DNA of 64,000 nt, from contig NZ_QCZK02000037.1 of the NCBI RefSeq assembly GCF_003347595.2, positions 1 to 64,000 of the forward strand, written 5' to 3'. A model generated the notes under the pieces. That model was not told the origin of the DNA, did not search any database, and worked only from the letters and a program-made list of their open reading frames with translations. This stretch comes from Botryobacter ruber (GTDB lineage Bacteria; Bacteroidota; Bacteroidia; Cytophagales; Hymenobacteraceae). Positions 1 to 64,000 of this stretch are shown one piece after another; the first letter of the stretch is position 1; every line of letters starts with the position of its first letter. Made by a program: the position numbers and the translations under genes.

Positions 1-121
1 ATCGCTTCTTAAAAGTTTGGTCGCTTCTAAGATACGCTACAACTCTACTTTTTAATCAAGCTATATCCCCTTCTTATATCCGTTGCAACAAAGTCACGAA
101 TAACTAATAACCAAAAAATCG

Positions 122-129
122 TAGTTTTG
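122..129 (+). promoter_or_regulatory. candidate -7 promoter element for pyrF
   Basis: The octamer TAGTTTTG matches the Bacteroidota -7 consensus TAnnTTTG and lies 27 bases before the pyrF start. No clear -33 TTG is seen at the expected spacing, so this is a partial match. Confidence 0.45.
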
Positions 130-156
130 CTTACAGAAGTAAAAAGATAAAGTACC

Positions 157-978
157 ATGGACAGAGCACAACTATTCGAGCAGATACTAAAAAAGAAATC
201 CTATTTATGCGTGGGGCTGGACACAGACCCGCAGAAGCTTCCCGAGCACCTGCTCGACTCGGAAGATCCTGTTTTTGAATTCAACAAACAGATAATTGAG
301 GCCACTTCTGACCTTTGTGTATCATATAAACCAAACATCGCATTTTATGAGGCGCAGGGCCCGCAGGGGTGGGTGAGCCTCGAAAAAACGCTGCAGCACA
401 TTCCAGGGGATATTTTTACCATAGCCGATGCCAAACGGGGCGATATTGGCAATACCTCGGAACTGTACGCACGCGCTTTCTTTGAAACGTTGCATTTCGA
501 TTCGGTAACAGTGGCTCCGTACATGGGCTCCGATTCGGTTAAGCCATTTCTGACGAAGGAAGGACGATGGGTGATTTTGCTGGCCTTAACCTCCAACGCT
601 GGTAGCCAGGATTTCCAGATGCTGAAAACGGAAGGTGAGGAACCAGCTTACCTGTTTGAGAAAGTGTTAAAAACAAGCGCCACCTGGGCAACTGCCGACC
701 AACTGATGTACGTAGTAGGCGCCACCCGTGCCGATTTCGTAGAGCGCGTACGTGCCATTGTACCGGATCATTTTCTCCTGGTGCCTGGTGTAGGTGCTCA
801 GGGCGGTAGCCTGGAAGAAATTTCGCGATTGGGTATGAACAGGCAGTGCGGTCTGCTGGTAAATTCGTCGCGCGGTATTATCTACGCTTCCTCCGGTAAG
901 GACTTTGCCGAAAAAGCCCGCGAAGCTGCTTTGGAAGTGCAGCAGGAAATGTCGCAGTACCTGGAGCGGTATTTATAA
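157..978 (+). CDS. pyrF: orotidine 5'-phosphate decarboxylase (type 2)
   Basis: Decarboxylates orotidine 5'-phosphate to UMP, the last step of de novo pyrimidine synthesis in the cytoplasm. The protein has 273 residues, usual for the longer type 2 subfamily. The active-site stretch [12 protein letters not shown] (residues 89-100) supplies the Asp-Lys-Asp residues D91, K93 and D96. A phosphate-binding loop follows with PGVGAQGG near residue 213 and NSSRGI near 238. The ATG at 157 is preceded by an A-rich stretch and lies 27 bases after a TAGTTTTG box. It appears monocistronic, because a strong hairpin terminator begins 14 bases after the stop codon. Confidence 0.97.
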
Positions 979-991
979 AGTAACAATATGC

Positions 992-1040
992 ACTAAAACA
1001 GCAAAGCCCGTCCTGACCGGACGGGCTTTGCTGTTTTAGT
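992..1040. terminator. bidirectional intrinsic terminator between pyrF and the DUF3817 gene
   Basis: A perfect 22-bp stem (992-1013 with 1019-1040) closes a 5-base loop. It is GC-rich in the centre and has A/T flanks on both sides, so it can end transcription from pyrF on plus and from the DUF3817 gene on minus. Confidence 0.92.
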
Positions 1041-1057
1041 GGGTAAAAGAATCGACG

Positions 1058-1408
1058 TTATACTTTCTGCTTCACCAGTTTCTTTTTCTGCTGCGCTTCC
1101 TCTTCCCGCTTTAGCAGGCGGGCATCAAACACAAAGGGACCAAAGGGAAGGAGCGAGGCAACTACACCAGCCGCCAGTTTCAGGAAAGACCAGCGGTACA
1201 GCAGCGTTGCCTGAAGCAGAGCTGCAATGTACAGCAGGAAAAGCACACCGTGTGCCCAGCCTACATATTTTACAGCTTCAGGCATATCAGCGAGGTATTT
1301 CAAAGGCATCGCGATGCCAAACAGTATAAGAGAAGAAATACCTTCCAGTATGCCGATAAAGCGAAGGCGACCGATGACGGTGTTCGAAAAAGTGGTTATC
1401 ATGACCAA
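1058..1408 (-). CDS. DUF3817 family small membrane protein
   Basis: This 116-residue protein has three likely membrane segments (about residues 14-36, 47-67 and 72-92) and a basic C-terminal tail rich in Lys and Gln. The spacing of RFIGILEGISSLILFGIAMP and of YVGWAHGVLFLLY fits the DUF3817 family, integral membrane proteins of unknown function. Met3 (1402) is an equally possible start. It is convergent with pyrF and shares its terminator. Nothing in the context suggests a role. Confidence 0.8.
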   Translation of the reverse strand: MVMITTFSNTVIGRLRFIGILEGISSLILFGIAMPLKYLADMPEAVKYVGWAHGVLFLLYIAALLQATLLYRWSFLKLAAGVVASLLPFGPFVFDARLLKREEEAQQKKKLVKQKV

Positions 1409-1497
1409 GGGTTAAAAGTGACTTTGTTGCCTAACAACAAAAAATAAAAAACTGTGCCCGAAGTCGCTGCTTTTTTGAAAAACCAAGGCTTCGGAAA

Positions 1498-1541
1498 ATA
1501 AAAAAGCAGCTCCTGCTTTATAGCGGGGCTGCTTTTTTATT
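1498..1541. terminator. intrinsic terminator after the DAHP synthase operon
   Basis: An AAAAAAGCAGC arm and a GCTGCTTTTTT arm surround a short GC core. The hairpin lies about 50 bases beyond the stop codon of the minus-strand aroF-type gene and just upstream of the DUF3817 gene, so it separates the two units. Confidence 0.75.
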
Positions 1542-1590
1542 TCAGGCAGAGCTACAAAAAGCCATTATACCTGCCTGTAAAAAATTATGA

Positions 1591-2712
1591 CTATTTAGAC
1601 TGTGATTCAGATTCCACTTTACTTCCTGAAGCCATTACTTCGTTCTGGATGCCCATTGACTGCTGGTGAATGGCATCGAAAACAGCTTGTACAAAACCTT
1701 CCTGTAAGCCCATTTCATTAGCAGTTTTCAGTCGGTTCTCTACCATTTGGTTCCAACGGCCCGCCTGGAAAATATCTAAACCATTTGCTCTTTTATATTC
1801 ACCAATTCGCTTGGAAACATCAGAACGCAGGAACAGGATGTTCAGTAATTCAGTGTCAAGCTTATCGATCAGGTTCCGAAGATCCTGCAGCTGCTCGTTG
1901 GAGGCCACATGCTCCGAATCAAGATCAAGGGCAGTAAGCATGTTGGCAAGTGCTTCCGGGGTAAGCTGCTGCGAAGCATCGCTCCAGGCTTTATCAGGAT
2001 TGCAGTGTGTTTCGATCATAAGACCGTCAGCGCCTAAGTGCAGTGCCTGCTGGCTTACAGTTTCCAGCAAATCGCGACGACCGGCAATGTGGCTTGGGTC
2101 GCAGAACAACGGAACACCTGGTGCCAGGGCACGAATCTGCTGGATAGTTTCCCATTTCGGGTGGTTACGGTAAGGCTTGTTATTAGGCGTAGAGAATCCT
2201 CTGTGAATCAGACCTAAGTCGGTAATGCCAGCCTGGTTGAGACGCTCCAGCGCGCCTAGCCACAGTTGGATATCGGGGTTAACCGGGTTTTTAACCAATA
2301 CAGGCACATCAACACCTCGCAGAGCATCAGCTACTTCCTGTACCGAGAAAGGGTTTACAGTTGTACGGGCGCCAACCCATAAAATATCAATACCAGCTTT
2401 TAACGCTTCTTCCACATGGCTTGCGTTGGCTACCTCCGTGGCAGTAAGCAGACCGGTTTCTTTTTTTACAGTATTCAACCACTCCAGGCCAACCGTGCCG
2501 ATACCTTCGAACATGCCCGGGCGGGTACGAGGCTTCCAGATACCTGCTCTGAATACCGTTACGCGTGAATCTTTTTGCAGCTCGCGGGCTGTCTGAAGCA
2601 TTTGTTCTTCGCTTTCCGCACTGCAAGGACCTGCGATAACGGTTGGAAGCGGTCCACCATTCAATAGTTTTGTTTTGGCGGCTAACTTAAGTGTTGAAGT
2701 ATTGGAGCTCAT
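1591..2712 (-). CDS. bifunctional 3-deoxy-7-phosphoheptulonate synthase / chorismate mutase (copy 1)
   Basis: Condenses phosphoenolpyruvate and erythrose 4-phosphate to DAHP (entry to the shikimate pathway) and converts chorismate to prephenate. Residues 20-265 form the KDO8P/DAHP synthase barrel, with AGPCSAESEEQML, KPRTRPG, NPVNPD and DPSHIAGRR. Residues 280-355 form an AroQ-type chorismate mutase helical domain that keeps the expected basic residues: LRNLIDKLD, then an Arg in FLRSDVS, the Lys in GEYK and the Arg in AGRW. It is the third gene of a pheA-aminotransferase-DAHPS operon, starting 2 bases after the aminotransferase stop, and so is under the pheA attenuator. A paralogue lies at 5347-6441. 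Confidence 0.95.
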   Translation of the reverse strand: MSSNTSTLKLAAKTKLLNGGPLPTVIAGPCSAESEEQMLQTARELQKDSRVTVFRAGIWKPRTRPGMFEGIGTVGLEWLNTVKKETGLLTATEVANASHVEEALKAGIDILWVGARTTVNPFSVQEVADALRGVDVPVLVKNPVNPDIQLWLGALERLNQAGITDLGLIHRGFSTPNNKPYRNHPKWETIQQIRALAPGVPLFCDPSHIAGRRDLLETVSQQALHLGADGLMIETHCNPDKAWSDASQQLTPEALANMLTALDLDSEHVASNEQLQDLRNLIDKLDTELLNILFLRSDVSKRIGEYKRANGLDIFQAGRWNQMVENRLKTANEMGLQEGFVQAVFDAIHQQSMGIQNEVMASGSKVESESQSK

Positions 2713-2714
2713 AA

Positions 2715-3893
2715 TTAACTGTAAATTATATTATGTTGTTTAATTCGTTTAATTGATTCTACTATTTGTTCTGACGGTACACAAAGCGATACCCGTAAAT
2801 AGCGCTCGCCCTGGCTACCGAAAATCTTGCCTGGCGTTAAAAACACGCCTGCTTCGTAAAGCACCTTGTCCAGGTAAGCTTCCACATCGGCAATGTGATC
2901 CGGAACCCGGGCCCAGACAAACATTCCGACAGTATTTGTCTGGTATTTGCACTGCAGCATGTCGAGTAGCTGGTGCACATATTTCTGCCTTTCGGCATAA
3001 ATAGCATTGCGCTCCTGGTGCCATTCCTCGCTGTTGTGCAGCGCCTCGATAGCGGCATGCTGTACTGCCTGAAACATGCCTGAGTCTATGTTGCTCTTAA
3101 CCGTAAGGATCGTGTCCAGATAGTCCTTACGGCCCAGGATCATGCCTACGCGCCAGCCCGCCATGTTGTGCGACTTGCTCAGGGAATTTAATTCCAGGCA
3201 GCAATCTTTGGCTCCGGGCACGGTAAGCAGGCTTTTAGGCTTGCTCTTAGGTAAAACCAAGCTGTAGGGGTTATCGTTCACTAACAGGAAATTATGTTTG
3301 CGCGCCAGGCTTACCAGCTGCTCAAAAACTTCCTGTGTGGCCTGTGCCCCGGTTGGCATGTGGGGGTAATTGATCCACATCAGTTTCACGCCTCCCTGGC
3401 TGGCCAGTTCCTCCAGCTGCGCCATATCGGGCAGCCAGCCGTTCTCTTCGCTCAGGTTATAGAAAACCGGTTCGGCACCTGCCATGCGGGCGGTGGTAGC
3501 ATAAGCCGGATAACCCGGGTTTGGCACCAGCACTTTGTCGGCGGGGTTTAGGAAGGCCATGACAATGTGAAATACCCCTTCTTTAGAACCCATCAGCGGA
3601 AGTACCTCTGTTTCAGGATCGAGCGTTACTTCGAATGTGTCGGCATACCAGTCGGCCATGGCTTTGCGCAGCGACGGCAGCGAGCGGTAGGGCTGGTACC
3701 CATGTCCGGATGGTTGTGAAGCTGACTTAGTAAGCGCCTCGACAGTTTCCTGTGACGGCGGTAAATCAGGACTGCCTATGCCCAGGTTGATCACCTGTTT
3801 GCCCTTTGCATTCAGGGCAGCTACCTCTGCCAGCTTTTTGGCGAAGTAATACTCCTGCACATGGGCCAGACGGTCGGCTTTAGGAATAATCAT
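2715..3893 (-). CDS. class I PLP-dependent aminotransferase, probably aromatic
   Basis: A 392-residue fold type I aminotransferase. The PLP lysine is K240 in SLSKSHNMAGWRVG. Other signatures are NLGIGSPDLPPS (residues 36-47), VPNPGYPAY (123-131) and a C-terminal Arg in RYLRVSLC. The substrate-loop motif is NYPHMPTGA, where most relatives have NYPNNPTGA. The family covers aspartate, aromatic and diaminopimelate aminotransferases. Its place between prephenate dehydratase (13-base gap) and DAHP synthase (2-base gap) suggests it transaminates phenylpyruvate and hydroxyphenylpyruvate to Phe and Tyr; this is an inference from context. Confidence 0.9.
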   Translation of the reverse strand: MIIPKADRLAHVQEYYFAKKLAEVAALNAKGKQVINLGIGSPDLPPSQETVEALTKSASQPSGHGYQPYRSLPSLRKAMADWYADTFEVTLDPETEVLPLMGSKEGVFHIVMAFLNPADKVLVPNPGYPAYATTARMAGAEPVFYNLSEENGWLPDMAQLEELASQGGVKLMWINYPHMPTGAQATQEVFEQLVSLARKHNFLLVNDNPYSLVLPKSKPKSLLTVPGAKDCCLELNSLSKSHNMAGWRVGMILGRKDYLDTILTVKSNIDSGMFQAVQHAAIEALHNSEEWHQERNAIYAERQKYVHQLLDMLQCKYQTNTVGMFVWARVPDHIADVEAYLDKVLYEAGVFLTPGKIFGSQGERYLRVSLCVPSEQIVESIKRIKQHNIIYS

Positions 3894-3906
3894 GTTGACT
3901 TATGTT

Positions 3907-4788
3907 TCAGGCGTGTGATAATACTTTTTCTCCGAATTCCAGGTACTGTGGCATGCCCGCTTTCGAGTATAGCCCCAGCAGCTTCAGGTTATCTACCATA
4001 GGCTCCAGCTCTTCGATGGCGTTCAGCAACCTGAAGTAATCATTGCTTTCCAGGTCCAGTGCGATGTTCTGACTCGTATTTCCTGCCGGAGCCGGGATGT
4101 ACTGGATGAGCGAAACAGTTATTTTAAGGGTATACAGTTTGTGAATAATGGCACCCAGCATCCTGGAAGAATAAGGCAGCTGCAGGATGAGCGTTGCTTT
4201 ATCGGCGGAGGCATGCAGCATTTTTTGAACATGATCGCGCGACAGTACCAGGAAACGGGTGAAATTATCCTGGCGGTCGGCGATGTTTTCCTGCAGAATT
4301 TCCAGCCCATACAGTTCAGCAGCCTGTTTTCCGGCAATGGCTGCTACGCCTTTCAGGTCCTGCTCTTTAATCTCGCGTGCACTTTCGGCGGTGTCTGAAC
4401 GTTCCTGCTCCTGCATGTACGCGTGGTGCTTCAGGAAATCGCCGCACTGCAGCAAGGCCACCGGGTGCGACAGCACCGTATGAATATCTTTCATCTTCTG
4501 GCCAGGCAGCGCCATCAGGTTCTGGTCGATAGGCAGCCACAGTTCGCCCATAATGCTGAAATCGTGCTGCAGTAACAGGGAATAGTTGGTAAGAATACTG
4601 CCGGAAAGCGCATTCTCGATGGCCATTACGGCATAGGTTGCTTCGCCATTCTCCAGTGTTTCGAACAACTCCGGAAACGAACTGCACGGTACAGCAGCAA
4701 CTTTTTGCTGCGCAAAATACACCCGCGAAGCCTTGTCGTGAAAAGAGGCAGCGCCACCCTGAATCGCAATTTTTAATTCCTGAGCCAT
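3907..4788 (-). CDS. pheA: prephenate dehydratase
   Basis: Converts prephenate to phenylpyruvate in phenylalanine synthesis. The 293-residue protein has a periplasmic-binding-like catalytic part (about 5-185) with the diagnostic NFTRF motif at residues 175-179 and IENALSGS near 58-65. A C-terminal ACT regulatory domain follows (about 198-280, ATLILQLPYSSRMLGAII), normally used for feedback by Phe. It is not fused to chorismate mutase; that activity is in the downstream DAHP synthase. It is the first gene of the operon, and its ATG lies only 7 bases after the U-tract of an intrinsic terminator preceded by a Phe/Tyr-rich leader peptide, so transcription is almost certainly controlled by attenuation. 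Confidence 0.96.
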   Translation of the reverse strand: MAQELKIAIQGGAASFHDKASRVYFAQQKVAAVPCSSFPELFETLENGEATYAVMAIENALSGSILTNYSLLLQHDFSIMGELWLPIDQNLMALPGQKMKDIHTVLSHPVALLQCGDFLKHHAYMQEQERSDTAESAREIKEQDLKGVAAIAGKQAAELYGLEILQENIADRQDNFTRFLVLSRDHVQKMLHASADKATLILQLPYSSRMLGAIIHKLYTLKITVSLIQYIPAPAGNTSQNIALDLESNDYFRLLNAIEELEPMVDNLKLLGLYSKAGMPQYLEFGEKVLSHA

Positions 4789-4794
4789 ATTATT

Positions 4795-4822
4795 AAAAAA
4801 GCCCCGCTTTGGGCGGGGCTTC
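4795..4822 (-). terminator. attenuator terminator in the pheA leader
   Basis: On the minus strand AGCCCCGC (4820-4813) pairs with GCGGGGCT (4807-4800), followed by a run of T residues ending 7 bases before the pheA ATG. Its 5' arm AGCCCCG can pair instead with CGGGGCT at 4874-4868 near the end of the leader peptide frame. This gives the mutually exclusive antiterminator and terminator expected of ribosome-mediated attenuation. Confidence 0.9.
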
Positions 4823-4857
4823 GTTAGTTTTGCTTTATGTTGAACAACGCAATAGCA

Positions 4858-4926
4858 TTACCTGTGGAGCCCCGGACGGGTACCAAAAAAGTAAAAGCTA
4901 AAGTAAAAAGCGTTGTGTAAAACCAT
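4858..4926 (-). CDS. Phe/Tyr-rich leader peptide of the pheA operon
   Basis: A 22-codon frame (ATG at 4926-4924, TAA at 4860-4858) in the pheA 5' leader. Codons 7-14 (4908-4885) read AFYFSFYFFG in context. The peptide contains five Phe, all TTT, and two Tyr, all TAC, so seven of eight consecutive codons are aromatic. It starts after an A-rich stretch (AATTAAAAAAGAT). Its last codons include CGGGGCT, the sequence that can disrupt the downstream terminator. A ribosome waiting for charged tRNA-Phe or tRNA-Tyr would leave that segment free; a ribosome at the stop codon would cover it. The peptide itself probably has no other role. Confidence 0.92.
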   Translation of the reverse strand: MVLHNAFYFSFYFFGTRPGLHR

Positions 4927-4944
4927 ATCTTTTTTAATTGCGCT

Positions 4945-4977
4945 GTAATATTACAGAATGTTTTTTAGACTTTCAAA
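4945..4977 (-). promoter_or_regulatory. candidate promoter of the pheA operon
   Basis: On the minus strand TTTG (4977-4974), 20 bases, then TAATATTAC (4953-4945) resemble the Bacteroidota -33 TTTG and -7 TAnnTTTG elements. The start would fall near 4938, just before the leader peptide. The same TTTG-N20-TAATATT arrangement precedes the second DAHP synthase. Confidence 0.6.
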
Positions 4978-5104
4978 TTTATTTTCAATTTTATTTACGA
5001 TACCACAAAAGGTTGTTACCATCTGTTAGTAAATCCTTAAAAAGGAGCTGGCTATGTATCGAAAATAGCTGCTAAATAGCTATAGTTTTTATAAAATCGG
5101 TAAA

Positions 5105-5280
5105 GCAGGAGCAGAGGCTATGGTGGCAGCTGCAGCAGACTTTCAGGCCGGTTTACCTTAAAATTTACTGCATATCCCGGCTCTGCGCCAGGAGTAGTGG
5201 GTATGGTGGCAGGGGCTTATTGTTTTTTTAGAAATTTATCTTCCAAAACCCGACTGCCCCTTCCACCATACCCACAGCTC
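5105..5280. repeat. cluster of three intergenic GC-rich repeats
   Basis: Plus copies at 5105-5138 (GGCTATGGTGGCAGCTGCAG) and 5188-5220 (GGGTATGGTGGCAGGGGC) and a minus copy at 5254-5280 (CTTCCACCATACCCACAGCT) lie upstream of the pheA promoter, just after DAHP synthase copy 2. Confidence 0.8.
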
Positions 5281-5346
5281 TCAGGTCATCATCCTAATAC
5301 CCAACATGACCTCCCCAATAACTGATAGCGAATAACCAATATCTAT

Positions 5347-6441
5347 CTAGGCTCCCATATCGCAGTACAGGTGCGTTTGAGCGTACTGCTTGCGCACTTC
5401 CTGGAATACCGTTTTCACAAACTCCTTGTTCATCCCGAAGCTGTTTGCCTGCAGCAGCAGGTTTTCCAGCACCTGATCCCAGGCTTCTTCGGCTTCTGAA
5501 CTGTTGCCCTGCCGGTTGGTGCCTAACTTTTCGGATAAAGCGGTGCGGCGGGCCAGCAGGTCCATCAGTTCATCGTCCAGGTACTCGATCTCTTTGCGCC
5601 ACTCTTCCTGCAGCACCACGCTTCTGGCTTCTTCCGGGTCATTACCCTGCATGTTGAGCGCCTGCAGGAGCATGTCGAGTTCCGGGGGCATTAGCTGCTG
5701 GTGCGGATCGCTGAGGGCTTTTACCGGGTTGTGGTGGGTTTCCACCATCAAACCATCGTAGCCCAGGTCAATCGCACGCTGGCTAACCGGACGCAGCAGG
5801 CTTCGGCGGCCGGCAATGTGGCTGGCGTCGCAGTACACAGGCAGGTCGGGCAGCTGGCTTTTCAGCTCCGCCACATGGTCCCATTTCGGGTGGTTGCGGT
5901 AGGGGGCATTGTCGATGGTGGAGAAGCCGCGGTGTATCACGCCCAGGTCAGAGATGCCACTGTTGTTGAAACGCTCCAGCGCGCCTATCCACAGCAGCAG
6001 GTCGGGGCTTACCGGGTTTTTTACCAGCACCGGTATATCCACTCCTTTTACAGCATCTGCTATTTCCTGCACCAGGAACGAGTTAACGGTAGTGTGCGCT
6101 CCTATCAATAAGATGTCTACTTCGTGTTTCAGGGCTTCGGCAACATGGTCGGCATTGGCAACTTCGCAGGCGGTGCGTAGCCCGGTTTCCTGTTTTACAG
6201 TTCGCAGCCATTCCAACCCAACAGTGCCTACGCCCTGAAAGCTACCCGGACGCGTACGGGGTTTCCAGATGCCGGCCCTGAAAATGGAGACACTTTGTAG
6301 CTTTTTCAGACCGAGGGCTGTTTGTAACATCTGCTCCTCACTTTCTGCGCTGCATGGACCTGCTATTACCACAGGGGCTGTTGTTTTGGCTAGTTTGTTT
6401 GTGCCGGCAGCTAATTTCATGCTAAGTGTTTTCGTGCTCAT
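5347..6441 (-). CDS. bifunctional DAHP synthase / chorismate mutase (copy 2), mutase domain probably impaired
   Basis: Paralogue of the gene at 1591-2712 (364 residues). The DAHP synthase barrel is complete: AGPCSAESEEQML, KPRTRPG, NPVSPD, DASHIAGRR. The C-terminal AroQ-like domain (about 280-350) is recognisable as WRKEIEYLDDEL and LARRTALS, but where copy 1 has Lys in GEYK this copy has Arg (GTNR), and where copy 1 has GRW it reads EAW, so the conserved active-site Arg is Ala. The segment between these is two residues shorter. The domain may therefore be regulatory rather than catalytic (inference). It is transcribed in the same direction as the pheA operon but behind its own promoter and leader terminator. 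Confidence 0.93.
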   Translation of the reverse strand: MSTKTLSMKLAAGTNKLAKTTAPVVIAGPCSAESEEQMLQTALGLKKLQSVSIFRAGIWKPRTRPGSFQGVGTVGLEWLRTVKQETGLRTACEVANADHVAEALKHEVDILLIGAHTTVNSFLVQEIADAVKGVDIPVLVKNPVSPDLLLWIGALERFNNSGISDLGVIHRGFSTIDNAPYRNHPKWDHVAELKSQLPDLPVYCDASHIAGRRSLLRPVSQRAIDLGYDGLMVETHHNPVKALSDPHQQLMPPELDMLLQALNMQGNDPEEARSVVLQEEWRKEIEYLDDELMDLLARRTALSEKLGTNRQGNSSEAEEAWDQVLENLLLQANSFGMNKEFVKTVFQEVRKQYAQTHLYCDMGA

Positions 6442-6483
6442 GGCATTTTGGATATTTAATAAAATTTATAGGCATTTAAAAAA

Positions 6484-6508
6484 GAAAACCCCGCTTTGGG
6501 CGGGGTTC
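6484..6508 (-). terminator. leader terminator upstream of DAHP synthase copy 2
   Basis: On the minus strand AACCCCGC (6507-6500) pairs with GCGGGGTT (6494-6487) and is followed by a T-rich run (one C interruption), 43 bases before the ATG at 6441. It shares the 17-base core CCCCGCCCAAAGCGGGG with the pheA attenuator. It may be a second attenuator, or could in part serve as the terminator of the upstream TerC-like gene. Confidence 0.75.
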
Positions 6509-6551
6509 CAGGTTTATCTTTTCATTTATAAATCAATGCAAAGCATAGCCA

Positions 6552-6614
6552 TCACCCCCCGTTACAGGCGCAAATCGATTTCTGGTTAAATGCTTGTTTA
6601 TTGACTGATAACAT
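6552..6614 (-). other. possible leader frame before DAHP synthase copy 2
   Basis: A 20-codon frame starts at ATG 6614-6612 and ends in GGG GGG TGA. Its last codons could pair over about five bases (GGGGT, 6558-6554) with ACCCC (6506-6502) of the terminator arm. It holds only one Phe and no Tyr or Trp, so unlike the pheA leader it gives no codon evidence for aromatic control. Confidence 0.3.
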
Positions 6615-6688
6615 AATCTGTTCTTTTGAATGCTTAAAGGTACTGATAAATTTTAATACAAAGCAAGTTGTTGTTGAAAAATTATTTA

Positions 6689-6720
6689 CAATATTATCTT
6701 ATTGTTAAATAAATTTCAAA
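6689..6720 (-). promoter_or_regulatory. candidate promoter of DAHP synthase copy 2
   Basis: On the minus strand TTTG (6720-6717), exactly 20 bases, then TAATATTG (6696-6689). This is the same arrangement as the pheA promoter and close to the Bacteroidota consensus. It would give a leader of about 240 bases containing the terminator. The rest of the 337-base spacer 6442-6778 shows no gene. Confidence 0.6.
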
Positions 6721-6778
6721 GTAACAGTTGTTATTTGTGAAAAATGAAAAAGCCAAAGAGGTTTTCCCGGACCTGAAT

Positions 6779-7726
6779 TTAAGGTAAATCAGGTGGGGGA
6801 GGCAGCGCACTTTCTTTTTTCGGAAACAGCAAAGAAGCTACGATGGAAATAGTCAGAATACTGCCTACCACCACCAGCGCAATACGCATGTCCAGGTGAT
6901 AAATATCGCTCAGCAGCAGCTTGAGACCGATAAATGCCAGGATAACGGACAACCCGTAGTGCAGGTAGTGGAAAAGCTGCATAATACCGGCAAGGGCAAA
7001 GTACAGTGCCCGTAGCCCCAGCAGTGCAAACACGTTGGAGGTATAAATAATAAACGGATCTTTGGAGATAGCCAAGATAGCAGGAATGGAGTCTGCTGCA
7101 AAAACCACGTCGGTACTTTCCACCATGATCAGCACCAGGAACAGGGGCGTGGCGTAGGTTTTACCATCGATCTTGGTAAAAAACTTTCCTTCCGGGGCCG
7201 TTTTGGTAAAACGCAGCTTTTGGCTTATCCACACCAGAAAAGCGTTTTGCTCTGGGTGCAGCTCATTTTCCTCCTTCGTAAACGCCATTTTTACACCCGT
7301 ATACACCAGGAAAGCGCCCAGGATGTAAATGATGAAATGGAATTTGGCAATCAGCGCCACGCCTACCAGGATAAAGAGGGCCCGCAGCACCAGTGCGCCC
7401 AGGATACCCCAGAACAAGATCTTGTGCTGGAACATGAGCGGCACCTTAAAATAATTGAATATCAGGATGAAAACGAAAAGGTTATCGACGCTCAGCGACT
7501 TTTCAATCAGGTAGGCGGTCAGGAATTCAAGGGCGGGAGCAGGCCCTTTCCAGTAGTAAATAATGGCATTAAAGCCCAGCGACAGCACTACCCAGAACAA
7601 GCTCCAGAGCAGCGCTTCTTTTATTTTTACTTCGTGGGCCTTTTTATGAAAAACGAACAGGTCGAGGCCAAGCAGCAAAAGTACAAAGGCATTAAAAAGT
7701 ATCCAGAAGACAATGGTATTACCCAT
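6779..7726 (-). CDS. TerC/Alx family integral membrane protein
   Basis: A 315-residue protein with about eight or nine membrane helices. Family signatures are EKSLSVDNLFVFILIFNYF (near 73-91), with its conserved acidic residue in the membrane, and VESTDVVFAADSIPAILAIS (near 202-221). TerC-family proteins are linked to tellurite resistance, and Alx/MeeF members to manganese export; the substrate here cannot be told from sequence. I see no yybP-ykoY-like manganese riboswitch upstream. It lies 150 bases downstream of the glycosyltransferase gene on the same strand. Confidence 0.9.
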   Translation of the reverse strand: MGNTIVFWILFNAFVLLLLGLDLFVFHKKAHEVKIKEALLWSLFWVVLSLGFNAIIYYWKGPAPALEFLTAYLIEKSLSVDNLFVFILIFNYFKVPLMFQHKILFWGILGALVLRALFILVGVALIAKFHFIIYILGAFLVYTGVKMAFTKEENELHPEQNAFLVWISQKLRFTKTAPEGKFFTKIDGKTYATPLFLVLIMVESTDVVFAADSIPAILAISKDPFIIYTSNVFALLGLRALYFALAGIMQLFHYLHYGLSVILAFIGLKLLLSDIYHLDMRIALVVVGSILTISIVASLLFPKKESALPPPPDLP

Positions 7727-7876
7727 AAACTAAAGACTTATTATCTTTATCAGATAAGATTAAATTAGAAGAAAAAGTAAAGTTACCGGATTAGCTGCAG
7801 ATGTAAAGAAGGCTGAACTAAAAATTCGGGATGTTTATGGTTGAAGAGGCGAACCAAGCACGGGAAGCCTTACTTA

Positions 7877-8611
7877 TTAATAGCGGTCGAAGTGCCGGAA
7901 ATAGCTGGCAATTTTCATTTTTATCACCCCCAACACTGCTTCCTTAAAAATGCCTTTCGACATTTTAGACTCTCCTTTGGTACGGTCTGTAAAAATAATG
8001 GCCACTTCCTGAATTTTAAACCCATACTTAAAAGCCAGGAACTTCATTTCGATCTGGAATGCATACCCAACAAACCTGATCTTGTCCAGTTCAATGGTTT
8101 CGAGCACCCGGCGGCGGTAACACTTGAAGCCCGCTGTCGTGTCGGCAATCGGCATGCCGGTGACCATGCGCACATAATAACTGGCAAAGTAAGACATGAG
8201 TACGCGGCTCATGGGCCAGTTTACTACATTTACCCCCTGCACATAGCGGCTGCCAATGGCCACATCGTAGCCTTCCTGGGAGCAGGAGTCGTAAAGCCTG
8301 ACCAGATCTTCCGGGTTGTGAGAGAAGTCGGCATCCATTTCAAAGATATATTCATACCCATTGCGAAGTGCATATTTAAAGCCGTGGATGTAGGCGGTGC
8401 CCAGGCCAAGCTTGCCCCGCCGGCTTTCGAGGTGCAGGCGGCCAGGGTACTCGTGCTGCAGTGCACGCACAATATCGGCCGTTCCATCCGGCGATCCATC
8501 ATCAATAATGAGCAGGTGAAAAGGGTGGCTCAGCGACAGTACCTTTCTTACCATAGCTTCAATATTTTCCCTTTCGTTGTAGGTTGGGATAATCACCAAC
8601 GAGTTTTCCAT
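7877..8611 (-). CDS. polyprenol-phosphate mannosyltransferase-like family 2 glycosyltransferase
   Basis: A 244-residue GT-A enzyme resembling the catalytic part of dolichol-phosphate mannose synthase. It begins with VIIPTYNERENI, has IIDDGSPDGTADIV (nucleotide binding) and the DXD-type motif MDADFSHNPED, followed by GSRYVQG. No C-terminal membrane helices are present, so it is the short soluble or peripheral type that transfers a sugar from a nucleotide donor to a polyprenyl phosphate at the inner membrane face. The gene starts 18 bases after the protoporphyrinogen oxidase stop, so the two are likely co-transcribed. The exact sugar is unknown. Confidence 0.9.
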   Translation of the reverse strand: MENSLVIIPTYNERENIEAMVRKVLSLSHPFHLLIIDDGSPDGTADIVRALQHEYPGRLHLESRRGKLGLGTAYIHGFKYALRNGYEYIFEMDADFSHNPEDLVRLYDSCSQEGYDVAIGSRYVQGVNVVNWPMSRVLMSYFASYYVRMVTGMPIADTTAGFKCYRRRVLETIELDKIRFVGYAFQIEMKFLAFKYGFKIQEVAIIFTDRTKGESKMSKGIFKEAVLGVIKMKIASYFRHFDRY

Positions 8612-8629
8612 GCCCCAAATATACCTAAC

Positions 8630-9970
8630 TTAGGCACTTTGAGCTAAGGGAGCTTTTAAATTTATTTTATTTGCCAGCTCCTTGGCATGCCGGATGCAGT
8701 CGGAAACAAGCACGCCGCCCTGCCAGTTGGCCGCAACAAAAATATTGGCTTCTTCAAACATCCGGGCCATTTCGTGGGCATCTTCAATGTACAGGTCATA
8801 CTGCGGCATAGATTTTTTCCAGTAAGTGACATGCTGGAAAACCGGGGCAGCATTGATGGCATAATTTGTCTGGTTTTCTTCGTGCACCCGCTCCAGCAGT
8901 TCTTTTTCAGGCAGGTTTGCGTGTGCTGCATAAGGTGTTCCGCCTACATAAGAAGTCAGGAGAACTTCGTAGGGTTTGCACCTGCCATTAAACAGGGAAC
9001 TCACCCATACAGCGCCATTGGAGAATGGTGCTTCCGTTTTTGGATGTAGTGCGCCGAAACCATCCAAAGGATGCTCTACATCGTGCCTGTTGTAAATACT
9101 GTGTACCACAGCCAGGGGTGGGTAATTTACATTTTGCAGGGCAGCCGATATGCCGGGGAATGTAAAATCCATCAGGTCTGCCGCCTTGTGCGCCGGAAGC
9201 GCCAGAACAACGGCATCATATTCTTTATCTTCCATGTCATGTGGAGTGGCAGAGCAAAGAATGTATTTTCCCATGCTGCGGGTTATCACTTCTATTTTAC
9301 GCTCCGTATGCAGCGAAATCAGCTTATCGGCGATGGCCTGTGGCAGTGTGCTCATGCCTCCTCTGAACGTAAAGGACTTGTTGCCGGAGCCATTCTGGCG
9401 CTTTGCCAGGCCCCGCAGCACGGAGCCGTACTTTGATTCGAATGCCTTGAACTCCGGAAGTGCTTTCTCTATCAGCAGGTGGTCCGGGTCGCCGCCCAGC
9501 AGATTGGTGATGTAGGGATTAATGATTTTTTCAGTTGCATCGGCGCCGAACCGCCGCTCAAAAAAACGGGTAACGGTTTCGTAGGGGATAAAGGCCGCCG
9601 GAACTTTTCTTTCCGCTACAATTCTTCTTTTTGTTGCACCTGATAAGAAGCCATTGCGAAGAAGTGAAAACGGGCAGGAGGGTATCTTTTGATAAGAGCC
9701 ATCGCACAGCACGTACCGGTTGTTGGTAACGGTTATCGTAGGATGTACTTCTGTTTCAAGCTTTAATTCACTGATCATCTCCTGCAGTTCATCCGTCATT
9801 TGCAGTGAATTCGGGCCGCATTCCAGCAGGTAGCCGTTTATGTTTACTGTCCGGATATTGCCGCCTACTTCTGCTGATCCCTCAAACAGATCGTAAGAGA
9901 TCCCCAGCTTCTGCAGGTAGTATGCTAAAGCCAGTCCCGAAATGCCTCCTCCTATTATCGCTACTCTCAT
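8630..9970 (-). CDS. hemG: protoporphyrinogen oxidase (HemG/HemY flavoprotein type)
   Basis: Oxidises protoporphyrinogen IX (or coproporphyrinogen III in related enzymes) late in haem synthesis. The 446-residue protein starts with the FAD dinucleotide motif RVAIIGGGISGLALAYYLQK and ends with the flavin-binding block VAANWQGGVLVSDCIRHAKE. The frame is open 21 codons further upstream to 10033, but the ATG at 9970 puts the Rossmann motif at the N terminus and follows an A-rich stretch, so it is preferred. It is a FAD amine-oxidase-fold protein, not the flavodoxin-like HemG of Escherichia coli. It is upstream of, and likely co-transcribed with, the glycosyltransferase. Confidence 0.92.
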   Translation of the reverse strand: MRVAIIGGGISGLALAYYLQKLGISYDLFEGSAEVGGNIRTVNINGYLLECGPNSLQMTDELQEMISELKLETEVHPTITVTNNRYVLCDGSYQKIPSCPFSLLRNGFLSGATKRRIVAERKVPAAFIPYETVTRFFERRFGADATEKIINPYITNLLGGDPDHLLIEKALPEFKAFESKYGSVLRGLAKRQNGSGNKSFTFRGGMSTLPQAIADKLISLHTERKIEVITRSMGKYILCSATPHDMEDKEYDAVVLALPAHKAADLMDFTFPGISAALQNVNYPPLAVVHSIYNRHDVEHPLDGFGALHPKTEAPFSNGAVWVSSLFNGRCKPYEVLLTSYVGGTPYAAHANLPEKELLERVHEENQTNYAINAAPVFQHVTYWKKSMPQYDLYIEDAHEMARMFEEANIFVAANWQGGVLVSDCIRHAKELANKINLKAPLAQSA

Positions 9971-10140
9971 TTTTGTGTTTATAATACAATTATGCCTGTA
10001 AGGGTACCTGTTGCATCTTTCCTGGCGATACAACGATGAGCTTCATCTATAGTACGCAAGCTATCCCCCGGAAAATTTAAATATTACATGAAAGTCGAAC
10101 GAATAAATAGTAATTTTAGCGTCTCAACCATACAAGTCTT

Positions 10141-10671
10141 ATGCATAAACAAAAATGTGTTTTCCTGGACCGCGACGGTGTGCTGAACCGCGAACTTGGT
10201 GGCTATGCCTATAAGCTCGAAGAGTTTGAGGTGTTGCCGCGTGTGCCCGAGGCGCTGGCGCTGCTAAAGCAGCACGGTTATTTGCTGATAGTGATCACGA
10301 ACCAGAGCGGCATCTCGAAAGGCATCTTTACAAAAGAAGATGTGCTGGCCTGCCACCAGAAACTGCAGGATAGCTGCGACTCGCTGATTGACGATATTTA
10401 TTTTGCGCCCGGGCATCATACCATCTCTGCCTCGCTGTCGCGGAAGCCTGACAGCCTGATGATTGAGCGGGCTATGGCGAAATATCATATTGATAAAAAC
10501 CAGTCGTGGATGATTGGCGATGTGAAGCGCGATATTGATGCAGGCAAAAAAGCCGGCGTGAGAACGATACTGGTGGGGGAGCACCACCGGGCCGGAACCC
10601 ACCAGATTCAGGCAAAGGACCTGTGGGAGGCAACGCAGCTGATTCTGAAAGACATAAAAAAACCGGCCTGA
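10141..10671 (+). CDS. gmhB: D-glycero-D-manno-heptose 1,7-bisphosphate 7-phosphatase-like HAD phosphatase
   Basis: A 176-residue HAD-superfamily enzyme of the histidinol-phosphatase/GmhB group. HAD motif I is FLDRDGVLN with nucleophile D10 and D12. Motif II is VITNQSGISKG, and motif IV is MIGDVKRDIDAGKKAG. The family removes the 7-phosphate of the heptose bisphosphate used for the lipopolysaccharide core or S-layer sugars. The zinc-binding cysteine loop of E. coli GmhB is not obvious, so a different sugar phosphate is possible. It is monocistronic; its TGA stop lies in the loop of its own terminator. Confidence 0.85.
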   Translation: MHKQKCVFLDRDGVLNRELGGYAYKLEEFEVLPRVPEALALLKQHGYLLIVITNQSGISKGIFTKEDVLACHQKLQDSCDSLIDDIYFAPGHHTISASLSRKPDSLMIERAMAKYHIDKNQSWMIGDVKRDIDAGKKAGVRTILVGEHHRAGTHQIQAKDLWEATQLILKDIKKPA

Positions 10672-10686
10672 GCGCCGGTTTTTTTT
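10655..10686 (+). terminator. terminator overlapping the end of gmhB
   Basis: AAAAAACCGGC pairs with GCCGGTTTTTT, with a T-run after it. The six-base loop CTGAGC contains the TGA stop codon of gmhB, so the stem's 5' arm is the last coding sequence. Confidence 0.9.
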
Positions 10687-10716
10687 ATATGATTGAAGCT
10701 AAAAGCTGATTCAAAG

Positions 10717-10887
10717 CTAGCTCTTGATGTCGGCTTCAGCCTCGGCTGAAGGAGCGCTGGAAGCTGTAACAGTTGCCTGTTCAGCTTTCTCATGGGGCTG
10801 TACTGAACTATACGCAGGACAATAGGTTTTGCATGATGCGAAGCTGATCACCAGGAAAAACGCCCCAACTTGTAGTAACTTTTTCAT
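10717..10887 (-). CDS. small lipoprotein of unknown function
   Basis: A 56-residue protein starting MKKLLQVGAFFLV with a signal peptide and a lipobox-like end, FASC at residues 14-17, predicted to be lipidated at Cys17. The mature part is short, with two further Cys-Pro/Tyr positions (KTYCPAYSS) and an acidic, Ala/Ser-rich tail. The frame extends 10 codons upstream to 10917, but the internal ATG matches the signal peptide start. No family is recognised. Confidence 0.7.
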   Translation of the reverse strand: MKKLLQVGAFFLVISFASCKTYCPAYSSVQPHEKAEQATVTASSAPSAEAEADIKS

Positions 10888-10992
10888 CGTAATAAATATT
10901 AAAAAATGAGTTCCCAAACATACGGTATTCTCTGCAAAAGAAAAATTAAAACGTTAAAAAGTTATAAAAAGTTATCTCTTTTTTTGTTTTAA

Positions 10993-12387
10993 CTACACCT
11001 CGTAACCCAGGATTTTTAACATCGCCTCGCTTGTCTGTTCCGGTGCAAACTGCCACGACTTCAGCTCCCCGTTCTCATCACGGTCAATGATAACGTGTTG
11101 GGGAGCAGGTATGAGGCAATGTTTAATACCGCCATATCCGCTCAGCGACTCCTGATAGGCTCCCGTATGGAAAAAGCCGATGTAAAGCGGCTGGTCCTTT
11201 GGTATTTTTGGTAAAAACACCTGGAACGAGTGCATTTCAGAATTGTAATAATCCTGACTATCGCAGGTTATCCCGCCTATTTGTATTTTACGATATTCCT
11301 GGTCCCAATGATTTACAGAAAGTAGTGGCCAACGCTGGTTTAGTGCCCAGGCATCTGGTAAATTGGTGATGAAGGAACCATCGATCATATACCATAACTC
11401 CTTGTCATTCTGTAACTTCTGGTCTAAAATAGAGTAAATGGTGGCCCCGCTTTCGCCTACTGTAAAAATTCCGAATTCTGTAAAAATATTTGGTTCGGGC
11501 ACGCCTTCTGCTTCACAAATGCGCTTTATGGTGCGCAGAATTTCCTCTATCATGTAGCGGTAGTTGTAATCTGCCTGGATGGAGGTTTTGATCGGGAAGC
11601 CGCCGCCAATGTCGATGGTGTCCAGCTCCGGACACACTTTTTTAAGCTCGCAGTATTTATGCACAAAGCGGCTCAGTTCCGACCAGTAATAGGATGTATC
11701 TTTTATGCCGGTATTGATGAAGTAGTGCAGCATGCGCAACTCAAACCTCGGATCGTCCTTTATTTTATTTTCGTAGAGCTCGATCACATCGTTGTAGCGG
11801 ATGCCCAGGCGCGAGGTATAAAATTCAAACTTCGGCTCCTCGTCCGATGCCAGGCGCATGCCTACTTTGCATTTCTCAGTAACATGCTCTTTATAATATT
11901 CTATCTCCTCCAGGTTGTCCAGGATGGGCATGCAGTTTACAAACCCTTCGTTTACTAGCTCCGATAGCCAGTGCTTGTAGCGCTCGCGTTTAAAGCCATT
12001 GCACACCACATAGGTGTTTTTGGTAATCTTGCCTTTGTTGTAAAGCGCCCGGATAATCTGCATGTCGTACCCGGAGGAAGTTTCGATATGGATGTCGTTT
12101 TTCAGGGCCTCTTCCAGTACAAAAGAGAAGTGAGACGACTTCGTGCAGTAACAGTACGTATAAGTACCATTATAATTCAGCTTCTCGATAGACTCGGCAA
12201 ACAGTTTTTTTGCTTTCTGTATCTGTGAGCTGATTTTGGGTAAATAAGTTAATTTAAGCGGAGTGCCATATTGCCTGATGATTTCCATCAGGGGAATGCC
12301 GTTGAAGAGTAGTTCGTTGTTTTCCACTTGAAATTCTTCTGTCGGAAAATCAAACGTCTGGTGGATGAGGTCGGTGTATTTATCCAT
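10993..12387 (-). CDS. speA: fold type III PLP decarboxylase, probably arginine decarboxylase
   Basis: A 464-residue alanine-racemase-fold decarboxylase (Orn/DAP/Arg decarboxylase group 2). The PLP lysine is in YCYCTKSSHFSF (near K83), the phosphate-binding glycine loop is TIDIGGGFPI (near 268-277), and the PLP or substrate motif GAYQ is near 410. It is shorter than classical biosynthetic SpeA (about 630 residues) but matches the form commonly annotated as arginine decarboxylase in Cytophagales, producing agmatine for polyamines. It is divergent, with a 79-base gap, from an arginase-family gene followed by argS, which supports an arginine substrate. The precise amino acid is an inference. Confidence 0.8.
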   Translation of the reverse strand: MDKYTDLIHQTFDFPTEEFQVENNELLFNGIPLMEIIRQYGTPLKLTYLPKISSQIQKAKKLFAESIEKLNYNGTYTYCYCTKSSHFSFVLEEALKNDIHIETSSGYDMQIIRALYNKGKITKNTYVVCNGFKRERYKHWLSELVNEGFVNCMPILDNLEEIEYYKEHVTEKCKVGMRLASDEEPKFEFYTSRLGIRYNDVIELYENKIKDDPRFELRMLHYFINTGIKDTSYYWSELSRFVHKYCELKKVCPELDTIDIGGGFPIKTSIQADYNYRYMIEEILRTIKRICEAEGVPEPNIFTEFGIFTVGESGATIYSILDQKLQNDKELWYMIDGSFITNLPDAWALNQRWPLLSVNHWDQEYRKIQIGGITCDSQDYYNSEMHSFQVFLPKIPKDQPLYIGFFHTGAYQESLSGYGGIKHCLIPAPQHVIIDRDENGELKSWQFAPEQTSEAMLKILGYEV

Positions 12388-12422
12388 TTAAGGCCATTAT
12401 TGTCTTTAGATGATATGCAATA

Positions 12423-12456
12423 TTGACTGTATTTTACAATCTTTGCAATAACTTTG
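12423..12456 (+). promoter_or_regulatory. promoter of the arginase-argS unit
   Basis: TTG at 12423-12425 and TAACTTTG at 12449-12456, a full match to TAnnTTTG, lie 11 bases before the arginase ATG with 23 bases between the elements. The whole divergent control region is only 79 bases, so the two transcription units may share regulation. Confidence 0.65.
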
Positions 12457-12466
12457 TTCGATAAAA

Positions 12467-13438
12467 ATGAAAAAAGTAAAGCTGATAGAGGTTAGGTCGG
12501 AATTAGGTGCCGGTACGAGAGGGGCCGGTATGGGAATTGACGCCTTAAAAGTAGCTTGCCTGGACAAAGGTTCCGATTATTTCAAGCGCTTCAACTCTAT
12601 CAGTGTGCCCGACCTGAACTACACGCTTTTCGACAAAGATGTGTTCCCGATGGCGCACCACATCGACAGCATTCTGCCGGTGCTAAAAAGTGTGAGCAAT
12701 GTGGTGGCGCAGACGCTGGAATTTGGTATGTTTCCGCTGGTATTGGCCGGCGACCATTCCAATGCAGCAGGTACCATTGCCGGTATTAAAACAGCTTTCC
12801 CGGATAAAACGCTGGGGGTGATCTGGATAGATGCGCATGCCGATATTCACTCGCCTTATACCACGCCTTCCGGCAACGTGCATGGCATGGCCCTGGCCAT
12901 TGCCCTGAACGAAGACAACCTGGACCGCAAAGTAAATGAACCTGCTCCTGAAACCGTTTTTTTCTGGGAGTCGATGAAGAAGGTGGGGGTGGAAGGGCCG
13001 AAACTGGAGCACAGGCACCTGGTATACATTGTCGTGCGCGACACCGAAGAACCGGAGGATTATCTCATCGCCAAATACGGCATCCGGAACTTCAGTTACC
13101 AGGAATTTAAGCGCAAGGGCGCCACGCAGGTAGCGCAGGAGGCCCTGGAGCATCTGAAAGATTGCGACCTCGTTTATGTGTCGTTTGACGTAGACAGCAT
13201 GGATCCGAAGTTTTCCAGGGGAACAGGAACACCGGTAGAGGTGGGGCTGACCGTAGAGGAGGCTAAAGCCTTATGTTACCAGCTGGTGCAGGACCCGCGT
13301 GTCTGCTGCTACGAAATGGAAGAAATAAACCCAACCCTGGACACCGAAAATACCATGGCCGAGAACGCCTTCAGCATTCTGGAGGCAACCACACAGGCCA
13401 TCTTACACAGAGAATCTAATAGTACAGCCAACGACTAA
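12467..13438 (+). CDS. arginase family hydrolase (arginase or agmatinase)
   Basis: A 323-residue ureohydrolase. The two-manganese ligands are in GDHS (95-98), DAHAD (122-126) and SFDVDS (D241, D243). GTRGAGMGID at residues 16-25 and SGNVHGMALA at 135-144 resemble true arginases more than agmatinases. It would split arginine to ornithine and urea, or agmatine to putrescine if it works with the divergent decarboxylase. The next gene, argS, starts directly after this stop codon (TAA ATG), so they are co-transcribed. Confidence 0.9.
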   Translation: MKKVKLIEVRSELGAGTRGAGMGIDALKVACLDKGSDYFKRFNSISVPDLNYTLFDKDVFPMAHHIDSILPVLKSVSNVVAQTLEFGMFPLVLAGDHSNAAGTIAGIKTAFPDKTLGVIWIDAHADIHSPYTTPSGNVHGMALAIALNEDNLDRKVNEPAPETVFFWESMKKVGVEGPKLEHRHLVYIVVRDTEEPEDYLIAKYGIRNFSYQEFKRKGATQVAQEALEHLKDCDLVYVSFDVDSMDPKFSRGTGTPVEVGLTVEEAKALCYQLVQDPRVCCYEMEEINPTLDTENTMAENAFSILEATTQAILHRESNSTAND

Positions 13439-15229
13439 ATGCAACTTCAACACACCATCAGCCAGCGCGTGAGCGAGGCTCTGAATGCTTTATTCCAGGT
13501 ATCTGTTGATGCCGCCCAGGTAAGCCTGCAGCCAACCCGAAAAGAATTTGCAGGCACTTATACGTTTGTTACCTTCCCCTATACCAAAACGGTGGGCAAA
13601 GGACCCGAACAGATCGGGCAGGCCTTGGGGGCCTACCTGAAAGAGAACGCGCCGGAAGTAAAGGATTTCAATGTAGTAAAAGGATTTCTGAACCTGGAAA
13701 TACAGGATGCGGTGTGGCTGCAACTACTGCGCGAGCTGATTCAGAACCCGGATTTTGGTAAAGGCGAGGCAACCGGTCAGAACGTGATGGTGGAGTACTC
13801 GTCCCCAAATACGAACAAGCCGCTGCACCTGGGCCACCTGCGCAATAACTTCCTGGGCTATTCCGTGTCCCAAATTCTGAAGGCGAATGGCCATAACGTG
13901 CTTAAGGCAAACCTGGTAAACGACCGGGGCATTCATATCTGCAAATCGATGCTGGCTTACCAGCAATTTGGCAACGGCGAAACACCCGAAAGCAGCGGCA
14001 TCAAAGGCGACCACCTGGTAGGCAAATACTACGTGTTGTTCGATAAGCATTACAAAGAGCAGATTGAAGGATTGGTAGCCGCCGGCATGGACAAAGAGGA
14101 AGCCAAAAAGAAAGCACCGCTGATGGTGGAAGCGCAGGCCATGCTGCAGCGCTGGGAGCAGGGCGAGACGGAAACGGTGGCGCTCTGGAAACAGATGAAC
14201 AGCTGGGTGTACGCCGGCTTCGACCAGACCTACCGCACCATCGGTGTTGACTTTGATAAATATTACTACGAGTCCGAAACCTATACGCTGGGCAAAGAGC
14301 GGGTGGAAGAAGGGCTGCATAAAAATGTGTTCTACCGCAAAGACGATGGCTCGGTGTGGGTAGACCTGACCGACGAAGGGCTCGACCAGAAGCTGCTGCT
14401 GCGCTCCGACGGCACCTCCGTCTACATCACCCAGGACATGGGAACGGCCGAACTCAAGTACCAGGATTTCCCTTACGACCAGTCGCTGTACGTGGTAGCC
14501 GACGAGCAGAACTACCACTTCCAGGTGCTGAAGGCGGTGCTCAAAAAGCTGGGCAAGCCTTACGCCGAAGGTATTTACCACCTCTCGTACGGCATGGTGG
14601 ACCTGCCATCGGGTAAAATGAAATCCAGGGAAGGAACGGTCGTGGACGCCGACGAGCTGGTAGCCGAAATGGTGGATACGGCCCGTCAGCAGACAGAGGA
14701 GTTAGGAAAGATAGAAGGCTTTACGCAGGAAGAAGCGCAGCAGCTTTACCACACCCTGGCCATGGGCGCGCTCAAGTACTTCCTCCTGAAAGTAGATCCG
14801 AAAAAGCGTATGCTCTTCAACCCGCAGGAGTCGATCGATTTCCGGGGCAATACCGGTCCGTTTATTCAGTACACCCACGCCCGTATTTCGGCTATTTTGC
14901 GTAAGGCAGCAGACATGGGTATCGTGGCAGGTGCAGTATCGTTTAACGACCTTTCGCAGCTGCACGAGGCGGAGCAGGAGGTTGTTACGCAGCTGGTGAA
15001 CTTCCCGGTGGCGGTAAAAGAAGCAGGCGATAATTATGCTCCTTCCGTGATAGCCAATTATGCGTACGAGCTGGCCAAGGCCTACAATCGGTTCTACCAG
15101 GAAATTTCCATCTTCAACGAAACAAACGAGCAGGCCCGCAGCTTCCGGATAGCGCTTTCTGCCATGGTAGCCCGTTTCGTGCGCGAAAGTATGGCGCTGC
15201 TGGGAATTGAGGTGCCGGAGCGGATGTAG
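13439..15229 (+). CDS. argS: arginyl-tRNA synthetase
   Basis: Class I aminoacyl-tRNA synthetase of 596 residues. The N-terminal Add-1 domain (about 1-110) is followed by the HIGH-type motif HLGH at 130-133 (SSPNTNKPLHLGHLRN). The KMSK equivalent reads GKMKSREGTVV near 397-407, and the C-terminal anticodon-binding domain ends with AMVARFVRESMALLGIEVPERM. It is directly coupled to the upstream arginase gene. No terminator is visible at its end; the spacer instead holds an inverted-repeat element. Confidence 0.97.
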   Translation: MQLQHTISQRVSEALNALFQVSVDAAQVSLQPTRKEFAGTYTFVTFPYTKTVGKGPEQIGQALGAYLKENAPEVKDFNVVKGFLNLEIQDAVWLQLLRELIQNPDFGKGEATGQNVMVEYSSPNTNKPLHLGHLRNNFLGYSVSQILKANGHNVLKANLVNDRGIHICKSMLAYQQFGNGETPESSGIKGDHLVGKYYVLFDKHYKEQIEGLVAAGMDKEEAKKKAPLMVEAQAMLQRWEQGETETVALWKQMNSWVYAGFDQTYRTIGVDFDKYYYESETYTLGKERVEEGLHKNVFYRKDDGSVWVDLTDEGLDQKLLLRSDGTSVYITQDMGTAELKYQDFPYDQSLYVVADEQNYHFQVLKAVLKKLGKPYAEGIYHLSYGMVDLPSGKMKSREGTVVDADELVAEMVDTARQQTEELGKIEGFTQEEAQQLYHTLAMGALKYFLLKVDPKKRMLFNPQESIDFRGNTGPFIQYTHARISAILRKAADMGIVAGAVSFNDLSQLHEAEQEVVTQLVNFPVAVKEAGDNYAPSVIANYAYELAKAYNRFYQEISIFNETNEQARSFRIALSAMVARFVRESMALLGIEVPERM

Positions 15230-15278
15230 TTGCGAGTCTTTTGCCTTACTTTGAGGCTAATTTGTTAGGAAAAAATGT

Positions 15279-15304
15279 CTGCAGCTGCCACCATTGCCTC
15301 TGCA
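15279..15304 (-). repeat. intergenic GC-rich repeat copy
   Basis: A minus-orientation copy with core CTGCAGCTGCCACCATTGCC, 50 bases after argS. It pairs in inverted orientation with the copy at 15567-15600; a larger inverted-repeat element lies between them. Confidence 0.8.
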
Positions 15305-15315
15305 GGTGTGTTTTT

Positions 15316-15492
15316 CTGCATCAGGGTTTACAGAATTTTAGGATTTTCAGGATTTATGTAGCATCACTATAGCGAAGTAACAGCTATATTCTGTTGCCTC
15401 AAAAGACCTCGCAGTGTGCCCAGCTCCTGCGAGTGTCTGATAGCAGATAGGCTAATCCTGAAAATCCTAAAATTCTGTAAATCCTGATTCAG
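15316..15492. repeat. 177-bp MITE-like inverted-repeat element
   Basis: The two 39-base arms (15316-15354 and 15454-15492) are inverted copies with two mismatches; the inner 28 bases are perfect (contains CCTGAAAATCCTAAAATTCTG). The interior has no frame with any protein similarity I can see. Together with the flanking repeat copies it fills the 465-base spacer 15230-15694. Confidence 0.8.
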
Positions 15493-15566
15493 ATAAAAAA
15501 GATCAAGCTGATTCGGATTGCAAATCCGAATCAGCAGTTGAAAACCTGAAGCAGTTTTTTTTGAAC

Positions 15567-15600
15567 AGCAAAGGCAATGGTGGTAGCTGCAGAAGATTTT
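15567..15600 (+). repeat. intergenic GC-rich repeat copy
   Basis: A plus copy with core GGCAATGGTGGTAGCTGCAG followed by a T-run, located between the inverted-repeat element and the peroxidase gene. Confidence 0.75.
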
Positions 15601-15694
15601 TTTTATAAAATTACCTTTGAAGCCGGATGTCCCGGGCTTGTTTCGGGAGGGCATAAAACGTAAATTACTATTTATTAGAAGTAAAAAAGAACAA

Positions 15695-16306
15695 ATGATA
15701 AGATCAATCTCTCCATTTCTGAAACCAGTGGCACTGCTGGCCGTGTTGTTGAGTACCGCCTGCTCCGAACCGAATAACACAACTAAAAGTACTACAGCTA
15801 TGGACACCACGGCAACTACCGCGCAAGCCCAGAACCAAAGCGGCTTCTACAGCTTTAAAATGCCCACCCTGGAAGGCAACGAGGTGGATTTCTCGCAGTT
15901 CAAAGGCAAAAAGGTGCTGGTCGTAAACACGGCCTCGAAGTGTGGTTACACGCCGCAGTACGCTGACCTGCAGAAGCTGCACGAAACTTACGGGGACCAG
16001 GTGGTGATTCTTGGCTTCCCGGCCAACAACTTTGGCGGACAGGAGCCAGGTTCCAGTGAAGAAATAGCGGCGTTCTGCGAGAAAAACTATGGCGTCAAAT
16101 TCCAGATGTTCGACAAAATTTCTGTGAAAGGCGAAGACCGGCACCCGCTATACGTCTGGCTCGAGGAACACGCCCCCAACCACGAAACCCCTGCCTGGAA
16201 CTTCAGCAAGTATCTTATTGACGAGAACGGCAACGTGATCGGATTTTATCCCTCGAAGGTAAAGCCGATGGACGAGGTGTTGATAAGTGCGATTACAAAG
16301 AAGTAG
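15695..16306 (+). CDS. glutathione peroxidase-like lipoprotein
   Basis: Thiol peroxidase of the GPx family with a lipoprotein signal (203 residues). Start MIRSISPF, then a hydrophobic segment and lipobox LSTAC with Cys23, so it is likely anchored in the envelope. The catalytic residues are the peroxidatic Cys83 (NTASKCGYTPQY; cysteine, not selenocysteine), Gln116 (NNFGGQ) and Trp168-Asn169 (PAWNF). Cys128 (FCEKNYG) is placed as in thioredoxin-dependent GPx enzymes. The frame is open to 15617, but that stretch lacks a signal peptide start. It would reduce lipid or organic peroxides. Confidence 0.9.
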   Translation: MIRSISPFLKPVALLAVLLSTACSEPNNTTKSTTAMDTTATTAQAQNQSGFYSFKMPTLEGNEVDFSQFKGKKVLVVNTASKCGYTPQYADLQKLHETYGDQVVILGFPANNFGGQEPGSSEEIAAFCEKNYGVKFQMFDKISVKGEDRHPLYVWLEEHAPNHETPAWNFSKYLIDENGNVIGFYPSKVKPMDEVLISAITKK

Positions 16307-16416
16307 GGTTAGGTTCTGCTTGATAATATCAACTTCATCCATAGTGCAGACAGAGGCGTATATTTGAAGAGTTATTACTGCTATCTGCTAGTTGGCGGTA
16401 AGAATAATTAAAGAAA

Positions 16417-16956
16417 ATGAGAGTAGTACTAAAGGCAAAACATTGGCAGATATTTATATTTCTTATCCTTTTGTCTTTTATAGGTAATATTAGCATTGAT
16501 GATTCCTCTATATTGGAAACTATATTCGCTATTCCATTCCTAGTAGCAATAGTTAGTTTTCCTATGATTTTAGGAAATGAACTATACGAGTTCGTCCCAG
16601 AAAATATCAAACTAAACTACAATCTATTTTTAATTAATGGGGTTATAATATTGATAATTGTTGGTGTTGCCTTAGCTTTTGGAGATGGACAGCATTATGA
16701 ATTCAACGGTTTTGCAGCGTTACCTATTTATTATGTAATTTTTGCTTACCTAAATGTTCATGCCTTTCCTATGAAAGAACTTAAGTCTATAGAATTAGGA
16801 AGGGAAGCAAAGCTAGGAGAGTATGCAGGAGATTTAGTTCTACTGTTAATATGGCCGATTGGGATCTGGTATATACAGCCACGAATCAATAAACTGATTA
16901 ATGAAAGAGATAAGGTTGTGGAAAATAAAAATTCCAGCCGCCAACACGGCACATGA
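16417..16956 (+). CDS. AT-rich multi-pass membrane protein of unknown function
   Basis: A 179-residue protein with about four hydrophobic segments (10-28, 37-53, 67-88, 98-112) and a fifth near 138-156, ending in a charged tail. Its base composition is clearly more AT-rich than peroxidase and menA on either side, and codons such as TTA, ATA and AGA are frequent, which suggests recent acquisition. Its 3' end overlaps the longest possible menA frame by four bases, but menA probably starts further on. I recognise no family. Confidence 0.65.
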   Translation: MRVVLKAKHWQIFIFLILLSFIGNISIDDSSILETIFAIPFLVAIVSFPMILGNELYEFVPENIKLNYNLFLINGVIILIIVGVALAFGDGQHYEFNGFAALPIYYVIFAYLNVHAFPMKELKSIELGREAKLGEYAGDLVLLLIWPIGIWYIQPRINKLINERDKVVENKNSSRQHGT

Positions 16957-17060
16957 GCAAAGCTGCGGCTGCGCCTTGCTCACCTCATGTACCATCCCCG
17001 TTACTCACAGTTACTATTTTGAACAACACCACCCAAACATCCTCCTCCTCCGAACCAGGC

Positions 17061-17957
17061 ATGGTAAAAGCCTGGATATCTGCCTTCCGGCCGCGTACGC
17101 TGCCGCTGGCACTTTCGTGCATTGGTATGGGCGGCTTTATGGCGGCTGCCAATGGCGTTTTTAGCGGCACCATTGTCGCCCTGTGCGTACTCACCACTTT
17201 GTTCCTGCAGATACTTTCGAACCTGGCCAACGACTACGGTGATTCCAAACACGGGGCCGACAGCGTGCACCGGGAGGGGCCGATGCGGGCAGTACAGGCA
17301 GGGTACATCACGGCTGCGCACATGAAAAAAGGGATGCTGCTGTTCAGCATGCTGTCGCTGTTGTCGGGGGTGCTGTTGCTGTGGGTGGCATTTGGCACCG
17401 ACGGTATTCTACTTTTCCTGGTGTTTCTGTTCCTGGGGCTGGCGTCCATTTGGGCAGCCATTAACTACACCGCCGGCGACAAACCCTATGGTTACGCCGG
17501 CCTGGGCGACCTTTTCGTGTTTATCTTTTTTGGGCTGGTGGGCGTGCTGGGAACCTATTACCTGCAGGCACAGGAGCTAAGCGGGCTGGTGGTGCTGCCT
17601 GCCCTTATCTGCGGTTTCTTTTCGACGGCCGTGCTTAATGTTAACAACATCCGCGATATAAATTCCGACAAGCTGGCCGGAAAGCGCTCGCTGCCGGTGC
17701 GGCTGGGGCCGAAGCGTGCCCGTGTGTATCATGCGTTTCTGCTGCTGGGAGGCGTTCTGTCGGCTTTCCTGTACGTGCTGCTAACGTTCCAAAGCTGGTG
17801 GCAGCTGCTGTTTGTGCTGGCCCTGCCGCTGGTGTACATCAATGGCGTAAATGTGTGGCAACGTAAGACCTCCCAGGAACTGGACCCTTACCTGAAGCAG
17901 ATGGCGATGACCACGCTGCTGTTCGTACTGCTGTTCGGCCTCGGGCAGGTGCTGTAG
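17061..17957 (+). CDS. menA: 1,4-dihydroxy-2-naphthoate polyprenyltransferase
   Basis: Membrane UbiA-superfamily prenyltransferase that attaches the isoprenoid tail in menaquinone synthesis. It starts MVKAWISAFRPRTLPLALS and has about eight or nine membrane helices. The two Asp-rich magnesium/diphosphate motifs are NDYGDSKHGADS and NNIRDINSDKLAGKRSLPVR. The frame is open to an ATG at 16953, but that 36-codon extension is low-complexity spacer sequence overlapping the upstream gene; the ATG at 17061 fits the family start. Menaquinone is consistent with the complex I and Mqo genes in this window. Confidence 0.93.
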   Translation: MVKAWISAFRPRTLPLALSCIGMGGFMAAANGVFSGTIVALCVLTTLFLQILSNLANDYGDSKHGADSVHREGPMRAVQAGYITAAHMKKGMLLFSMLSLLSGVLLLWVAFGTDGILLFLVFLFLGLASIWAAINYTAGDKPYGYAGLGDLFVFIFFGLVGVLGTYYLQAQELSGLVVLPALICGFFSTAVLNVNNIRDINSDKLAGKRSLPVRLGPKRARVYHAFLLLGGVLSAFLYVLLTFQSWWQLLFVLALPLVYINGVNVWQRKTSQELDPYLKQMAMTTLLFVLLFGLGQVL

Positions 17958-18075
17958 CGGCTGTGGTGGCAGGTGCAGTAAATTGTCTGAACCGTTGATG
18001 GTAGTGATGAAGGGATGGCTTTGATGTCCGAACCAGAAAGTTTGCTGCTCCAGTCACCACAACCACTGCTCCTCC
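17957..18075. repeat. inverted pair of intergenic GC-rich repeats
   Basis: A plus copy at 17957-17986 (CTGTGGTGGCAGGTGCAGTA) begins at the last base of the menA stop codon, and a minus copy lies at 18045-18075 (CAGTCACCACAACCACTGCT). They face each other across 58 bases. Confidence 0.75.
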
Positions 18076-18099
18076 ATTTACATCTTATCAAAAAATCAG

Positions 18100-18145
18100 C
18101 ATATAAAAAGCCTCAACCCTTTATTCAAGAGTTGAGGCTTTTTTG
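18100..18145. terminator. bidirectional terminator between menA and mqo
   Basis: AAAAAGCCTCAAC pairs with GTTGAGGCTTTTT around a short loop. It lies 13 bases beyond the mqo stop on the minus strand and downstream of menA on plus. Confidence 0.88.
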
Positions 18146-18157
18146 GTTTTTATATCG

Positions 18158-19678
18158 CTAGACCGCTGGCTGATGCACCTCTGCCAGTTCCAGCACTTCG
18201 CTGGTGTAAGCTCTGATTTCGGCCACAAGCTTTGGATTGCTGCCAAGCGACTCACCATAGGAAGGAATCATCTGCTTTAACTTAGCCTGCCATTCCGGTG
18301 AATTCACCTTATCAGGAAAGCAGCGGTGCAACAGGCTGATCATAATAGAAACGGCTGTAGAAGCGCCTGGCGAGGCACCCAGCAGGGCGGCAATAGAACC
18401 GTCGGCGGCACTTACCACTTCTGTTCCAAATTCCAGTACGCCGCCATGTTTCGGATCTTTCTTGATCACCTGCACCCGCTGGCCTGCAACTTCGAGTTCC
18501 CAATCCTTGATATTGGCTGTCGGTACAAAATCGCGGAGCGCCAGTAAGCGGTCTTCCGGCGTTTGGCGTACCTGGTTTACGAGGTATTTCGTGAGTGGCA
18601 TGTTCTTGATGCCGGCCGTGATCATAGGGCGCAGGTTGCTCACTTTTACCGAGAACGGCAGGTCGAACAGCGAACCGTTTTTAAGGAAGCGGGTGGTAAA
18701 GCCGGCATAAGGGCCAAAAAGCAGCTCTTTTTTACCGTTGATTACCCGTGTGTCGAGGTGAGGCACCGACATAGGAGGCGAACCTACGGCCGCTTTGCCA
18801 TACACTTTGGCCTGGTGCTGCGCTATAACTTCCGGGTTCACGCATTTCAGCCATTGCCCGCTTACCGGGAAACCGCCGAATCCTTTTCCTTCCGGAATGC
18901 CTGATTTTAGCAGCAGGGGTAGGGAACCGCCTCCGGCGCCAATGAAAACAAATTTAGCACGTACTTTCCGTTTCTCGCCTGTTTCCAGGTCTTTTACTTT
19001 TACTTTCCAGTAGCCATCTTCCTCCTGCTTCAGCTTTTTTACCTCATGGTTGAAATGCAGCGATACGCCTTCGAGCGAGCTCAGGTAATGGAACGAGTCG
19101 CGTGTCAGGGCGCCAAAGTTTACGTCGGTGCCCATGTCCATGCGGGTTGCGGCTACTTTTTCGGCCTTTTTGCGGCCCTCCATGATCAGCGGCATCCATT
19201 CTTTCATCTGTTCCTGGTCTTCGGTATAAACCATTTCATTGAACAGGTGACACTCCTGCAGCGCTTCGTAACGCTTCCGGAGGAACTCTACGTTTTTGTT
19301 GCCCCACACAAAGCTCATGTGCGGAATGCTCCTGATAAAATTACCAGGCGACTTAATGAGGTTTTGCTTAACCAGGTACGCCCAGAACTGCCTCGATACT
19401 TCAAACGATTCGGCAATGTTAATGGCTTTGGTCGTGTCAATAGTGCCATTAGGTTTTTCAGGGGTGTAATTTAACTCGCAGAAGGCAGAGTGTCCTGTAC
19501 CGGCATTGTTCCAGGCATCGGAACTTTCGGCAGCAGCAACATTCAGCCGCTCAAATACTTCAATGGTTAAATCGGGTTGTAGTTCCTTCAGCAACACACC
19601 GAGTGTGGCACTCATAATTCCGGCTCCTATCAGAATTACATCAGGATCATTGTTTAATATTTTATCGGTTGTAAGCAT
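18158..19678 (-). CDS. mqo: malate:quinone oxidoreductase
   Basis: A 506-residue FAD-dependent peripheral membrane enzyme that oxidises malate to oxaloacetate and passes electrons to (mena)quinone. The FAD Rossmann motif is [20 protein letters not shown] (14-33), followed by [19 protein letters not shown] near 57-75. [20 protein letters not shown] and the C-terminal [15 protein letters not shown] are typical of Mqo. Length agrees with the family (about 490-510). It is single, with a terminator shared with menA. Confidence 0.97.
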
Positions 19679-19852
19679 GACGTTATTTTAGGACTACAAA
19701 GATACATTGAAATTTAAAAAATGCCTCTTTTGTAAGGATTAAACCAATGTTTCTTCTATTAATTCTGCCCAAATAATAAAAAACTTATAATCAGGCTCTA
19801 ATGTTGCCGCTAAGCCGGCAAGGCTGAGCGGCTGGTATTGTAAGCTGCAGCG

Positions 19853-20461
19853 CTAGCAAAAGGTGCTGCTGTGTACCAGGTTGCCGCCCAGTTCACAAAT
19901 TATCTCCTTTGCTCGTTCATATCCTTCCAGGCTGATGGGGCGGCAGGCATCTTCTACTACAAAGGTTTTAAAGCCTTCCTTTAGTGCATCTTTGGCGGTA
20001 AAGTACACACAGTAATCGCCTGCCAGGCCGGCTACATATACTTCCGAAACCTGTTTGTTGCGCAGGTAATCGGCCAGGGCAGTGGACTTCAGGTAGCCGT
20101 TGTCGTAAAAGCCGCTGTAGCTGTCTATTTCCGGGTCCATCCCTTTCCGGAAAATAGCTTCTACCTTGTTCATCTGTAAATCTTCGGAGAAAGCAGCACC
20201 TGGCGTTCCCTGCAGGCAGTGGTCGGGCCAGAGCACCTGTTCTAGCCCTTGTAACTGGATAACTTCAAAATTGTTTTTGCCTTCGTGGTTAGAGGCAAAA
20301 CTTTTATGGTTTTCCGGGTGCCAGTCCTGTGTGGCTACTACCAGGTCGAAATGTTCCTGTATCCTGTTCACGATCGGGATGACCTGGTCGCCTTCCGGTA
20401 CAGCCAGGGCGCCTCCGGGCAAAAAATCATTCTGAATGTCTATCAGTACTAACGCTTTCAT
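19853..20461 (-). CDS. pncA: nicotinamidase
   Basis: Hydrolyses nicotinamide to nicotinate for NAD salvage. This 202-residue isochorismatase-like protein has the catalytic triad D8 (LIDIQNDFLPGG), K106 (FRKGMDP) and C151 (LAGDYCVYF). The metal-site residues D46, H48 and H52 are in TQDWHPENH. Its start lies 12 bases after the stop codon of the upstream pirin gene on the same strand, so the two are an operon. Confidence 0.95.
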   Translation of the reverse strand: MKALVLIDIQNDFLPGGALAVPEGDQVIPIVNRIQEHFDLVVATQDWHPENHKSFASNHEGKNNFEVIQLQGLEQVLWPDHCLQGTPGAAFSEDLQMNKVEAIFRKGMDPEIDSYSGFYDNGYLKSTALADYLRNKQVSEVYVAGLAGDYCVYFTAKDALKEGFKTFVVEDACRPISLEGYERAKEIICELGGNLVHSSTFC

Positions 20462-20473
20462 AGTTTCTTTTTC

Positions 20474-21325
20474 TTACTTCCAGCTGCCGAATTTTCCTTT
20501 TCGGTAATCGTCGTAGGCTTCGTGAATTTCCTGTTCGGTGTTCATTACAAAAGGGCCCTGGGCTACAACGGGTTCGCCGATGGGCTTTGCGTGGCCAAAC
20601 AGCAGGATACTGTCAGCTGCCGCTTCGATGTGTACATCTTCCGCATCGTTGTTAAACTCGACCAGCTGGAACGCTTCGGCCTTTTGCTCATTTACCGTCA
20701 ACTCTCCCCGGATCACATAAAAAAAGATGTTATGATCGGTTGGCACCTGCAGGTTTAGTTCGGCGTCCGATTTAAACTCGATGGTGCTCAGGTGTACGCC
20801 AATCAGCGATTCGAATGCACCTTTTGTGTCACCGATCGTGCCGGATACCAGGTTCACCCGGATGGCGCCATTGTCCAGGTCAACTGTCGGGATATCCTCT
20901 TTCTGAAGTCCTTTGTAGAACGGTTCCGTCATTTTCAGGCGGGAGGGCAGGTTGAGCCACAGCTGCAGGATTTCCAGGTCACCGCCTTGCTGTTTAAAGG
21001 CATCGGACGAAACTTCGGCATGAATCAGGCCGCGTCCGGCAGTCATCCACTGCACGCCGCCTGCCGTGATAACGCTTTCGTGCCCGCCGGAGTCTTTGTG
21101 CATGATGTCGCCTTCCAGTATAAAGGTTACGGTTTCCATGCCCCTGTGCGGGTGCGGCCCGAAAGGGAGCCCGTTGTTTCGGGGGCTGTACTTCTGCGGG
21201 CCGTGGTGGTTCAGAAACAGGAACGGGTCTATCTGCTGCAGCGACCTGGACGGCAGCGGCGAGAATGTTTTAAGATCGGCAATAGGAGCATAGGCGGCGG
21301 TATGAATTTTTTTGATGCTTCTCAT
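20474..21325 (-). CDS. pirin family protein
   Basis: A 283-residue bicupin. The N-terminal cupin carries the pirin metal site GPHPHRGMETVTF (near 57-69) and GLIHAEVSS (near 99-107). The C-terminal cupin (about 170-280) lacks that site, as usual. Pirins are variously quercetin 2,3-dioxygenase-like enzymes or redox sensors; the role here is not known. It is the first gene of a two-gene unit with pncA. Confidence 0.9.
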   Translation of the reverse strand: MRSIKKIHTAAYAPIADLKTFSPLPSRSLQQIDPFLFLNHHGPQKYSPRNNGLPFGPHPHRGMETVTFILEGDIMHKDSGGHESVITAGGVQWMTAGRGLIHAEVSSDAFKQQGGDLEILQLWLNLPSRLKMTEPFYKGLQKEDIPTVDLDNGAIRVNLVSGTIGDTKGAFESLIGVHLSTIEFKSDAELNLQVPTDHNIFFYVIRGELTVNEQKAEAFQLVEFNNDAEDVHIEAAADSILLFGHAKPIGEPVVAQGPFVMNTEQEIHEAYDDYRKGKFGSWK

Positions 21326-21464
21326 ATAAGTTCTTTTTTATGTAAGCGGTTGGAAACTACAAACTACTTATACTCTTTTTGGTGAGTTGGGTGTTGTGTG
21401 CGAACAGATAAAATTAGAAATAGGTGGCAAAGCAGGGGTAATCCCGGCAACGGCGCTTAAAAAA

Positions 21465-21500
21465 AACAAGGACCGCTTGTTGGCGGCCCCTGCTGTTTTG
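21465..21500 (-). terminator. probable terminator of the DEAD-box helicase gene
   Basis: On the minus strand GGCCGC and GCGGTC with flanking AAACAGCAGG and CCTTGTTTTTTTT form an imperfect hairpin ending in a T-run just after the stop codon. Confidence 0.6.
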
Positions 21501-21504
21501 TATA

Positions 21505-22932
21505 TTAGTTCTGATCCTGCGGTGCCTGCTGGCTGCCCTGTGGCTTCGGGCTGCCGGACGCATCACGGTTTCTGTTGCGGTTCCGGTTCTTGTTTCGTTT
21601 GCGGCTGGGCTTTTTGCGCTCCTGCTGCCCTTCGGCACGCGGCGCTTTTTCTGCAGGGCGGGCAGGTGCTGCCGCTGCTTTGGTACCTTCCTTGTGGGGA
21701 TGATCGGTTGAGACGGGTTTGGGGCCTCTGCGCTTGGGGGAGCGGGTGTGGCTGCCTTTTCCGCGGCCTTTATCAAACCTGCGGGTGGGGTCGAAGGCGG
21801 GGCCGCTGCCTAAGGTTTCCGGTAAAGGCAGTTTGGGCAGGTCCCGCTCTATCAGGTGCTCTACCTTTTTTACCCGGTACATATCGTTTTCATTTACAAA
21901 GGTAATGGCCATGCCGGTAGACGAAGCGCGTGCCGTGCGCCCTACCCGGTGCACATAATCTTCGGCATCCTGTGGCATATCGAAGTTGATCACGTGGCTC
22001 AGGCTGTCGATGTCGATGCCCCGCGACAGGATGTCGGTTGCCACCAGGATGCGTACCTGCCGGTTCTTGAACCGTTGCAGCACCTTTTCGCGGTCTGCCT
22101 GCTCCAGGTCCGACTGAATGCCTTCGGCCTCGAAACCCATCTTCTGCAGCGAGCGCACAATCTGGTTAACATTCGATTTGCGGGAGGTAAACACGATCAT
22201 GCTGTGCACCTCCAGGTCGTGGAGCAGGTGCTCCAGCAAGGGCAGTTTCTGGTTGTCGTACGTCAGGTAAAGGCGCTGGTCAATTCCTGCGGCAGGCTTG
22301 GATATGGCCAGGTTTATTTCCGACGGCTCTTTCAGGATCTGTTTGGCCAGTTCCCGGATTTTACGCGGCATGGTAGCCGAGAAGAGCAGGGTCTGGCGGT
22401 GCTGCGGGAGCTGTCTCACAATTTTCAGGATGTCATCCATAAAACCCATGTCCAGCATCTTGTCGGCCTCGTCGAGTACCAGGTGCAGCAGCTGGTCGAG
22501 TTTTACATAGCCCATGGCCATGTGCGCGATCAGGCGGCCGGGAGTGGCAATAATGATATCGGCGCCGCCGGTTAAGGCACGTTTCTGCTGGTCCCAGTCG
22601 CCGCCTTTGCTGCCGCCGTAAATGGCAATAGAGCTTACCGGGGCAAAATAACCCAGGCCTTCTACCTGCTCGTCTATCTGCTTGGCCAGCTCGCGGGTGG
22701 GCACTAAAATAAGGGTGCTGGTGAAGTTGTAGTTGCCGTGCGAAACACGGTCTATCAGCGGAAGCAGGTAAGCTGCCGTTTTTCCGGTGCCGGTCTGAGC
22801 GCAGGCAATCACATCCTGCCTCTCCAGGATAAGGGGAATCGCCTGTTGCTGCACCGGAGTGGGGGTGTTATAGCCCATCGATTCGATGCCGGTAATTACA
22901 TCGTCGTGGAGGTTGAATGAATGAAAATCCAA
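21505..22932 (-). CDS. DEAD-box ATP-dependent RNA helicase (RhlE-like)
   Basis: A 475-residue RNA helicase. The Q motif TPVQQQAIP (25-33), Walker A AQTGTGKT (45-52), PTRELAKQ (79-86), DEAD (154-157) and SAT make up the first RecA domain. The second has TDILSRGIDI and the arginine-finger motif HRVGRTARA. From about residue 375 an unstructured basic tail follows, with short Arg-Asn-Lys repeats (KRNKNRNRNRNRD), as in RhlE/CsdA-type helicases that act on rRNA or mRNA. It is a monocistronic gene. Confidence 0.93.
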   Translation of the reverse strand: MDFHSFNLHDDVITGIESMGYNTPTPVQQQAIPLILERQDVIACAQTGTGKTAAYLLPLIDRVSHGNYNFTSTLILVPTRELAKQIDEQVEGLGYFAPVSSIAIYGGSKGGDWDQQKRALTGGADIIIATPGRLIAHMAMGYVKLDQLLHLVLDEADKMLDMGFMDDILKIVRQLPQHRQTLLFSATMPRKIRELAKQILKEPSEINLAISKPAAGIDQRLYLTYDNQKLPLLEHLLHDLEVHSMIVFTSRKSNVNQIVRSLQKMGFEAEGIQSDLEQADREKVLQRFKNRQVRILVATDILSRGIDIDSLSHVINFDMPQDAEDYVHRVGRTARASSTGMAITFVNENDMYRVKKVEHLIERDLPKLPLPETLGSGPAFDPTRRFDKGRGKGSHTRSPKRRGPKPVSTDHPHKEGTKAAAAPARPAEKAPRAEGQQERKKPSRKRNKNRNRNRNRDASGSPKPQGSQQAPQDQN

Positions 22933-23589
22933 AGTGTCAGTATTTTTGATGAGTCAATTAATCGCTTGAGCTGCAGGTTTTTTTACTGAACCCGCAGTTT
23001 TATTGTATGTAAATATACAAAAATAAAATACTTCTTCAGCACGAACGCCCAGGAATGTGTTGTTAGGAGTATTTCTTCACCAGTCACCATACCCACGTTT
23101 GCCGCGCAACAGGCAGGAGCAAAGGCTCTGGTGGCAGCTGTAGTAACATTTTATATGATAATTTAAATTATTAATTGTAAAAATGTGTCTGTTGCCTCAG
23201 CAGGAAGAACTGTTTTTGCCCTGGGGGTGGAGGAAATAAAAAAGAATGATTGTAAGCGTGTTTGTCCTGTTTTACTTAAAGTAATACTTTAAGTGAGGTG
23301 TTGTAAATTCCTTATATTTAGGGAGTGGTGAAGATGGTTCAGGGGTGGCTAATGTGGATAACGATGCAAATATAATAAACTTATATATAAGTAGATAGCG
23401 CACCTGCAGGAATTTATCAACAACGGTTTCCACTGCAGGATGGTAAAAAGCCAAAATGGATATTTTTAATAATCTTATAATTTGTTGAATTATTTCTGAT
23501 GAAATATTTTTTTATTTAAATATTGTTGTTAATTTTGCTGTAATAATTTAACAAAAAGTATAAAAATATTATTTTATCTAAAGCTGGGT
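22933..23589. other. 657-base gene-free spacer with a repeat pair and a promoter-like box
   Basis: It contains an inverted pair of the intergenic repeat: a minus half-copy at 23078-23103 (TCACCATACCCACGTTTGCC) and a plus copy at 23112-23152 (CTCTGGTGGCAGCTGTAGTA). The rest is AT-rich. TAATTTTG at 23530-23537 matches the -7 consensus and may drive the short unit that follows. No gene is seen in the remainder. Confidence 0.7.
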
Positions 23590-23700
23590 ATGATGTTCTC
23601 TGCAAGCGAAACTTATTTGGTAGGCGAGCGTAAAATAAGTCAAAATAGCCACAGCTATGTAAGTAGGAATATTACAAAAGCTTTAACACAACTGAATACC

Positions 23701-23787
23701 ATGAAAAGATTTATTAAAGAATCACCGAATATGAGCTTACTCATTGGGGTGAACATAATCAATGCTATATTCTGGCTTGTTTCGTAA
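23701..23787 (+). CDS. possible 28-residue single-span membrane peptide
   Basis: The frame MKRFIKESPNMSLLIGVNII followed by NAIFWLVS has a basic start and one hydrophobic segment. The same frame is open from 23590 (65 residues), but that upstream part looks non-coding. It is preceded by a TAATTTTG box at 23530 and followed within 25 bases by a very strong terminator, so a transcript of about 300 bases is likely. Whether the peptide or the RNA matters is unknown. Confidence 0.35.
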   Translation: MKRFIKESPNMSLLIGVNIINAIFWLVS

Positions 23788-23810
23788 AAACAGGCTTATC
23801 TATATTATTT

Positions 23811-23852
23811 AAAAAGGCGGCCCTGCTGAACAAGCAGGGCCGCCTTTTTTTT
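23811..23852. terminator. strong intrinsic terminator
   Basis: A perfect 17-bp stem (AAAAAGGCGGCCCTGCT with its complement) closes a 5-base loop and is followed by eight T residues. It ends the short AT-rich unit upstream and isolates yebC. Confidence 0.92.
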
Positions 23853-23939
23853 GCGGTAACCGGTTTATTTTATATATTTCTGCTTTGACGATTCATGATT
23901 ATATATAATTTGTAAAATATATTTACACAACTATATTTT

Positions 23940-24692
23940 ATGTCAGGACATAGTAAATGGTCGAAAATTAAGCGGCAAAAAGGAGCAGTAGATGCTAAAC
24001 GTTCTAAAATGTTTACCAAGCTGATCAAAGAAATAACGGTAGCCGTGAAGGAAGGTGGTTCAGACCCGTCCGGGAATCCGCGTTTGCGGCTGGCGATACA
24101 GACAAGCAAGGCGGCCAACATGCCCAAAGACAATATGGAGCGGGCCATTAAAAAAGGCGAAGGAACCGATGGTGGTTACACTGAAGTAAATTACGAGGGT
24201 TATGCCACCAACGGTGTGGCGGTGTTTGCAGAAACCATGACCGACAACCTGAACCGGACGCTGCAGAACGTGCGCACCATCTTCAGTAAAAACGGCGGCA
24301 GCCTTGGCCCGAAAGGCTCGCTGGATTTTATTTTCGACCGCAAAGGGGTGTTTGTGGTCAGGAAAGGCGAGCAGCAGCCGGATGAGGAAGAGCTGTTGCT
24401 GGAACTGATAGATGCCGGTGCTGAGGAGGTGGAGTTTGAAGATGATTACTTTACGGTTTACTGCGCCCTGGAAGACTTTGGTTCGCTGCAAAAGAAGGTG
24501 GAAGAGCTGGAACTGGAGGTAGAGAGCGCCGAATTGCAGCGCATTCCAAAAACCACAGTGGAAGTAAACGACCTGGAAGCCCTCCGCAAGATAATGAAAC
24601 TGATTGATGCCCTGGAAGACGACGATGACGTGCAGCAGGTGTACCATAACCTGGAACTGAATGAGGAGCTGATGGCGGAACTGGAGGCATAG
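23940..24692 (+). CDS. yebC: YebC/PmpR family protein
   Basis: A 250-residue protein of the TACO1/YebC family. It begins with the invariant MSGHSKWSKIKRQKGA and contains the three-domain layout: an N-terminal helical domain (1-75), the ferredoxin-like acidic middle (80-160, with GVFVVRKGE) and a C-terminal domain (170-245) ending LEDDDDVQQVYHNLEL. Relatives have been described both as DNA-binding regulators and as translation factors that help at proline-rich stalls. The acidic C terminus is typical. It is monocistronic. Confidence 0.95.
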   Translation: MSGHSKWSKIKRQKGAVDAKRSKMFTKLIKEITVAVKEGGSDPSGNPRLRLAIQTSKAANMPKDNMERAIKKGEGTDGGYTEVNYEGYATNGVAVFAETMTDNLNRTLQNVRTIFSKNGGSLGPKGSLDFIFDRKGVFVVRKGEQQPDEEELLLELIDAGAEEVEFEDDYFTVYCALEDFGSLQKKVEELELEVESAELQRIPKTTVEVNDLEALRKIMKLIDALEDDDDVQQVYHNLELNEELMAELEA

Positions 24693-24997
24693 TGGCAGGT
24701 GCCAGGCGGTTTTGGCAGGAGGAGCGGGTGTGGTGGCAGGTGCAGCAATGTTTTTAGGAAGGATTCAGGGCGATGCTGCTGCTATTCAGGTGAAGCAGGA
24801 GCTACAACGGATAAACTGGCTGCGCCACCTTCGTCTGGGCAACACAACAGGGATGTGCTCCGGAAGTTTAGCCGGGCAGACCGGGAACAGCGGAAGGCAA
24901 GTAAACTGAATTACATTTTTGGGAAACATTAATTGCCTGTTTAGCGTCCAAACCTGTAATTTAAGTTCATAAACCACACCTATAGCACCTGAAATAT
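24693..24997. other. 305-base spacer with an intergenic repeat copy
   Basis: It contains a clear plus copy at 24714-24756 (GTGTGGTGGCAGGTGCAGCA then a T-run) and a partial copy at 24690-24705. Otherwise no gene or terminator is seen. Confidence 0.7.
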
Positions 24998-25687
24998 ATG
25001 GCGAAGGCAGTAATGGAAGAAGACAGATTAAGTGACATTATAAATGGCTTACAGCAAAAGTCAGCAACAAAGCAGATCATCTACCGCAATACCAAAGAAA
25101 CCTTTGAGCGCATGAAGCAGATTTCGGTGGAAATTGTGGCAGAACTAACCGACAGGATTACGCGGCAGAATGCGGATGTGGTAATTGAATACAGAAATGT
25201 AAGCGAACACGAATACCACATCAAGTTTTCCGGGGATCTCCTCATCTTCGTTATGCACTCCAATATTATCACCTTTCCGGATAGCTATGAGATCATGCGG
25301 AACAAGTATGTGGAGAAAGACTTCCGTCGCAGGTTCTTCGGGCATATCATGGCGTATAACTTTATGGCCGATACCATCAAATACAACCGCCTCGATGATC
25401 CGGGGTACCTGGTGGGGCGGATGCTGGTGAACATAGAAAAGCACTTTTGTATTGAGGGGGTAAAGCAGATGGACCTGTCTTACGACCAGATTGCCAAAAA
25501 TAAAGTGACCGACCACATTCTGCGCATCATTGTAGAAAGTGCCATTATTGCGGCCATCAACAACGACCTGATGGGGCAGGATGTAAGCGAGATAGAGCGG
25601 ATTACGCTAAAACAAAAGCTGGATAACGCGCAGCTGACCAAACCCCGCAAAGTTGGCTTTATGATGAACCACGAGCTGACGCATTAA
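24998..25687 (+). CDS. conserved hypothetical protein
   Basis: A 229-residue soluble, mixed alpha/beta protein with no signal peptide or membrane segment. It has many charged residues and a central block FVMHSNIITFPDSYEIMRNK followed by YVEKDFRRRFFGHIMAYNFM (near 88-128). I do not recognise a named domain; its size and composition look like a cytoplasmic protein conserved in Cytophagales, but I cannot confirm that. It is alone, with a terminator at its end. Confidence 0.75.
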   Translation: MAKAVMEEDRLSDIINGLQQKSATKQIIYRNTKETFERMKQISVEIVAELTDRITRQNADVVIEYRNVSEHEYHIKFSGDLLIFVMHSNIITFPDSYEIMRNKYVEKDFRRRFFGHIMAYNFMADTIKYNRLDDPGYLVGRMLVNIEKHFCIEGVKQMDLSYDQIAKNKVTDHILRIIVESAIIAAINNDLMGQDVSEIERITLKQKLDNAQLTKPRKVGFMMNHELTH

Positions 25688-25692
25688 AATAC

Positions 25693-25725
25693 AAAAGCGG
25701 CCAAATGCTAAACCTGGCCGCTTTT
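25693..25725. terminator. bidirectional terminator
   Basis: AAAAGCGGCCA pairs with TGGCCGCTTTT around an 11-base loop, between the conserved unknown gene (plus) and the ABC-F gene (minus). Confidence 0.88.
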
Positions 25726-25878
25726 GCTAATCCACACATTATTTGTTGCTTACGCCTTTGCTCATGACCTAAGCCAATAACAGCAAAGCCGGAAAGCGGC
25801 TGGTCTGTCATCTTCTTTTCTAACGGAGTAAAACCGGCGGTATTGTGTAGTGAATTTATTTATTTGAAAACGGAAGCG

Positions 25879-27753
25879 CTACATCAGTTCAGCCAGCTCC
25901 AGCCAGCGGAATTCCTTTTCTTCCAGTTGCTCGTTTATCGTTTCAAGTTCGGTGGCCCAGGACGTGAGTTGGGTGTGGTCGGTGGTGGTGCCGGCTGTCA
26001 TGGCTTCGGTAAGCTCTGTTTTCCTGGCCTCCAGCTGCTCTATTTCTTTCTCAAGCGTTTCATACTCTTTCTTTTCGTTGTAAGTAGCTTTGCGTTTGCC
26101 GGATGGCTGTTCCTGTTTTGGCGCTACAGGGGCAGGGATTGCCGGCTTTTGTTCCGCTGGCTGATTTTCCTGTTCCTTCAGCCACTCGCGGTAATCGGTG
26201 TAGTTGCCCGGGAAGTTGCGTATTTTGCCTTTGCCTTCAAATACAAACAAATGATCAACCAGGCGGTCCATAAAGTACCGGTCGTGCGACACCATGAGCA
26301 GGCAACCGTTAAAGTTGAGCAGGAAATCTTCCAGGATGTTCAGCGTGATGATGTCCAGGTCGTTGGTAGGTTCGTCCAGGATGAGGAAGTTCGGGTTTTT
26401 GATGAGCACGCGCAGCAGCTGTAAGCGGCGTTTCTCGCCACCGCTCAGTTTGCTTACGAAGGTGTACTGCTGGGGCGGCGCAAACTGGAAGTGCTGCAGA
26501 AACTGGGCGGCTGTAATTACCTCGCCATTGGCCATTTCCACCACTTCGGCTATTTCCTTTACTATATCGATCACGCGCTGGTCTTCCTTAAACGTCAGCT
26601 CGTCCTGGGTGTAGTAGCCAAACACGGTTGTTTGCCCGGCTTCCACGGTGCCGCTGTCCGGGGCCAGTTTGCCCGTGAGCATGTTCAGGAAGGTGGACTT
26701 TCCCGCTCCGTTTGGTCCTACAATGCCGATCCGGTCTTTTTTCTTGAACACATAGGAGAAGTTGTCGACAATCTTTTTCTCGCCAAAGGATTTGGAGATA
26801 TGGTCGACTTCGATAATTTTTCCTCCCTGGCGCGTGGTTTTTACCGACAATTCCAGTGCAGGACCTGCTACTTTTTTAGCTGCTTTTTCTTTCAGTTCCT
26901 CAAACGCATCGACCCGGTATTTGGCTTTGGTGCCGCGGGCTTTGGGTTGCCTCCTGATCCAGTCCAGTTCTTTGCGCATCAGGTTGCGGGCTTTCTCTGT
27001 TTCGGCGGCTTCCGATTCTTCGCGGGCGGCTTTTTTCTCCACAAAATAGCTGTAGTTGCCTTTGTAGGTGTATAGCTGGCCATTGTCGAGTTCGGCAATT
27101 TCGTTGGCTACTTTGTCCAGGAAATAGCGGTCGTGGGTAACCATCAGGAGCGTGGTGTTCTGGGTAGAGAGCAGGTTCTCGAGCCACTCGATCGTGTCCA
27201 GGTCCAGGTGGTTGGTAGGTTCGTCCAGTATCAGCAGGTCCGGCTCCTCTATCAGCACCCGGGCCATGGCTACGCGTTTGCGCTGGCCTCCGGAAAGTGT
27301 TTTTACCGGCGTGTCGAGGTTGTTGATGCCCAGTTTGGAGAGGATTTGCTTTACTTTCAGTTCAAAATCCCAGGCCTGCAGTTCTTCCATGCGCTCCATG
27401 AGCTGCTGCATTCTGGCGGCGCTGGTAGAGGGGTCGGCAAGGGCTGCTTCGTAATCACGGATCAGGTCCAGTACCTCGCTCTGGCCCGAAAAAATATTCT
27501 GCTGTACGGTCAGCTCTTCGTCGAACTCCGGGTTCTGCCCCAGGTAGCCGACTGTAATTTCTTTACGCGTGCTCACGCTGCCTTCATCCGGCGGCAGCTT
27601 CCCTGCCAGCACATTCAGGAGCGTAGTTTTGCCGGAGCCGTTAACGCCGACCAGCGCCACACGCTGCCCCTGGCTCAGGCCAAAGTTCAGGTTTTTAAAG
27701 AGCCAGCGGTCGCCGAAGCTTTTTGCTATATTTTCTGCAGATAGGTAATTCAT
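25879..27753 (-). CDS. ABC-F family ATPase (Uup-like)
   Basis: A 624-residue soluble protein with two ABC domains and no membrane part. Domain 1 has Walker A GVNGSGKTT and LSGGQRKRVAMAR with LDEPTNHLD. A linker (about 240-300) follows. Domain 2 has GPNGAGKSTFLN and LSGGEKRRLQLLR with LDEPTNDLD. Residues from about 555 form a charged C-terminal coiled coil (YNEKKEYETLEKEIEQLEA), as in Uup. ABC-F proteins act on the ribosome or on DNA intermediates rather than transport. It is monocistronic, with terminators on both sides. Confidence 0.94.
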   Translation of the reverse strand: MNYLSAENIAKSFGDRWLFKNLNFGLSQGQRVALVGVNGSGKTTLLNVLAGKLPPDEGSVSTRKEITVGYLGQNPEFDEELTVQQNIFSGQSEVLDLIRDYEAALADPSTSAARMQQLMERMEELQAWDFELKVKQILSKLGINNLDTPVKTLSGGQRKRVAMARVLIEEPDLLILDEPTNHLDLDTIEWLENLLSTQNTTLLMVTHDRYFLDKVANEIAELDNGQLYTYKGNYSYFVEKKAAREESEAAETEKARNLMRKELDWIRRQPKARGTKAKYRVDAFEELKEKAAKKVAGPALELSVKTTRQGGKIIEVDHISKSFGEKKIVDNFSYVFKKKDRIGIVGPNGAGKSTFLNMLTGKLAPDSGTVEAGQTTVFGYYTQDELTFKEDQRVIDIVKEIAEVVEMANGEVITAAQFLQHFQFAPPQQYTFVSKLSGGEKRRLQLLRVLIKNPNFLILDEPTNDLDIITLNILEDFLLNFNGCLLMVSHDRYFMDRLVDHLFVFEGKGKIRNFPGNYTDYREWLKEQENQPAEQKPAIPAPVAPKQEQPSGKRKATYNEKKEYETLEKEIEQLEARKTELTEAMTAGTTTDHTQLTSWATELETINEQLEEKEFRWLELAELM

Positions 27754-27790
27754 ACTTCAAATTTAGGCAATTCTGCGTTTAGATAGCGCC

Positions 27791-27832
27791 AAAATAAAAC
27801 AGGCCGATGCGAAACCGGCCTGTTTTATTTTT
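27791..27832. terminator. terminator between the RDD gene and the ABC-F gene
   Basis: AAAATAAAACAGGCCG and its exact complement CGGCCTGTTTTATTTT flank a short loop. It lies beyond the RDD gene stop on the minus strand. Confidence 0.9.
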
Positions 27833-27858
27833 TTCAGAGATTCTCTGGCTACAGCAGT

Positions 27859-28389
27859 TTAATGATGTGACACGATAACGGTGCGGGCAACAAAATCGTG
27901 CAGCGTTTGTTTGCGCCTGCTGAAAAAGACGAGGAAAAAGCCCAGCATGAGCGGGAGCAGGGAGATAAACTTGGTGAAGTACCGCAGGTTCGCCTGCAGA
28001 AGGTTGATGCGTTTCCCGCGCAGGTCGGTTACTTTCAGGCCCAGGGTGAACTTGCCAATGGTAGCCTGTTTGGGCGAAGCTTCCAGCAGCGTGTAGTACA
28101 GCCAGTGGCCTACAGGGAAGTAAACGTTAAAAAACATAGACTTTAACGCCAGCAGCAACGTTTCAGCACGGAAGTTCAGGGTCTGTACATCCGTCTCCCA
28201 GTTAGCGTGCAGCTGCGGGTCGTCTGTAGAAAAATTGAAAATAATGGAATACCAGAAAATGAGTAAAATATTATCGATCAGCATCGCAACAAGCCTGCTA
28301 TTGAAGCTGCCATATAGGGAAGATTTCTTCATAACGAGTGCTGGTGCTGATAGAGCTGTTAACATAAATTTATGGTTTAGGTTAATCAT
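27859..28389 (-). CDS. RDD family membrane protein
   Basis: A 176-residue protein with about three membrane helices. The RDD-type signature is NSRLVAMLIDNILL (Arg and Asp in the first helix), followed by SPKQATIGKFTLGLKVTDLR and a basic C terminus with RRKQTLHDFVARTVIV. Function is unknown in general; some members are ion antiporters. Starts at 28365 and 28332 are also possible. The second is closest to the usual distance to the RDD motif. Confidence 0.85.
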   Translation of the reverse strand: MINLNHKFMLTALSAPALVMKKSSLYGSFNSRLVAMLIDNILLIFWYSIIFNFSTDDPQLHANWETDVQTLNFRAETLLLALKSMFFNVYFPVGHWLYYTLLEASPKQATIGKFTLGLKVTDLRGKRINLLQANLRYFTKFISLLPLMLGFFLVFFSRRKQTLHDFVARTVIVSHH

Positions 28390-28679
28390 ATTTTTTTAGC
28401 TTAAACCATGCGTTTTGATTTATGCCATACCTGGTGTTCCTGCTGTTGCCAACAGCTGATTTTTGTGCTGGTGTTGGTAAGAAGCCGCATCCTGAATATC
28501 TATATCGTTTGTTGTTAATATATAGATATTTAACCACTTAAGCAACTGGTGGGCAATTATTTGTTTTAATAATATAACTTATGGTGCAGGTAAATAATTC
28601 CTGTGTGAAGTATTTTATGTAAAATATGCAATAAATTGGCAAGCAGATGTTTGCTTGATTTTAAGTAACTTCGCCTCCT

Positions 28680-29495
28680 ATGGTACAGGACAAAAGAGAA
28701 CAGCCTATTGGTATTTTCGACAGCGGCATTGGCGGACTGACGGTGGCGCAGGCCATCACCCATGTGCTGCCGGAAGAACAACTCATTTATTTTGGCGACA
28801 CAGCCCACCTGCCTTACGGCGACAAATCTACTGCAGCCATTCAGGCCTATGCCGTTAAGATCTGCGATTTGCTCATCAGGCAGCGCTGTAAGCTCATCCT
28901 GATTGCCTGTAACTCGGCTTCGGCAGCCGCTTATGAGCTGGTAAAGGAGTATGTGGGCAGCAAAGCGCATGTTCTCAACGTGATAGATCCTGTTATCGCC
29001 TATATCGGTGAAACCTATCCTGCCAAAACCATTGGGTTGATTGGCACCAAGCAGACGGTCAATTCCAATGTGTACCGGAAAAAAGTAGACGAACTCGACC
29101 GGAACATCAACCTGAAATCGGTAGCGACGCCTTTGCTGGCTGCCATGATCGAGGAAGGCTTTTTTAACGATTCTATTTCGGAGAGTGTGATTGAAGCTTA
29201 CCTGTCGGACCCGGAGCTGGAGGGGATCGAGGCGCTGATTCTGGGCTGTACGCATTACCCGCTCATCAGAAAGCAGATCGAGAAGTTTTATGCCCGGAAA
29301 GTAGACGTGCTCGATGCCAGCCAGATTGTGGCGGCCCATGTAAAGCAAACGCTGGAGAAGCTGCACATGGCATCAGCGCACCTGGTCGGCGACCATAAAT
29401 TTTATGTTTCGGACTTTACCCGTTCGTTCGAAGAATCGACGCGGATCTTCTTTAAACGGAAAGTGCACCTGGAGCATTACCCGCTGTGGGAGTAG
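28680..29495 (+). CDS. murI: glutamate racemase
   Basis: Supplies D-glutamate for peptidoglycan. The 271-residue Asp/Glu racemase-fold protein has IGIFDSGIGGLTV (10-22), YFGDTAHLPYG (37-47) and the two catalytic cysteines C77 (LIACNSASA) and C190 (LGCTHYPL). The ATG at 28680 follows a TAACTTCG box very closely, so the transcript leader is short. The 290-base spacer before it shows no gene. Confidence 0.96.
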   Translation: MVQDKREQPIGIFDSGIGGLTVAQAITHVLPEEQLIYFGDTAHLPYGDKSTAAIQAYAVKICDLLIRQRCKLILIACNSASAAAYELVKEYVGSKAHVLNVIDPVIAYIGETYPAKTIGLIGTKQTVNSNVYRKKVDELDRNINLKSVATPLLAAMIEEGFFNDSISESVIEAYLSDPELEGIEALILGCTHYPLIRKQIEKFYARKVDVLDASQIVAAHVKQTLEKLHMASAHLVGDHKFYVSDFTRSFEESTRIFFKRKVHLEHYPLWE

Positions 29496-29510
29496 CGGTT
29501 CAGATTTATA

Positions 29511-29589
29511 CTGCACCTGCCTCCATCGCCTTTGCCCTTGCTCAAGCAGGAGCAGTGGGTATGGTGGCAGCAGCAGAATACTTTTTTGG
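29511..29589. repeat. near-perfect inverted pair of intergenic GC-rich repeats
   Basis: A minus copy (29511-29542, CTGCACCTGCCTCCATCGCC) and a plus copy (29545-29589, GGGTATGGTGGCAGCAGCAG then TTTTTT) are separated by only two bases, so the RNA or single strand can fold into a long hairpin. It follows murI by 15 bases. Confidence 0.85.
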
Positions 29590-29687
29590 AGTGCTTTTAC
29601 TAATACGGGTTTTTTATTCCGACAAACCTGCCTTCCTTTCCGTAAGAAATAATACCTAACGTACCTGTCACATCAGCTCAACACCAC

Positions 29688-30239
29688 ATGAAAAAACGAC
29701 ACCTGACCATCGGCGATTTTAAGCGCAATGCCTTTATAGTAGCAGCGGCTGCCTGTATGGGCCTGACCGGCTGCGGCGACAACCGGAGCAACAACGACTG
29801 GAATGCGGGAGAAGAAGAAGTAGCTGTGCCCGATGGCATTGTTACCGAACTGACGGAAGAGGCGCCCGACCAGTGGAAAATTACCGACGAACGCACCACC
29901 GCCCCGGGGCAAAGCATGGCTATTTTAAAGTACAACGATGGCCGCATCGATACCCTGCAGGGCCTGGCGCTGGAAAACCGCATGCGTGAAGTGGCCAATA
30001 ACGAGCAAACTTACCGCCACGGTGGCTTTGGCCTGGGCAGCGTGTTGTGGTGGAGCGGCATGGGTTTTATGGCCGGCCGTATGTCGTCGCCAAATCCCGC
30101 ATATTATGCAAATCCCAGTGTGATGCAGCGCACTGAGGGCTGGCGACAGAACGTGCAGACCTACCGTCAGCGTGCTACTGCACCCAAATCGGGCAGGACA
30201 GGCTTTTTCGGTGGCCGCAGCAGTGGGGCAGGGTCCTAA
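29688..30239 (+). CDS. UPF0323 family lipoprotein
   Basis: A 183-residue protein with a signal peptide and lipobox GLTGC (Cys near residue 29). The mature part carries acidic stretches, the pattern GFGLGSVLWWSGMGFMAGRM (near 113-132), NPAYYANP and a Gly/Arg/Ser-rich tail ending GRTGFFGGRSSG. These fit UPF0323 lipoproteins (compare YgiB in E. coli), which are found next to glutathionylspermidine-synthase-like genes, as here: the ATP-grasp gene starts 91 bases later. The function of the pair is unknown. Confidence 0.82.
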   Translation: MKKRHLTIGDFKRNAFIVAAAACMGLTGCGDNRSNNDWNAGEEEVAVPDGIVTELTEEAPDQWKITDERTTAPGQSMAILKYNDGRIDTLQGLALENRMREVANNEQTYRHGGFGLGSVLWWSGMGFMAGRMSSPNPAYYANPSVMQRTEGWRQNVQTYRQRATAPKSGRTGFFGGRSSGAGS

Positions 30240-30255
30240 ATTATAAGAAAAACCG

Positions 30256-30290
30256 TTCTGCACCTGCCTCCACACCCTCAGCTGCTGCTG
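30256..30290 (-). repeat. intergenic GC-rich repeat copy
   Basis: A minus copy (CTGCACCTGCCTCCACACCC) lies in the 91-base gap between the UPF0323 and ATP-grasp genes. Confidence 0.75.
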
Positions 30291-30330
30291 ATTAGCGGAA
30301 ATTCCATTCTAACAATCAAACTGAAACTGC

Positions 30331-31512
30331 ATGTCTAAAGATAATGCCACCATCCGCCTGACCACCCACTCCGGCGATGTAGAAACTGCCGTGCGCGGCC
30401 TGGGCTGGGACTGGTGCGTGGAAGAAGGCTGCACCAACTACGTGCCGGGCGAGGCGGTGGTGCTAGCCGAAGCAGAAGCCGAAGCCTTGCTGGAAGCAGC
30501 CACTAACCTGTACGACATGCTGGTGCAGGCCATCCCAGACGAGCTGCCCGATACGTTCCTGAACATACTGGGAATTCCTGAAAACCTCTGGCCGCTGGTG
30601 CGGCAGTCGTGGAACGACGACCGCCACTGGCACCTGTACGGCCGCTTCGACCTGGCCCAAACGCCCGAAGGACCGAAGCTGCTGGAGTTTAACGCGGACA
30701 CCGCCACCTCTATTCCCGAAACAGCCGTGGTGCAGTGGGCCAGCCTGGCAGCAGCAGGAAAGCATAACGCCAACCAGTATTCCGGTTTGTACGAGGCGCT
30801 GGTGGAGCAGTTCCGGACCTGGCGCGAACTCAACAACGAGCTGCCTCCCGCTTTGCTGCTCACCTATTTCGGTGCCAGTGCCGAAGACGAAACCAATTGC
30901 GCCGTGCTCGCGCAGGCCGCCCGCGAGGCAGGCTTCGATGCGCACCTGTGCCCGGCAGAAGAAATGAGTGTTTCCACAGAGGGCGACGAAAAAGGCGTGT
31001 GGGCGCAGCTGGAAGACGGGCAGTGGCAGCAGTTTACGTTCCTGTTCAAGCTCCTGCCCTGGGAGCAGATTGCCTGGGAAGAGCCCGAGCTGCTGCAAAG
31101 CCTGACCACCCTTGCCCGCAGCCGCACCTTACTGATTGCCAATCCGGCTTACACGCTGCTCTTCCAAAGCAAAGGCATGCTGGCCTGGCTCTGGAAAGCT
31201 TACCCGTACCACCCGCTCCTGCTGGAAGCCGACCTGGAGCCGCTCACCGGCAAGTACATCCGCAAACCCTATTTCGGCCGCGAAGGCCAGAGCCTCGAAA
31301 TCTCGGACCGTGGCCGCGTAACCCGCACCCAAGGCGAATACGACAACCAGCAGCAGGTATACCAGCGCTGGTGCGACCTGCCCGAAGATAACTCCGGAAA
31401 CCAATATCAGGCAGGCGTGTTCTGGGCCGGAGAAGGCTGCGCCATCGGCTTCCGCCGCGAAAAAGGCATTATCACCAACCTGTCGCAGTTCGTGCCGCAT
31501 GTGGTGGAGTAG
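30331..31512 (+). CDS. glutathionylspermidine synthase family ATP-grasp protein
   Basis: A 393-residue protein resembling the C-terminal synthetase domain of glutathionylspermidine synthase (YgiC/YjfC group). Key blocks are GWDWCVEEGCTNYVP (25-39), YGRFDLAQTPEGPKLLEFNA (109-128; the Glu and Asn are typical metal/ATP ligands), YIRKPYFGREGQ and EGCAIGFRREKG. The amidase half of the E. coli bifunctional enzyme is absent. The enzyme likely forms an amide bond using ATP, but the true substrate of this subfamily is not established. It is paired with the UPF0323 lipoprotein gene. Confidence 0.88.
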   Translation: MSKDNATIRLTTHSGDVETAVRGLGWDWCVEEGCTNYVPGEAVVLAEAEAEALLEAATNLYDMLVQAIPDELPDTFLNILGIPENLWPLVRQSWNDDRHWHLYGRFDLAQTPEGPKLLEFNADTATSIPETAVVQWASLAAAGKHNANQYSGLYEALVEQFRTWRELNNELPPALLLTYFGASAEDETNCAVLAQAAREAGFDAHLCPAEEMSVSTEGDEKGVWAQLEDGQWQQFTFLFKLLPWEQIAWEEPELLQSLTTLARSRTLLIANPAYTLLFQSKGMLAWLWKAYPYHPLLLEADLEPLTGKYIRKPYFGREGQSLEISDRGRVTRTQGEYDNQQQVYQRWCDLPEDNSGNQYQAGVFWAGEGCAIGFRREKGIITNLSQFVPHVVE

Positions 31513-31916
31513 GGGGATTTTTTAATGTGTTGATTTTTTAATGTGCTGATGTGCTAAGGGGAAATTGTGGGGTGGTTGTAATTCAAAACAGTATTTAATT
31601 GCTCCCACAGTAGCCTCACCTTTTTTGTCATCCTGTCAAGGATCTTGTGGGCTAGCTGCAGGAATGTTTGCTAAAAGTAGTGTTACAATGGAAGAAGCTT
31701 TTTTTTGCCAAAAGGAGTAAGGCTAATGCATCTGCAAAACTTGTTATTCATGCTCTTGGTCTGATAGCTAATGGATTTATCATGTTATATGTTATAATTC
31801 TCGCAATTTAGAAGTCATAACCACTTGCAATTCAATATAAACATATTCAATATTGGGCTTAAGCAAAAGCAACAAAACATACTAATAAACGGTTATATTT
31901 ATAAAAATAGTCGAAC
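31513..31916. other. 404-base spacer with two dispersed repeat fragments
   Basis: It starts with TTTTTTAATGTGTTG and TTTTTTAATGTGCTGATGTG direct copies (also at about 55515) and has a single arm TTGTCATCCTGTCAAGGATC at 31625-31652, related to the arms of the element at 38263-38408. The remainder is AT-rich and I see no gene. Confidence 0.7.
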
Positions 31917-32144
31917 ATGCGGACAGTAAGTTTAACGTTACCTGAGAATCTGGATATAAATGAATCAGAGCTGAAAATTCTGTTAGCCGGAGAACTATAT
32001 GAAAGAGAAAAACTCTCTTTGGGGCAAGCCGCTCATTTAGCTGGACTTTCCAAAAGGGCCTTCATAGAAATAATGGGCATGTACGGATTTTCGCTGTTCA
32101 GCAAATCTGAAGAAGATTTATTATCTGACATCACCAATGCCTGA
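31917..32144 (+). CDS. UPF0175 family antitoxin
   Basis: A 75-residue protein with the UPF0175 layout: a short beta N terminus (VSLTLPENLDI), then a helix-turn-helix-like region ELYEREKLSLGQAAHLAGLS (46-ish) followed by KRAFIEIMGMYGF. It overlaps the DUF3368 gene by 8 bases (ATG inside its last codons). The UPF0175/DUF3368 pair is a predicted type II toxin-antitoxin module. Base composition is more AT-rich than the flanks, in line with mobility. Confidence 0.85.
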   Translation: MRTVSLTLPENLDINESELKILLAGELYEREKLSLGQAAHLAGLSKRAFIEIMGMYGFSLFSKSEEDLLSDITNA

Positions 32145-32592
32145 ACTGATAATCTGTGATACCAGTTGCTTGATTTTGTTTGACAAAATAAACAGGCTTG
32201 AACTGCTTAGAAATTGCTACTCCTGCATCTATGTTACACCAGAAATTGCAGAAGAATTTGGTAAAGCCTTACCCAATTGGATAAAAGTAAAAGAAGCAGG
32301 AAATAAAGCCCTTCAACATACACTAGCGCAGATTTTAGACAAAGGAGAATCAAGTGCCATTTCGTTGACTTTTGATTTACCCCACGCTCTGGTAGCACTC
32401 GATGACCTAAAAGCAAGAAAGGTTGCCAAGTCGCTAAATCTGAAAATTACCGGCAGCCTCGGGATTTTGGTCAAAGCAAAGGAACAGGGCCATATAGAAA
32501 AGCTGTTGCCTCTTCTAAATCAAGTGCAGCAGACTGATTTTAGAATATCAGAAAATATTGTCAGGAAAATTCTGGAGACAGTCGGTGAATAA
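32137..32592 (+). CDS. DUF3368 PIN-like toxin
   Basis: A 151-residue protein with PIN-domain features: D8 in IICDTSCLI, an acidic pair E39/E40 in TPEIAEEFG, E71 in DKGESSAISL and D89/D90 in ALDDLKARKVAK, then TGSLGILVKAKEQG. PIN toxins of the VapC type cleave RNA using such acidic residues and a metal ion; DUF3368 members are predicted to do so. It is translationally coupled to the antitoxin. All the acidic positions are intact, so it looks functional. Confidence 0.85.
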   Translation: MPELIICDTSCLILFDKINRLELLRNCYSCIYVTPEIAEEFGKALPNWIKVKEAGNKALQHTLAQILDKGESSAISLTFDLPHALVALDDLKARKVAKSLNLKITGSLGILVKAKEQGHIEKLLPLLNQVQQTDFRISENIVRKILETVGE

Positions 32593-32696
32593 AGCAGGAG
32601 TTAACTAACTGGCCAGCAGTCGGAAGCATACACAGTAGCTCCTGTTTCAAGAGTCTAAGATTAGTCTCTATAGTTCCATCCAAACTTTCCTCTGCA

Positions 32697-33518
32697 ATGA
32701 AGGCGACATACCTCATCTCTTTCCTCCTCCTATTCCTCTTCACCAACTGCCAAAATCAACAGCAGGAGGAAAGTCTTGATGCCTTTTTATCCGGCGGCAA
32801 CTGGGTCGACCTCACTTATCCATTTTCTGAAGAAACGCTTTACTGGCCCAACAATCCGACAGGGTTTAAGCTGGATACGCAAACAGCCGGCACGACACCA
32901 GGCGGGTATTTTTACAGCTCCAACGCCTTTTCAGCACCCGAGCACGGCGGTACGCATTTCGATGCGCCTGTGCATTTCGCCGAAGGAAGACAAACAGTTG
33001 ACCGGGTTCCGTTGCAAAACCTGCTGGGTGCTGCCGTGGTGATAGACGTATCGGAGAAAGCGTTAAAGGATAGCGACTACCTGATCTCAGTGGCCGATAT
33101 AGAAGCCTGGGAAAAGAAAAACGGAACGCTGCCTGACAGCGCCATAATCCTGTTCCGCACCGGTTATGGGCAGTATTATCCCGATGCAAAAAAATACTTT
33201 GGCACCGACCAGAAAGGCACAGAAGCCATTCCGCACTTGCACTTCCCCGGCCTCGATCCTGCTGCTGCCGAATGGCTGGTTACACAACGACGTGTGAAGG
33301 CGCTGGGCCTGGATACACCCAGCATTGATTATGGGCAGTCAACAGATTTCAAGGCCCACCGGGTGTTGCTGGAACGGAATATTCCCGTATTCGAAAACGT
33401 AGCCAACCTGGACCAACTGCCGGAGAAAGAGATTTACGTTATCGCGTTGCCAATGAAAATCAAAGACGGCAGCGGCGGTCCCCTACGCATTATTGGCTGG
33501 GTAAGGTCGCAGGATTGA
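32697..33518 (+). CDS. cyclase-family (kynurenine formamidase-like) lipoprotein
   Basis: A 273-residue metal-dependent hydrolase of the KynB/cyclase fold. The metal-binding motif is HGGTHFDAPVHF (near 82-93). A conserved Asp-Thr block, GLDTPSIDYGQS, and AHRVLLERNIPVFEN follow. The N terminus MKATYLISFLLLFLFTNC is a lipoprotein signal with Cys18, so the enzyme is exported, unlike cytoplasmic kynurenine formamidase. The substrate is unknown. It appears as a single gene. Confidence 0.88.
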   Translation: MKATYLISFLLLFLFTNCQNQQQEESLDAFLSGGNWVDLTYPFSEETLYWPNNPTGFKLDTQTAGTTPGGYFYSSNAFSAPEHGGTHFDAPVHFAEGRQTVDRVPLQNLLGAAVVIDVSEKALKDSDYLISVADIEAWEKKNGTLPDSAIILFRTGYGQYYPDAKKYFGTDQKGTEAIPHLHFPGLDPAAAEWLVTQRRVKALGLDTPSIDYGQSTDFKAHRVLLERNIPVFENVANLDQLPEKEIYVIALPMKIKDGSGGPLRIIGWVRSQD

Positions 33519-33527
33519 GTGAAAGCT

Positions 33528-33559
33528 TTCTGCTGCAGCCGCCATAGCCGCTGCTCCCG
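33528..33559 (-). repeat. intergenic GC-rich repeat copy
   Basis: A minus copy (TGCAGCCGCCATAGCCGCTG) starts 10 bases after the cyclase-family gene. The rest of the 286-base spacer is AT-rich and empty. Confidence 0.7.
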
Positions 33560-33804
33560 TACTTACCTGATTGTGGCGAGTTTTGATGGAAAGATTGTCA
33601 AGATGGTGAATTGAAAAGCTTAAGGACAACCAGGAATCCCCTTCCTGCAAATACATCCGCAAATAGTCCTTTAGCTATTCTGTAGTGCCTTATGTGCAAA
33701 AAAACGCTACAGTTTCTTAAATATGATCATCTTAATTTTAAGTTTTTTGTAAATTTCGTGATAAATTCGAAAGCGAGTTGTTCTTTGTCTTAAACCGATT
33801 AAGT

Positions 33805-34923
33805 ATGAAAAATCTTTACATCTCATTGATGCTTTTGCTGCATGTTTTTCCGCTTACTGGCTATGCGCAGAATAAATTTAAACTAGGCGATGAAGTGGAA
33901 GTGTTTACTGCAGGAGATGCTACCCATGGCATTATCGTAGGCGAGTATCAGAATACAGATTATGGCTATGGTACCTACCAGGTGCACCTGAACGGGGAGA
34001 AATACTGCAGTAACCACGCCACCGACACCCGTTACAATGCAACGTATGTTAACAAGCGTTTTCAGCCAGATTCGAAAGCCTCGTTTGCAGTTGGCAGTTT
34101 AGTAGACGTAAGAAGATATAATGGCAATACGTACACAGGCAAGATAATGGGCAAGGATGGTGAAAAATATGAAGTCCGGTACAAGCGCGATGGCTTTGAA
34201 ACAAGCGACTGGTTTCATGTTTATAACATCCGAAAAAGTAAAAACGAAGTTGCCGTAGCAGAACCGGCGAAAAAAGCTGTTAAAGATGCAGTTGCTGCGC
34301 CCAAACCAGGAAAAACACGTGGAGTTACTGCAAGCACAGCTGCCGGCATAAAAGTAGGCGACCGTGTAATGTATGATGAGCTTGGTTTCTTAACGGGTAA
34401 AAATTTCGGAAAAGTTGTTTCGTATGATCCTGAGAAAAGGCAGTACACGGTGCGGGATGAAAAAGATGCTTCCTGGAAATATACTTATCCGTGCTACAAC
34501 GTTTTGCTGCCAGGCCAAACACCAAATAACAATTTTTTTATAGGAAAATGGGAAGTGCATGTACTAGGAGCAACTTCTACGTTCACGAAAAATGGCGATG
34601 TTTACCGCAGGTTCAGCGGAGGAATGAAGTTACCTCCGTTAGAAGTTAAAGCAAATGGCACCTACACCTGGGTAACGCAGGATAACAAGGTGATAAGAGG
34701 GAAGTGGATCGCCAGAGATGGAGTGCCCGGCATTGTGTTGCTCAAGGCAGTTGATGGGCTGGATTACACGCTTTATGAAAAGACGGAAGCATTTGCTACC
34801 ACAGCCGCAACTCGCGATGAAATTGGCATCCATCATGTGCCCAGCAGTACGGGGTATTATCATGCTTACAGAATTGGAGCAAATAAAAGCTGCGTTTTAT
34901 CAGGAAGGGTTTTTAAGAAATAG
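33805..34923 (+). CDS. secreted protein with tudor/Agenet-like repeats, function unknown
   Basis: A 372-residue protein. The start MKNLYISLMLLLHVFPLTGY is a signal peptide cut after YAQ. The frame extends 9 codons upstream, but this ATG fits the signal. The mature part has about three short beta-barrel-like repeats, each beginning with a KxGDxV pattern: FKLGDEVEVFTAGD, FAVGSLVDVRRYNGNTYTGK and IKVGDRVMYDELGF, with WFHVYNIRKS closing one; this resembles tudor or Agenet modules. A C-terminal domain (about 250-370) follows. No gene partner or role is evident. Confidence 0.75.
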   Translation: MKNLYISLMLLLHVFPLTGYAQNKFKLGDEVEVFTAGDATHGIIVGEYQNTDYGYGTYQVHLNGEKYCSNHATDTRYNATYVNKRFQPDSKASFAVGSLVDVRRYNGNTYTGKIMGKDGEKYEVRYKRDGFETSDWFHVYNIRKSKNEVAVAEPAKKAVKDAVAAPKPGKTRGVTASTAAGIKVGDRVMYDELGFLTGKNFGKVVSYDPEKRQYTVRDEKDASWKYTYPCYNVLLPGQTPNNNFFIGKWEVHVLGATSTFTKNGDVYRRFSGGMKLPPLEVKANGTYTWVTQDNKVIRGKWIARDGVPGIVLLKAVDGLDYTLYEKTEAFATTAATRDEIGIHHVPSSTGYYHAYRIGANKSCVLSGRVFKK

Positions 34924-35066
34924 GTCCGGTCAGACGGCAGTTTGTACCTGCATTATCTTGCCTAAATAAGGAAGGTAAAGTATTGAATAGCTTATTTTAG
35001 AGATCATACCCATCATTTAATCCTACTATCAACGGTCAAAATTAGCACATTAGCGCTTGAATCTCC

Positions 35067-35074
35067 TATCTTTG
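35067..35074 (+). promoter_or_regulatory. candidate promoter -7 element of the nuo operon
   Basis: TATCTTTG exactly matches TAnnTTTG, 25 bases before the nuoH ATG. A TTAG at 35042-35045 stands near the -33 position. Confidence 0.6.
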
Positions 35075-35098
35075 CGGCAATAACCAAACGAAACCCTC

Positions 35099-36208
35099 AT
35101 GCCATTACTTGCCTTTGTGCTTGCTGTTGGGCTCATGCTGCTGATCGTTATTGTCGTGGTATATGCCGAGCGCAAAGTAGCTGCCTTTATGCAGGACCGG
35201 GTGGGGCCAACAGAGGCGGGGCCGCACGGTACGCTGCAGCCCCTGCTCGACGTGCTCAAACTGCTGCAGAAAGAAGACATCATTCCCGCCGCTGCCGATA
35301 AAAAACTGTTTGCCATTGCGCCCATCATGATCTTTGCAGCGGTATTTGCCGGTTTTGCCGTCATCCCGCTTGCGCCAACCCTCGTGCCTGCCGGTATCGG
35401 CATCGGTGTTTTTTACTTGCTGGCCATTATTTCGCTGGATGTGGTGGGGCTGCTGATGGCGGGGTGGGGCTCGAACAACAAATACGCCATGCTGGGCGCC
35501 ATGCGTTCGGTGGCGCAGATAGTTTCGTACGAAATACCGGCCGGGCTGGCGATACTGTCGGTCGTGATGATCTGCCAGTCGCTCGATTTCCAGGAGATAA
35601 GTTACCAGCAGGGGGTGCTGATCAATTATTTCCCGGGGCTGGAGTACGAACTTAACTGGCTTTTCGGCATCGAAGCGTTGGGCATCAATACTACTTATGT
35701 GGGTGGTTTTTTTACCTGGAATATTTTCCGGGCGCCGGTGATGCTGGTGGCCTTTGTAATCTATTTCATCGCCTCGCTGGCCGAATGTAACCGCGCGCCT
35801 TTTGATATTCCGGAAGCAGAGTCGGAGCTGGTGGCGGGTTTTCACGTGGAATACTCCGGTTTCCGGTTCGCCACTTTTTTTCTGGCAGAATATGCCATGA
35901 TGGTGCTGGTGTGCCTGGTAGCGGTAATTTTATTTTTGGGTAGCTGGAACACGCCTTTGCCCAACTTTGGTCCGCTGGCGCTGGCCAACCTGACAACCGG
36001 AAACCCGGGTGGTATTACAGGAATATTCTGGGGCGCTTTCTGGCTGATATCCAAAACGCTGGTGCTGCTGTTTTTGCAGCTCTGGGCTCGCTGGACTTAC
36101 CCGCGCCTGCGCGTGGACCAGCTCATGCACCTCTGCTGGAAAGTCCTGACACCGGCAGCCCTGGCCGTGGTGTTGGTAGCGGGAGTATGGCGGCTGCTGA
36201 TGGTGTGA
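35099..36208 (+). CDS. nuoH: NADH-quinone oxidoreductase subunit H
   Basis: Membrane subunit at the junction of the peripheral and membrane arms of complex I, lining the quinone cavity. The 369-residue protein has about nine helices. Signatures are ERKVAAFMQDRVGPTEAGP (22-40), the LAECNRAPFDIPEAESELVA block (near 226-245) with conserved acidic loop residues, and EYSGFRFATFFLAEY. It is the first gene of the nuoHIJKLMN set; nuoA-G are not in the window. Confidence 0.96.
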   Translation: MPLLAFVLAVGLMLLIVIVVVYAERKVAAFMQDRVGPTEAGPHGTLQPLLDVLKLLQKEDIIPAAADKKLFAIAPIMIFAAVFAGFAVIPLAPTLVPAGIGIGVFYLLAIISLDVVGLLMAGWGSNNKYAMLGAMRSVAQIVSYEIPAGLAILSVVMICQSLDFQEISYQQGVLINYFPGLEYELNWLFGIEALGINTTYVGGFFTWNIFRAPVMLVAFVIYFIASLAECNRAPFDIPEAESELVAGFHVEYSGFRFATFFLAEYAMMVLVCLVAVILFLGSWNTPLPNFGPLALANLTTGNPGGITGIFWGAFWLISKTLVLLFLQLWARWTYPRLRVDQLMHLCWKVLTPAALAVVLVAGVWRLLMV

Positions 36209-36232
36209 TTCATAACTGTCATTGTTTTTTAA

Positions 36233-36304
36233 TGTCATCTCGAATAAAATGAGAGATCTGATGTGCCTGATATATCCAGATCTCTCCCTCTGGTCGAGAT
36301 GACA
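36233..36304. repeat. 72-bp cruciform-type dispersed repeat
   Basis: The outer arms TGTCATCTCGA (36233-36243) and TCGAGATGACA (36294-36304) and the inner arms GAGAGATCTG and CAGATCTCTC are inverted copies, so the element can fold into a two-part hairpin. It sits between nuoH and nuoI, inside the operon. Confidence 0.8.
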
Positions 36305-36320
36305 AAATGGTGTAGAAAAA

Positions 36321-36929
36321 TTGGAAAGAACTGCAATAAAAAGAAATAGCGGATTTGTGGCTGTGGTGAAGTCGCTGGTGAGCGGTGCGCGGCTGACGAT
36401 GCGCCACTTCCTGAAGGCCGGAAAACGACGTTCCTCCGAATATGTATCGGATGAAAGTTACTTCGATCAGAAAGAGGGAGCGGTGACGCTTTGCTACCCC
36501 TACGAAGCGCTGCCGGTGCCGGACAACGGCCGTTATCGCCTGCACAACGAGATCGACGACTGCATTGTCTGTGACCTTTGCGCCAAAATCTGTCCCGTTA
36601 ACTGCATCACCATCGAATCAGTAAAAGCCACGGAAGAAATCGGTTCGACTTCAGACGGTACCAAAAAGCGCCTGTACGCCCCGGTGTTCGACATCGACAT
36701 GGCCAAATGCTGCTACTGCGGCCTCTGCACAACCGTCTGCCCCACCGACTGCCTCACCATGACACCGGTCTACGATTTCAGTGAAGTAGATATCAAAAAC
36801 ATGGTCTACCACTTCACCAACCTCACACCGGAACAGGCAGAGGAAAAGAAGCAACTGTTTGAGAAGCAGCAGGAGGAAATGGCTGCTGCCAAAGCAGCGG
36901 CTCTGGCGGCGCGGAAGAAGCAGGGGTAA
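36321..36929 (+). CDS. nuoI: NADH-quinone oxidoreductase subunit I
   Basis: Carries the two [4Fe-4S] clusters (N6a, N6b) that pass electrons toward quinone: CIVCDLCAKICP (near 81-92) and CCYCGLCTTVCP (near 129-140), each continued by a Cys-Pro. The 202-residue protein ends in a Lys/Ala/Glu-rich tail (after residue 170) that is longer than in E. coli. The frame has no suitable ATG before the conserved part, so translation probably starts at TTG 36321 (or GTG 36357). The ATG at 36307 runs into a stop after two codons. Confidence 0.92.
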   Translation: MERTAIKRNSGFVAVVKSLVSGARLTMRHFLKAGKRRSSEYVSDESYFDQKEGAVTLCYPYEALPVPDNGRYRLHNEIDDCIVCDLCAKICPVNCITIESVKATEEIGSTSDGTKKRLYAPVFDIDMAKCCYCGLCTTVCPTDCLTMTPVYDFSEVDIKNMVYHFTNLTPEQAEEKKQLFEKQQEEMAAAKAAALAARKKQG

Positions 36930-36933
36930 GTGT

Positions 36934-37356
36934 ATGGTTTCTAGTGAAGACGTTCTGAAGTTTGTTGCTAAGTATTCGCCGTACAAAGATGTTAATGAGG
37001 ATTCAGATATATATGCTGATCTGGATTTAGTAGGGGATGATTTCCATGAGTTTATTGATGCTTATGCCCCAAATTTTAATGTAGATATGTCTGATTACTT
37101 GTGGTATTTTCATGGGGATGAGGAAGGGACAAATTTTGGTGCACTATTTTTCAAGCCGCCTTATATGATGGTAAAGCGCATTCCCGTGACGCCAAAACTA
37201 TTGATGACGTTTGCTAATAATAAAAAGTGGGAGATAGCTTATCCTCCACACGATGTGCCGGAAACAAGACCTGATTTAAAATTTAATAAAGTATTGTCTT
37301 TGATAACATTTATTGTGTTCCTGCTCTTATTTATAGTGTTAAAATTTATTAAGTAA
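36934..37356 (+). CDS. DUF1493 (acyl-carrier-like) protein with C-terminal membrane anchor
   Basis: A 140-residue protein. Residues 2-100 match the DUF1493 pattern: DSDIYADLDLVGDDFHEFID, then NFNVDMSDYLWYFHGDE and IPVTPKLLMTF with WEIAYPPHDVPE. The fold resembles acyl carrier proteins, but the position of the phosphopantetheine serine is GDD, so it is not a carrier. Residues 115-138 form one membrane span, unusual for the family. The gene is visibly more AT-rich than nuoI (4 bases upstream) and nuoJ (34 bases downstream), so it seems inserted into the complex I operon. The same frame extends to 36859 inside nuoI, but the ATG at 36934 fits the domain. Confidence 0.75.
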   Translation: MVSSEDVLKFVAKYSPYKDVNEDSDIYADLDLVGDDFHEFIDAYAPNFNVDMSDYLWYFHGDEEGTNFGALFFKPPYMMVKRIPVTPKLLMTFANNKKWEIAYPPHDVPETRPDLKFNKVLSLITFIVFLLLFIVLKFIK

Positions 37357-37390
37357 GTAAACCAGGAAGTTTTCAATATAAACAGAACTC

Positions 37391-37903
37391 ATGCTTTTCT
37401 ACATCTTCGCCGCACTGGCGGTACTTTCTGCCGGATACCTGGTACTGACGCGCAACCTGTTGTATGCAGGTTTTTCGCTGTTGGTTACGCTGTTGAGTCT
37501 GGCCGGTATTTACGTGCTGCTGTTTGCCGATTTTGTGGCGGTGCTGCAACTGATGGTGTATGTCGGGGGCGTACTGGTGCTGATTCTGTTTGGTATCATG
37601 CTCAGCAGCCGTGTGCACGATGATTCAGTGCTTTCCAAAAGCTCGAACAAAATCTGGGGAACGCTGGTGTTTCTCTTCGTCAGTACCGGTTTGTGCTATA
37701 CCATCCTGAAAACAAATTTCAGTTTGCTGCCCTGGCTGCAGGCGGCGGAGACCGATGTGCTGGGGTACCAGAAAAGCACCGTGCAGAGCATCGGTATTAA
37801 GCTGATGACAGATTTTGTGCTTCCTTTTGAAGTTGCTTCTTTGCTGTTGCTGATCGCGCTCATGGGAGCTGCTTACATCGCCACCGAAAACCAGAAAGTA
37901 TAA
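37391..37903 (+). CDS. nuoJ: NADH-quinone oxidoreductase subunit J
   Basis: A 170-residue membrane subunit with five helices in the proximal proton-pump region of complex I. The conserved TM3 block VAVLQLMVYVGGVLVLILFG (near 56-75) contains the pi-bulge helix of the subunit. Its stop codon overlaps the nuoK start (TAATG), so the two are translationally coupled. Confidence 0.95.
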   Translation: MLFYIFAALAVLSAGYLVLTRNLLYAGFSLLVTLLSLAGIYVLLFADFVAVLQLMVYVGGVLVLILFGIMLSSRVHDDSVLSKSSNKIWGTLVFLFVSTGLCYTILKTNFSLLPWLQAAETDVLGYQKSTVQSIGIKLMTDFVLPFEVASLLLLIALMGAAYIATENQKV

Positions 37904-38214
37904 TGATAGAGCCGATTCCGTTAGAACATATTCTCCTGCTCAGCGCGCTACTCTTCAGCCTGGGCATATTGGCCGTGATCACAAAACGGCATGCGGTGCT
38001 GGTACTGATGGGCATTGAACTTATTTTCAACGCCGCCAATCTGAACCTGGTCGCCTTCAGCCGCTATGATCCTGTTTTGCTGCAGGGGCAGCTGTTTTCG
38101 CTGTTTGTGATTGTCGTAATAGCGGCCGAATCTGCTGTGGCGCTGGCGATTGTACTGCGGGTGTACCAGTATTTCAAAACAGCCAACCTAAACAAGATTG
38201 TAGGGGAAGAATAA
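37903..38214 (+). CDS. nuoK: NADH-quinone oxidoreductase subunit K
   Basis: A 103-residue, three-helix subunit. It has the two conserved intramembrane glutamates of the E-channel: in LVLMGIELIFNAANLNLVAF (near 33-52) and in IVVIAAESAVALAIVL (near 68-83). It overlaps nuoJ by one base. A gap of 361 bases with repeats follows before nuoL. Confidence 0.96.
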   Translation: MIEPIPLEHILLLSALLFSLGILAVITKRHAVLVLMGIELIFNAANLNLVAFSRYDPVLLQGQLFSLFVIVVIAAESAVALAIVLRVYQYFKTANLNKIVGEE

Positions 38215-38217
38215 AGG

Positions 38218-38249
38218 TTACTGCTCCTGCCACCACAGCCACTGCTGCT
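38218..38249 (-). repeat. intergenic GC-rich repeat copy
   Basis: A minus copy (CTCCTGCCACCACAGCCACT) starts 3 bases after nuoK and is adjacent to the larger inverted-repeat element. Confidence 0.75.
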
Positions 38250-38262
38250 TTCTTTGCCCCAT

Positions 38263-38408
38263 TTGTCATCCTGGAAGGATCTTGTAGGCGAGCAGCTTAA
38301 ATGCTAGATCAGGTACTAATCCATAAACGCCTTTTATCAATTTAAATAATACGGTTTTCATAGCTTACATTTTAGGTTCTTGCCTACAAGATCCTTCCAG
38401 GATGACAA
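38263..38408. repeat. 146-bp MITE-like element with perfect 27-base terminal inverted repeats
   Basis: Arms 38263-38289 and 38382-38408 are exact reverse complements over 27 bases (contain TCATCCTGGAAGGATCTTGT). The AT-rich 92-base interior has no coding frame. A lone related arm is at 31625-31652. No obvious target duplication is seen. It splits nuoHIJK from nuoLMN. Confidence 0.82.
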
Positions 38409-38511
38409 GAAATTAATAATGAAGATAAATATGAATTATTTGCTTCCTCCCTCCAAATCACCAAATCAGGTTTAGATTAATTTAAAGCTATAAAAACTAA
38501 ACCATTCTCCT

Positions 38512-38519
38512 TACCTTTG
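38512..38519 (+). promoter_or_regulatory. candidate internal promoter -7 element before nuoL
   Basis: TACCTTTG exactly matches TAnnTTTG, 57 bases before the TTG start of nuoL. It suggests that nuoLMN can be transcribed independently after interruption of the operon by repeats. Confidence 0.5.
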
Positions 38520-38575
38520 TCGCCTGTTAGGCAAAAGCCTTCACAGAGTTTCCGGACACGTAAAAAAAGTTATAC

Positions 38576-40759
38576 TTGGAGCTTTCCTCGCATTTAGAGC
38601 CGCTGGCCGCTACATCCCAGACGAACCTTGCGTTGGTGGTGCTGTTGCTGCCCCTGCTGGCTTTTTTCGGGCTGTTCTTCTTCGGGAAACGCTTGCCCCG
38701 CCAGGGCGACTGGCTGGGTATCGGTATCTCGGTACTTTCGTTCCTGCTTTCAGGCTGGCTTTTCGTGCAGACCTGGAACAGCGCCACCTACCATAGCCGC
38801 CTTACCTGGTTCAGCCTTCCCGCTGCCAAAGGCACACTCGCCGATTTTACCGCCGGCATCCTGCTCGACAACCTCACGGTACTGATGCTGGTGCTGGTTA
38901 CCTTTATCTCCACGCTGGTGCAGCTTTTCTCGGTAGGTTACATGCACGACGACAAAGGCTACAGCCGCTACTATGCTTTCCTGGGCTTGTTTACCTTCAG
39001 CATGCTGGGCATCGTGCTGGTCGATAACCTGTTGCTGCTCTTTATGTTCTGGGAACTGGTGGGCCTGTCGTCGTACCTGCTCATTGGTTTCTGGTTTGAA
39101 AAACCTGCGGCCGTTGCTGCCAACAAAAAAGCTTTCCTGGTAAACAGGGTGGGGGATATCGGGCTGCTGCTCGGGCTCTTCGCCTTCTATACACTTTTCC
39201 GCACCTTTGACCTGGAGGCGCTGCGGGCGCTGATCAGCTCCGGTAGCTGGGCACAGGGCGTATTCAATGTACATTATGCACTGCAAGGCAAGCAGTTGCT
39301 GTTTCAGATAAGCCCGCTGTTTCTCACACTGGCGGGACTGGGGCTGTTCATGGGCTGCGTGGGAAAATCGGCGCAGTTTCCGTTGCAGGTCTGGTTACCC
39401 GATGCCATGCAGGGACCCACGCCGGTGTCGGCGCTCATCCACGCAGCGACTATGGTGGCAGCAGGTGTGTACCTTTTAGCCCGTTGCTATGCCTTTTTTA
39501 CGCCCGATGCGCTCACGGTTATTGCTGTTGTAGGTGCCATCACCGCCTTACTGGGCGCTATTGCGGCGCTTACACAATACGACGTTAAAGCTGTACTGGC
39601 TTTCTCCACCATCTCACAACTCGGTTACATGGTGATGGGCATGGGAACAGGCGCACACGACGCTTCGCTTTTCCACCTCACGACGCACGCGTTCTTCAAA
39701 GCAGCACTCTTCTTAAATGCCGGTATCATTATACATGCCATGCACCGGGGGCTACACCACCATCACCTGCACAAAATAGATGCGCAGGACATCCGGAACA
39801 TGGGAGGCCTGCGGGAGGTGCTGCCGCTAACGTTTTACACTTACCTGATAACTGGTGCCGCGCTCGTCGGTTTGCCGCTTTTTTCAGGTTTCCTTTCCAA
39901 AGATGCGATACTAGCGGGTACCTGGGCCTGGGCGCAGACCATGAGCGCCAGGGGCAACAGCCTGGCCTTTGCGGTACCGCTCATAGGCTTTTCGGTGGTG
40001 CTGCTGACGGCTTATTACATGGGCCGGCACATGTGGTTCATGTTCTTTGGTAATTTCCGGTTGCCGTTTGATGTGCGGGACCTGCGCTTGTCGGAGCAGA
40101 AGGAGGTGGAGTGGATTATGATTATTCCGGTGGTGCTGCTTGCTGTGCTGTCGTTGGGCATTTTCTTTTCGATCAACCCATTCAGTTTTGCCGGTGGCTG
40201 GCTGCTGAAAGGCATCAGCATCAATGTGCTGTCCGGCGAAAACAGGCCTTTAGGTGCTGATTTCGTGCGTGCCATAGCCGACCAGGATAAAGTAAATCAT
40301 ACGGCACATATCATGCTTGGTGCCTTGTCGGCGGTGTTGGGTGTGCTTGGCGTTGGCTTTGCCATCAGCAAGTACAGGAAGAAAACAGGCGAGGAATTGT
40401 ACCAGGACAAGCCGGAAAGCGCCTTCGCAAAGTTCTCCTTCAACCACTTTTACCTCGATCAGCTATACGACAAAGCGCTGGTGCAGCCAACCTTGTTCAT
40501 CGCACGCAAATTGCACCGCACCGACAGGAAAGGGATTGATTATGTGCTCAACAATGGCAGCATTGCGGTGGTGGTTTTCTCAAAAATCGTGGCCTTTTTC
40601 GACAGGTGGGTAGTGGATGGTATGGTGTGGCTGGTGGGAGCGGTGTCGCAGGCTGTTGGCTGGTACGGACGCAGACTGCAAAACGGAAAAGTGCAGTCGT
40701 ACGTGGCTTACTCGCTTTTCGGATTTATTTTGATGATGCTATACATTGTCCTGTTTTGA
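38576..40759 (+). CDS. nuoL: NADH-quinone oxidoreductase subunit L
   Basis: Distal antiporter-like proton-pump subunit (727 residues, some 100 longer than E. coli NuoL, mainly in the C-terminal region). Signatures are FWELVGLSSYLLIGFWFEKP (near 158-177) with the conserved Glu, VGKSAQFPLQVWLPDAMQGP (near 265-284) with the pump Lys, and HAATMVAAGVYLLAR. The lateral amphipathic helix and final helix lie in residues 520-727. No ATG precedes the conserved part, so a TTG at 38576, after an A-rich stretch, is the likely start. Confidence 0.94.
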   Translation: MELSSHLEPLAATSQTNLALVVLLLPLLAFFGLFFFGKRLPRQGDWLGIGISVLSFLLSGWLFVQTWNSATYHSRLTWFSLPAAKGTLADFTAGILLDNLTVLMLVLVTFISTLVQLFSVGYMHDDKGYSRYYAFLGLFTFSMLGIVLVDNLLLLFMFWELVGLSSYLLIGFWFEKPAAVAANKKAFLVNRVGDIGLLLGLFAFYTLFRTFDLEALRALISSGSWAQGVFNVHYALQGKQLLFQISPLFLTLAGLGLFMGCVGKSAQFPLQVWLPDAMQGPTPVSALIHAATMVAAGVYLLARCYAFFTPDALTVIAVVGAITALLGAIAALTQYDVKAVLAFSTISQLGYMVMGMGTGAHDASLFHLTTHAFFKAALFLNAGIIIHAMHRGLHHHHLHKIDAQDIRNMGGLREVLPLTFYTYLITGAALVGLPLFSGFLSKDAILAGTWAWAQTMSARGNSLAFAVPLIGFSVVLLTAYYMGRHMWFMFFGNFRLPFDVRDLRLSEQKEVEWIMIIPVVLLAVLSLGIFFSINPFSFAGGWLLKGISINVLSGENRPLGADFVRAIADQDKVNHTAHIMLGALSAVLGVLGVGFAISKYRKKTGEELYQDKPESAFAKFSFNHFYLDQLYDKALVQPTLFIARKLHRTDRKGIDYVLNNGSIAVVVFSKIVAFFDRWVVDGMVWLVGAVSQAVGWYGRRLQNGKVQSYVAYSLFGFILMMLYIVLF

Positions 40760-40781
40760 TTTATAATTTTGCGACTTGTTT

Positions 40782-41045
40782 AGTTATTAGTTGTTGGTTA
40801 TTTGTTATTGGGGAGGATATTTTAAGTTTGGGAGTTAGAGAGTTTAGGAGTTAGGAAGTTACGGTTGTGTTTCTGTTAATCCATTAAGCTGCTTCATCCA
40901 GGTTCAGACAATTGTGAAATCACAAAAATCATTTCATCCTGATATCAGCAGTCCAGACAAAGCAGCAGAGAATGTGGTGGCTGGTGCAGAAAGAATTGTT
41001 TTTCTTCATGCCCTCCCTAATAACCAATAACTAACAACTAATAAC
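40782..41045. repeat. 264-bp element with 34-base inverted arms, enclosing a GC-rich repeat copy
   Basis: Arms 40782-40815 and 41012-41045 are reverse complements with three mismatches (contain CAACTAATAAC). Between them lies a plus copy of the GC-rich intergenic repeat at 40960-41003 (AATGTGGTGGCTGGTGCAGA then a T-run). This fills the 302-base gap between nuoL and nuoM. No coding frame is evident. Confidence 0.75.
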
Positions 41046-41061
41046 CAGAAAGAAACCATAC

Positions 41062-42804
41062 ATGGATTTTATACTTAGCAGCCTGATTTTTACGCCTTTG
41101 CTGGCGGCGCTGGCCGTGATGCTGGTGCCGGGACGCCTGCAACTGCCGATAAAAGGGATTGCGCTGGCGGGCGCTCTGCTCCAGATGGGGCTTTCGCTGT
41201 TGCTGTTCCTGGGCTTTAACGGGAATTCCTTTGCCGACGGTCAACAGGGCTACCAGTTTGTAGAACGGCTCAGTTGGATTAATTTTTCGCTCGGCAGCCT
41301 GGGCCGTTTCCAGATCGAATACTTTGTAGGCGTAGACGGCATCAGCGTGAGTATGGTGCTCCTGACGGGCATTGTCGGGGTGATTGGTGTCATCTCCTCC
41401 TGGACCATTACGCAAAGCGTAAAAGGTTATTTCCTGCTCTACCTGTTGCTGCTAACCAGCGTGATGGGCTGTTTCCTGGCACTTGACTTCTTCCTGTTCT
41501 ACCTGTTCTTCGAATTCATGCTCCTGCCCATGTACTTCCTTATTGGCATCTGGGGTGGTCCGAAGCGGGAATATGCGGCTATCAAATTCTTTATTTATAC
41601 ACTGGTCGGCTCGCTGTTTATCCTGATTGCGATGATCGGCCTGTACACTTCTGTTATCGATCCGCAGGCGACTGCCTTGCAACTGGGCCTGCTGGAGAAA
41701 GGCATGCAGTTGACGCCGGAGGTGCTGCAACAGGTACAGCAGATGCTGCAGAACAAAACCATTGAGGCAGCAGACATGGTGCGAACCTTCAGTATACCGG
41801 CCATGATGGACGGTGCCAACTTTATCCCGGATAGCCTGCTGCACACGCTGTCAGGGTACCAGCTCTGGAACCAGCCGCTGCGGTTTATTTTCTTCCTGCT
41901 CTTATTTGCCGGTTTTGCCATTAAAGTGCCCGTGGTGCCGGTGCATACCTGGCTTCCGGATGCGCACGTAGAGGCGCCAACCCCAATTTCAGTGTTACTG
42001 GCAGCTATTCTTTTAAAGGTAGGCGGTTACGGACTTATCCGGATTGTGTATCCTGTTTTCCCGGATGCGGCGGCTTATTTCTCTACCCTGGTCGGAGGCT
42101 TGGGCGTGCTTTCCATTATCTATGGCGCGCTGTGTGCCCTGGCCATGAACGACCTGAAAAAGCTCATTGCCTATTCGTCTGTTTCGCACATGGGCTTCGT
42201 GTTGCTGGGGGTGGCCTCTATGACAACGGAAGGTGTGAACGGCGCTATCTACATGATGTTCAGTCACGGCATTATTTCGGCGATGCTCTTCCTGCTGGTG
42301 GGTGTTATTTACGACCGGACGCACAACCGCCTCATTCAGAATTTCAGGGGGTTGGCGAACGAGATGCCGGTGTATACTTCTTTTGTCGTAGTTGCCTTTT
42401 TTGCCTCGCTTGGCCTGCCCGGTTTCTCCGGTTTTATTTCGGAGCTGCTTGTGCTGCTGGGCAGCTTCAGCGCCTCGGAAGCAACCGGCTTGCTGCCGCG
42501 CTGGATGACGGTGGTGGCGGTGATCGGCTTGTTGCTGGCTGCGGCCTATTACCTGTGGGCGCTGCAGCGCATGTTTTTCGGCAAGTACTGGATTTATACC
42601 GATCTGCGCGAAAAAGCATTGGTCAGCGACCTGAATTTAAGAGAATACCTGATGCTGGTGCCCCTGGCGGTACTGGCAGTACTTTTCGGGATTTTCCCGT
42701 CCCTGCTGCTGGATAAGATTGGCGTTGCCGTGAGTGGTTTTACGAAACTGGTGCTGGTAAACGGACAGGAGCAGCTGCAGGGTGTTTTATCTTCGATAAT
42801 TTGA
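41062..42804 (+). CDS. nuoM: NADH-quinone oxidoreductase subunit M
   Basis: Antiporter-like proton-pump subunit of 580 residues and about 14 helices. It has FFEFMLLPMYFLIGIWGGPK (near 150-169) with the conserved Glu, and FAIKVPVVPVHTWLPDAHVE (near 287-306) with the pump Lys, then APTPISVLLAAILLKVGGYG. An insertion at about 200-270 between helices (Gln/Met-rich, LTPEVLQQVQQML) is larger than in E. coli. Its stop overlaps the nuoN start. Confidence 0.96.
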   Translation: MDFILSSLIFTPLLAALAVMLVPGRLQLPIKGIALAGALLQMGLSLLLFLGFNGNSFADGQQGYQFVERLSWINFSLGSLGRFQIEYFVGVDGISVSMVLLTGIVGVIGVISSWTITQSVKGYFLLYLLLLTSVMGCFLALDFFLFYLFFEFMLLPMYFLIGIWGGPKREYAAIKFFIYTLVGSLFILIAMIGLYTSVIDPQATALQLGLLEKGMQLTPEVLQQVQQMLQNKTIEAADMVRTFSIPAMMDGANFIPDSLLHTLSGYQLWNQPLRFIFFLLLFAGFAIKVPVVPVHTWLPDAHVEAPTPISVLLAAILLKVGGYGLIRIVYPVFPDAAAYFSTLVGGLGVLSIIYGALCALAMNDLKKLIAYSSVSHMGFVLLGVASMTTEGVNGAIYMMFSHGIISAMLFLLVGVIYDRTHNRLIQNFRGLANEMPVYTSFVVVAFFASLGLPGFSGFISELLVLLGSFSASEATGLLPRWMTVVAVIGLLLAAAYYLWALQRMFFGKYWIYTDLREKALVSDLNLREYLMLVPLAVLAVLFGIFPSLLLDKIGVAVSGFTKLVLVNGQEQLQGVLSSII

Positions 42805-44324
42805 TTTCCGTGAACGAACAGGCAGTTAATTTATCTGAAACGATCAAAGCCATCATGGCAGGGGCCGACGCGCTGCTGCCTGAGTTTTTGCTGGTTTTGT
42901 TTTTCCTGCTGCTTGTTACCCTCGACCTTTTCCGTTCTGCTACTATAAAAAGCATGCTCCCGTGGCTGGCGCTGACCGGCTTCTTTGCCTCGCTGGTGGT
43001 GCAGGTGCTCGAAGGAAGGCTGGGGCAAAGTCCGCAGTTCCTGAACCTGCTGTTTTCGGATGGGCTGGCACAGTATTCCGGAATTTTGTTTAGCCTGGTT
43101 GGTATCTGTACGGTGCTGTTGTCGGTGCTGAACAAGCGGCTCGACGAACTGCAGAAGGGTCGTGGCGAATATTACGCTTTCCTGCTCTTACTGGTGCTGG
43201 GCCTCAACCTGATGGCCAAATCGGTGAACCTGCTCATGCTGTTCCTGGCCATAGAGCTGGTTTCGATTGCCTCTTATATTCTCACGCTTACTCTTAAAGA
43301 AAATAAACGCTCCATTGAAGCAGGTTTAAAATATATCCTGTACGGTTCGCTTTCGGCAGGGGTGATGCTGTATGGCATGTCCTTTTTGTATGGCCTTACC
43401 GGCACCCTCAACCACACCAGTGAAGCATTCGGACTGGCCCTGCTCCAGGCAAACCCGCTGATGGTGACGGTGGCAGCCGTGCTGGTGTTTGCCGGATTCC
43501 TGTTTAAAATTTCAGCAGCACCCTTTCATTTCTGGGCGCCGGATGTGTACCAGGGGGCGCCGATGCCGGTGGTGGCGCTGTTTTCTACCGGTCCGAAAAT
43601 GGCTGGTATCCTGGTGATTCTTCGTTTTATTGCTCCTTTCTTTGCAACTGGTCCCGCTTCGGCTTTCCCGGATGTGTGGTTGTTGCTGGGAATTTTGGCC
43701 ATTGTAACGCTGGTGATCGGTAATTTTACGGCTTTACGGCAGCAGACACCCCGCCGGCTGCTGGCTTATTCTTCTGTTTCGCATGCCGGTTTCCTGCTGG
43801 CGGCCCTGCTGGCGGTGGGTACGAACTATACTTCGGGCGTGCTGTTTTACCTCACGGTGCTGCTGTTTATGAATTTCGGCATTTTCCTGGTGCTGCAGCT
43901 GGCTGAAGATGAGTTTAAGGTCACAAAGCTCACCGATTTTCATGGCCTGGGGCGTTTCTATCCCTTCCTGGGTACAATGGCGCTTGTGTACCTGCTTTCG
44001 CTTACCGGGCTTCCGCCCTTTGCAGGCTTCATGGGTAAACTGTTCATTTTTACCAATTTATGGGAGGCCTATAACCATACAAACGACACGATGCTGTTAG
44101 TATTACTGGTTTCTGGAATTTTACTTACCGGCGTAGCGTTATTCTACTATATCAAGATACCGTTTTACCTTTTCTTTAAAGGGAATTATCGAGAAGAAAA
44201 TTTAGTTATCTCACTATCGAATAAATTGCTGCTTGCATTGTTCGGTTTACCGTTGCTGGTCTTGTTTTTTAAACCCGACCTGCTTACGGAATGGATTGAA
44301 CGGTTGCTGACATCGACTTTTTAA
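42801..44324 (+). CDS. nuoN: NADH-quinone oxidoreductase subunit N
   Basis: Third antiporter-like subunit (507 residues, about 14 helices). Key blocks are LLMLFLAIELVSIASYILTL (near 139-158) with its Glu, FLFKISAAPFHFWAPDVYQG (near 233-252) with the pump Lys, and APMPVVALFSTGPKMAG. The start is TTG 42801 in a TTGA overlap with the nuoM stop, or GTG 42810. It is the last nuo gene; purF follows 8 bases later. Confidence 0.95.
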   Translation: MISVNEQAVNLSETIKAIMAGADALLPEFLLVLFFLLLVTLDLFRSATIKSMLPWLALTGFFASLVVQVLEGRLGQSPQFLNLLFSDGLAQYSGILFSLVGICTVLLSVLNKRLDELQKGRGEYYAFLLLLVLGLNLMAKSVNLLMLFLAIELVSIASYILTLTLKENKRSIEAGLKYILYGSLSAGVMLYGMSFLYGLTGTLNHTSEAFGLALLQANPLMVTVAAVLVFAGFLFKISAAPFHFWAPDVYQGAPMPVVALFSTGPKMAGILVILRFIAPFFATGPASAFPDVWLLLGILAIVTLVIGNFTALRQQTPRRLLAYSSVSHAGFLLAALLAVGTNYTSGVLFYLTVLLFMNFGIFLVLQLAEDEFKVTKLTDFHGLGRFYPFLGTMALVYLLSLTGLPPFAGFMGKLFIFTNLWEAYNHTNDTMLLVLLVSGILLTGVALFYYIKIPFYLFFKGNYREENLVISLSNKLLLALFGLPLLVLFFKPDLLTEWIERLLTSTF

Positions 44325-44332
44325 ACTTAGAA

Positions 44333-46228
44333 ATGAGCGATTCTATAAAACACGAGTGCGGTATAGCCTTGGTCAGGCTGCGTAAACCGATTGAATATTA
44401 TGTAGAGAAGTATGGTACTCCTCTCTATGGAATCAACAAGCTGTACCTGCTCATGCAGAAGCAGCACAACCGCGGACAGGACGGTGCAGGGGTTGCAAGT
44501 ATAAAAATCAATGCCATCCCTGGTATCGAGTACATCAGCCGCTTCAGGTCGGTAAAGACGCGGGCGATTGACAGCATATTTGGTAAAATAGGCAAAGAAT
44601 ACCGCCACCTGAAGGAAGACCATCCGGATAAAGTGGAGGATACGCAGTGGGTGTGGGAAAATATGCCTTTCCTGGGCGATGTGTACCTGGGCCACCTGCG
44701 CTACGGTACCCACGGCATTAACAACGTGGACAATTGCCACCCCATGGTGCGCGAAAATAACTGGCGCAGCAGAAGCCTTGCGGTAGCCGGTAACTTCAAC
44801 ATGACCAACGTGGATGAGCAGTTCCAGAAACTGATTGACCTGGGGCAGCATCCGAAACACAAATCCGATACCATTACGGTACTCGAAAAAATCGGCCACT
44901 TCCTGGACGAGGAAAACCAGCGCCAGTTTGACGTTCATAAAGCAGGACACCACACCAACCAGGAAATTACCCAACTCATTGAGCAGAACCTGGACCTGCA
45001 CCGTGTGCTGCGACGCGCCTGCAAAGATTTTGACGGCGGTTATGCCATGGCCGGCCTTACCGGTTACGGCGCTGCTTTTGTGGTTCGTGACCCGAACGGT
45101 ATTCGTCCGGCTTATTATTACATGGATGATGAAGTAGTGGTAGTGGCTTCTGAAAAACCTGCCATAAAAACTGCTTTCGATATTGAATACAGCGCCATCC
45201 AGGAAATTACTCCGGGCAATGCACTGATTATTAACAAGGCAGGTGATGCAGAGTTGAAAGAGGTGGTACCGCAGCAGGAAAAGACATCCTGCAGCTTTGA
45301 GCGTATCTACTTTTCACGTGGCAACGATCCGGAAATCTACAATGAGCGCAAGAACATGGGCAAGCTGCTTTGCCCGCAGATTCTTAAAGCCATCAATTAC
45401 GATCTGAAAAACACGGTATTCTCTTACATCCCGAACACAGCCGAAACCTCGTGGATCGGCATGATGAAAGGGATTGAATTGTACCTGCGCGGTTATCGCC
45501 GCAATGCCATCCTGAACCAGGAACTGTCTGAAGAGCAGCTGGACGAAATCCTGCAGTTTAAGCCGCGCGCCGAGAAACTGGTTATCAAAGACGCCAAACT
45601 CCGCACCTTCATCTCCGACGACAACAGCCGCGACGACCTTGTAACGCACGTGTACGATACCACCTACGAGGTAGTGAAAAAAGGCATCGACACGATTGTG
45701 GTGCTCGACGACTCGATTGTACGTGGAACTACCCTGGAGAAAAGTATCATCAAGATGCTGGACAAGCTGGAGCCGAAGAAAATCATCATCGTTTCCTGCG
45801 CCCCCCAGATCCGCTACCCCGACTGCTATGGTATCGACATGTCCAAAATGAAGGAGTTTGTGGCCTTCCGGGCAGTACTTGGACTGCTACGCGATCATGG
45901 CATGGAAACCAAAGTACACGAGGTGTACCAGAAATGTTTAGCGGCTGCCGGAACGCCAGCTTTTATGGAGAAAAACTTTGTGAAAGAGCTATATGATCCG
46001 TTCACGCCGGAGCAGGTTTCAGCAAAAGTAGCCGAGATTGTAAAAGCCGTGGATGTGCAAGCTGAAGTGGAGGTAATTTACCAGCGCATCGAGGACCTGC
46101 ACCTGGCTTGCCCGAATCACAAAGGCGACTGGTACTTTACCGGCGACTATCCAACCCCGGGTGGTACGAAAGTGGTAAACAGGGCCTTTATGAATTATGT
46201 AGAAAACAAAGGCGGAAGAGCTTATTAA
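44333..46228 (+). CDS. purF: amidophosphoribosyltransferase, long form
   Basis: Catalyses the first committed step of purine synthesis (PRPP plus glutamine to phosphoribosylamine). The 631-residue protein has an N-terminal glutamine amidotransferase (class II) domain whose nucleophile would be Cys9 after removal of an 8-residue propeptide (MSDSIKHECGI), with QHNRGQDGAG near 44-53 and GHLRYGTHG near 119-127. The C-terminal phosphoribosyltransferase domain has VVLDDSIVRGTTLEKSIIKM (near 461-480). It is longer than the 470-510-residue enzymes of other phyla; I believe that is usual for this group. It may be read through from nuoN. Confidence 0.93.
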   Translation: MSDSIKHECGIALVRLRKPIEYYVEKYGTPLYGINKLYLLMQKQHNRGQDGAGVASIKINAIPGIEYISRFRSVKTRAIDSIFGKIGKEYRHLKEDHPDKVEDTQWVWENMPFLGDVYLGHLRYGTHGINNVDNCHPMVRENNWRSRSLAVAGNFNMTNVDEQFQKLIDLGQHPKHKSDTITVLEKIGHFLDEENQRQFDVHKAGHHTNQEITQLIEQNLDLHRVLRRACKDFDGGYAMAGLTGYGAAFVVRDPNGIRPAYYYMDDEVVVVASEKPAIKTAFDIEYSAIQEITPGNALIINKAGDAELKEVVPQQEKTSCSFERIYFSRGNDPEIYNERKNMGKLLCPQILKAINYDLKNTVFSYIPNTAETSWIGMMKGIELYLRGYRRNAILNQELSEEQLDEILQFKPRAEKLVIKDAKLRTFISDDNSRDDLVTHVYDTTYEVVKKGIDTIVVLDDSIVRGTTLEKSIIKMLDKLEPKKIIIVSCAPQIRYPDCYGIDMSKMKEFVAFRAVLGLLRDHGMETKVHEVYQKCLAAAGTPAFMEKNFVKELYDPFTPEQVSAKVAEIVKAVDVQAEVEVIYQRIEDLHLACPNHKGDWYFTGDYPTPGGTKVVNRAFMNYVENKGGRAY

Positions 46229-46253
46229 GTGAAACTGCTTTTCCTGATACTGA

Positions 46254-46293
46254 AGATAGCCTGCTCCGGATGACGGGGCAGGCTATTTTTTTT
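46254..46293 (+). terminator. terminator of purF
   Basis: AGATAGCCTGCTCC and GGGGCAGGCTAT form a stem with a 7-base loop, followed by eight T residues, 26 bases after the stop codon. Confidence 0.9.
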
Positions 46294-46315
46294 ACCTGAA
46301 ATAGTGTTTTCTGGT

Positions 46316-46410
46316 CTGCAGCTGCTGCCACCACAGCCTCTGCTCCCGAACACAGGTATTTTTCGATAATAAGCAGGTGCAGAGGCAATGGTGGCAGCAG
46401 CAGTAAAATA
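46316..46410. repeat. inverted pair of intergenic GC-rich repeats
   Basis: A minus copy (46316-46348, GCTGCTGCCACCACAGCCTC) and a plus copy (46371-46410, GGCAATGGTGGCAGCAGCAG) are separated by 22 bases between the convergent purF and GH15 genes. Confidence 0.85.
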
Positions 46411-46444
46411 AAATGGAAGTCTGCAGGGACGCTGCAAAGAAGCA

Positions 46445-48262
46445 TTAAAGCTTCCGTTTGTTTTCCTCTCCCTCCAGGATGTCGTTTATGCTTAAGGCAG
46501 CGCTAATCAGACCAAGGTGCGTAAAGGCCTGGGGGAAATTGCCCAGGTGGTCGCCTTTCAGTCCCAGCATTTCGGCATACAGGCCCAGGTGGTTGGAATA
46601 GCCGAGCATTTTTTCGAAATACAGCCGTGCCTTGTCTATTTGTCCGGCCTTAGCCAGGCATTCCACATACCAGAACGTACACATCGAGAATGTGCCTTCG
46701 TTGCCTTTTAGTCCATCAAACTCCTCGTTTACACGGTAGCGGAATACCAGCGCATCAGAAACCAGTTCTTCCTCTATGCGCTTGAGGGTTGAAAGCCACC
46801 GCGGGTCTTTGGGGCTGATAAACCGGATCAGCGGCATGAGCAGGGTGGCAGCATCTACGGTGTGGGCGCCCTGGTACTGCACGAAACACTGTAGCTCCTC
46901 GTTCCAGAAGTCGTGGTGAATGGAGAAGAATATTTTATCACGCTCCTCCTCCCACCTGGAAGGAAGCGGGAAGGAGTGATGGGTTGCTATTTTCATGGCC
47001 CGGTCTATGGCCACCCAGCACATCAACCTGGAATACAGGAAATGCTGTTTGCCCCCACGCACCTCCCATATGCCTTCATCTTCGCGGTGCCAGTTGTCGC
47101 ATACCCACTCCACCTGCTGCCGCAGGTCGTTCCAGAATTCAAACGAGATCGGTTCGCCGTATTTGTCGTACAGGTAAATAGAGTCGAGGAGTTCCCCGTA
47201 AATATCCAGCTGCACCTGGTCGTAGGCGCCGTTGCCGATGCGCACAGGCTTGGATCCTCTGAAGCCTTCCAGGTGATTTAACTGCCTTTCCTCCAGGTCC
47301 AGCTGCCCATCCAGGGTGTACATGAGCCGGAGATGACCGGCACTTCCAACATCATCGCATTGCCTGTCTACCCAGTCTACAAAATCCCTGGCTTCTTTTT
47401 TATAGCCTAGCCTGAGCAGGGCATAAACTGTAAAGGAGGCATCCCGGATCCAGGTGTAGCGGTAGTCCCAGTTCCGGACGCCCCCAATCTGTTCGGGTAA
47501 TCCGAAAGTGGGAGCTGCCACAATAGAGCCATATTTATGGGAGGTCATGAGCTTCAGGACCAGGGCTGACCGGTTGATTGTTTCCATCCAGCGGCCTTTG
47601 TACGTACACTGCGAAATCCAGTCTTTCCAGAAGTTGATGGTATCGTAAAGGCTCTTGGTAACATATTTTTCCAGAATTGTTACCGGTGGGTTTTCGCAGG
47701 TGATATTATAAAGCACAAAGTCTGCTTTATCTCCTGTTTGCAGAACAAACTCAGCATAAGCTTCGTCATTTTTTACCTGCAGGGGCACCGTGCTCATCAA
47801 CCTGATGCCGATACCATCCGGCCCGGTGCTGTAAAAAATGACCTCATGCTCACTTATCTGTTCTGTTTTGTGAGCAGAGCGTGCATAATCGAAACGGGGA
47901 CAGCAGCGCATCGTGAATTCAAGATCGCCATGCACACAGGACACTCTCCTGATCAGCTGGTTGCCCTGGTGTACTTCTTCTGCAGGCATAAAGTCCGTGA
48001 TTTCGCCTATGCCGTCGTCAGAAAGGAACCGGGTCAGCAGCACGTTTGTGTCCGGGAGGTACAGCTGTTTGTTCTTCATGCCATCATAAGTGGGCTGTAT
48101 AGAAAAGCATCCTCCATTCTCATCATCCAGGATGGCGGCAAAAATGCTGGGAGAGTCAAAATCCGGGAAGCACATAAAGTCGATGGAGCCATTCAGCCCA
48201 ATCAGGGCCACTGTGTTCAGGTCGCCAATAATTCCATAGTCTTCAATTGGTTGGTATGCCAT
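46445..48262 (-). CDS. glycoside hydrolase family 15 protein (glucoamylase/trehalase-like)
   Basis: A 605-residue protein without signal peptide. It begins YQPIEDYGIIGDLNTVALIG with the N-terminal beta-sandwich typical of bacterial GH15, then the (alpha/alpha)6 barrel with GGVRNWDYRYTWIRDASFTV (near 260-279), the usual region of the catalytic general acid, and LYAEMLGLKGDHLGNFPQAF (near 567-586) carrying the second catalytic Glu and the family's final motif. Members release glucose from alpha-glucans or cleave trehalose. A cytoplasmic location suggests glycogen or trehalose turnover. It is a single gene. Confidence 0.93.
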   Translation of the reverse strand: MAYQPIEDYGIIGDLNTVALIGLNGSIDFMCFPDFDSPSIFAAILDDENGGCFSIQPTYDGMKNKQLYLPDTNVLLTRFLSDDGIGEITDFMPAEEVHQGNQLIRRVSCVHGDLEFTMRCCPRFDYARSAHKTEQISEHEVIFYSTGPDGIGIRLMSTVPLQVKNDEAYAEFVLQTGDKADFVLYNITCENPPVTILEKYVTKSLYDTINFWKDWISQCTYKGRWMETINRSALVLKLMTSHKYGSIVAAPTFGLPEQIGGVRNWDYRYTWIRDASFTVYALLRLGYKKEARDFVDWVDRQCDDVGSAGHLRLMYTLDGQLDLEERQLNHLEGFRGSKPVRIGNGAYDQVQLDIYGELLDSIYLYDKYGEPISFEFWNDLRQQVEWVCDNWHREDEGIWEVRGGKQHFLYSRLMCWVAIDRAMKIATHHSFPLPSRWEEERDKIFFSIHHDFWNEELQCFVQYQGAHTVDAATLLMPLIRFISPKDPRWLSTLKRIEEELVSDALVFRYRVNEEFDGLKGNEGTFSMCTFWYVECLAKAGQIDKARLYFEKMLGYSNHLGLYAEMLGLKGDHLGNFPQAFTHLGLISAALSINDILEGEENKRKL

Positions 48263-49192
48263 ACTGCTGCTTTAGCTTTTGGAACTGAAAAAACTTCAGG
48301 TTGGAAGTTTATGTTACGGTTCCTGCTCTTGTTGGTTCCTTGATACAGCTGCCAGTTCAGAAGGTGGGGAGAATAAAACTCAGGTACAGCAGTGGCTGTG
48401 GTGACAGGTGCAGCAGTTTAAAAACCAGCTATCCAGTGTTACTTAAGAAACAGGCGGGCGCTGTTGCCGCCACTTTGCGCTGCCTGCTATTGACCCGCTT
48501 TGTAACAGGGGCTAACAGGCTGGTTAATAAGAAAACGTTGGCCAAAGTTATTTAAATATTAATAAAATATTAAAAATAATTATTGTTAAAACATAATTGT
48601 ATTGTGTGTATGGTTTTTTGATTTTTTTAGGCCACTAAAATCACCCGTTTACAAGCTGAAATAAGTATTTCACGAAGATAATCAGTGAAAGAATCTCCAA
48701 AAATTACCTATGTCGTATCACTTTAATAACTTATTATATTAAATATTTTATCTTTCTTTTGATTGCCAGGTATTATGGTATTGTACCCTAGAGCTGTAAT
48801 TTCTTTAGGTAAGTACCTGTTTTTTAAAAAATTAAAGGTGGTTTTTCTTTTTGGGAAAGAGACTTGTGAAATGCCTGTTTTTAAAATAAAAGCATAAGTA
48901 ATTCTACTTGCTTCGAAATCTGAGTAACAGATCGCAGAGTGGGGGGATGTTCCTAAACTGGAATAGGATATAAGGTGATTGAACAATACCCGTTGAAAAG
49001 TGGGGTGGGCTTGTATTGTCTTTAAATATTGAAAATAACACGATCTGCCGGAGCAGCTCCGGCCCATATTTGAAACGATTAGAAAACCAACTCCTGTAAT
49101 GTGCTGCCTGTGCCCCAAAAGCAACAACCACATTTTTCTCCTGCCCTGCTTTTCAATTTTTCAACTTTCTCAATCCTAAACATTTTCCTTTT
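48263..49192. other. 930-base gene-free spacer
   Basis: It contains a plus copy of the GC-rich repeat at 48381-48419 (GGCTGTGGTGACAGGTGCAG) and a small perfect hairpin GCCGGAGCAGCTCCGGC at about 49037-49053. The centre (48540-48800) is very AT-rich. A 136-codon minus frame at 48723-49133 has no start context and an unlikely composition, so I do not call it. The region may hold a long leader for the T9SS protein gene or a decayed gene. Confidence 0.6.
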
Positions 49193-51640
49193 ATGAAAAC
49201 ATTTATCAGAAATCTAAACAGAACAAATGATGCACTAACGGTACAGCTGCGGGGGCTGTGGCGTGTCGCTTTGATGATAGTGGCAGGTGTGTTGATGAGT
49301 AATATGGCGTTTGCTCAATCTGTATCACCTGGAGTTGCACCAATTGCCCCTCCCCCTGGAGGTTTTGGCATTGATGGAGACTTGAGAGCAAACACACCTA
49401 CGGCTAACATTGGCGATTGGCTTCCAGGAGCAGTAGGTTCAGGATCTGGGGGCAACGTGTTAGATGCTTCCGGAAACCCTCTGAATAATACTACTACCTA
49501 TCATAGTATAGATTTATATACTTCAGGTGACGATGTTTTTGCGGGGGGACAAAAGAAAAATGACAACCCAAATACTATGAAATGGATAGAGGGTAATCCG
49601 AGTCCAGCAAAAAATGATATAAACAACTTGTTGATGCACTATGCCTCTGATCCAGGTCCGGGTCCAGGTACAGGAGATATCTGGATTGTTTTATCAGGTG
49701 ACAGAGAAGCAACCAATGGTAACAGCTTTATATCTATAGCACTTCATCAGAAAATGTTAACTCAAAATAATAATGGAACATTTACTAGTGCAGCCTCTGA
49801 TCTTACCGGGGGACGTACCCCAGGCGACGTTCAAGTCTCAGCAGAATTTACAGGTGGTGGAGGTAGTGCCAACTTGTATCTGGAAGAGTGGAAGCTTGTT
49901 GATGGGGTGTATCAGTGGGCTCCAATTGTGTTGCCTCCAGGAGTTAGCATAAATGATTTAGCATTCGGTACCACAAACGCCGTTACATTAACTGGGGTGC
50001 CTTATGACGCTTTTGGAGGTTCTTCTTATCAAGCCAACGCTTTGATTGAGGTAGCATTTAATATTTCTGAAATTTACAGAAACACTTCTACACCTTGCGT
50101 TGGCTCTATTTCTTCTATGTTTGTAATGACAAAGTCTTCACAGGCTGTGTCGGCTAACCTGACTGATTTTGTTACACCGATTCAAATTAACCTAGATATT
50201 AATGTGTCCCTGACCGCTGAAGATCCAACTCCGGTTTGCTCACCAAATACAATTGACCTGGCAGATGCAATTACCAGCGACATATCTGGTGTAAATATTA
50301 CATACTGGGATGGCGATCCTGATGATGAAAATAGCAATGAGTTAAATAGTTCAGTTGTTAGCGCTAGCGGCACTTATTGGATAAAAGCAGCAAGTGATCA
50401 ACAGAATGCATGTACGGACAAGGTCTCAGTGGAGGTAACGATAAATTCAAACCCTACTGTAACAGTAAACTCGCCCACTGTGTGTACTAGTAACCTCCCC
50501 GCTACAATCACGGCCACTCCTGGCACTGGTGTTGCTAACGACTACGACTACGCCTGGACAATTCCTTCCGGAGCGACCGCTCCAGGGAACGTATCCAGTT
50601 TCTCAACCAGTATAGCTGGTACCTACAGTGTTGTAATTACACACAAAACAACTGGCTGTGTTTCTGCGTCTGCCTCCGGCACACTTGCAGTGAATCCCAA
50701 TCCTGATGCAGATGCTGGTGCTGATCCTGCAGCACAATGCTATATTTCTACAGGTAACACCTTCTCTTTGAATGGCACCGCCAGCAATGGAACAATTTTA
50801 TGGACGGTTGCACCAAGTGGCAATCCCAATACTTTGGGAGTAAGTTTCAATGATGCAACTCTGGAAGATCCTTCAGTGACCATAACCGGAGGCTCAGGTA
50901 GTGTAACATTGCGCATGACCGTAACCAGCAACAGCACCCCATCCTGTGGCAGTGATTTTGACGATGTTACCGTTACAGTGAATGCTGAACCAACACCCCC
51001 TGTTGCTTCATATATCCCTCCAGCCTGTGATGAAGCAACGTTTAAGGTTCAAGTAACAAAAAGCAGTACCGATAATGGAGCTACCTATTATATTGTAGAT
51101 AAAGATGGTGATTTTATCAGTGGAGTGAAGATTCTTGATGAGAACGGAGATTACATTCAAGATGCTGATGTAGATGCAAATAATACTGTTTCGTCTTATA
51201 GCCCGCCAAACGGCAATGTAGTCTTTTATTTCAGTAACATTCCGGCTGGTTCCGGCTTTCAGGTAGAAGTTGTTTCTGAAGCCGGTTGTAGCTCTGGTAC
51301 AACTATCTGTCCGGTTCCAGTTCCAGCTCCGGGTATCTTGAATTCAGAAGCTACAAATACACTGAAAACAGCAGAAACAAAGGAGCTGCTAACTGTCTAC
51401 CCCGTACCTTTCTCAGACAAGGCAACCATTGAGTTTACCGCTGAAAAAGAAGGCGAGTATGTCATCAACCTGTATGACATGAAGGGTGTGCTGATAAAGC
51501 AGCTGAAAGCTGGCTCAGCCAGGGCAGGTGAAGTAACTACAGTGGAAGTGGACGGCAGAACCATGCCTGAAGGTATGTACCTGGCTCGTATGGTGAATGG
51601 TAAAGGCGCTAAAACGATCAAGTTGCTGAAGAAGAACTAG
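49193..51640 (+). CDS. large secreted cargo protein with type IX secretion C-terminal domain
   Basis: An 815-residue extracellular protein. The extended signal peptide ends near residue 42 (MSNMAFAQ). Residues 45-330 are an Asn/Gly/Thr-rich region without a family I know. Residues 340-720 hold several Ig-like or PKD-type modules of about 85-90 residues, each with a Cys pair (for example PTPVCSPNTIDLADAI, NSPTVCTSNLPATITATPG). The last 80 residues are a type A T9SS sorting domain: LTVYPVPFSDKATIEFTAEK, NLYDMKGVLIKQL and GMYLARMVNGKGAKTIKLLK. T9SS removes this domain and attaches or releases the protein at the surface. It has a strong terminator behind it. Confidence 0.92.
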   Translation: MKTFIRNLNRTNDALTVQLRGLWRVALMIVAGVLMSNMAFAQSVSPGVAPIAPPPGGFGIDGDLRANTPTANIGDWLPGAVGSGSGGNVLDASGNPLNNTTTYHSIDLYTSGDDVFAGGQKKNDNPNTMKWIEGNPSPAKNDINNLLMHYASDPGPGPGTGDIWIVLSGDREATNGNSFISIALHQKMLTQNNNGTFTSAASDLTGGRTPGDVQVSAEFTGGGGSANLYLEEWKLVDGVYQWAPIVLPPGVSINDLAFGTTNAVTLTGVPYDAFGGSSYQANALIEVAFNISEIYRNTSTPCVGSISSMFVMTKSSQAVSANLTDFVTPIQINLDINVSLTAEDPTPVCSPNTIDLADAITSDISGVNITYWDGDPDDENSNELNSSVVSASGTYWIKAASDQQNACTDKVSVEVTINSNPTVTVNSPTVCTSNLPATITATPGTGVANDYDYAWTIPSGATAPGNVSSFSTSIAGTYSVVITHKTTGCVSASASGTLAVNPNPDADAGADPAAQCYISTGNTFSLNGTASNGTILWTVAPSGNPNTLGVSFNDATLEDPSVTITGGSGSVTLRMTVTSNSTPSCGSDFDDVTVTVNAEPTPPVASYIPPACDEATFKVQVTKSSTDNGATYYIVDKDGDFISGVKILDENGDYIQDADVDANNTVSSYSPPNGNVVFYFSNIPAGSGFQVEVVSEAGCSSGTTICPVPVPAPGILNSEATNTLKTAETKELLTVYPVPFSDKATIEFTAEKEGEYVINLYDMKGVLIKQLKAGSARAGEVTTVEVDGRTMPEGMYLARMVNGKGAKTIKLLKKN

Positions 51641-51649
51641 AATAGCTGT

Positions 51650-51703
51650 ATAAAAAACAGAAAGCGACTGCTCAGGATCGAGTAGCCGCTTTCTGTTTTT
51701 TAT
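51650..51703. terminator. bidirectional terminator between the T9SS protein and FkbM genes
   Basis: ATAAAAAACAGAAAGCG and CGCTTTCTGTTTTTTAT plus inner CTGCTC/GAGTAG arms form a stem of more than 20 bp with T-runs on both strands, ten bases from both stop codons. Confidence 0.93.
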
Positions 51704-51712
51704 GCTAGAATA

Positions 51713-52630
51713 TTACGGGATCAATCCCATTGCTTTAGCCTTTTCCTCAGTACAAAAAAGGTAATTAAATCCATTACTTTTTTCAATAGTATCAACTTTA
51801 CTGTATCCATGAGTTTCATCAATGTTGAAATACAAATAAGGTTTATCTGCAAAGTAATTTTGTATTTTGGCTGCAACTTCCGAATCAATGATCTCAATCA
51901 AGAAAGTAGTACGATAAGAGTGAAGGAGTGGGAGGAAACCTTCCAGTACCTCTGCTTCATGCCGTTCTGCATCAATCTTTATTAAGTCAATATTGTTAAG
52001 TTGATGTGCTGCTGCAAACGAGGCCAGTGTAACTGTTTCGATTTCTGTTGGAACAGTGTTGGCTTGGGCGGTGTGATGTCGGAGGGTTAAGGTGGCACTG
52101 TACTGGTGTTCGGCAGGAATATCGTAAATAATAGCTTTGCCATTTTTGTTAGAAGCTGCTTTGTCTATGGCTACTATATCAAAATTATTTATTCGAATAT
52201 TGTGCAGCAGTTTCTGGTATACCCGCTGTATCGGCTCTAAGGCAAAGACTTTGGCAGCTGGATTTACTGTTTTTGCAACAAGTGAATAAATGCCTGTATT
52301 GGCTCCGACATCCACAATAACTTGGGCATCACGACAAAACCTCGACCACAGTTTCAGCGACTCTTTTTCCCATCCGCCGTAAAGACCCTTCCAGAAAATC
52401 TCATTTTCGATAGGATAGCCATAGTGTTGCAGTTTGAAAGTTTTTGTTGAATCAAATCTTACTTCGAACTCACCGAAGAAATACAGGTGCTGATAAACCC
52501 GTAAAGGGGGTGTTCCAAAAGATCTTTTAAGAAGTCGGTATAAAGCTTTTTTGAAGGGAATTAACTTATATGCCTTCTTTAATACAACTTTCAACATGAA
52601 TGGCAGTTTGAAAATGCGTACAATGATCAA
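51713..52630 (-). CDS. FkbM family SAM-dependent methyltransferase
   Basis: A 305-residue protein. The SAM-binding motif I is VIVDVGANTGIYSLVA (near 109-124), followed by ALEPIQRVYQKL and the FkbM-specific IDLIKIDAERHEAEVLEG (near 215-232). Such enzymes O-methylate sugars or polyketides. The N terminus (1-60) is strongly basic and hydrophobic (LKVVLKKAYKLIPFKKALYR) and may bind the membrane. Met12 (52597) is an alternative start. The gene is more AT-rich than its neighbours and stands alone, so transfer is possible. Substrate is unknown. Confidence 0.85.
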   Translation of the reverse strand: MIIVRIFKLPFMLKVVLKKAYKLIPFKKALYRLLKRSFGTPPLRVYQHLYFFGEFEVRFDSTKTFKLQHYGYPIENEIFWKGLYGGWEKESLKLWSRFCRDAQVIVDVGANTGIYSLVAKTVNPAAKVFALEPIQRVYQKLLHNIRINNFDIVAIDKAASNKNGKAIIYDIPAEHQYSATLTLRHHTAQANTVPTEIETVTLASFAAAHQLNNIDLIKIDAERHEAEVLEGFLPLLHSYRTTFLIEIIDSEVAAKIQNYFADKPYLYFNIDETHGYSKVDTIEKSNGFNYLFCTEEKAKAMGLIP

Positions 52631-52701
52631 AGATAGGTTAAAGATAAAGTTTATTAAGAAAACAGCTTTGCCATAATTTCTTCCAGATCATCTTTTTCTA
52701 T

Positions 52702-52749
52702 AAAAATGAAAAGCGGCTGCTCCCGTTGGAACAGCCGCTTTTCATTTTT
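52702..52749. terminator. terminator after iscA
   Basis: AAAAATGAAAAGCGGCTG and its complement CAGCCGCTTTTCATTTTT flank a 12-base loop, 17 bases beyond the iscA stop on the minus strand. Confidence 0.92.
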
Positions 52750-52765
52750 ATTGTTAATCCTTTTA

Positions 52766-53092
52766 CTACACCGAAAAACTATCGCCGCAACCGCAGGTGC
52801 GGGTAGCGTTCGGGTTGTTGAAGTAGAAGCCTTTGCCATTCAGGCCGTCGGAGAAGTCGAGTTCGGTGCCGGCCAGGTATAGGAAGCTTTTCATATCTAC
52901 CACTACCTTTATGCCTTTGTCTTCAAACTCCTGGTCCATGGGCTTCACCTCGTCGTCGAAATCGAGGTTGTAGGAGAGGCCGGAACAGCCGCCACCTGCT
53001 ACAGAAGCACGCAGACGATAGGAGTCGTCGAGCTGTGCATCCTGCTTTAGCTTAAGCACCTTTTCTTTTGCTTTATCTGATACTGTTATCAT
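52766..53092 (-). CDS. iscA: iron-sulfur cluster assembly A-type carrier
   Basis: A 108-residue HesB/IscA/ErpA protein with the three conserved cysteines: Cys36 in GGGCSGLSYNLDF and Cys100 and Cys102 in TRTCGCGDSFSV. It carries iron or a [4Fe-4S] cluster to apoproteins. It lies downstream of iscS and iscU on the same strand, but a hairpin separates it from iscU. Confidence 0.95.
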   Translation of the reverse strand: MITVSDKAKEKVLKLKQDAQLDDSYRLRASVAGGGCSGLSYNLDFDDEVKPMDQEFEDKGIKVVVDMKSFLYLAGTELDFSDGLNGKGFYFNNPNATRTCGCGDSFSV

Positions 53093-53190
53093 AATCTTAC
53101 TAGTTTAACTGGCCTGCTGTTGTCATAACATGTAAATAAACACTTGTGTTCCAAGCCTGGCCAACGTAAATACCACTTTAACTTAAACTC

Positions 53191-53237
53191 AAAAAGCAGA
53201 CTGTTACCACACGTTAAGTGGTTGCCAATCTGCTTTT
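53191..53237 (-). terminator. hairpin between iscU and iscA
   Basis: On the minus strand AAAAGCAGATTGGCAACCAC and GTGGTAACAGTCTGCTTTTT pair with a 6-7-base loop and one internal mismatch region. It may end or attenuate the iscS-iscU transcript before iscA. Confidence 0.75.
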
Positions 53238-53274
53238 GAATCAGTACACTTATAAAAGTGTACTTAATAGTATG

Positions 53275-53688
53275 CTAGTGATGAGAATTGTTCAGTTCCA
53301 GCGCAGGCAACCCGTTCTTTACTCTGTAGTCGTTAATGGCAGACTTTATAGCGTCTTCGGCCAGTACAGAGCAGTGAATTTTAACAGGAGGTAACGCCAG
53401 TTCTTCTACAATTTCCATATTGTCGATAGAAAGCGCCTCGTCAACAGTTTTGCCTTTCAGCCATTCTGTAGCGAGTGAAGAAGAGGCAATGGCTGAACCA
53501 CAACCAAAGGTTTTGAACTTGGCATCGGTAATTACCTGGTTCTCGTCTACCTCAATCTGCAGGCGCATTACGTCGCCGCACTCAGGGGCACCAACCAAAC
53601 CGGTACCCACGTTTGCTTTTGATTTATCCAGCGTGCCTACGTTACGCGGATTGTTATAATGATCTATTACTTTATCTGAATAAGCCAT
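53275..53688 (-). CDS. iscU: iron-sulfur cluster scaffold protein
   Basis: A 137-residue scaffold on which [2Fe-2S] and [4Fe-4S] clusters are built. The cluster ligands C37, D39, C63 and C106 are present (GAPECGD, FGCGSAIASS, IHCSVLA). LPPVK at about 99-103 is the chaperone HscA-binding motif. It follows iscS by 88 bases in the same direction. Confidence 0.97.
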   Translation of the reverse strand: MAYSDKVIDHYNNPRNVGTLDKSKANVGTGLVGAPECGDVMRLQIEVDENQVITDAKFKTFGCGSAIASSSLATEWLKGKTVDEALSIDNMEIVEELALPPVKIHCSVLAEDAIKSAINDYRVKNGLPALELNNSHH

Positions 53689-53776
53689 AGCTTTAATTAT
53701 TTGAAAGTTTAAAAATATACTGTTAAAGTAAATCAGGAGTCAGCACAAAGCATTCTCCTGCTTTAGCTTGGAATTC

Positions 53777-54991
53777 TTAGTGCTCCGCCCACTCAATAGA
53801 GTTCAGGTCGATGCCCTCTTTAAACATTTCCCACAGAGGCGACATTTCACGCAGTTTCGTTACAGCCTCTTTTACGTGGTTGATGGCAAAGTCAATTTCT
53901 TCGTCGGTTGTAAAACGGCTCAGGCCGAAACGCAAGGAAGAGTGCGCTAAGTCATCACTTAAACCCAATGCTTTTAATACGTAAGATGGCTCCAAAGAGG
54001 CTGAAGTACAGGCCGATCCGGAAGAAACGGCCAGGTCTTTCACACCCATCATCAGGCCTTCGCCTTCTACATATTTAAAGGAGATGTTGGAAACGTGCGG
54101 CAAACGGTGCTCACGCGAACCGTTTACATAAGATTCTTCGAGCGTCAGCAGCTCTTTTTCCAGGCGGTCGCGCATGGCAGAGATACGGGCCGTATCAGCT
54201 TCCATTTCCTGTTTTGCCAGTTCGCAGGCTTTGCCTAACCCAACAATGCCGGGTACGTTCAGCGTACCGGAACGCATACCGCGCTCGTGGCCGCCACCGT
54301 CCATCTGGGCAGTAACTTTAACACGTGGATTTTTACGACGCACATACAGGGCACCTACGCCTTTCGGTCCGTACATTTTGTGGGCAGAGAAAGCCATCAG
54401 GTCGATGCCGTCAGCCTCTACGTCCACCGGAATTTTGCCTACCGCCTGCGTAGCATCGGTAAAGAACAGGATGCCGTTCTTTTTGGCGATTTTAGAGATT
54501 TCGCGCACCGGTTGTATCACTCCAACTTCGTTGTTGGCGTACATGATCGCAATCAGGATTGTTTTATCCGTGATGGCTGCTTCCAATTCCTGCAGGTCAA
54601 TCAGACCTTCGGCGTTTACGGGCAGGTAGGTAACTTTACCGCCCAGCTTTTCGATGTGCTTGCAGGCATCCAGTACCGCTTTGTGCTCGGTGGTAGCCGT
54701 GATAATGTGATTACCTTTGGAGGCGTACATTTCAAACACCCCTTTAAGCGCCAGGTTATCGGACTCTGTGGCACCGGAAGTGAAAATAATTTCTTTTGGA
54801 GAACAGTTGATAAGCGAGGCAATTTGCTCGCGGGCATAATCAACGGCCTCTTCAGCCTGCCAGCCGAACGCATGGTTACGTGAAGCAGCATTGCCAAACA
54901 TAGTGGTCATGTAAGGCAACATCGCATCCAGTACACGCGGATCGAGCGGTGTAGTGGCATTGTTGTCTAAGTATATAGGAAGTGTTAGCAT
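53777..54991 (-). CDS. iscS: cysteine desulfurase
   Basis: PLP enzyme that takes sulfur from cysteine and passes it to IscU and other acceptors. The 404-residue protein has K205 as PLP lysine ([11 protein letters not shown]), C328 as persulfide cysteine in the flexible loop [14 protein letters not shown], and the N-terminal [11 protein letters not shown]. It is the group I (IscS) type. It is first in the iscS-iscU-iscA series; no iscR, hscA, hscB or fdx is nearby. The ATG at 54991 follows an A/T-rich stretch. Confidence 0.97.
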
Positions 54992-55104
54992 AGCACTAAA
55001 TTGTCAAAAAATGATTCAGGTTTATAACAATCAGTAAAAATTATAAGTTTTACTTTAGGGCAAATTTACGAAAAAAAGCTTAATCAGACTAATTACAAAA
55101 TAAA

Positions 55105-55509
55105 ATGCGAAACGTAGAGCATATAGGAATCGCGGTTAAGAGTTTCAGCGAGGCCAACCAGGTGTACGAGCGGCTGTTGGGGGTGGTGCCCTATAAAACA
55201 GAACCAGTGGCATCGGAGGGGGTGAATACCTCTTTTTTTAAGGTCGGAGGCACCAAAATCGAGTTGCTGGAGGCTACTTCGGAAGACAGCGCCATCGCTA
55301 AATTCATTGCCAGAAAAGGCGAAGGACTACACCACGTGGCCTTTGAGGTGGAAGATATTGTAACTGAAATGGCGCGGCTGAAACAGGAGGGCTTTGTGCT
55401 GCTGAACGAGCAGCCTAAAAAAGGGGCTGATAACAAACTCGTGTGTTTCGTGCACCCCAAAAGTGCCCACGGGGTCCTGATTGAGCTGACACAGGAAATC
55501 AGGAGTTAA
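55105..55509 (+). CDS. mce: methylmalonyl-CoA epimerase
   Basis: Interconverts the (R) and (S) forms of methylmalonyl-CoA for propionate metabolism. The 134-residue glyoxalase-fold protein has metal ligands in VEHIGIAVKS (His5), LHHVAFEVEDI (His near 75) and GVLIELTQE (Glu near 129). It lies divergent to iscS. No mutase gene is in the window. Confidence 0.94.
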   Translation: MRNVEHIGIAVKSFSEANQVYERLLGVVPYKTEPVASEGVNTSFFKVGGTKIELLEATSEDSAIAKFIARKGEGLHHVAFEVEDIVTEMARLKQEGFVLLNEQPKKGADNKLVCFVHPKSAHGVLIELTQEIRS

Positions 55510-55611
55510 GGTGCTGATTTTTTAATGTGCCCATGTGCTGATGGCGGGTGTGGCCGGATAGTTTGTTCTTTTAGTCCTGTCCATCACCTTCAGCGCATAA
55601 ACCAATGTGCA

Positions 55612-55656
55612 GGCAAAAGCAGCAGGAATGGTGGCAGGTGCAGTTAACTTTTTTAC
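55612..55656 (+). repeat. intergenic GC-rich repeat copy
   Basis: A plus copy (GGAATGGTGGCAGGTGCAGT then TTTTTT) touches the start of tsaC. The preceding bases at 55511-55555 also carry the TTTTTTAATGTG repeat seen at 31520. Confidence 0.8.
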
Positions 55657-56238
55657 ATGAAATTTATGGAAAATTTACTCAACGAAATAGAGCAGGCGGA
55701 AGACGAGCTGCTTTTAGGTAATATAATTCTGTATCCTACCGATACAGTGTGGGGGATAGGCTGCGATGCGGAAAATGCGGAAGCTGTAAAAAAAATTTAC
55801 CGCATCAAAGAAAGGGAAGAATCGAAATCGATGATTGTGCTGGTGGCGGATGTGGAGATGCTGCGCCATTATGTAGCGGATGTGCCCGCTGACTTTGAGC
55901 GGCTGGCGGCACAGCAGCAACGGCCTACAACGTTTGTGTTTTCTGGAGCTAAGAACCTGCCGGAAGAACTGATCGCATCCGACGGTAGCGTTGCCATACG
56001 TATTTCGCAGGACGATTTTTGCCACCGACTCATTCTGCAACTCGGTCGCCCGTTGGTGTCTACGTCTGCTAATATCAGCGGAGAACCAGCGCCTGCTGTT
56101 TTTTCTGACATTAGTGAGGAAATAAAAAACCGGGTAGATTACATTGTGCGCCTGCGGCAGGACGAAACGACGGCAGCCAGGCCATCCCGTATCATAAAAA
56201 TTGAGTCGAACGGCGAGCAGCGGGTGCTGCGGGAGTAG
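55657..56238 (+). CDS. tsaC: L-threonylcarbamoyladenylate synthase
   Basis: Makes threonylcarbamoyl-AMP for the t6A modification of tRNAs reading ANN codons. This is a 193-residue YrdC-domain protein with LYPTDTVWGIGCDA (near 26-39), KSMIVLVAD and STSANISGEPAP (near 136-147). The start may be the ATG at 55657 or the second ATG three codons on (55666). No Sua5 C-terminal domain is present. It is the short TsaC form. Confidence 0.93.
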   Translation: MKFMENLLNEIEQAEDELLLGNIILYPTDTVWGIGCDAENAEAVKKIYRIKEREESKSMIVLVADVEMLRHYVADVPADFERLAAQQQRPTTFVFSGAKNLPEELIASDGSVAIRISQDDFCHRLILQLGRPLVSTSANISGEPAPAVFSDISEEIKNRVDYIVRLRQDETTAARPSRIIKIESNGEQRVLRE

Positions 56239-56328
56239 TTAGGGCCGGAGGCGTAAGGTCCTTTCGATTTATCTCCTTATTTTTGCGTTTCGGGTAGCAC
56301 TTCAGCTAGCTGAGGCACTTTTTGTTAC

Positions 56329-57756
56329 ATGGATACACTACAACTACCAGCACATCCCATCTTTGAAGTAATTGCCGAAGCAGCGGCTGAACTGAATGTT
56401 GATGCCTTTGTGATTGGCGGGTTTGTGCGGGACCTGGTGCTGAAGCGGCCTTCCAAGGACATCGACGTGGTATGTGTGGGTGATGGCATTGCACTGGCAG
56501 CTACCGTAGCCCAGAAGCTGCCGCACAAACCAAAGGTGTCGGTTTTCAAACACTTCGGAACAGCAATGCTGCGCTCCGGGGAGTGGGAGGTGGAGTTTGT
56601 TGGTGCCCGGAAAGAATCGTACCGCGAGCACTCGCGCAAGCCGGAAGTAGAAACCGGTACCCTGGAAGATGACCTGAAACGCCGTGATTTTACCATCAAT
56701 GCCTTGGGCATCAGTCTGAACAAGGAAGATTATGGAGCGCTGGTAGACCGCTTTGAGGGGGTGAAGGACATGCAGAAGAAGCTTATCCGGACGCCGCTGG
56801 AGCCGAATATCACGTTTTCGGACGATCCGCTGCGCATGATGCGCGCCATCCGCTTTGCCAGTCAGCTGGGCTTCGATATTTCTCCGGAAACCTTTGATGC
56901 CATCATTGATAATAAGGATCGCATTAAAATTGTGTCGCAGGAACGGATTACGGATGAGCTGAACAAGATTGTGCTCTCGCCGGTGCCTTCGTATGGCTTT
57001 AAGCTGCTGTTCGCGTCGGGTTTGCTCCAGCTCATTTTCCCGAAAATGACGGAGCTGCAGGGCGTGGAAACGATTAAAGGCAACTCGCATAAAGATAACT
57101 TCTACCACACGCTCAAGGTGCTGGACAACGTGGCGGAGGTGTCGGATGACCTGTGGCTGCGCTGGGCTGCTATTCTGCACGACATTGCCAAACCCGATAC
57201 CAAGCGCTACCATCCCAAAGTGGGCTGGACCTTTCATGGGCATGAAGAAAAAGGCGCGCGCATGGTACCCAAACTGTTCAAGGACCTGAAACTGCCGCTC
57301 AACGAGCACATGAAATTTGTGCAGAAACTCGTGCGCCTGCACCTGCGCCCGATAGCGTTGGTAAAAGAAACCGTGACCGATTCTGCCATCCGCCGCCTGC
57401 TGTTCGAGGCCGGCGACGATATTGACGCGCTCATGAAGCTTTGCCGCGCCGACATCACCTCCAAGAACAACGAAAAAGTTAAGCGCTACCTGCAGAACTT
57501 CGACAAGGTGGAGCAACGGCTGGTAGAGGTGGAGGAGAGCGACAAACTACGCAACTTCCAGCCTGTAATTACCGGGGAAATCATCATGGAAACCTTCGGC
57601 ATAAATCCATCCAAAACCGTAGGCGTGCTGAAGGAAATGCTGACCGAGGCCATCCTGGAAGGAACCGTCCGGAATGAGTTTGACGAAGCCTATGCTTTTT
57701 TGCTGGAGAAAGGGAAGGAACTGGGGCTCGAACAGGTCTACACCTCGAAGGGTTAA
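56329..57756 (+). CDS. cca: CCA-adding tRNA nucleotidyltransferase with HD domain
   Basis: Adds or repairs the 3' CCA of tRNA. The 475-residue class II nucleotidyltransferase has GGFVRDLVLKRPSKDIDVVC (30-49) with the catalytic Asp residues D44 and D46, then KRRDFTINALGI, the tRNA-binding block and DPLRMMRAIRFASQLGF. A metal-dependent HD phosphohydrolase domain (about 255-380) has HDIAKPDTKRYHP. It follows tsaC by 90 bases on the same strand; both act on tRNA. Confidence 0.94.
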   Translation: MDTLQLPAHPIFEVIAEAAAELNVDAFVIGGFVRDLVLKRPSKDIDVVCVGDGIALAATVAQKLPHKPKVSVFKHFGTAMLRSGEWEVEFVGARKESYREHSRKPEVETGTLEDDLKRRDFTINALGISLNKEDYGALVDRFEGVKDMQKKLIRTPLEPNITFSDDPLRMMRAIRFASQLGFDISPETFDAIIDNKDRIKIVSQERITDELNKIVLSPVPSYGFKLLFASGLLQLIFPKMTELQGVETIKGNSHKDNFYHTLKVLDNVAEVSDDLWLRWAAILHDIAKPDTKRYHPKVGWTFHGHEEKGARMVPKLFKDLKLPLNEHMKFVQKLVRLHLRPIALVKETVTDSAIRRLLFEAGDDIDALMKLCRADITSKNNEKVKRYLQNFDKVEQRLVEVEESDKLRNFQPVITGEIIMETFGINPSKTVGVLKEMLTEAILEGTVRNEFDEAYAFLLEKGKELGLEQVYTSKG

Positions 57757-57757
57757 T

Positions 57758-57850
57758 AAGCAGGAGCAGAGGCAATGGTGACAGCTGCAGTAACGTTTTC
57801 CGGCGCTTAAAGCCGCTGAAAAACGGTTCTGCACCAGCTACCATAGCCTT
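57758..57850. repeat. inverted pair of intergenic GC-rich repeats
   Basis: A plus copy (57758-57799, GGCAATGGTGACAGCTGCAG) starts two bases after the cca stop and a minus copy is at 57827-57850 (CTGCACCAGCTACCATAGCC), between the convergent cca and PspC genes. Confidence 0.85.
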
Positions 57851-57865
57851 AGCGGCACCACCAGG

Positions 57866-60403
57866 CTACTGCTCATCCCTGTCAACTTTGCTGGCTCCCA
57901 CTACGTTGGTGGTTACATCAGCCGGATTGCCTTTGTAGCGGATACTGCTTGCGCCTGCGGCTTCTGCCTTCAGCGATCCGGTGGCATAAACAGCTGCTTT
58001 GCAGGCACCCATTAACTCTGTTTTTACCGTTGTCGCCTGCAGGTTCGCGGCATCCAGGCTGCTGGCGCCCGCCATTTCCACTTCAAGGTTTTCGGTTCTG
58101 CCCGTCATGGTGCTTTCCGATGCTCCGGTCATTTCTACGCTAACAGTGCTGGCCTCCACGTTTATATTTGATTTGATGGCGCCTGTCATCGAAAGGTCAA
58201 ACTTCGCTGTCCTGATACCGTTTACATCTGCTTTTATGGCTCCGGATAGCTCCAGGGCACGCAGCTCAGGCACCGTCACCCGGATCAGGACCGGGTTCTG
58301 CCTGTCAAACAGGTTGCCAATCGTATGACTTGATTTAATTTCCAGTTCATTACCGTCTTTCGAAATGCGGAGTTTCCTGATATCGTCTTTGTCGCCTCGT
58401 GCACTAACAGCATAGTTGTCTCCCTGGATGAGCTGCAGGTGGTAAGGCCCGTTGGCGGAAATACGGTTAAAACCGCTGAAGTTGTAGTTTTCCATATGGT
58501 CGCCATACGATTCTGCATCCATCAGAACGCTGCCTGCCATGCCTGTTGCTTCGGATTCGGATTGATACACAAATTCAGGTGAGCTGGTTGGGGTGTCGAG
58601 GGTGTCGGTGGAACAGGTGAGGCATACAAACTGGCTGCCCTGCATCTGCCAGGTATTGCGCACTATCTTTTCCCTGCTGTAGTTCCCTTCGAAACTGGAG
58701 CCGGGTACCAGGTTCACAAAATCCTTCGTGACACGCACTTGCTTGCTCTCCGGCACCAGCAACGTTACATGCACCTCCTGCTTGCGGAAAACGGCTCCGT
58801 CCTTAAACTTGTAGGCGTTGTCGAACATCAGGACAGAATCGCGTTGCTCCACCCGGTACGAAACCATTCGGGCATTTTGTTTTGCCTCGTCTTCGGTCCT
58901 GCCTTTGGCCTGCAGCTGCTGCCTGATCTCCACAAAACTGTTGGTATGGCCCTGCGGCTCAATGTTTACCCGGCCATATTCCCGGTTCATATCATAAGCA
59001 TCCAGGATAAGCGTCTGATAGCCCTCCACGGGTAGTTGCTGTGCAAGTTCTACCTCACCCGAACGCCTGAAGTTCTGGCTGAACATGGCAATCGAGGCAA
59101 TCAGTACAAAAACACTCACCAGCCACACACCAAACATGGACCAGCCCGCAATAGGGCGCAAAAAGAAACGCTTCGCCAGCAAACTGACTGCTAAAATAAA
59201 GAGCAGCAGCAGGGGAATAAGCCCTGCAATAAAACCAGAAATGATTCCTGACTCCGGGAAACCGCCCAGGTAAACCGACATAGGAATATCGTTCATCCAG
59301 AAGCCGGAATATTCATCAATAACCCCGGTAGCAACCAGCAGGCCAATAAAAAGACCGAATGTAAGTGCTATGGAAACAGCCAGTAACGAAACACCTGCAA
59401 AAATTCGGATGAGCGAAATAAGGGCACTGAACAAGGGGCCAAGCACCCTGCCGAACCAGTTAAGCAACTGCGAAAGCAACCGGAGGGGCAGGAGGAGGGC
59501 TTTCGCAACAGGGGTTTCCTCGCCGTTCTGGTCTTTAAAACGGAGATTTTCCTTTAGTGTCTGCTCGATACCCGACAAGGTAACGGGGTTGCCCTGCATC
59601 TGCATCCGTTCGGTGAGCGTTGATGCCTCGGGTACCGCTATCCAGAACCCGATGTAGATCAGCAGCCCTGTACCACCGAGCAGCACAGAAGCCAGGAACA
59701 GGACACGCACAACGGTTACATCCAGCCCGAAATACCTGGCAATTCCGCTCGCCACACCGCCAAGTTTTTTATCTATTGGGTCGCGGAACAGCTTTTTTAC
59801 GTTTGACTCGGGCAGGCTGTAGTTCACCGGCAGTGCTATCCATAAAATTATGTAAGCTACCAGCACAAAGGCCACCGACAGACCGGCAGTGAATGGCGCC
59901 AGTACCACCAGGAACACGAAAAGCAGCCTGATCCAGAGCGGATCAATACTAAAGTAGTTTGCTACTCCGGCAGCCACACCGCTTATTATTCTATTGGAAA
60001 AATCGCGGTAAAGTTTTTTAGGACCGGTTGTAGTTTCTGTTTCCGGTGCCTGGTAGCCGGCGGAACTGGTGTTACCCGGATCAGCAGCTTTGCCAGTGGC
60101 TGAGGCAGTGTGAAAAGCTGGTTCTTCCACGAACGGCTCTGCCTGCTCAAAATCATTTACATTACCCATCTGGGCAATCAGCTTCTGCACATCCTCCTGG
60201 GTAATAACCTGTTTGGCAGGCGAAAGATGCCCGGCAAAAATCTCGGCGATGCGGGCCTCTATGTCGGCAATTATTTCCTCGTGGCCTTCGTAGGTAGAAA
60301 AATAGTTTCTGACAGAAGCCAGGTACGTGCTCAGCTGCTCATAGCCATCTTCCTCGATATGGAAAATAATGCCTTGCAAATTGATGCTTATATTCTTTTT
60401 CAT
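57866..60403 (-). CDS. PspC-domain membrane protein with C-terminal DUF2807 beta-helix
   Basis: An 845-residue protein. Residues 1-90 are a soluble acidic domain. Two PspC domains follow, at about 130-195 (KKLYRDFSNRIISGVAAGVA) and 205-265 (KKLFRDPIDKKLGGVASGIA), each with two or more membrane helices. Further helices lie around 300-450. The long C-terminal part is outside the helices and ends in a DUF2807 (putative auto-transporter adhesin, head GIN) domain with regular repeats such as LELSGAIKADVNGI, VEMTGASESTMTGR and VEMAGASSLDAANL. PspC proteins take part in envelope-stress responses. A PadR regulator is directly upstream (6 bases), the usual pairing. Confidence 0.92.
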   Translation of the reverse strand: MKKNISINLQGIIFHIEEDGYEQLSTYLASVRNYFSTYEGHEEIIADIEARIAEIFAGHLSPAKQVITQEDVQKLIAQMGNVNDFEQAEPFVEEPAFHTASATGKAADPGNTSSAGYQAPETETTTGPKKLYRDFSNRIISGVAAGVANYFSIDPLWIRLLFVFLVVLAPFTAGLSVAFVLVAYIILWIALPVNYSLPESNVKKLFRDPIDKKLGGVASGIARYFGLDVTVVRVLFLASVLLGGTGLLIYIGFWIAVPEASTLTERMQMQGNPVTLSGIEQTLKENLRFKDQNGEETPVAKALLLPLRLLSQLLNWFGRVLGPLFSALISLIRIFAGVSLLAVSIALTFGLFIGLLVATGVIDEYSGFWMNDIPMSVYLGGFPESGIISGFIAGLIPLLLLFILAVSLLAKRFFLRPIAGWSMFGVWLVSVFVLIASIAMFSQNFRRSGEVELAQQLPVEGYQTLILDAYDMNREYGRVNIEPQGHTNSFVEIRQQLQAKGRTEDEAKQNARMVSYRVEQRDSVLMFDNAYKFKDGAVFRKQEVHVTLLVPESKQVRVTKDFVNLVPGSSFEGNYSREKIVRNTWQMQGSQFVCLTCSTDTLDTPTSSPEFVYQSESEATGMAGSVLMDAESYGDHMENYNFSGFNRISANGPYHLQLIQGDNYAVSARGDKDDIRKLRISKDGNELEIKSSHTIGNLFDRQNPVLIRVTVPELRALELSGAIKADVNGIRTAKFDLSMTGAIKSNINVEASTVSVEMTGASESTMTGRTENLEVEMAGASSLDAANLQATTVKTELMGACKAAVYATGSLKAEAAGASSIRYKGNPADVTTNVVGASKVDRDEQ

Positions 60404-60409
60404 AGTTGC

Positions 60410-60745
60410 TTAGCTTTTCTTGTTTTGAATGATGTAATCGGTGGAGGCAACTAGTTCGCTCCAGGTAATCCGGAGTTCATGCAGGAACTCCCTGCCTGTA
60501 TCGGTAAGGGTGTAATATTTGCGCGGTGGTCCTGCTGTAGACTCTTTCCAGCTATAATCGAGCAGTGAAGCGTTTTTGAGGCGGGTTAACAAAGGGTAAA
60601 GCGTGCCCTCTACCACAATCATTTTAGCCGCAGTCAGTTCTTCCAGCATATCCGACGCATATACTTCACCACGAGAGATGATTTCCAGGATACAGAATTC
60701 CAGAATTCCCTTCCGCATCTGTACTTGTGTGTTTTCTACTTTCAT
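60410..60745 (-). CDS. PadR family transcriptional regulator
   Basis: A 111-residue winged-helix repressor: MRKGILEFCILEIISRGEVY, YASDMLEELTAA, VVEGTLYPLLTRLKNASLL and the wing PPRKYYTLTDTGREFL. The frame is open to 60796, but the ATG at 60745 gives the family length and lies after the promoter. It is co-transcribed with the PspC gene 6 bases downstream and probably represses this unit, since two direct repeats overlap the promoter. Confidence 0.93.
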   Translation of the reverse strand: MKVENTQVQMRKGILEFCILEIISRGEVYASDMLEELTAAKMIVVEGTLYPLLTRLKNASLLDYSWKESTAGPPRKYYTLTDTGREFLHELRITWSELVASTDYIIQNKKS

Positions 60746-60765
60746 GATGATTTTTGAGGTTGATG

Positions 60766-60796
60766 CAAATGTATAATAAGGTACTATGTAAAACAA
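60766..60796 (-). promoter_or_regulatory. promoter and possible PadR operator
   Basis: On the minus strand TTG (60796-60794), 20 bases, then TACATTTG (60773-60766) match the Bacteroidota consensus. Two direct copies of AGTACCTT about 15 bases apart (within 60779-60805) overlap the -33 to -7 interval and are candidates for autoregulatory binding. Confidence 0.7.
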
Positions 60797-61013
60797 GGTA
60801 CTGTATAATAAATGTAACGTAATTTTTTTATGAGCGTTTCTTTAAAAAGACGTTTGTCCCTGAAAATCCCTACTTTTGGTAAAAATAAATGAGCTAAAAA
60901 TTCAACTATTCAGCATCAAGTGGTGTTAATGCAATAGTTTTCGCTGATATGTGCCTGTATTTTGAGCAATTTTTTAATTTTAAAAACAAATAAAATTTCG
61001 ATAAACTGTAACT

Positions 61014-62111
61014 ATGAATAAAATTGCCCTTTTTTGTTTAGGTGCAGCGTTGTTTCTAATAGGACTTACTCCCGCCTCTGCACAGGTTTCCACTCCAAAG
61101 TATAGCAATGAATTTCTGAACATAGGTATTGGCGCCCGGGCCCTGGGAATGGGCAATGTGCAAGCTGCTATAACAGAGGATGCTATGGCAGGTTACTGGA
61201 ATCCGGCAGGGTTACTCCGGTTAAAGCAAAAGTATAATGTCGGTCTGATGCACTCCGAGCTTTTTGCCGGCATTGCTAAGAACGATTTCGCCAGCTTTGC
61301 CACCCCCCTCGACAGTAGCAGTGCCCTGGCTGTTTCTGTCATCCGGCTTGGGGTAGACGATATTGCGGACACCCGCAGGTTGCAGAATGAGTTTGGGTAT
61401 ATACAGTACGATAGCATCCGCTTCTTCTCGGTAGCCGATTATGCCATGTTGCTTTCCTATGCCCGCAGGAGTAATTTAATAGAAGGATTGCAGCTGGGGG
61501 TAAACGCCAAAATTATTTACCGCAACGTTGGTGAGTTTGCCAATGCCTGGGGATTTGGTGTGGATGCTGGTGCACAGTTGCAGCGTGGGACCTGGCAGTT
61601 TGGGGTAATGGCCAAAGACATTACGACCACCTTTACCGCCTGGACCCACAATATGGAGGCACTGGAAGATACATATCTGCAAACCGGAAACGCCCTTCCC
61701 TCCAACACAGCAGAGCTGACGCTTCCGCGCCTTGTGCTGGGAGTGGGTAAATCGGTCAGGTTCAGTGATAAGTTGAGCGCTTTGGTAGCCACCGACGTGG
61801 ATTTTACCTTTGATGGCAAACGTAACGTGCTGCTAAAATCTGACGTAGTTTCTGTGGACCCGCACCTGGGTTTGGAGCTGGCGTATGCCAATACTGTTTT
61901 TGTTCGGGGAGGCTTTAACAATTATCAGGAAACCAGAAGTTTTAACGGCGATATGACGAAGCGTGTGCAACCTAATTTTGGAGTAGGCTTTAAAACACAC
62001 GGATTGAATATCGACCTTGCCCTTTCACGTATGAATGATTCAGAGCGTGGCGGCGTTTCCGGGGTTAATTCATCTTCCGTGATTGTATCCTTGGGCTATT
62101 CATTTAATTAA
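61014..62111 (+). CDS. PorV/PorQ family outer membrane protein
   Basis: A 365-residue outer membrane beta-barrel with signal peptide (cut after ASAQ, about 24). The N-terminal block FLNIGIGARALGMGNVQAAI (35-54) with YWNPAGL is typical of PorV/PorQ, FadL-like 14-strand barrels. PorV shuttles T9SS substrates from the translocon to the PorU sortase; the C-terminal strand VIVSLGYSFN ends in an aromatic-Asn. The downstream PorU-like gene is 23 bases away, so the two very likely work together. Confidence 0.87.
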   Translation: MNKIALFCLGAALFLIGLTPASAQVSTPKYSNEFLNIGIGARALGMGNVQAAITEDAMAGYWNPAGLLRLKQKYNVGLMHSELFAGIAKNDFASFATPLDSSSALAVSVIRLGVDDIADTRRLQNEFGYIQYDSIRFFSVADYAMLLSYARRSNLIEGLQLGVNAKIIYRNVGEFANAWGFGVDAGAQLQRGTWQFGVMAKDITTTFTAWTHNMEALEDTYLQTGNALPSNTAELTLPRLVLGVGKSVRFSDKLSALVATDVDFTFDGKRNVLLKSDVVSVDPHLGLELAYANTVFVRGGFNNYQETRSFNGDMTKRVQPNFGVGFKTHGLNIDLALSRMNDSERGGVSGVNSSSVIVSLGYSFN

Positions 62112-62134
62112 CCTTGTTTTTATCTTATCAGTCG

Positions 62135-64000
62135 ATGAGTACAAATACCATTATTAAACGTTTACTGTTTGTTTTTTTACTGTTTCAGGGTGGAGTTGCT
62201 GCTAACACGGCAAATGCGCAGGCCATCTATGGGAACGAGTGGATAAACTATTCGCAGACATACTATAAACTAAAGGTCGTAAATACGGGCCTCCACCGAA
62301 TCAGTGCCGGTTACCTGGATAGCCTTGGTTTGTCGGGGGTGAATCCGCAGCACTTCCAGCTGTTCAGGCGTGGTAAAGAAGTATCTATTTATGTTGCAGG
62401 CGAGCAGGATGGCCGGCTTGATGCACAAGATTATATTGAGTTCTACGGAGAGCGAAACGATGGTGCACTGGATAGTGAACTATACAAAGATCCTGCACAC
62501 CAGATGCACCAGTTCTTTAGCTTTTACACTGATACAGCTGCTTATTTTCTGACGTATTCGGCAACAGGGGGTAAACGGATGCGTTTGGAAAATCCTGCGG
62601 TTAATGGCAGAACGCCTGAGCCTTATCATTTACAGAAAATAACTTACACACTACCACAAGCCTATTACTATGGTAAATCGTATGGACAGAACCGGATGTC
62701 CTGGCTAGATGCTGGGGAGGGATACTTTTCTAATTCTTCCCGGAATCCGAAGAATTACGCTGTTGCTACTTTAACGAATGTTGCAACTAACGGTCCAAAG
62801 CCCCAATTAGAGTACGGAATAGGTGCTGTAAATGAAATAACCCATGATTTTGCAGTTAATCTTGTGACGCCAGCCGGTGTTAAACTTCTGAAAAAACATC
62901 AGATTAATGGTTCCGGGACTACAAAAGGGGCGGCAGAAATTGAATTTACGGATGTGAATGCGCAAGGTGTGCTTACATTACAAACTCAGCCCGATGCCTA
63001 TCCTACAACGGAAAACCAGATTGCCTTTTCTTTCAGCCGACTGACATTTCCGCAACGAAGTGTTTTTTCTGGAAACAGTATGTTCTTCTACACAGATTCT
63101 ACCCGTTCTCCGGAAGTTTACTTTGAATTTGCCAATGCTCCCGCCACAGCCGTTGCTTATGATGTAACCGATCAGGGTAATATTATTAGAAACGAAGGGA
63201 ATATAACCAATGGTGTAGCCAAAGGTTTTGTGGTGCAGGGGAATACTATCACCAGAAAGTTGCTTTTAGCCAATACCGCAAAACCCTTTAAACCGGTAGG
63301 ACAGCCCTATAAAGTTAACTTCAGAAATATTGAAGCGGACGCGCATAATTATATCATCATCACAAATAAAAGGCTGATGAAAAAAGTAGCGGGTGCTGCA
63401 TTAAGCGCACCAGCGGAATATGCAGGCTATAGAGCCTCAGAACAAGGAGGTGGTTTTGATACACTTCTTGTGCATATGGACCAGGTAGTAGATCAGTTTC
63501 ATTATGGTGAATTTTCCGTCAACGCTATGCGTAGAATGATGAAATTTATGCAGACATCCAGTCGGCCGAAGCATTTGTTTCTTCTAGGAAAAGGCGTAAA
63601 GTATGCTTCAAGTATCTATAATGTCATTTATCCTGGCAATTACAGTTACTACCAAATAAATGCCCGTTATCCTAAAGTACATGAAGTGGATCTGGTTCCT
63701 ACCGGAATTGCCCCGGCTTCTGATATTTTCCTTTCTGCCGATTTTCGTGATTCATCCTATGAACCTCAAATTCCTACCGGCCGACTTTCTGTAACCAAAC
63801 CAGAAGAGATTATTAGTTACCTGAATAAAATAAAGGAGTATGAAGCTGTACCCGAAGGGCCCGCTTGGAGGAAAAATATCCTGCAGTTAGGGGGCGGTAA
63901 AACTCCAACCGAAATCGCTCAGATTTCTTCTTATCTGAAAGGGTATAAGCGCATAGCAGAAGGACCATTTCTGGGAGCCAACGTCATTGAAAAATACAGG
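62135..64000 (+). CDS. PorU-like gingipain (C25) peptidase, partial at window end
   Basis: An open frame of 622 codons runs off the right edge. The signal peptide starts MSTNTIIKRLLFVFLLFQGG and ends near ANAQ (about residue 29). An N-terminal domain follows with YYKLKVVNTGLHRISAGYLD and FQLFRRGKEVSIYVAGEQDG. The C25 peptidase domain begins near 395: HLFLLGKGVKYASSIYN, then VPTGIAPASDIFLSADFRDS and IPTGRLSVTKPEEIISYLNK. The catalytic His and Cys would lie beyond the window. It resembles the PorU sortase of the T9SS, or the PorU2 variant of Cytophagales, which is my preferred reading because of the porV-porU order. Confidence 0.85.
   Translation, partial: MSTNTIIKRLLFVFLLFQGGVAANTANAQAIYGNEWINYSQTYYKLKVVNTGLHRISAGYLDSLGLSGVNPQHFQLFRRGKEVSIYVAGEQDGRLDAQDYIEFYGERNDGALDSELYKDPAHQMHQFFSFYTDTAAYFLTYSATGGKRMRLENPAVNGRTPEPYHLQKITYTLPQAYYYGKSYGQNRMSWLDAGEGYFSNSSRNPKNYAVATLTNVATNGPKPQLEYGIGAVNEITHDFAVNLVTPAGVKLLKKHQINGSGTTKGAAEIEFTDVNAQGVLTLQTQPDAYPTTENQIAFSFSRLTFPQRSVFSGNSMFFYTDSTRSPEVYFEFANAPATAVAYDVTDQGNIIRNEGNITNGVAKGFVVQGNTITRKLLLANTAKPFKPVGQPYKVNFRNIEADAHNYIIITNKRLMKKVAGAALSAPAEYAGYRASEQGGGFDTLLVHMDQVVDQFHYGEFSVNAMRRMMKFMQTSSRPKHLFLLGKGVKYASSIYNVIYPGNYSYYQINARYPKVHEVDLVPTGIAPASDIFLSADFRDSSYEPQIPTGRLSVTKPEEIISYLNKIKEYEAVPEGPAWRKNILQLGGGKTPTEIAQISSYLKGYKRIAEGPFLGANVIEKYR

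Follow-up and report, generated by a model that had tools for sequence, protein, structure and literature searches.

How is pheA, the gene for prephenate dehydratase, adjusted to the supply of aromatic amino acids in Botryobacter ruber, and does the short leader in front of it act as an attenuator? In the pheL attenuator, a short Phe-rich leader peptide is combined with a terminator before pheA and a competing antiterminator, and the leader of E. coli pheA is rich in Phe and is not known to contain Tyr. For the 64,000-nt stretch of DNA analysed here (the window), a preliminary description made from the letters alone had proposed a ribosome-mediated attenuator with a leader peptide of mixed Phe and Tyr codons. 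A 2010 survey, in the part drawn on here, gives leader-peptide attenuation as shown in Proteobacteria and Actinobacteria and adds Firmicutes (PMC2965389). Closer to the window, sections of two papers are relevant. One describes 5′ elements with structure before pheA and hisG in Flavobacteriaceae, together with strong clues for leader-peptide attenuation (PMC9723704); the other mentions, in 5′ UTRs of Bacteroides, short ORFs that resemble leader peptides (PMC7366714). The elements of Flavobacterium psychrophilum share both the phylum and the gene with the window leader; on the other hand, pairing strands, an analysis of Phe/Tyr codons, tandem units and a distribution beyond Flavobacteriaceae do not appear in the sections of that paper considered here (PMC9723704). 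The idea of attenuation for pheA in Bacteroidota is already in print, and the window leader, on the reading set out below, is another example of a known mechanism.

The 22-codon frame with five Phe and two Tyr codons within eight positions was found exactly where the preliminary description had placed it, and the GC-rich hairpin with a T run was located right before the pheA ATG (Table 1). The T run ends 6 nt 5′ of this ATG, and 69 nt lie between the leader stop and the pheA start. Across both strands of the 64 kb, the leader ORF is the sole ATG-started frame of at most 60 codons with at least six F/Y codons in eight. The leader RNA folds better than 200 of 200 shuffled versions (z −4.3). The predicted antiterminator, CGGGGCT with AGCCCCG, is present as a complementarity, but a match as good arose in 6 of 100 shuffles of the intervening region; taken in the window alone it lies within chance, and the case therefore rests on comparison with relatives. 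The sequence thus holds a run of end-product codons, a terminator between ORF and gene, and an antiterminator that shares the 5′ arm of the terminator.

Table 1. Features of the pheA and aroG2 leaders and of the genes that follow them, in window positions read in the direction of transcription
Feature	Position	Strand	Remarks
Likely promoter	4977-4974 (TTTG); 4953-4946 (TAATATTA)	minus	20 nt between the two parts; 19 nt before leader ATG
pheA leader peptide ORF	4926-4858	minus	MVLHNAFYFSFYFFGTRPGLHR, then stop; 22 codons
Control codons 7-14	4908-4885	minus	FYFSFYFF, 5 Phe and 2 Tyr in 8
Strand 1	4916-4910	minus	ACAACGC; pairs with 4850-4844
Partner of strand 1	4850-4844	minus	GCGTTGT; complementary to 4916-4910
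Strand 2 (antiterminator arm)	4874-4868	minus	CGGGGCT; complementary to AGCCCCG at 4820-4814
Strand 3	4820-4814	minus	AGCCCCG; common to antiterminator and terminator
Strand 4 (terminator 3′ arm)	4806-4800	minus	CGGGGCT
Intrinsic terminator	4821-4795	minus	hairpin 4821-4799, T run 4800-4795
pheA, prephenate dehydratase	4788-3907	minus	PF00800, 2.5e-58
Aminotransferase class I/II	3893-2715	minus	PF00155; second gene of probable operon
DAHP synthase with chorismate mutase domain, copy 1	2712-1591	minus	PF00793, PF01817; third gene of probable operon
aroG2, DAHP synthase with chorismate mutase domain, copy 2	6441-5347	minus	domain search
aroG2 leader ORF	6614-6552	minus	MLSVNKQAFNQKSICACNGG, then stop; without aromatic run
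aroG2 leader terminator hairpin	6509-6485	minus	core identical to that of the pheA leader

Downstream of the leader, pheA, the aminotransferase and DAHP synthase copy 1 form a probable operon. In the source genome, tyrA lies on another contig than pheA. In a Hymenobacter-type locus (L061), however, pheA is followed by an aminotransferase, prephenate dehydrogenase (tyrA) and DAHP synthase, and the presence of tyrA in this gene row fits a sensing of Phe and Tyr together. Before tyrA itself, no frame with at least five F/Y codons in eight was found in the stretch read (L171).

We then turn to the relatives. A leader unit was counted where an ORF with at least five F/Y codons in eight was accompanied by a terminator; a first terminator detector missed weak Flavobacterium hairpins that are visible by eye, and it was relaxed before units were counted. 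In the window's own family, 118 of 150 genomes have pheA, and each of these places was read. The check proposed in the preliminary description, for an aromatic frame and terminator before pheA in Hymenobacteraceae, came out the same way throughout: both were present at 118 of 118 family places, and no place lacked the run or the hairpin. One unit stands at 65 of these (54 + 11) and two units at 53 (36 + 16 + 1), the first terminator of one place (L184) being doubtful by eye. Included in these numbers and those of the class-level set below are 27 family and 7 class-level places that enter the conservation counts only; the cross-arm test, the tandem and tree tally, the ribosome model, the promoter scan and the survey of F/Y frames were made without them.

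Beyond the family, a phylum-wide sample contained pheA in 206 of 238 genomes. A class-level set of 55 matches in the window's family (3), order or class was read completely, and 48 had a leader unit. The seven without one comprise three of a single genus (L219, L223, L225) and four (L328-L331) whose pheA is weakly related, with 28-31% identity to the queries used. In the former three, an open coding sequence which we take by eye to be EPSP synthase-like lies directly before pheA, and for this reason pheA has probably moved into another operon there. Among 22 places read in genomes of the same phylum outside the class, a leader was found in four (L183, L185, L229, L230) and none at the 18 further-out places (L231-L248). 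Those four carry a Bacteroidia-like pheA together with the Phe/Tyr leader in genomes labelled as outside the class, and leader and gene may have been transferred together. One attenuator family thus appears to stand before pheA in most sampled Bacteroidia, with 0 of 18 further out and 0 of 4 with a weakly related pheA.

A search for named relatives by the window pheA protein alone confirmed none, and a family alignment gave 470 confirmed matches. In the best 80 of these 470, which include records titled Hymenobacter, Rufibacter, Chitinophaga, Flavobacterium, Prevotellaceae and others, and among which Pontibacter qinzhouensis is the nearest named relative, 68 had a leader unit (56 one, 12 two); 10 of the 12 without a unit also had no F/Y ORF. 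Some pheA contigs (L134, L156, L158, L161, L101) stand under Bifidobacterium, Rhizobium, Bacillota, Lentisphaerae and Caldithrix metagenome-bin titles; these are probably misbinned or misnamed, unless the genes were transferred.

The aromatic frame is also specific in its position and content. Both strands of 90 family loci (446,272 bp) hold 122 ATG frames of at most 60 codons with at least six F/Y codons in eight, and all 122 sit within 460 nt 5′ of pheA, with none elsewhere; one locus (L014) yields no such ATG frame, and its leader begins with GTG. Phe and Tyr both occur in each of 215 distinct leader peptides, and Trp occurs in 36 of the 215, which made it a conceivable third signal. Within 37 aligned single leaders, four positions of the run swap F and Y and three are fixed, in a pattern that itself admits nothing but F or Y at seven of its eight positions and that excluded a 38th leader with Leu at position 1. 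Two minor observations belong here. One locus with a Flavobacterium-type pheA leader contains a Flavo-1 RNA (RF01705, 80.1 bits; L187:97-178, minus strand). In many pheA leaders a weakly conserved stretch like AAAGTATAAACC is seen by eye just 5′ of the terminator (about 4841-4821 in the window), and some aroG2 leaders carry it as AAAGATAAACC; it is perhaps a pause site.

For the comparison of the pairing strands, 39 distinct single-unit leaders were aligned, namely those up to L056 whose peptide contains FG. All 39 share the same DNA in strand 2 (GGGGCT) and in strand 3, while the frame over strand 2 differs: in two leaders (L002, L003) the stop codon overlaps the start of strand 2, and in three (L004-L006) a one-base gap over it turns PGL into RGS. 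Since strand 2 stays unchanged under different frames, the constraint acts on the RNA. Between lineages, on the other hand, both strands change, from CGGGGCT:AGCCCCG in Pontibacter to CGGGACTT:AAGTCCCG in Cyclobacteriaceae (L102), TCGAGACTTTA:TAAAGTCTCGA in Kordia (L163) and TAGAGGTC:GACCTCTA in Rikenellaceae (L170).

An earlier scan for ungapped antiterminator pairs missed bulged helices, with 65 of 187 units at or below 5 in 100 shuffles, and was replaced by a cross-arm test, in which the duplex energy of each leader with its own terminator arm is compared with that for the arms of other lineages, identical upstream regions being dropped. Over 51 distinct arm clusters, the own arm pairs better with its own leader (median rank 0.06); a rank of at most 0.05 is reached by 24 clusters and one of at most 0.10 by 31, 4 lie above 0.5, and the window's own cluster of 50 members ranks at 0.18. 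The associated p of 3.5e-16 is not to be taken literally, because the clusters are not independent samples. The covariance analysis that the preliminary description had suggested thus finds the terminator arm and the antiterminator strand changing together between lineages. The second helix of that description, ACAACGC with GCGTTGT, fared less evenly. The two segments are complementary in the window, and in the 39 leaders 88% of the alignment cells of this outer, putatively protecting (1:2) helix are paired; but in 4914-4910/4850-4846 there is a single compensatory pair, A-U in 14 leaders and G-C in 11, and the remaining 14 are unpaired there.

To follow the consequences for folding, a ribosome was represented as a mask reaching 15 nt upstream and 10 nt downstream of the A-site codon, an assumed footprint on which the exact switch codon depends. 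On a window transcript ending after strand 3, the antiterminator has a probability of 0.63 without a ribosome. This value is 0.84-0.88 for A-site codons 3-5 and 1.0 for codons 6-14; it falls to 0.6 at codon 15, and from codon 16 up to the stop it is 0.0. The switch lies where the aromatic run ends. When the full-length RNA is folded at equilibrium, the terminator prevails for nearly every ribosome position (antiterminator about 0.1-0.6 at codons 13-14 and at most 0.3 at codon 11, by the 3′ end used), so that antitermination would need the strand 2:3 helix to form before strand 4 is made. Antitermination in textbook attenuators depends on the order of synthesis.

The same model was run on 239 distinct units, with identical leader units dropped. 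A first variant, in which every pairing of strand 3 was scored, failed to discriminate (68 of 239 units), and scoring was changed to the specific strand 2:3 helix. With this helix, 228 units form the antiterminator when the ribosome stands in the run, 180 lose it when the ribosome stands at the stop, and 171 do both; for the window and for these 171 units, the model has strand 2 freed by a stall and covered once the ribosome has reached the stop. The simple model fails in 68 of the 239; of the 60 failures printed, 44 have their stop 20-33 nt past strand 2. Strand 2 begins a median of 14 nt (5-95%: 9-20) after the last F/Y codon across the 239 units, which is about the reach of a ribosome.

Taken together, conservation in family and class, covariation of the strands and the ribosome-position model support the Phe/Tyr attenuator reading of the preliminary description, and the leader is very probably a ribosome-mediated attenuator that would sense how well both tRNA-Phe and tRNA-Tyr are charged, with pheA, the aminotransferase and DAHP synthase copy 1 under its control. 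In the mechanism we propose, RNA polymerase would start roughly 10-15 nt before the leader ATG, at a start placed from the predicted promoter, and a ribosome would translate the leader. When Phe- or Tyr-tRNA is short, the ribosome would stall in codons 7-14 and leave strand 2 free; strand 2 would then capture strand 3 once it is made, no terminator would form, and the operon would be transcribed. Under good charging, the ribosome would move on and cover strand 2, strand 3 would pair with strand 4, and transcription would stop at the T run. We infer stalling, termination and the response to Phe and Tyr from what the sequence provides directly, namely the parts, their conservation, the covariation of the strands and the geometry of the masked folds.

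The promoter-like pair named in the preliminary description calls for a correction. As a sigma-70-like promoter it is weak (9 of 12 positions). Promoters of Bacteroidota follow the consensus TTTG-N19-21-TAnnTTTG, and a pair of this type, TTTG-N20-TAATATTA, is found instead, placed as in relatives about 20 nt 5′ of the leader ATG. It scores 8 of 10 against the consensus, a value reached by 15% of shuffled upstream stretches, and the promoter call for the window therefore rests on the relatives. There, a motif of at least 9 of 10 stands before 83 of 144 single leaders, as against 3% of shuffles, and the window pair is probably the promoter of the leader.

Could the leader ORF act on the translation of pheA, by re-initiation or by masking of its start site, and not on the termination of transcription? 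The ORF lies near pheA, and re-initiation is proposed for bacterial leader genes in the part of one study used here, which, however, places the re-initiation peak of Bacteroidetes at 11-14 bp and expects at least 40 bp for attenuators (PMC4833913). The 69 nt of the window fall on the side of the latter. Moreover, at every one of the 118 family places leader and pheA are separated by a hairpin with a T run, and the interval from T run to ATG, short as it is in the window, is larger in some relatives (L017), as it would be for terminators. Translational control is thus an unlikely explanation.

Two further explanations were considered. The hairpin might merely terminate the upstream DAHP synthase gene, a gene of the same orientation whose end lies 420 nt upstream of the leader ORF, and the ORF might be there by chance. 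But a Phe/Tyr frame precedes the hairpin at every family place read, it is unique in the window and, in the 90 loci, unique to the region upstream of pheA, strand 2 covaries with the hairpin, and in relatives a promoter motif comes right before the leader; we give this explanation almost no credence. If, on the other hand, the peptide were a functional microprotein and not a sensor, its retention as a Phe/Tyr-rich peptide across a class of bacteria would be expected. The interchange of F and Y in the run speaks against this, as do lengths and C-termini that vary with frame shifts over an unchanged strand 2, and the tie of frame to terminator at all 118 family places, and we hold a microprotein to be very improbable. 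The attenuator sensing both charged tRNAs is the reading with which we continue.

In many relatives this attenuator is doubled. A tally on 208 distinct pheA genes, with identical or short proteins dropped, gave 48 with two complete units, 147 with F/Y ORFs but without two complete units, and 13 without an F/Y ORF. Two units occur in all five named Hymenobacter loci (L104, L109, L123, L131, L159), in all seven named Chitinophaga loci (L110, L119, L121, L130, L133, L141, L147), in nine loci of the window's own genus with a divergent pheA (L038-L046), and in L211. The tandem form is not universal even within a genus, as in the first 30 loci read of one genus (g5) 24 have two units and 6 have one. 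A FastTree tree has 8 changes between tandem and non-tandem, with weak deep support.

In tandem loci, F/Y run and terminator are both present twice, once per unit. A promoter motif scoring at least 8 precedes 115 of 144 single leaders and 24 of 47 first units but 0 of 46 second units (shuffles: 15%, 9% and 1% in the same order). A motif that stands before about half of the first units and before no second unit indicates that both are very likely carried on one transcript. The units differ in the placement of the stop codon: in first units it comes shortly ahead of strand 2, which starts at a median of +3 from the stop, whereas second units are read on through strand 2 (median −20). Phe and Tyr are present in similar shares in both, so that the units do not divide the two amino acids between them, and the simplest reading is that of two gates in series for the same signal.

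Double leaders are known elsewhere. In Salmonella mgtCBR, two leader ORFs also lie in series on one leader RNA; as the part of the paper available to us describes it, they sense different signals, ATP and proline, and mgtCBR is contrasted there with metE, which has two terminators (PMC3641672). The tandem relatives described here differ from mgtCBR in having a Phe/Tyr run and a terminator of their own in each unit. A literature search on tandem or double leader-peptide attenuators returned mgtCBR and erm-type pairs, and no series of two amino-acid attenuators was among the matches listed. The tandem form looks new, if confirmed.

A paralogous leader, which like the tandem units of relatives had escaped the preliminary description, lies before the second DAHP synthase gene, aroG2. 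The hairpin core CCCCGCNNNAAGCGGGG has exactly two mismatch-free places in the 5.84-Mb genome, before pheA and before aroG2, and the two leaders align along their length. In 22 distinct loci of the genus (19 plus L255-L257), the aroG2 leader comprises, by eye, a short ORF, a G-rich strand 2 and a terminator, and in one of the aroG2 leaders (L266) a change in strand 2 is matched by one in the terminator arm, giving CGAGGCCTTT:AAAGGCCTCG. The window model behaves much as for pheA, with an antiterminator probability of 0.74-0.82 up to codon 15, 0.1 at codon 16 and 0 from codon 17. The aromatic run, however, is absent: 19 compared peptides contain 0 to 3 F/Y in any eight residues, and they have no invariant residue except the start and no identifiable control amino acid. 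As a separate observation, the aroG2 of one relative (L263) contains one in-frame TAG.

We tentatively consider, as a possibility that we rather doubt, that the attenuator has been copied and retuned. The aroG2 leader would keep the whole RNA switch, with the Phe/Tyr run exchanged for the partly conserved NQKSI, NLKSI and TNSxxVP, and would answer to another signal, be it another tRNA or a nascent-peptide stall; in relatives, the doubled pheA unit would provide two gates in series on one transcript and thereby make the response to Phe and Tyr steeper or tighter. As an alternative to retuning, the aroG2 leader may have lost control without gaining a new signal. For the study of attenuator retuning, the leaders offer a natural series, with interchange of Phe and Tyr, varied placement of the stop codon, gain and loss of a second unit, and a paralogue without control codons.

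Among catalogued RNA families, Phe_leader (pheL; Rfam RF01859) resembles the window leader in serving the same gene and gives a weak full-length match (34.7 bits, E 1.9e-4) that lies below the gathering score of 55; no Phe_leader match at gathering was found in the window or in 20 relatives' loci. The window leader differs from pheL in mixing Tyr and Phe codons in one run and in preceding an operon that also includes an aminotransferase and a DAHP synthase/chorismate mutase. No T-box or riboswitch was found in the window, in which no Rfam family matched at gathering. Rfam BTnc231 was considered as a Bacteroides pheA leader and set aside: its match was sub-threshold, no family matched at E 0.01 on 17 loci, and one paper passage calls BTnc231 an intergenic sRNA.

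Other amino-acid genes of the source genome (C33; loci L172/L173) also have noteworthy upstream regions. An ORF with WWW, MIHELHNAWWWHVGKNF..., and a hairpin with a T run lie upstream of trpE, and a His-rich frame ending in HHQHIHHSS and a stop codon lies upstream of hisG, without an obvious T-run terminator. Finally, between DAHP synthase copy 2 and the pheA leader, the window contains an inverted repeat with 25-nt arms (5192-5280). Its arm GCCCCTGCCACCATACCC has 176 copies in the genome at up to two mismatches, as against 0 for the control, and the repeat is a dispersed REP-like palindrome.
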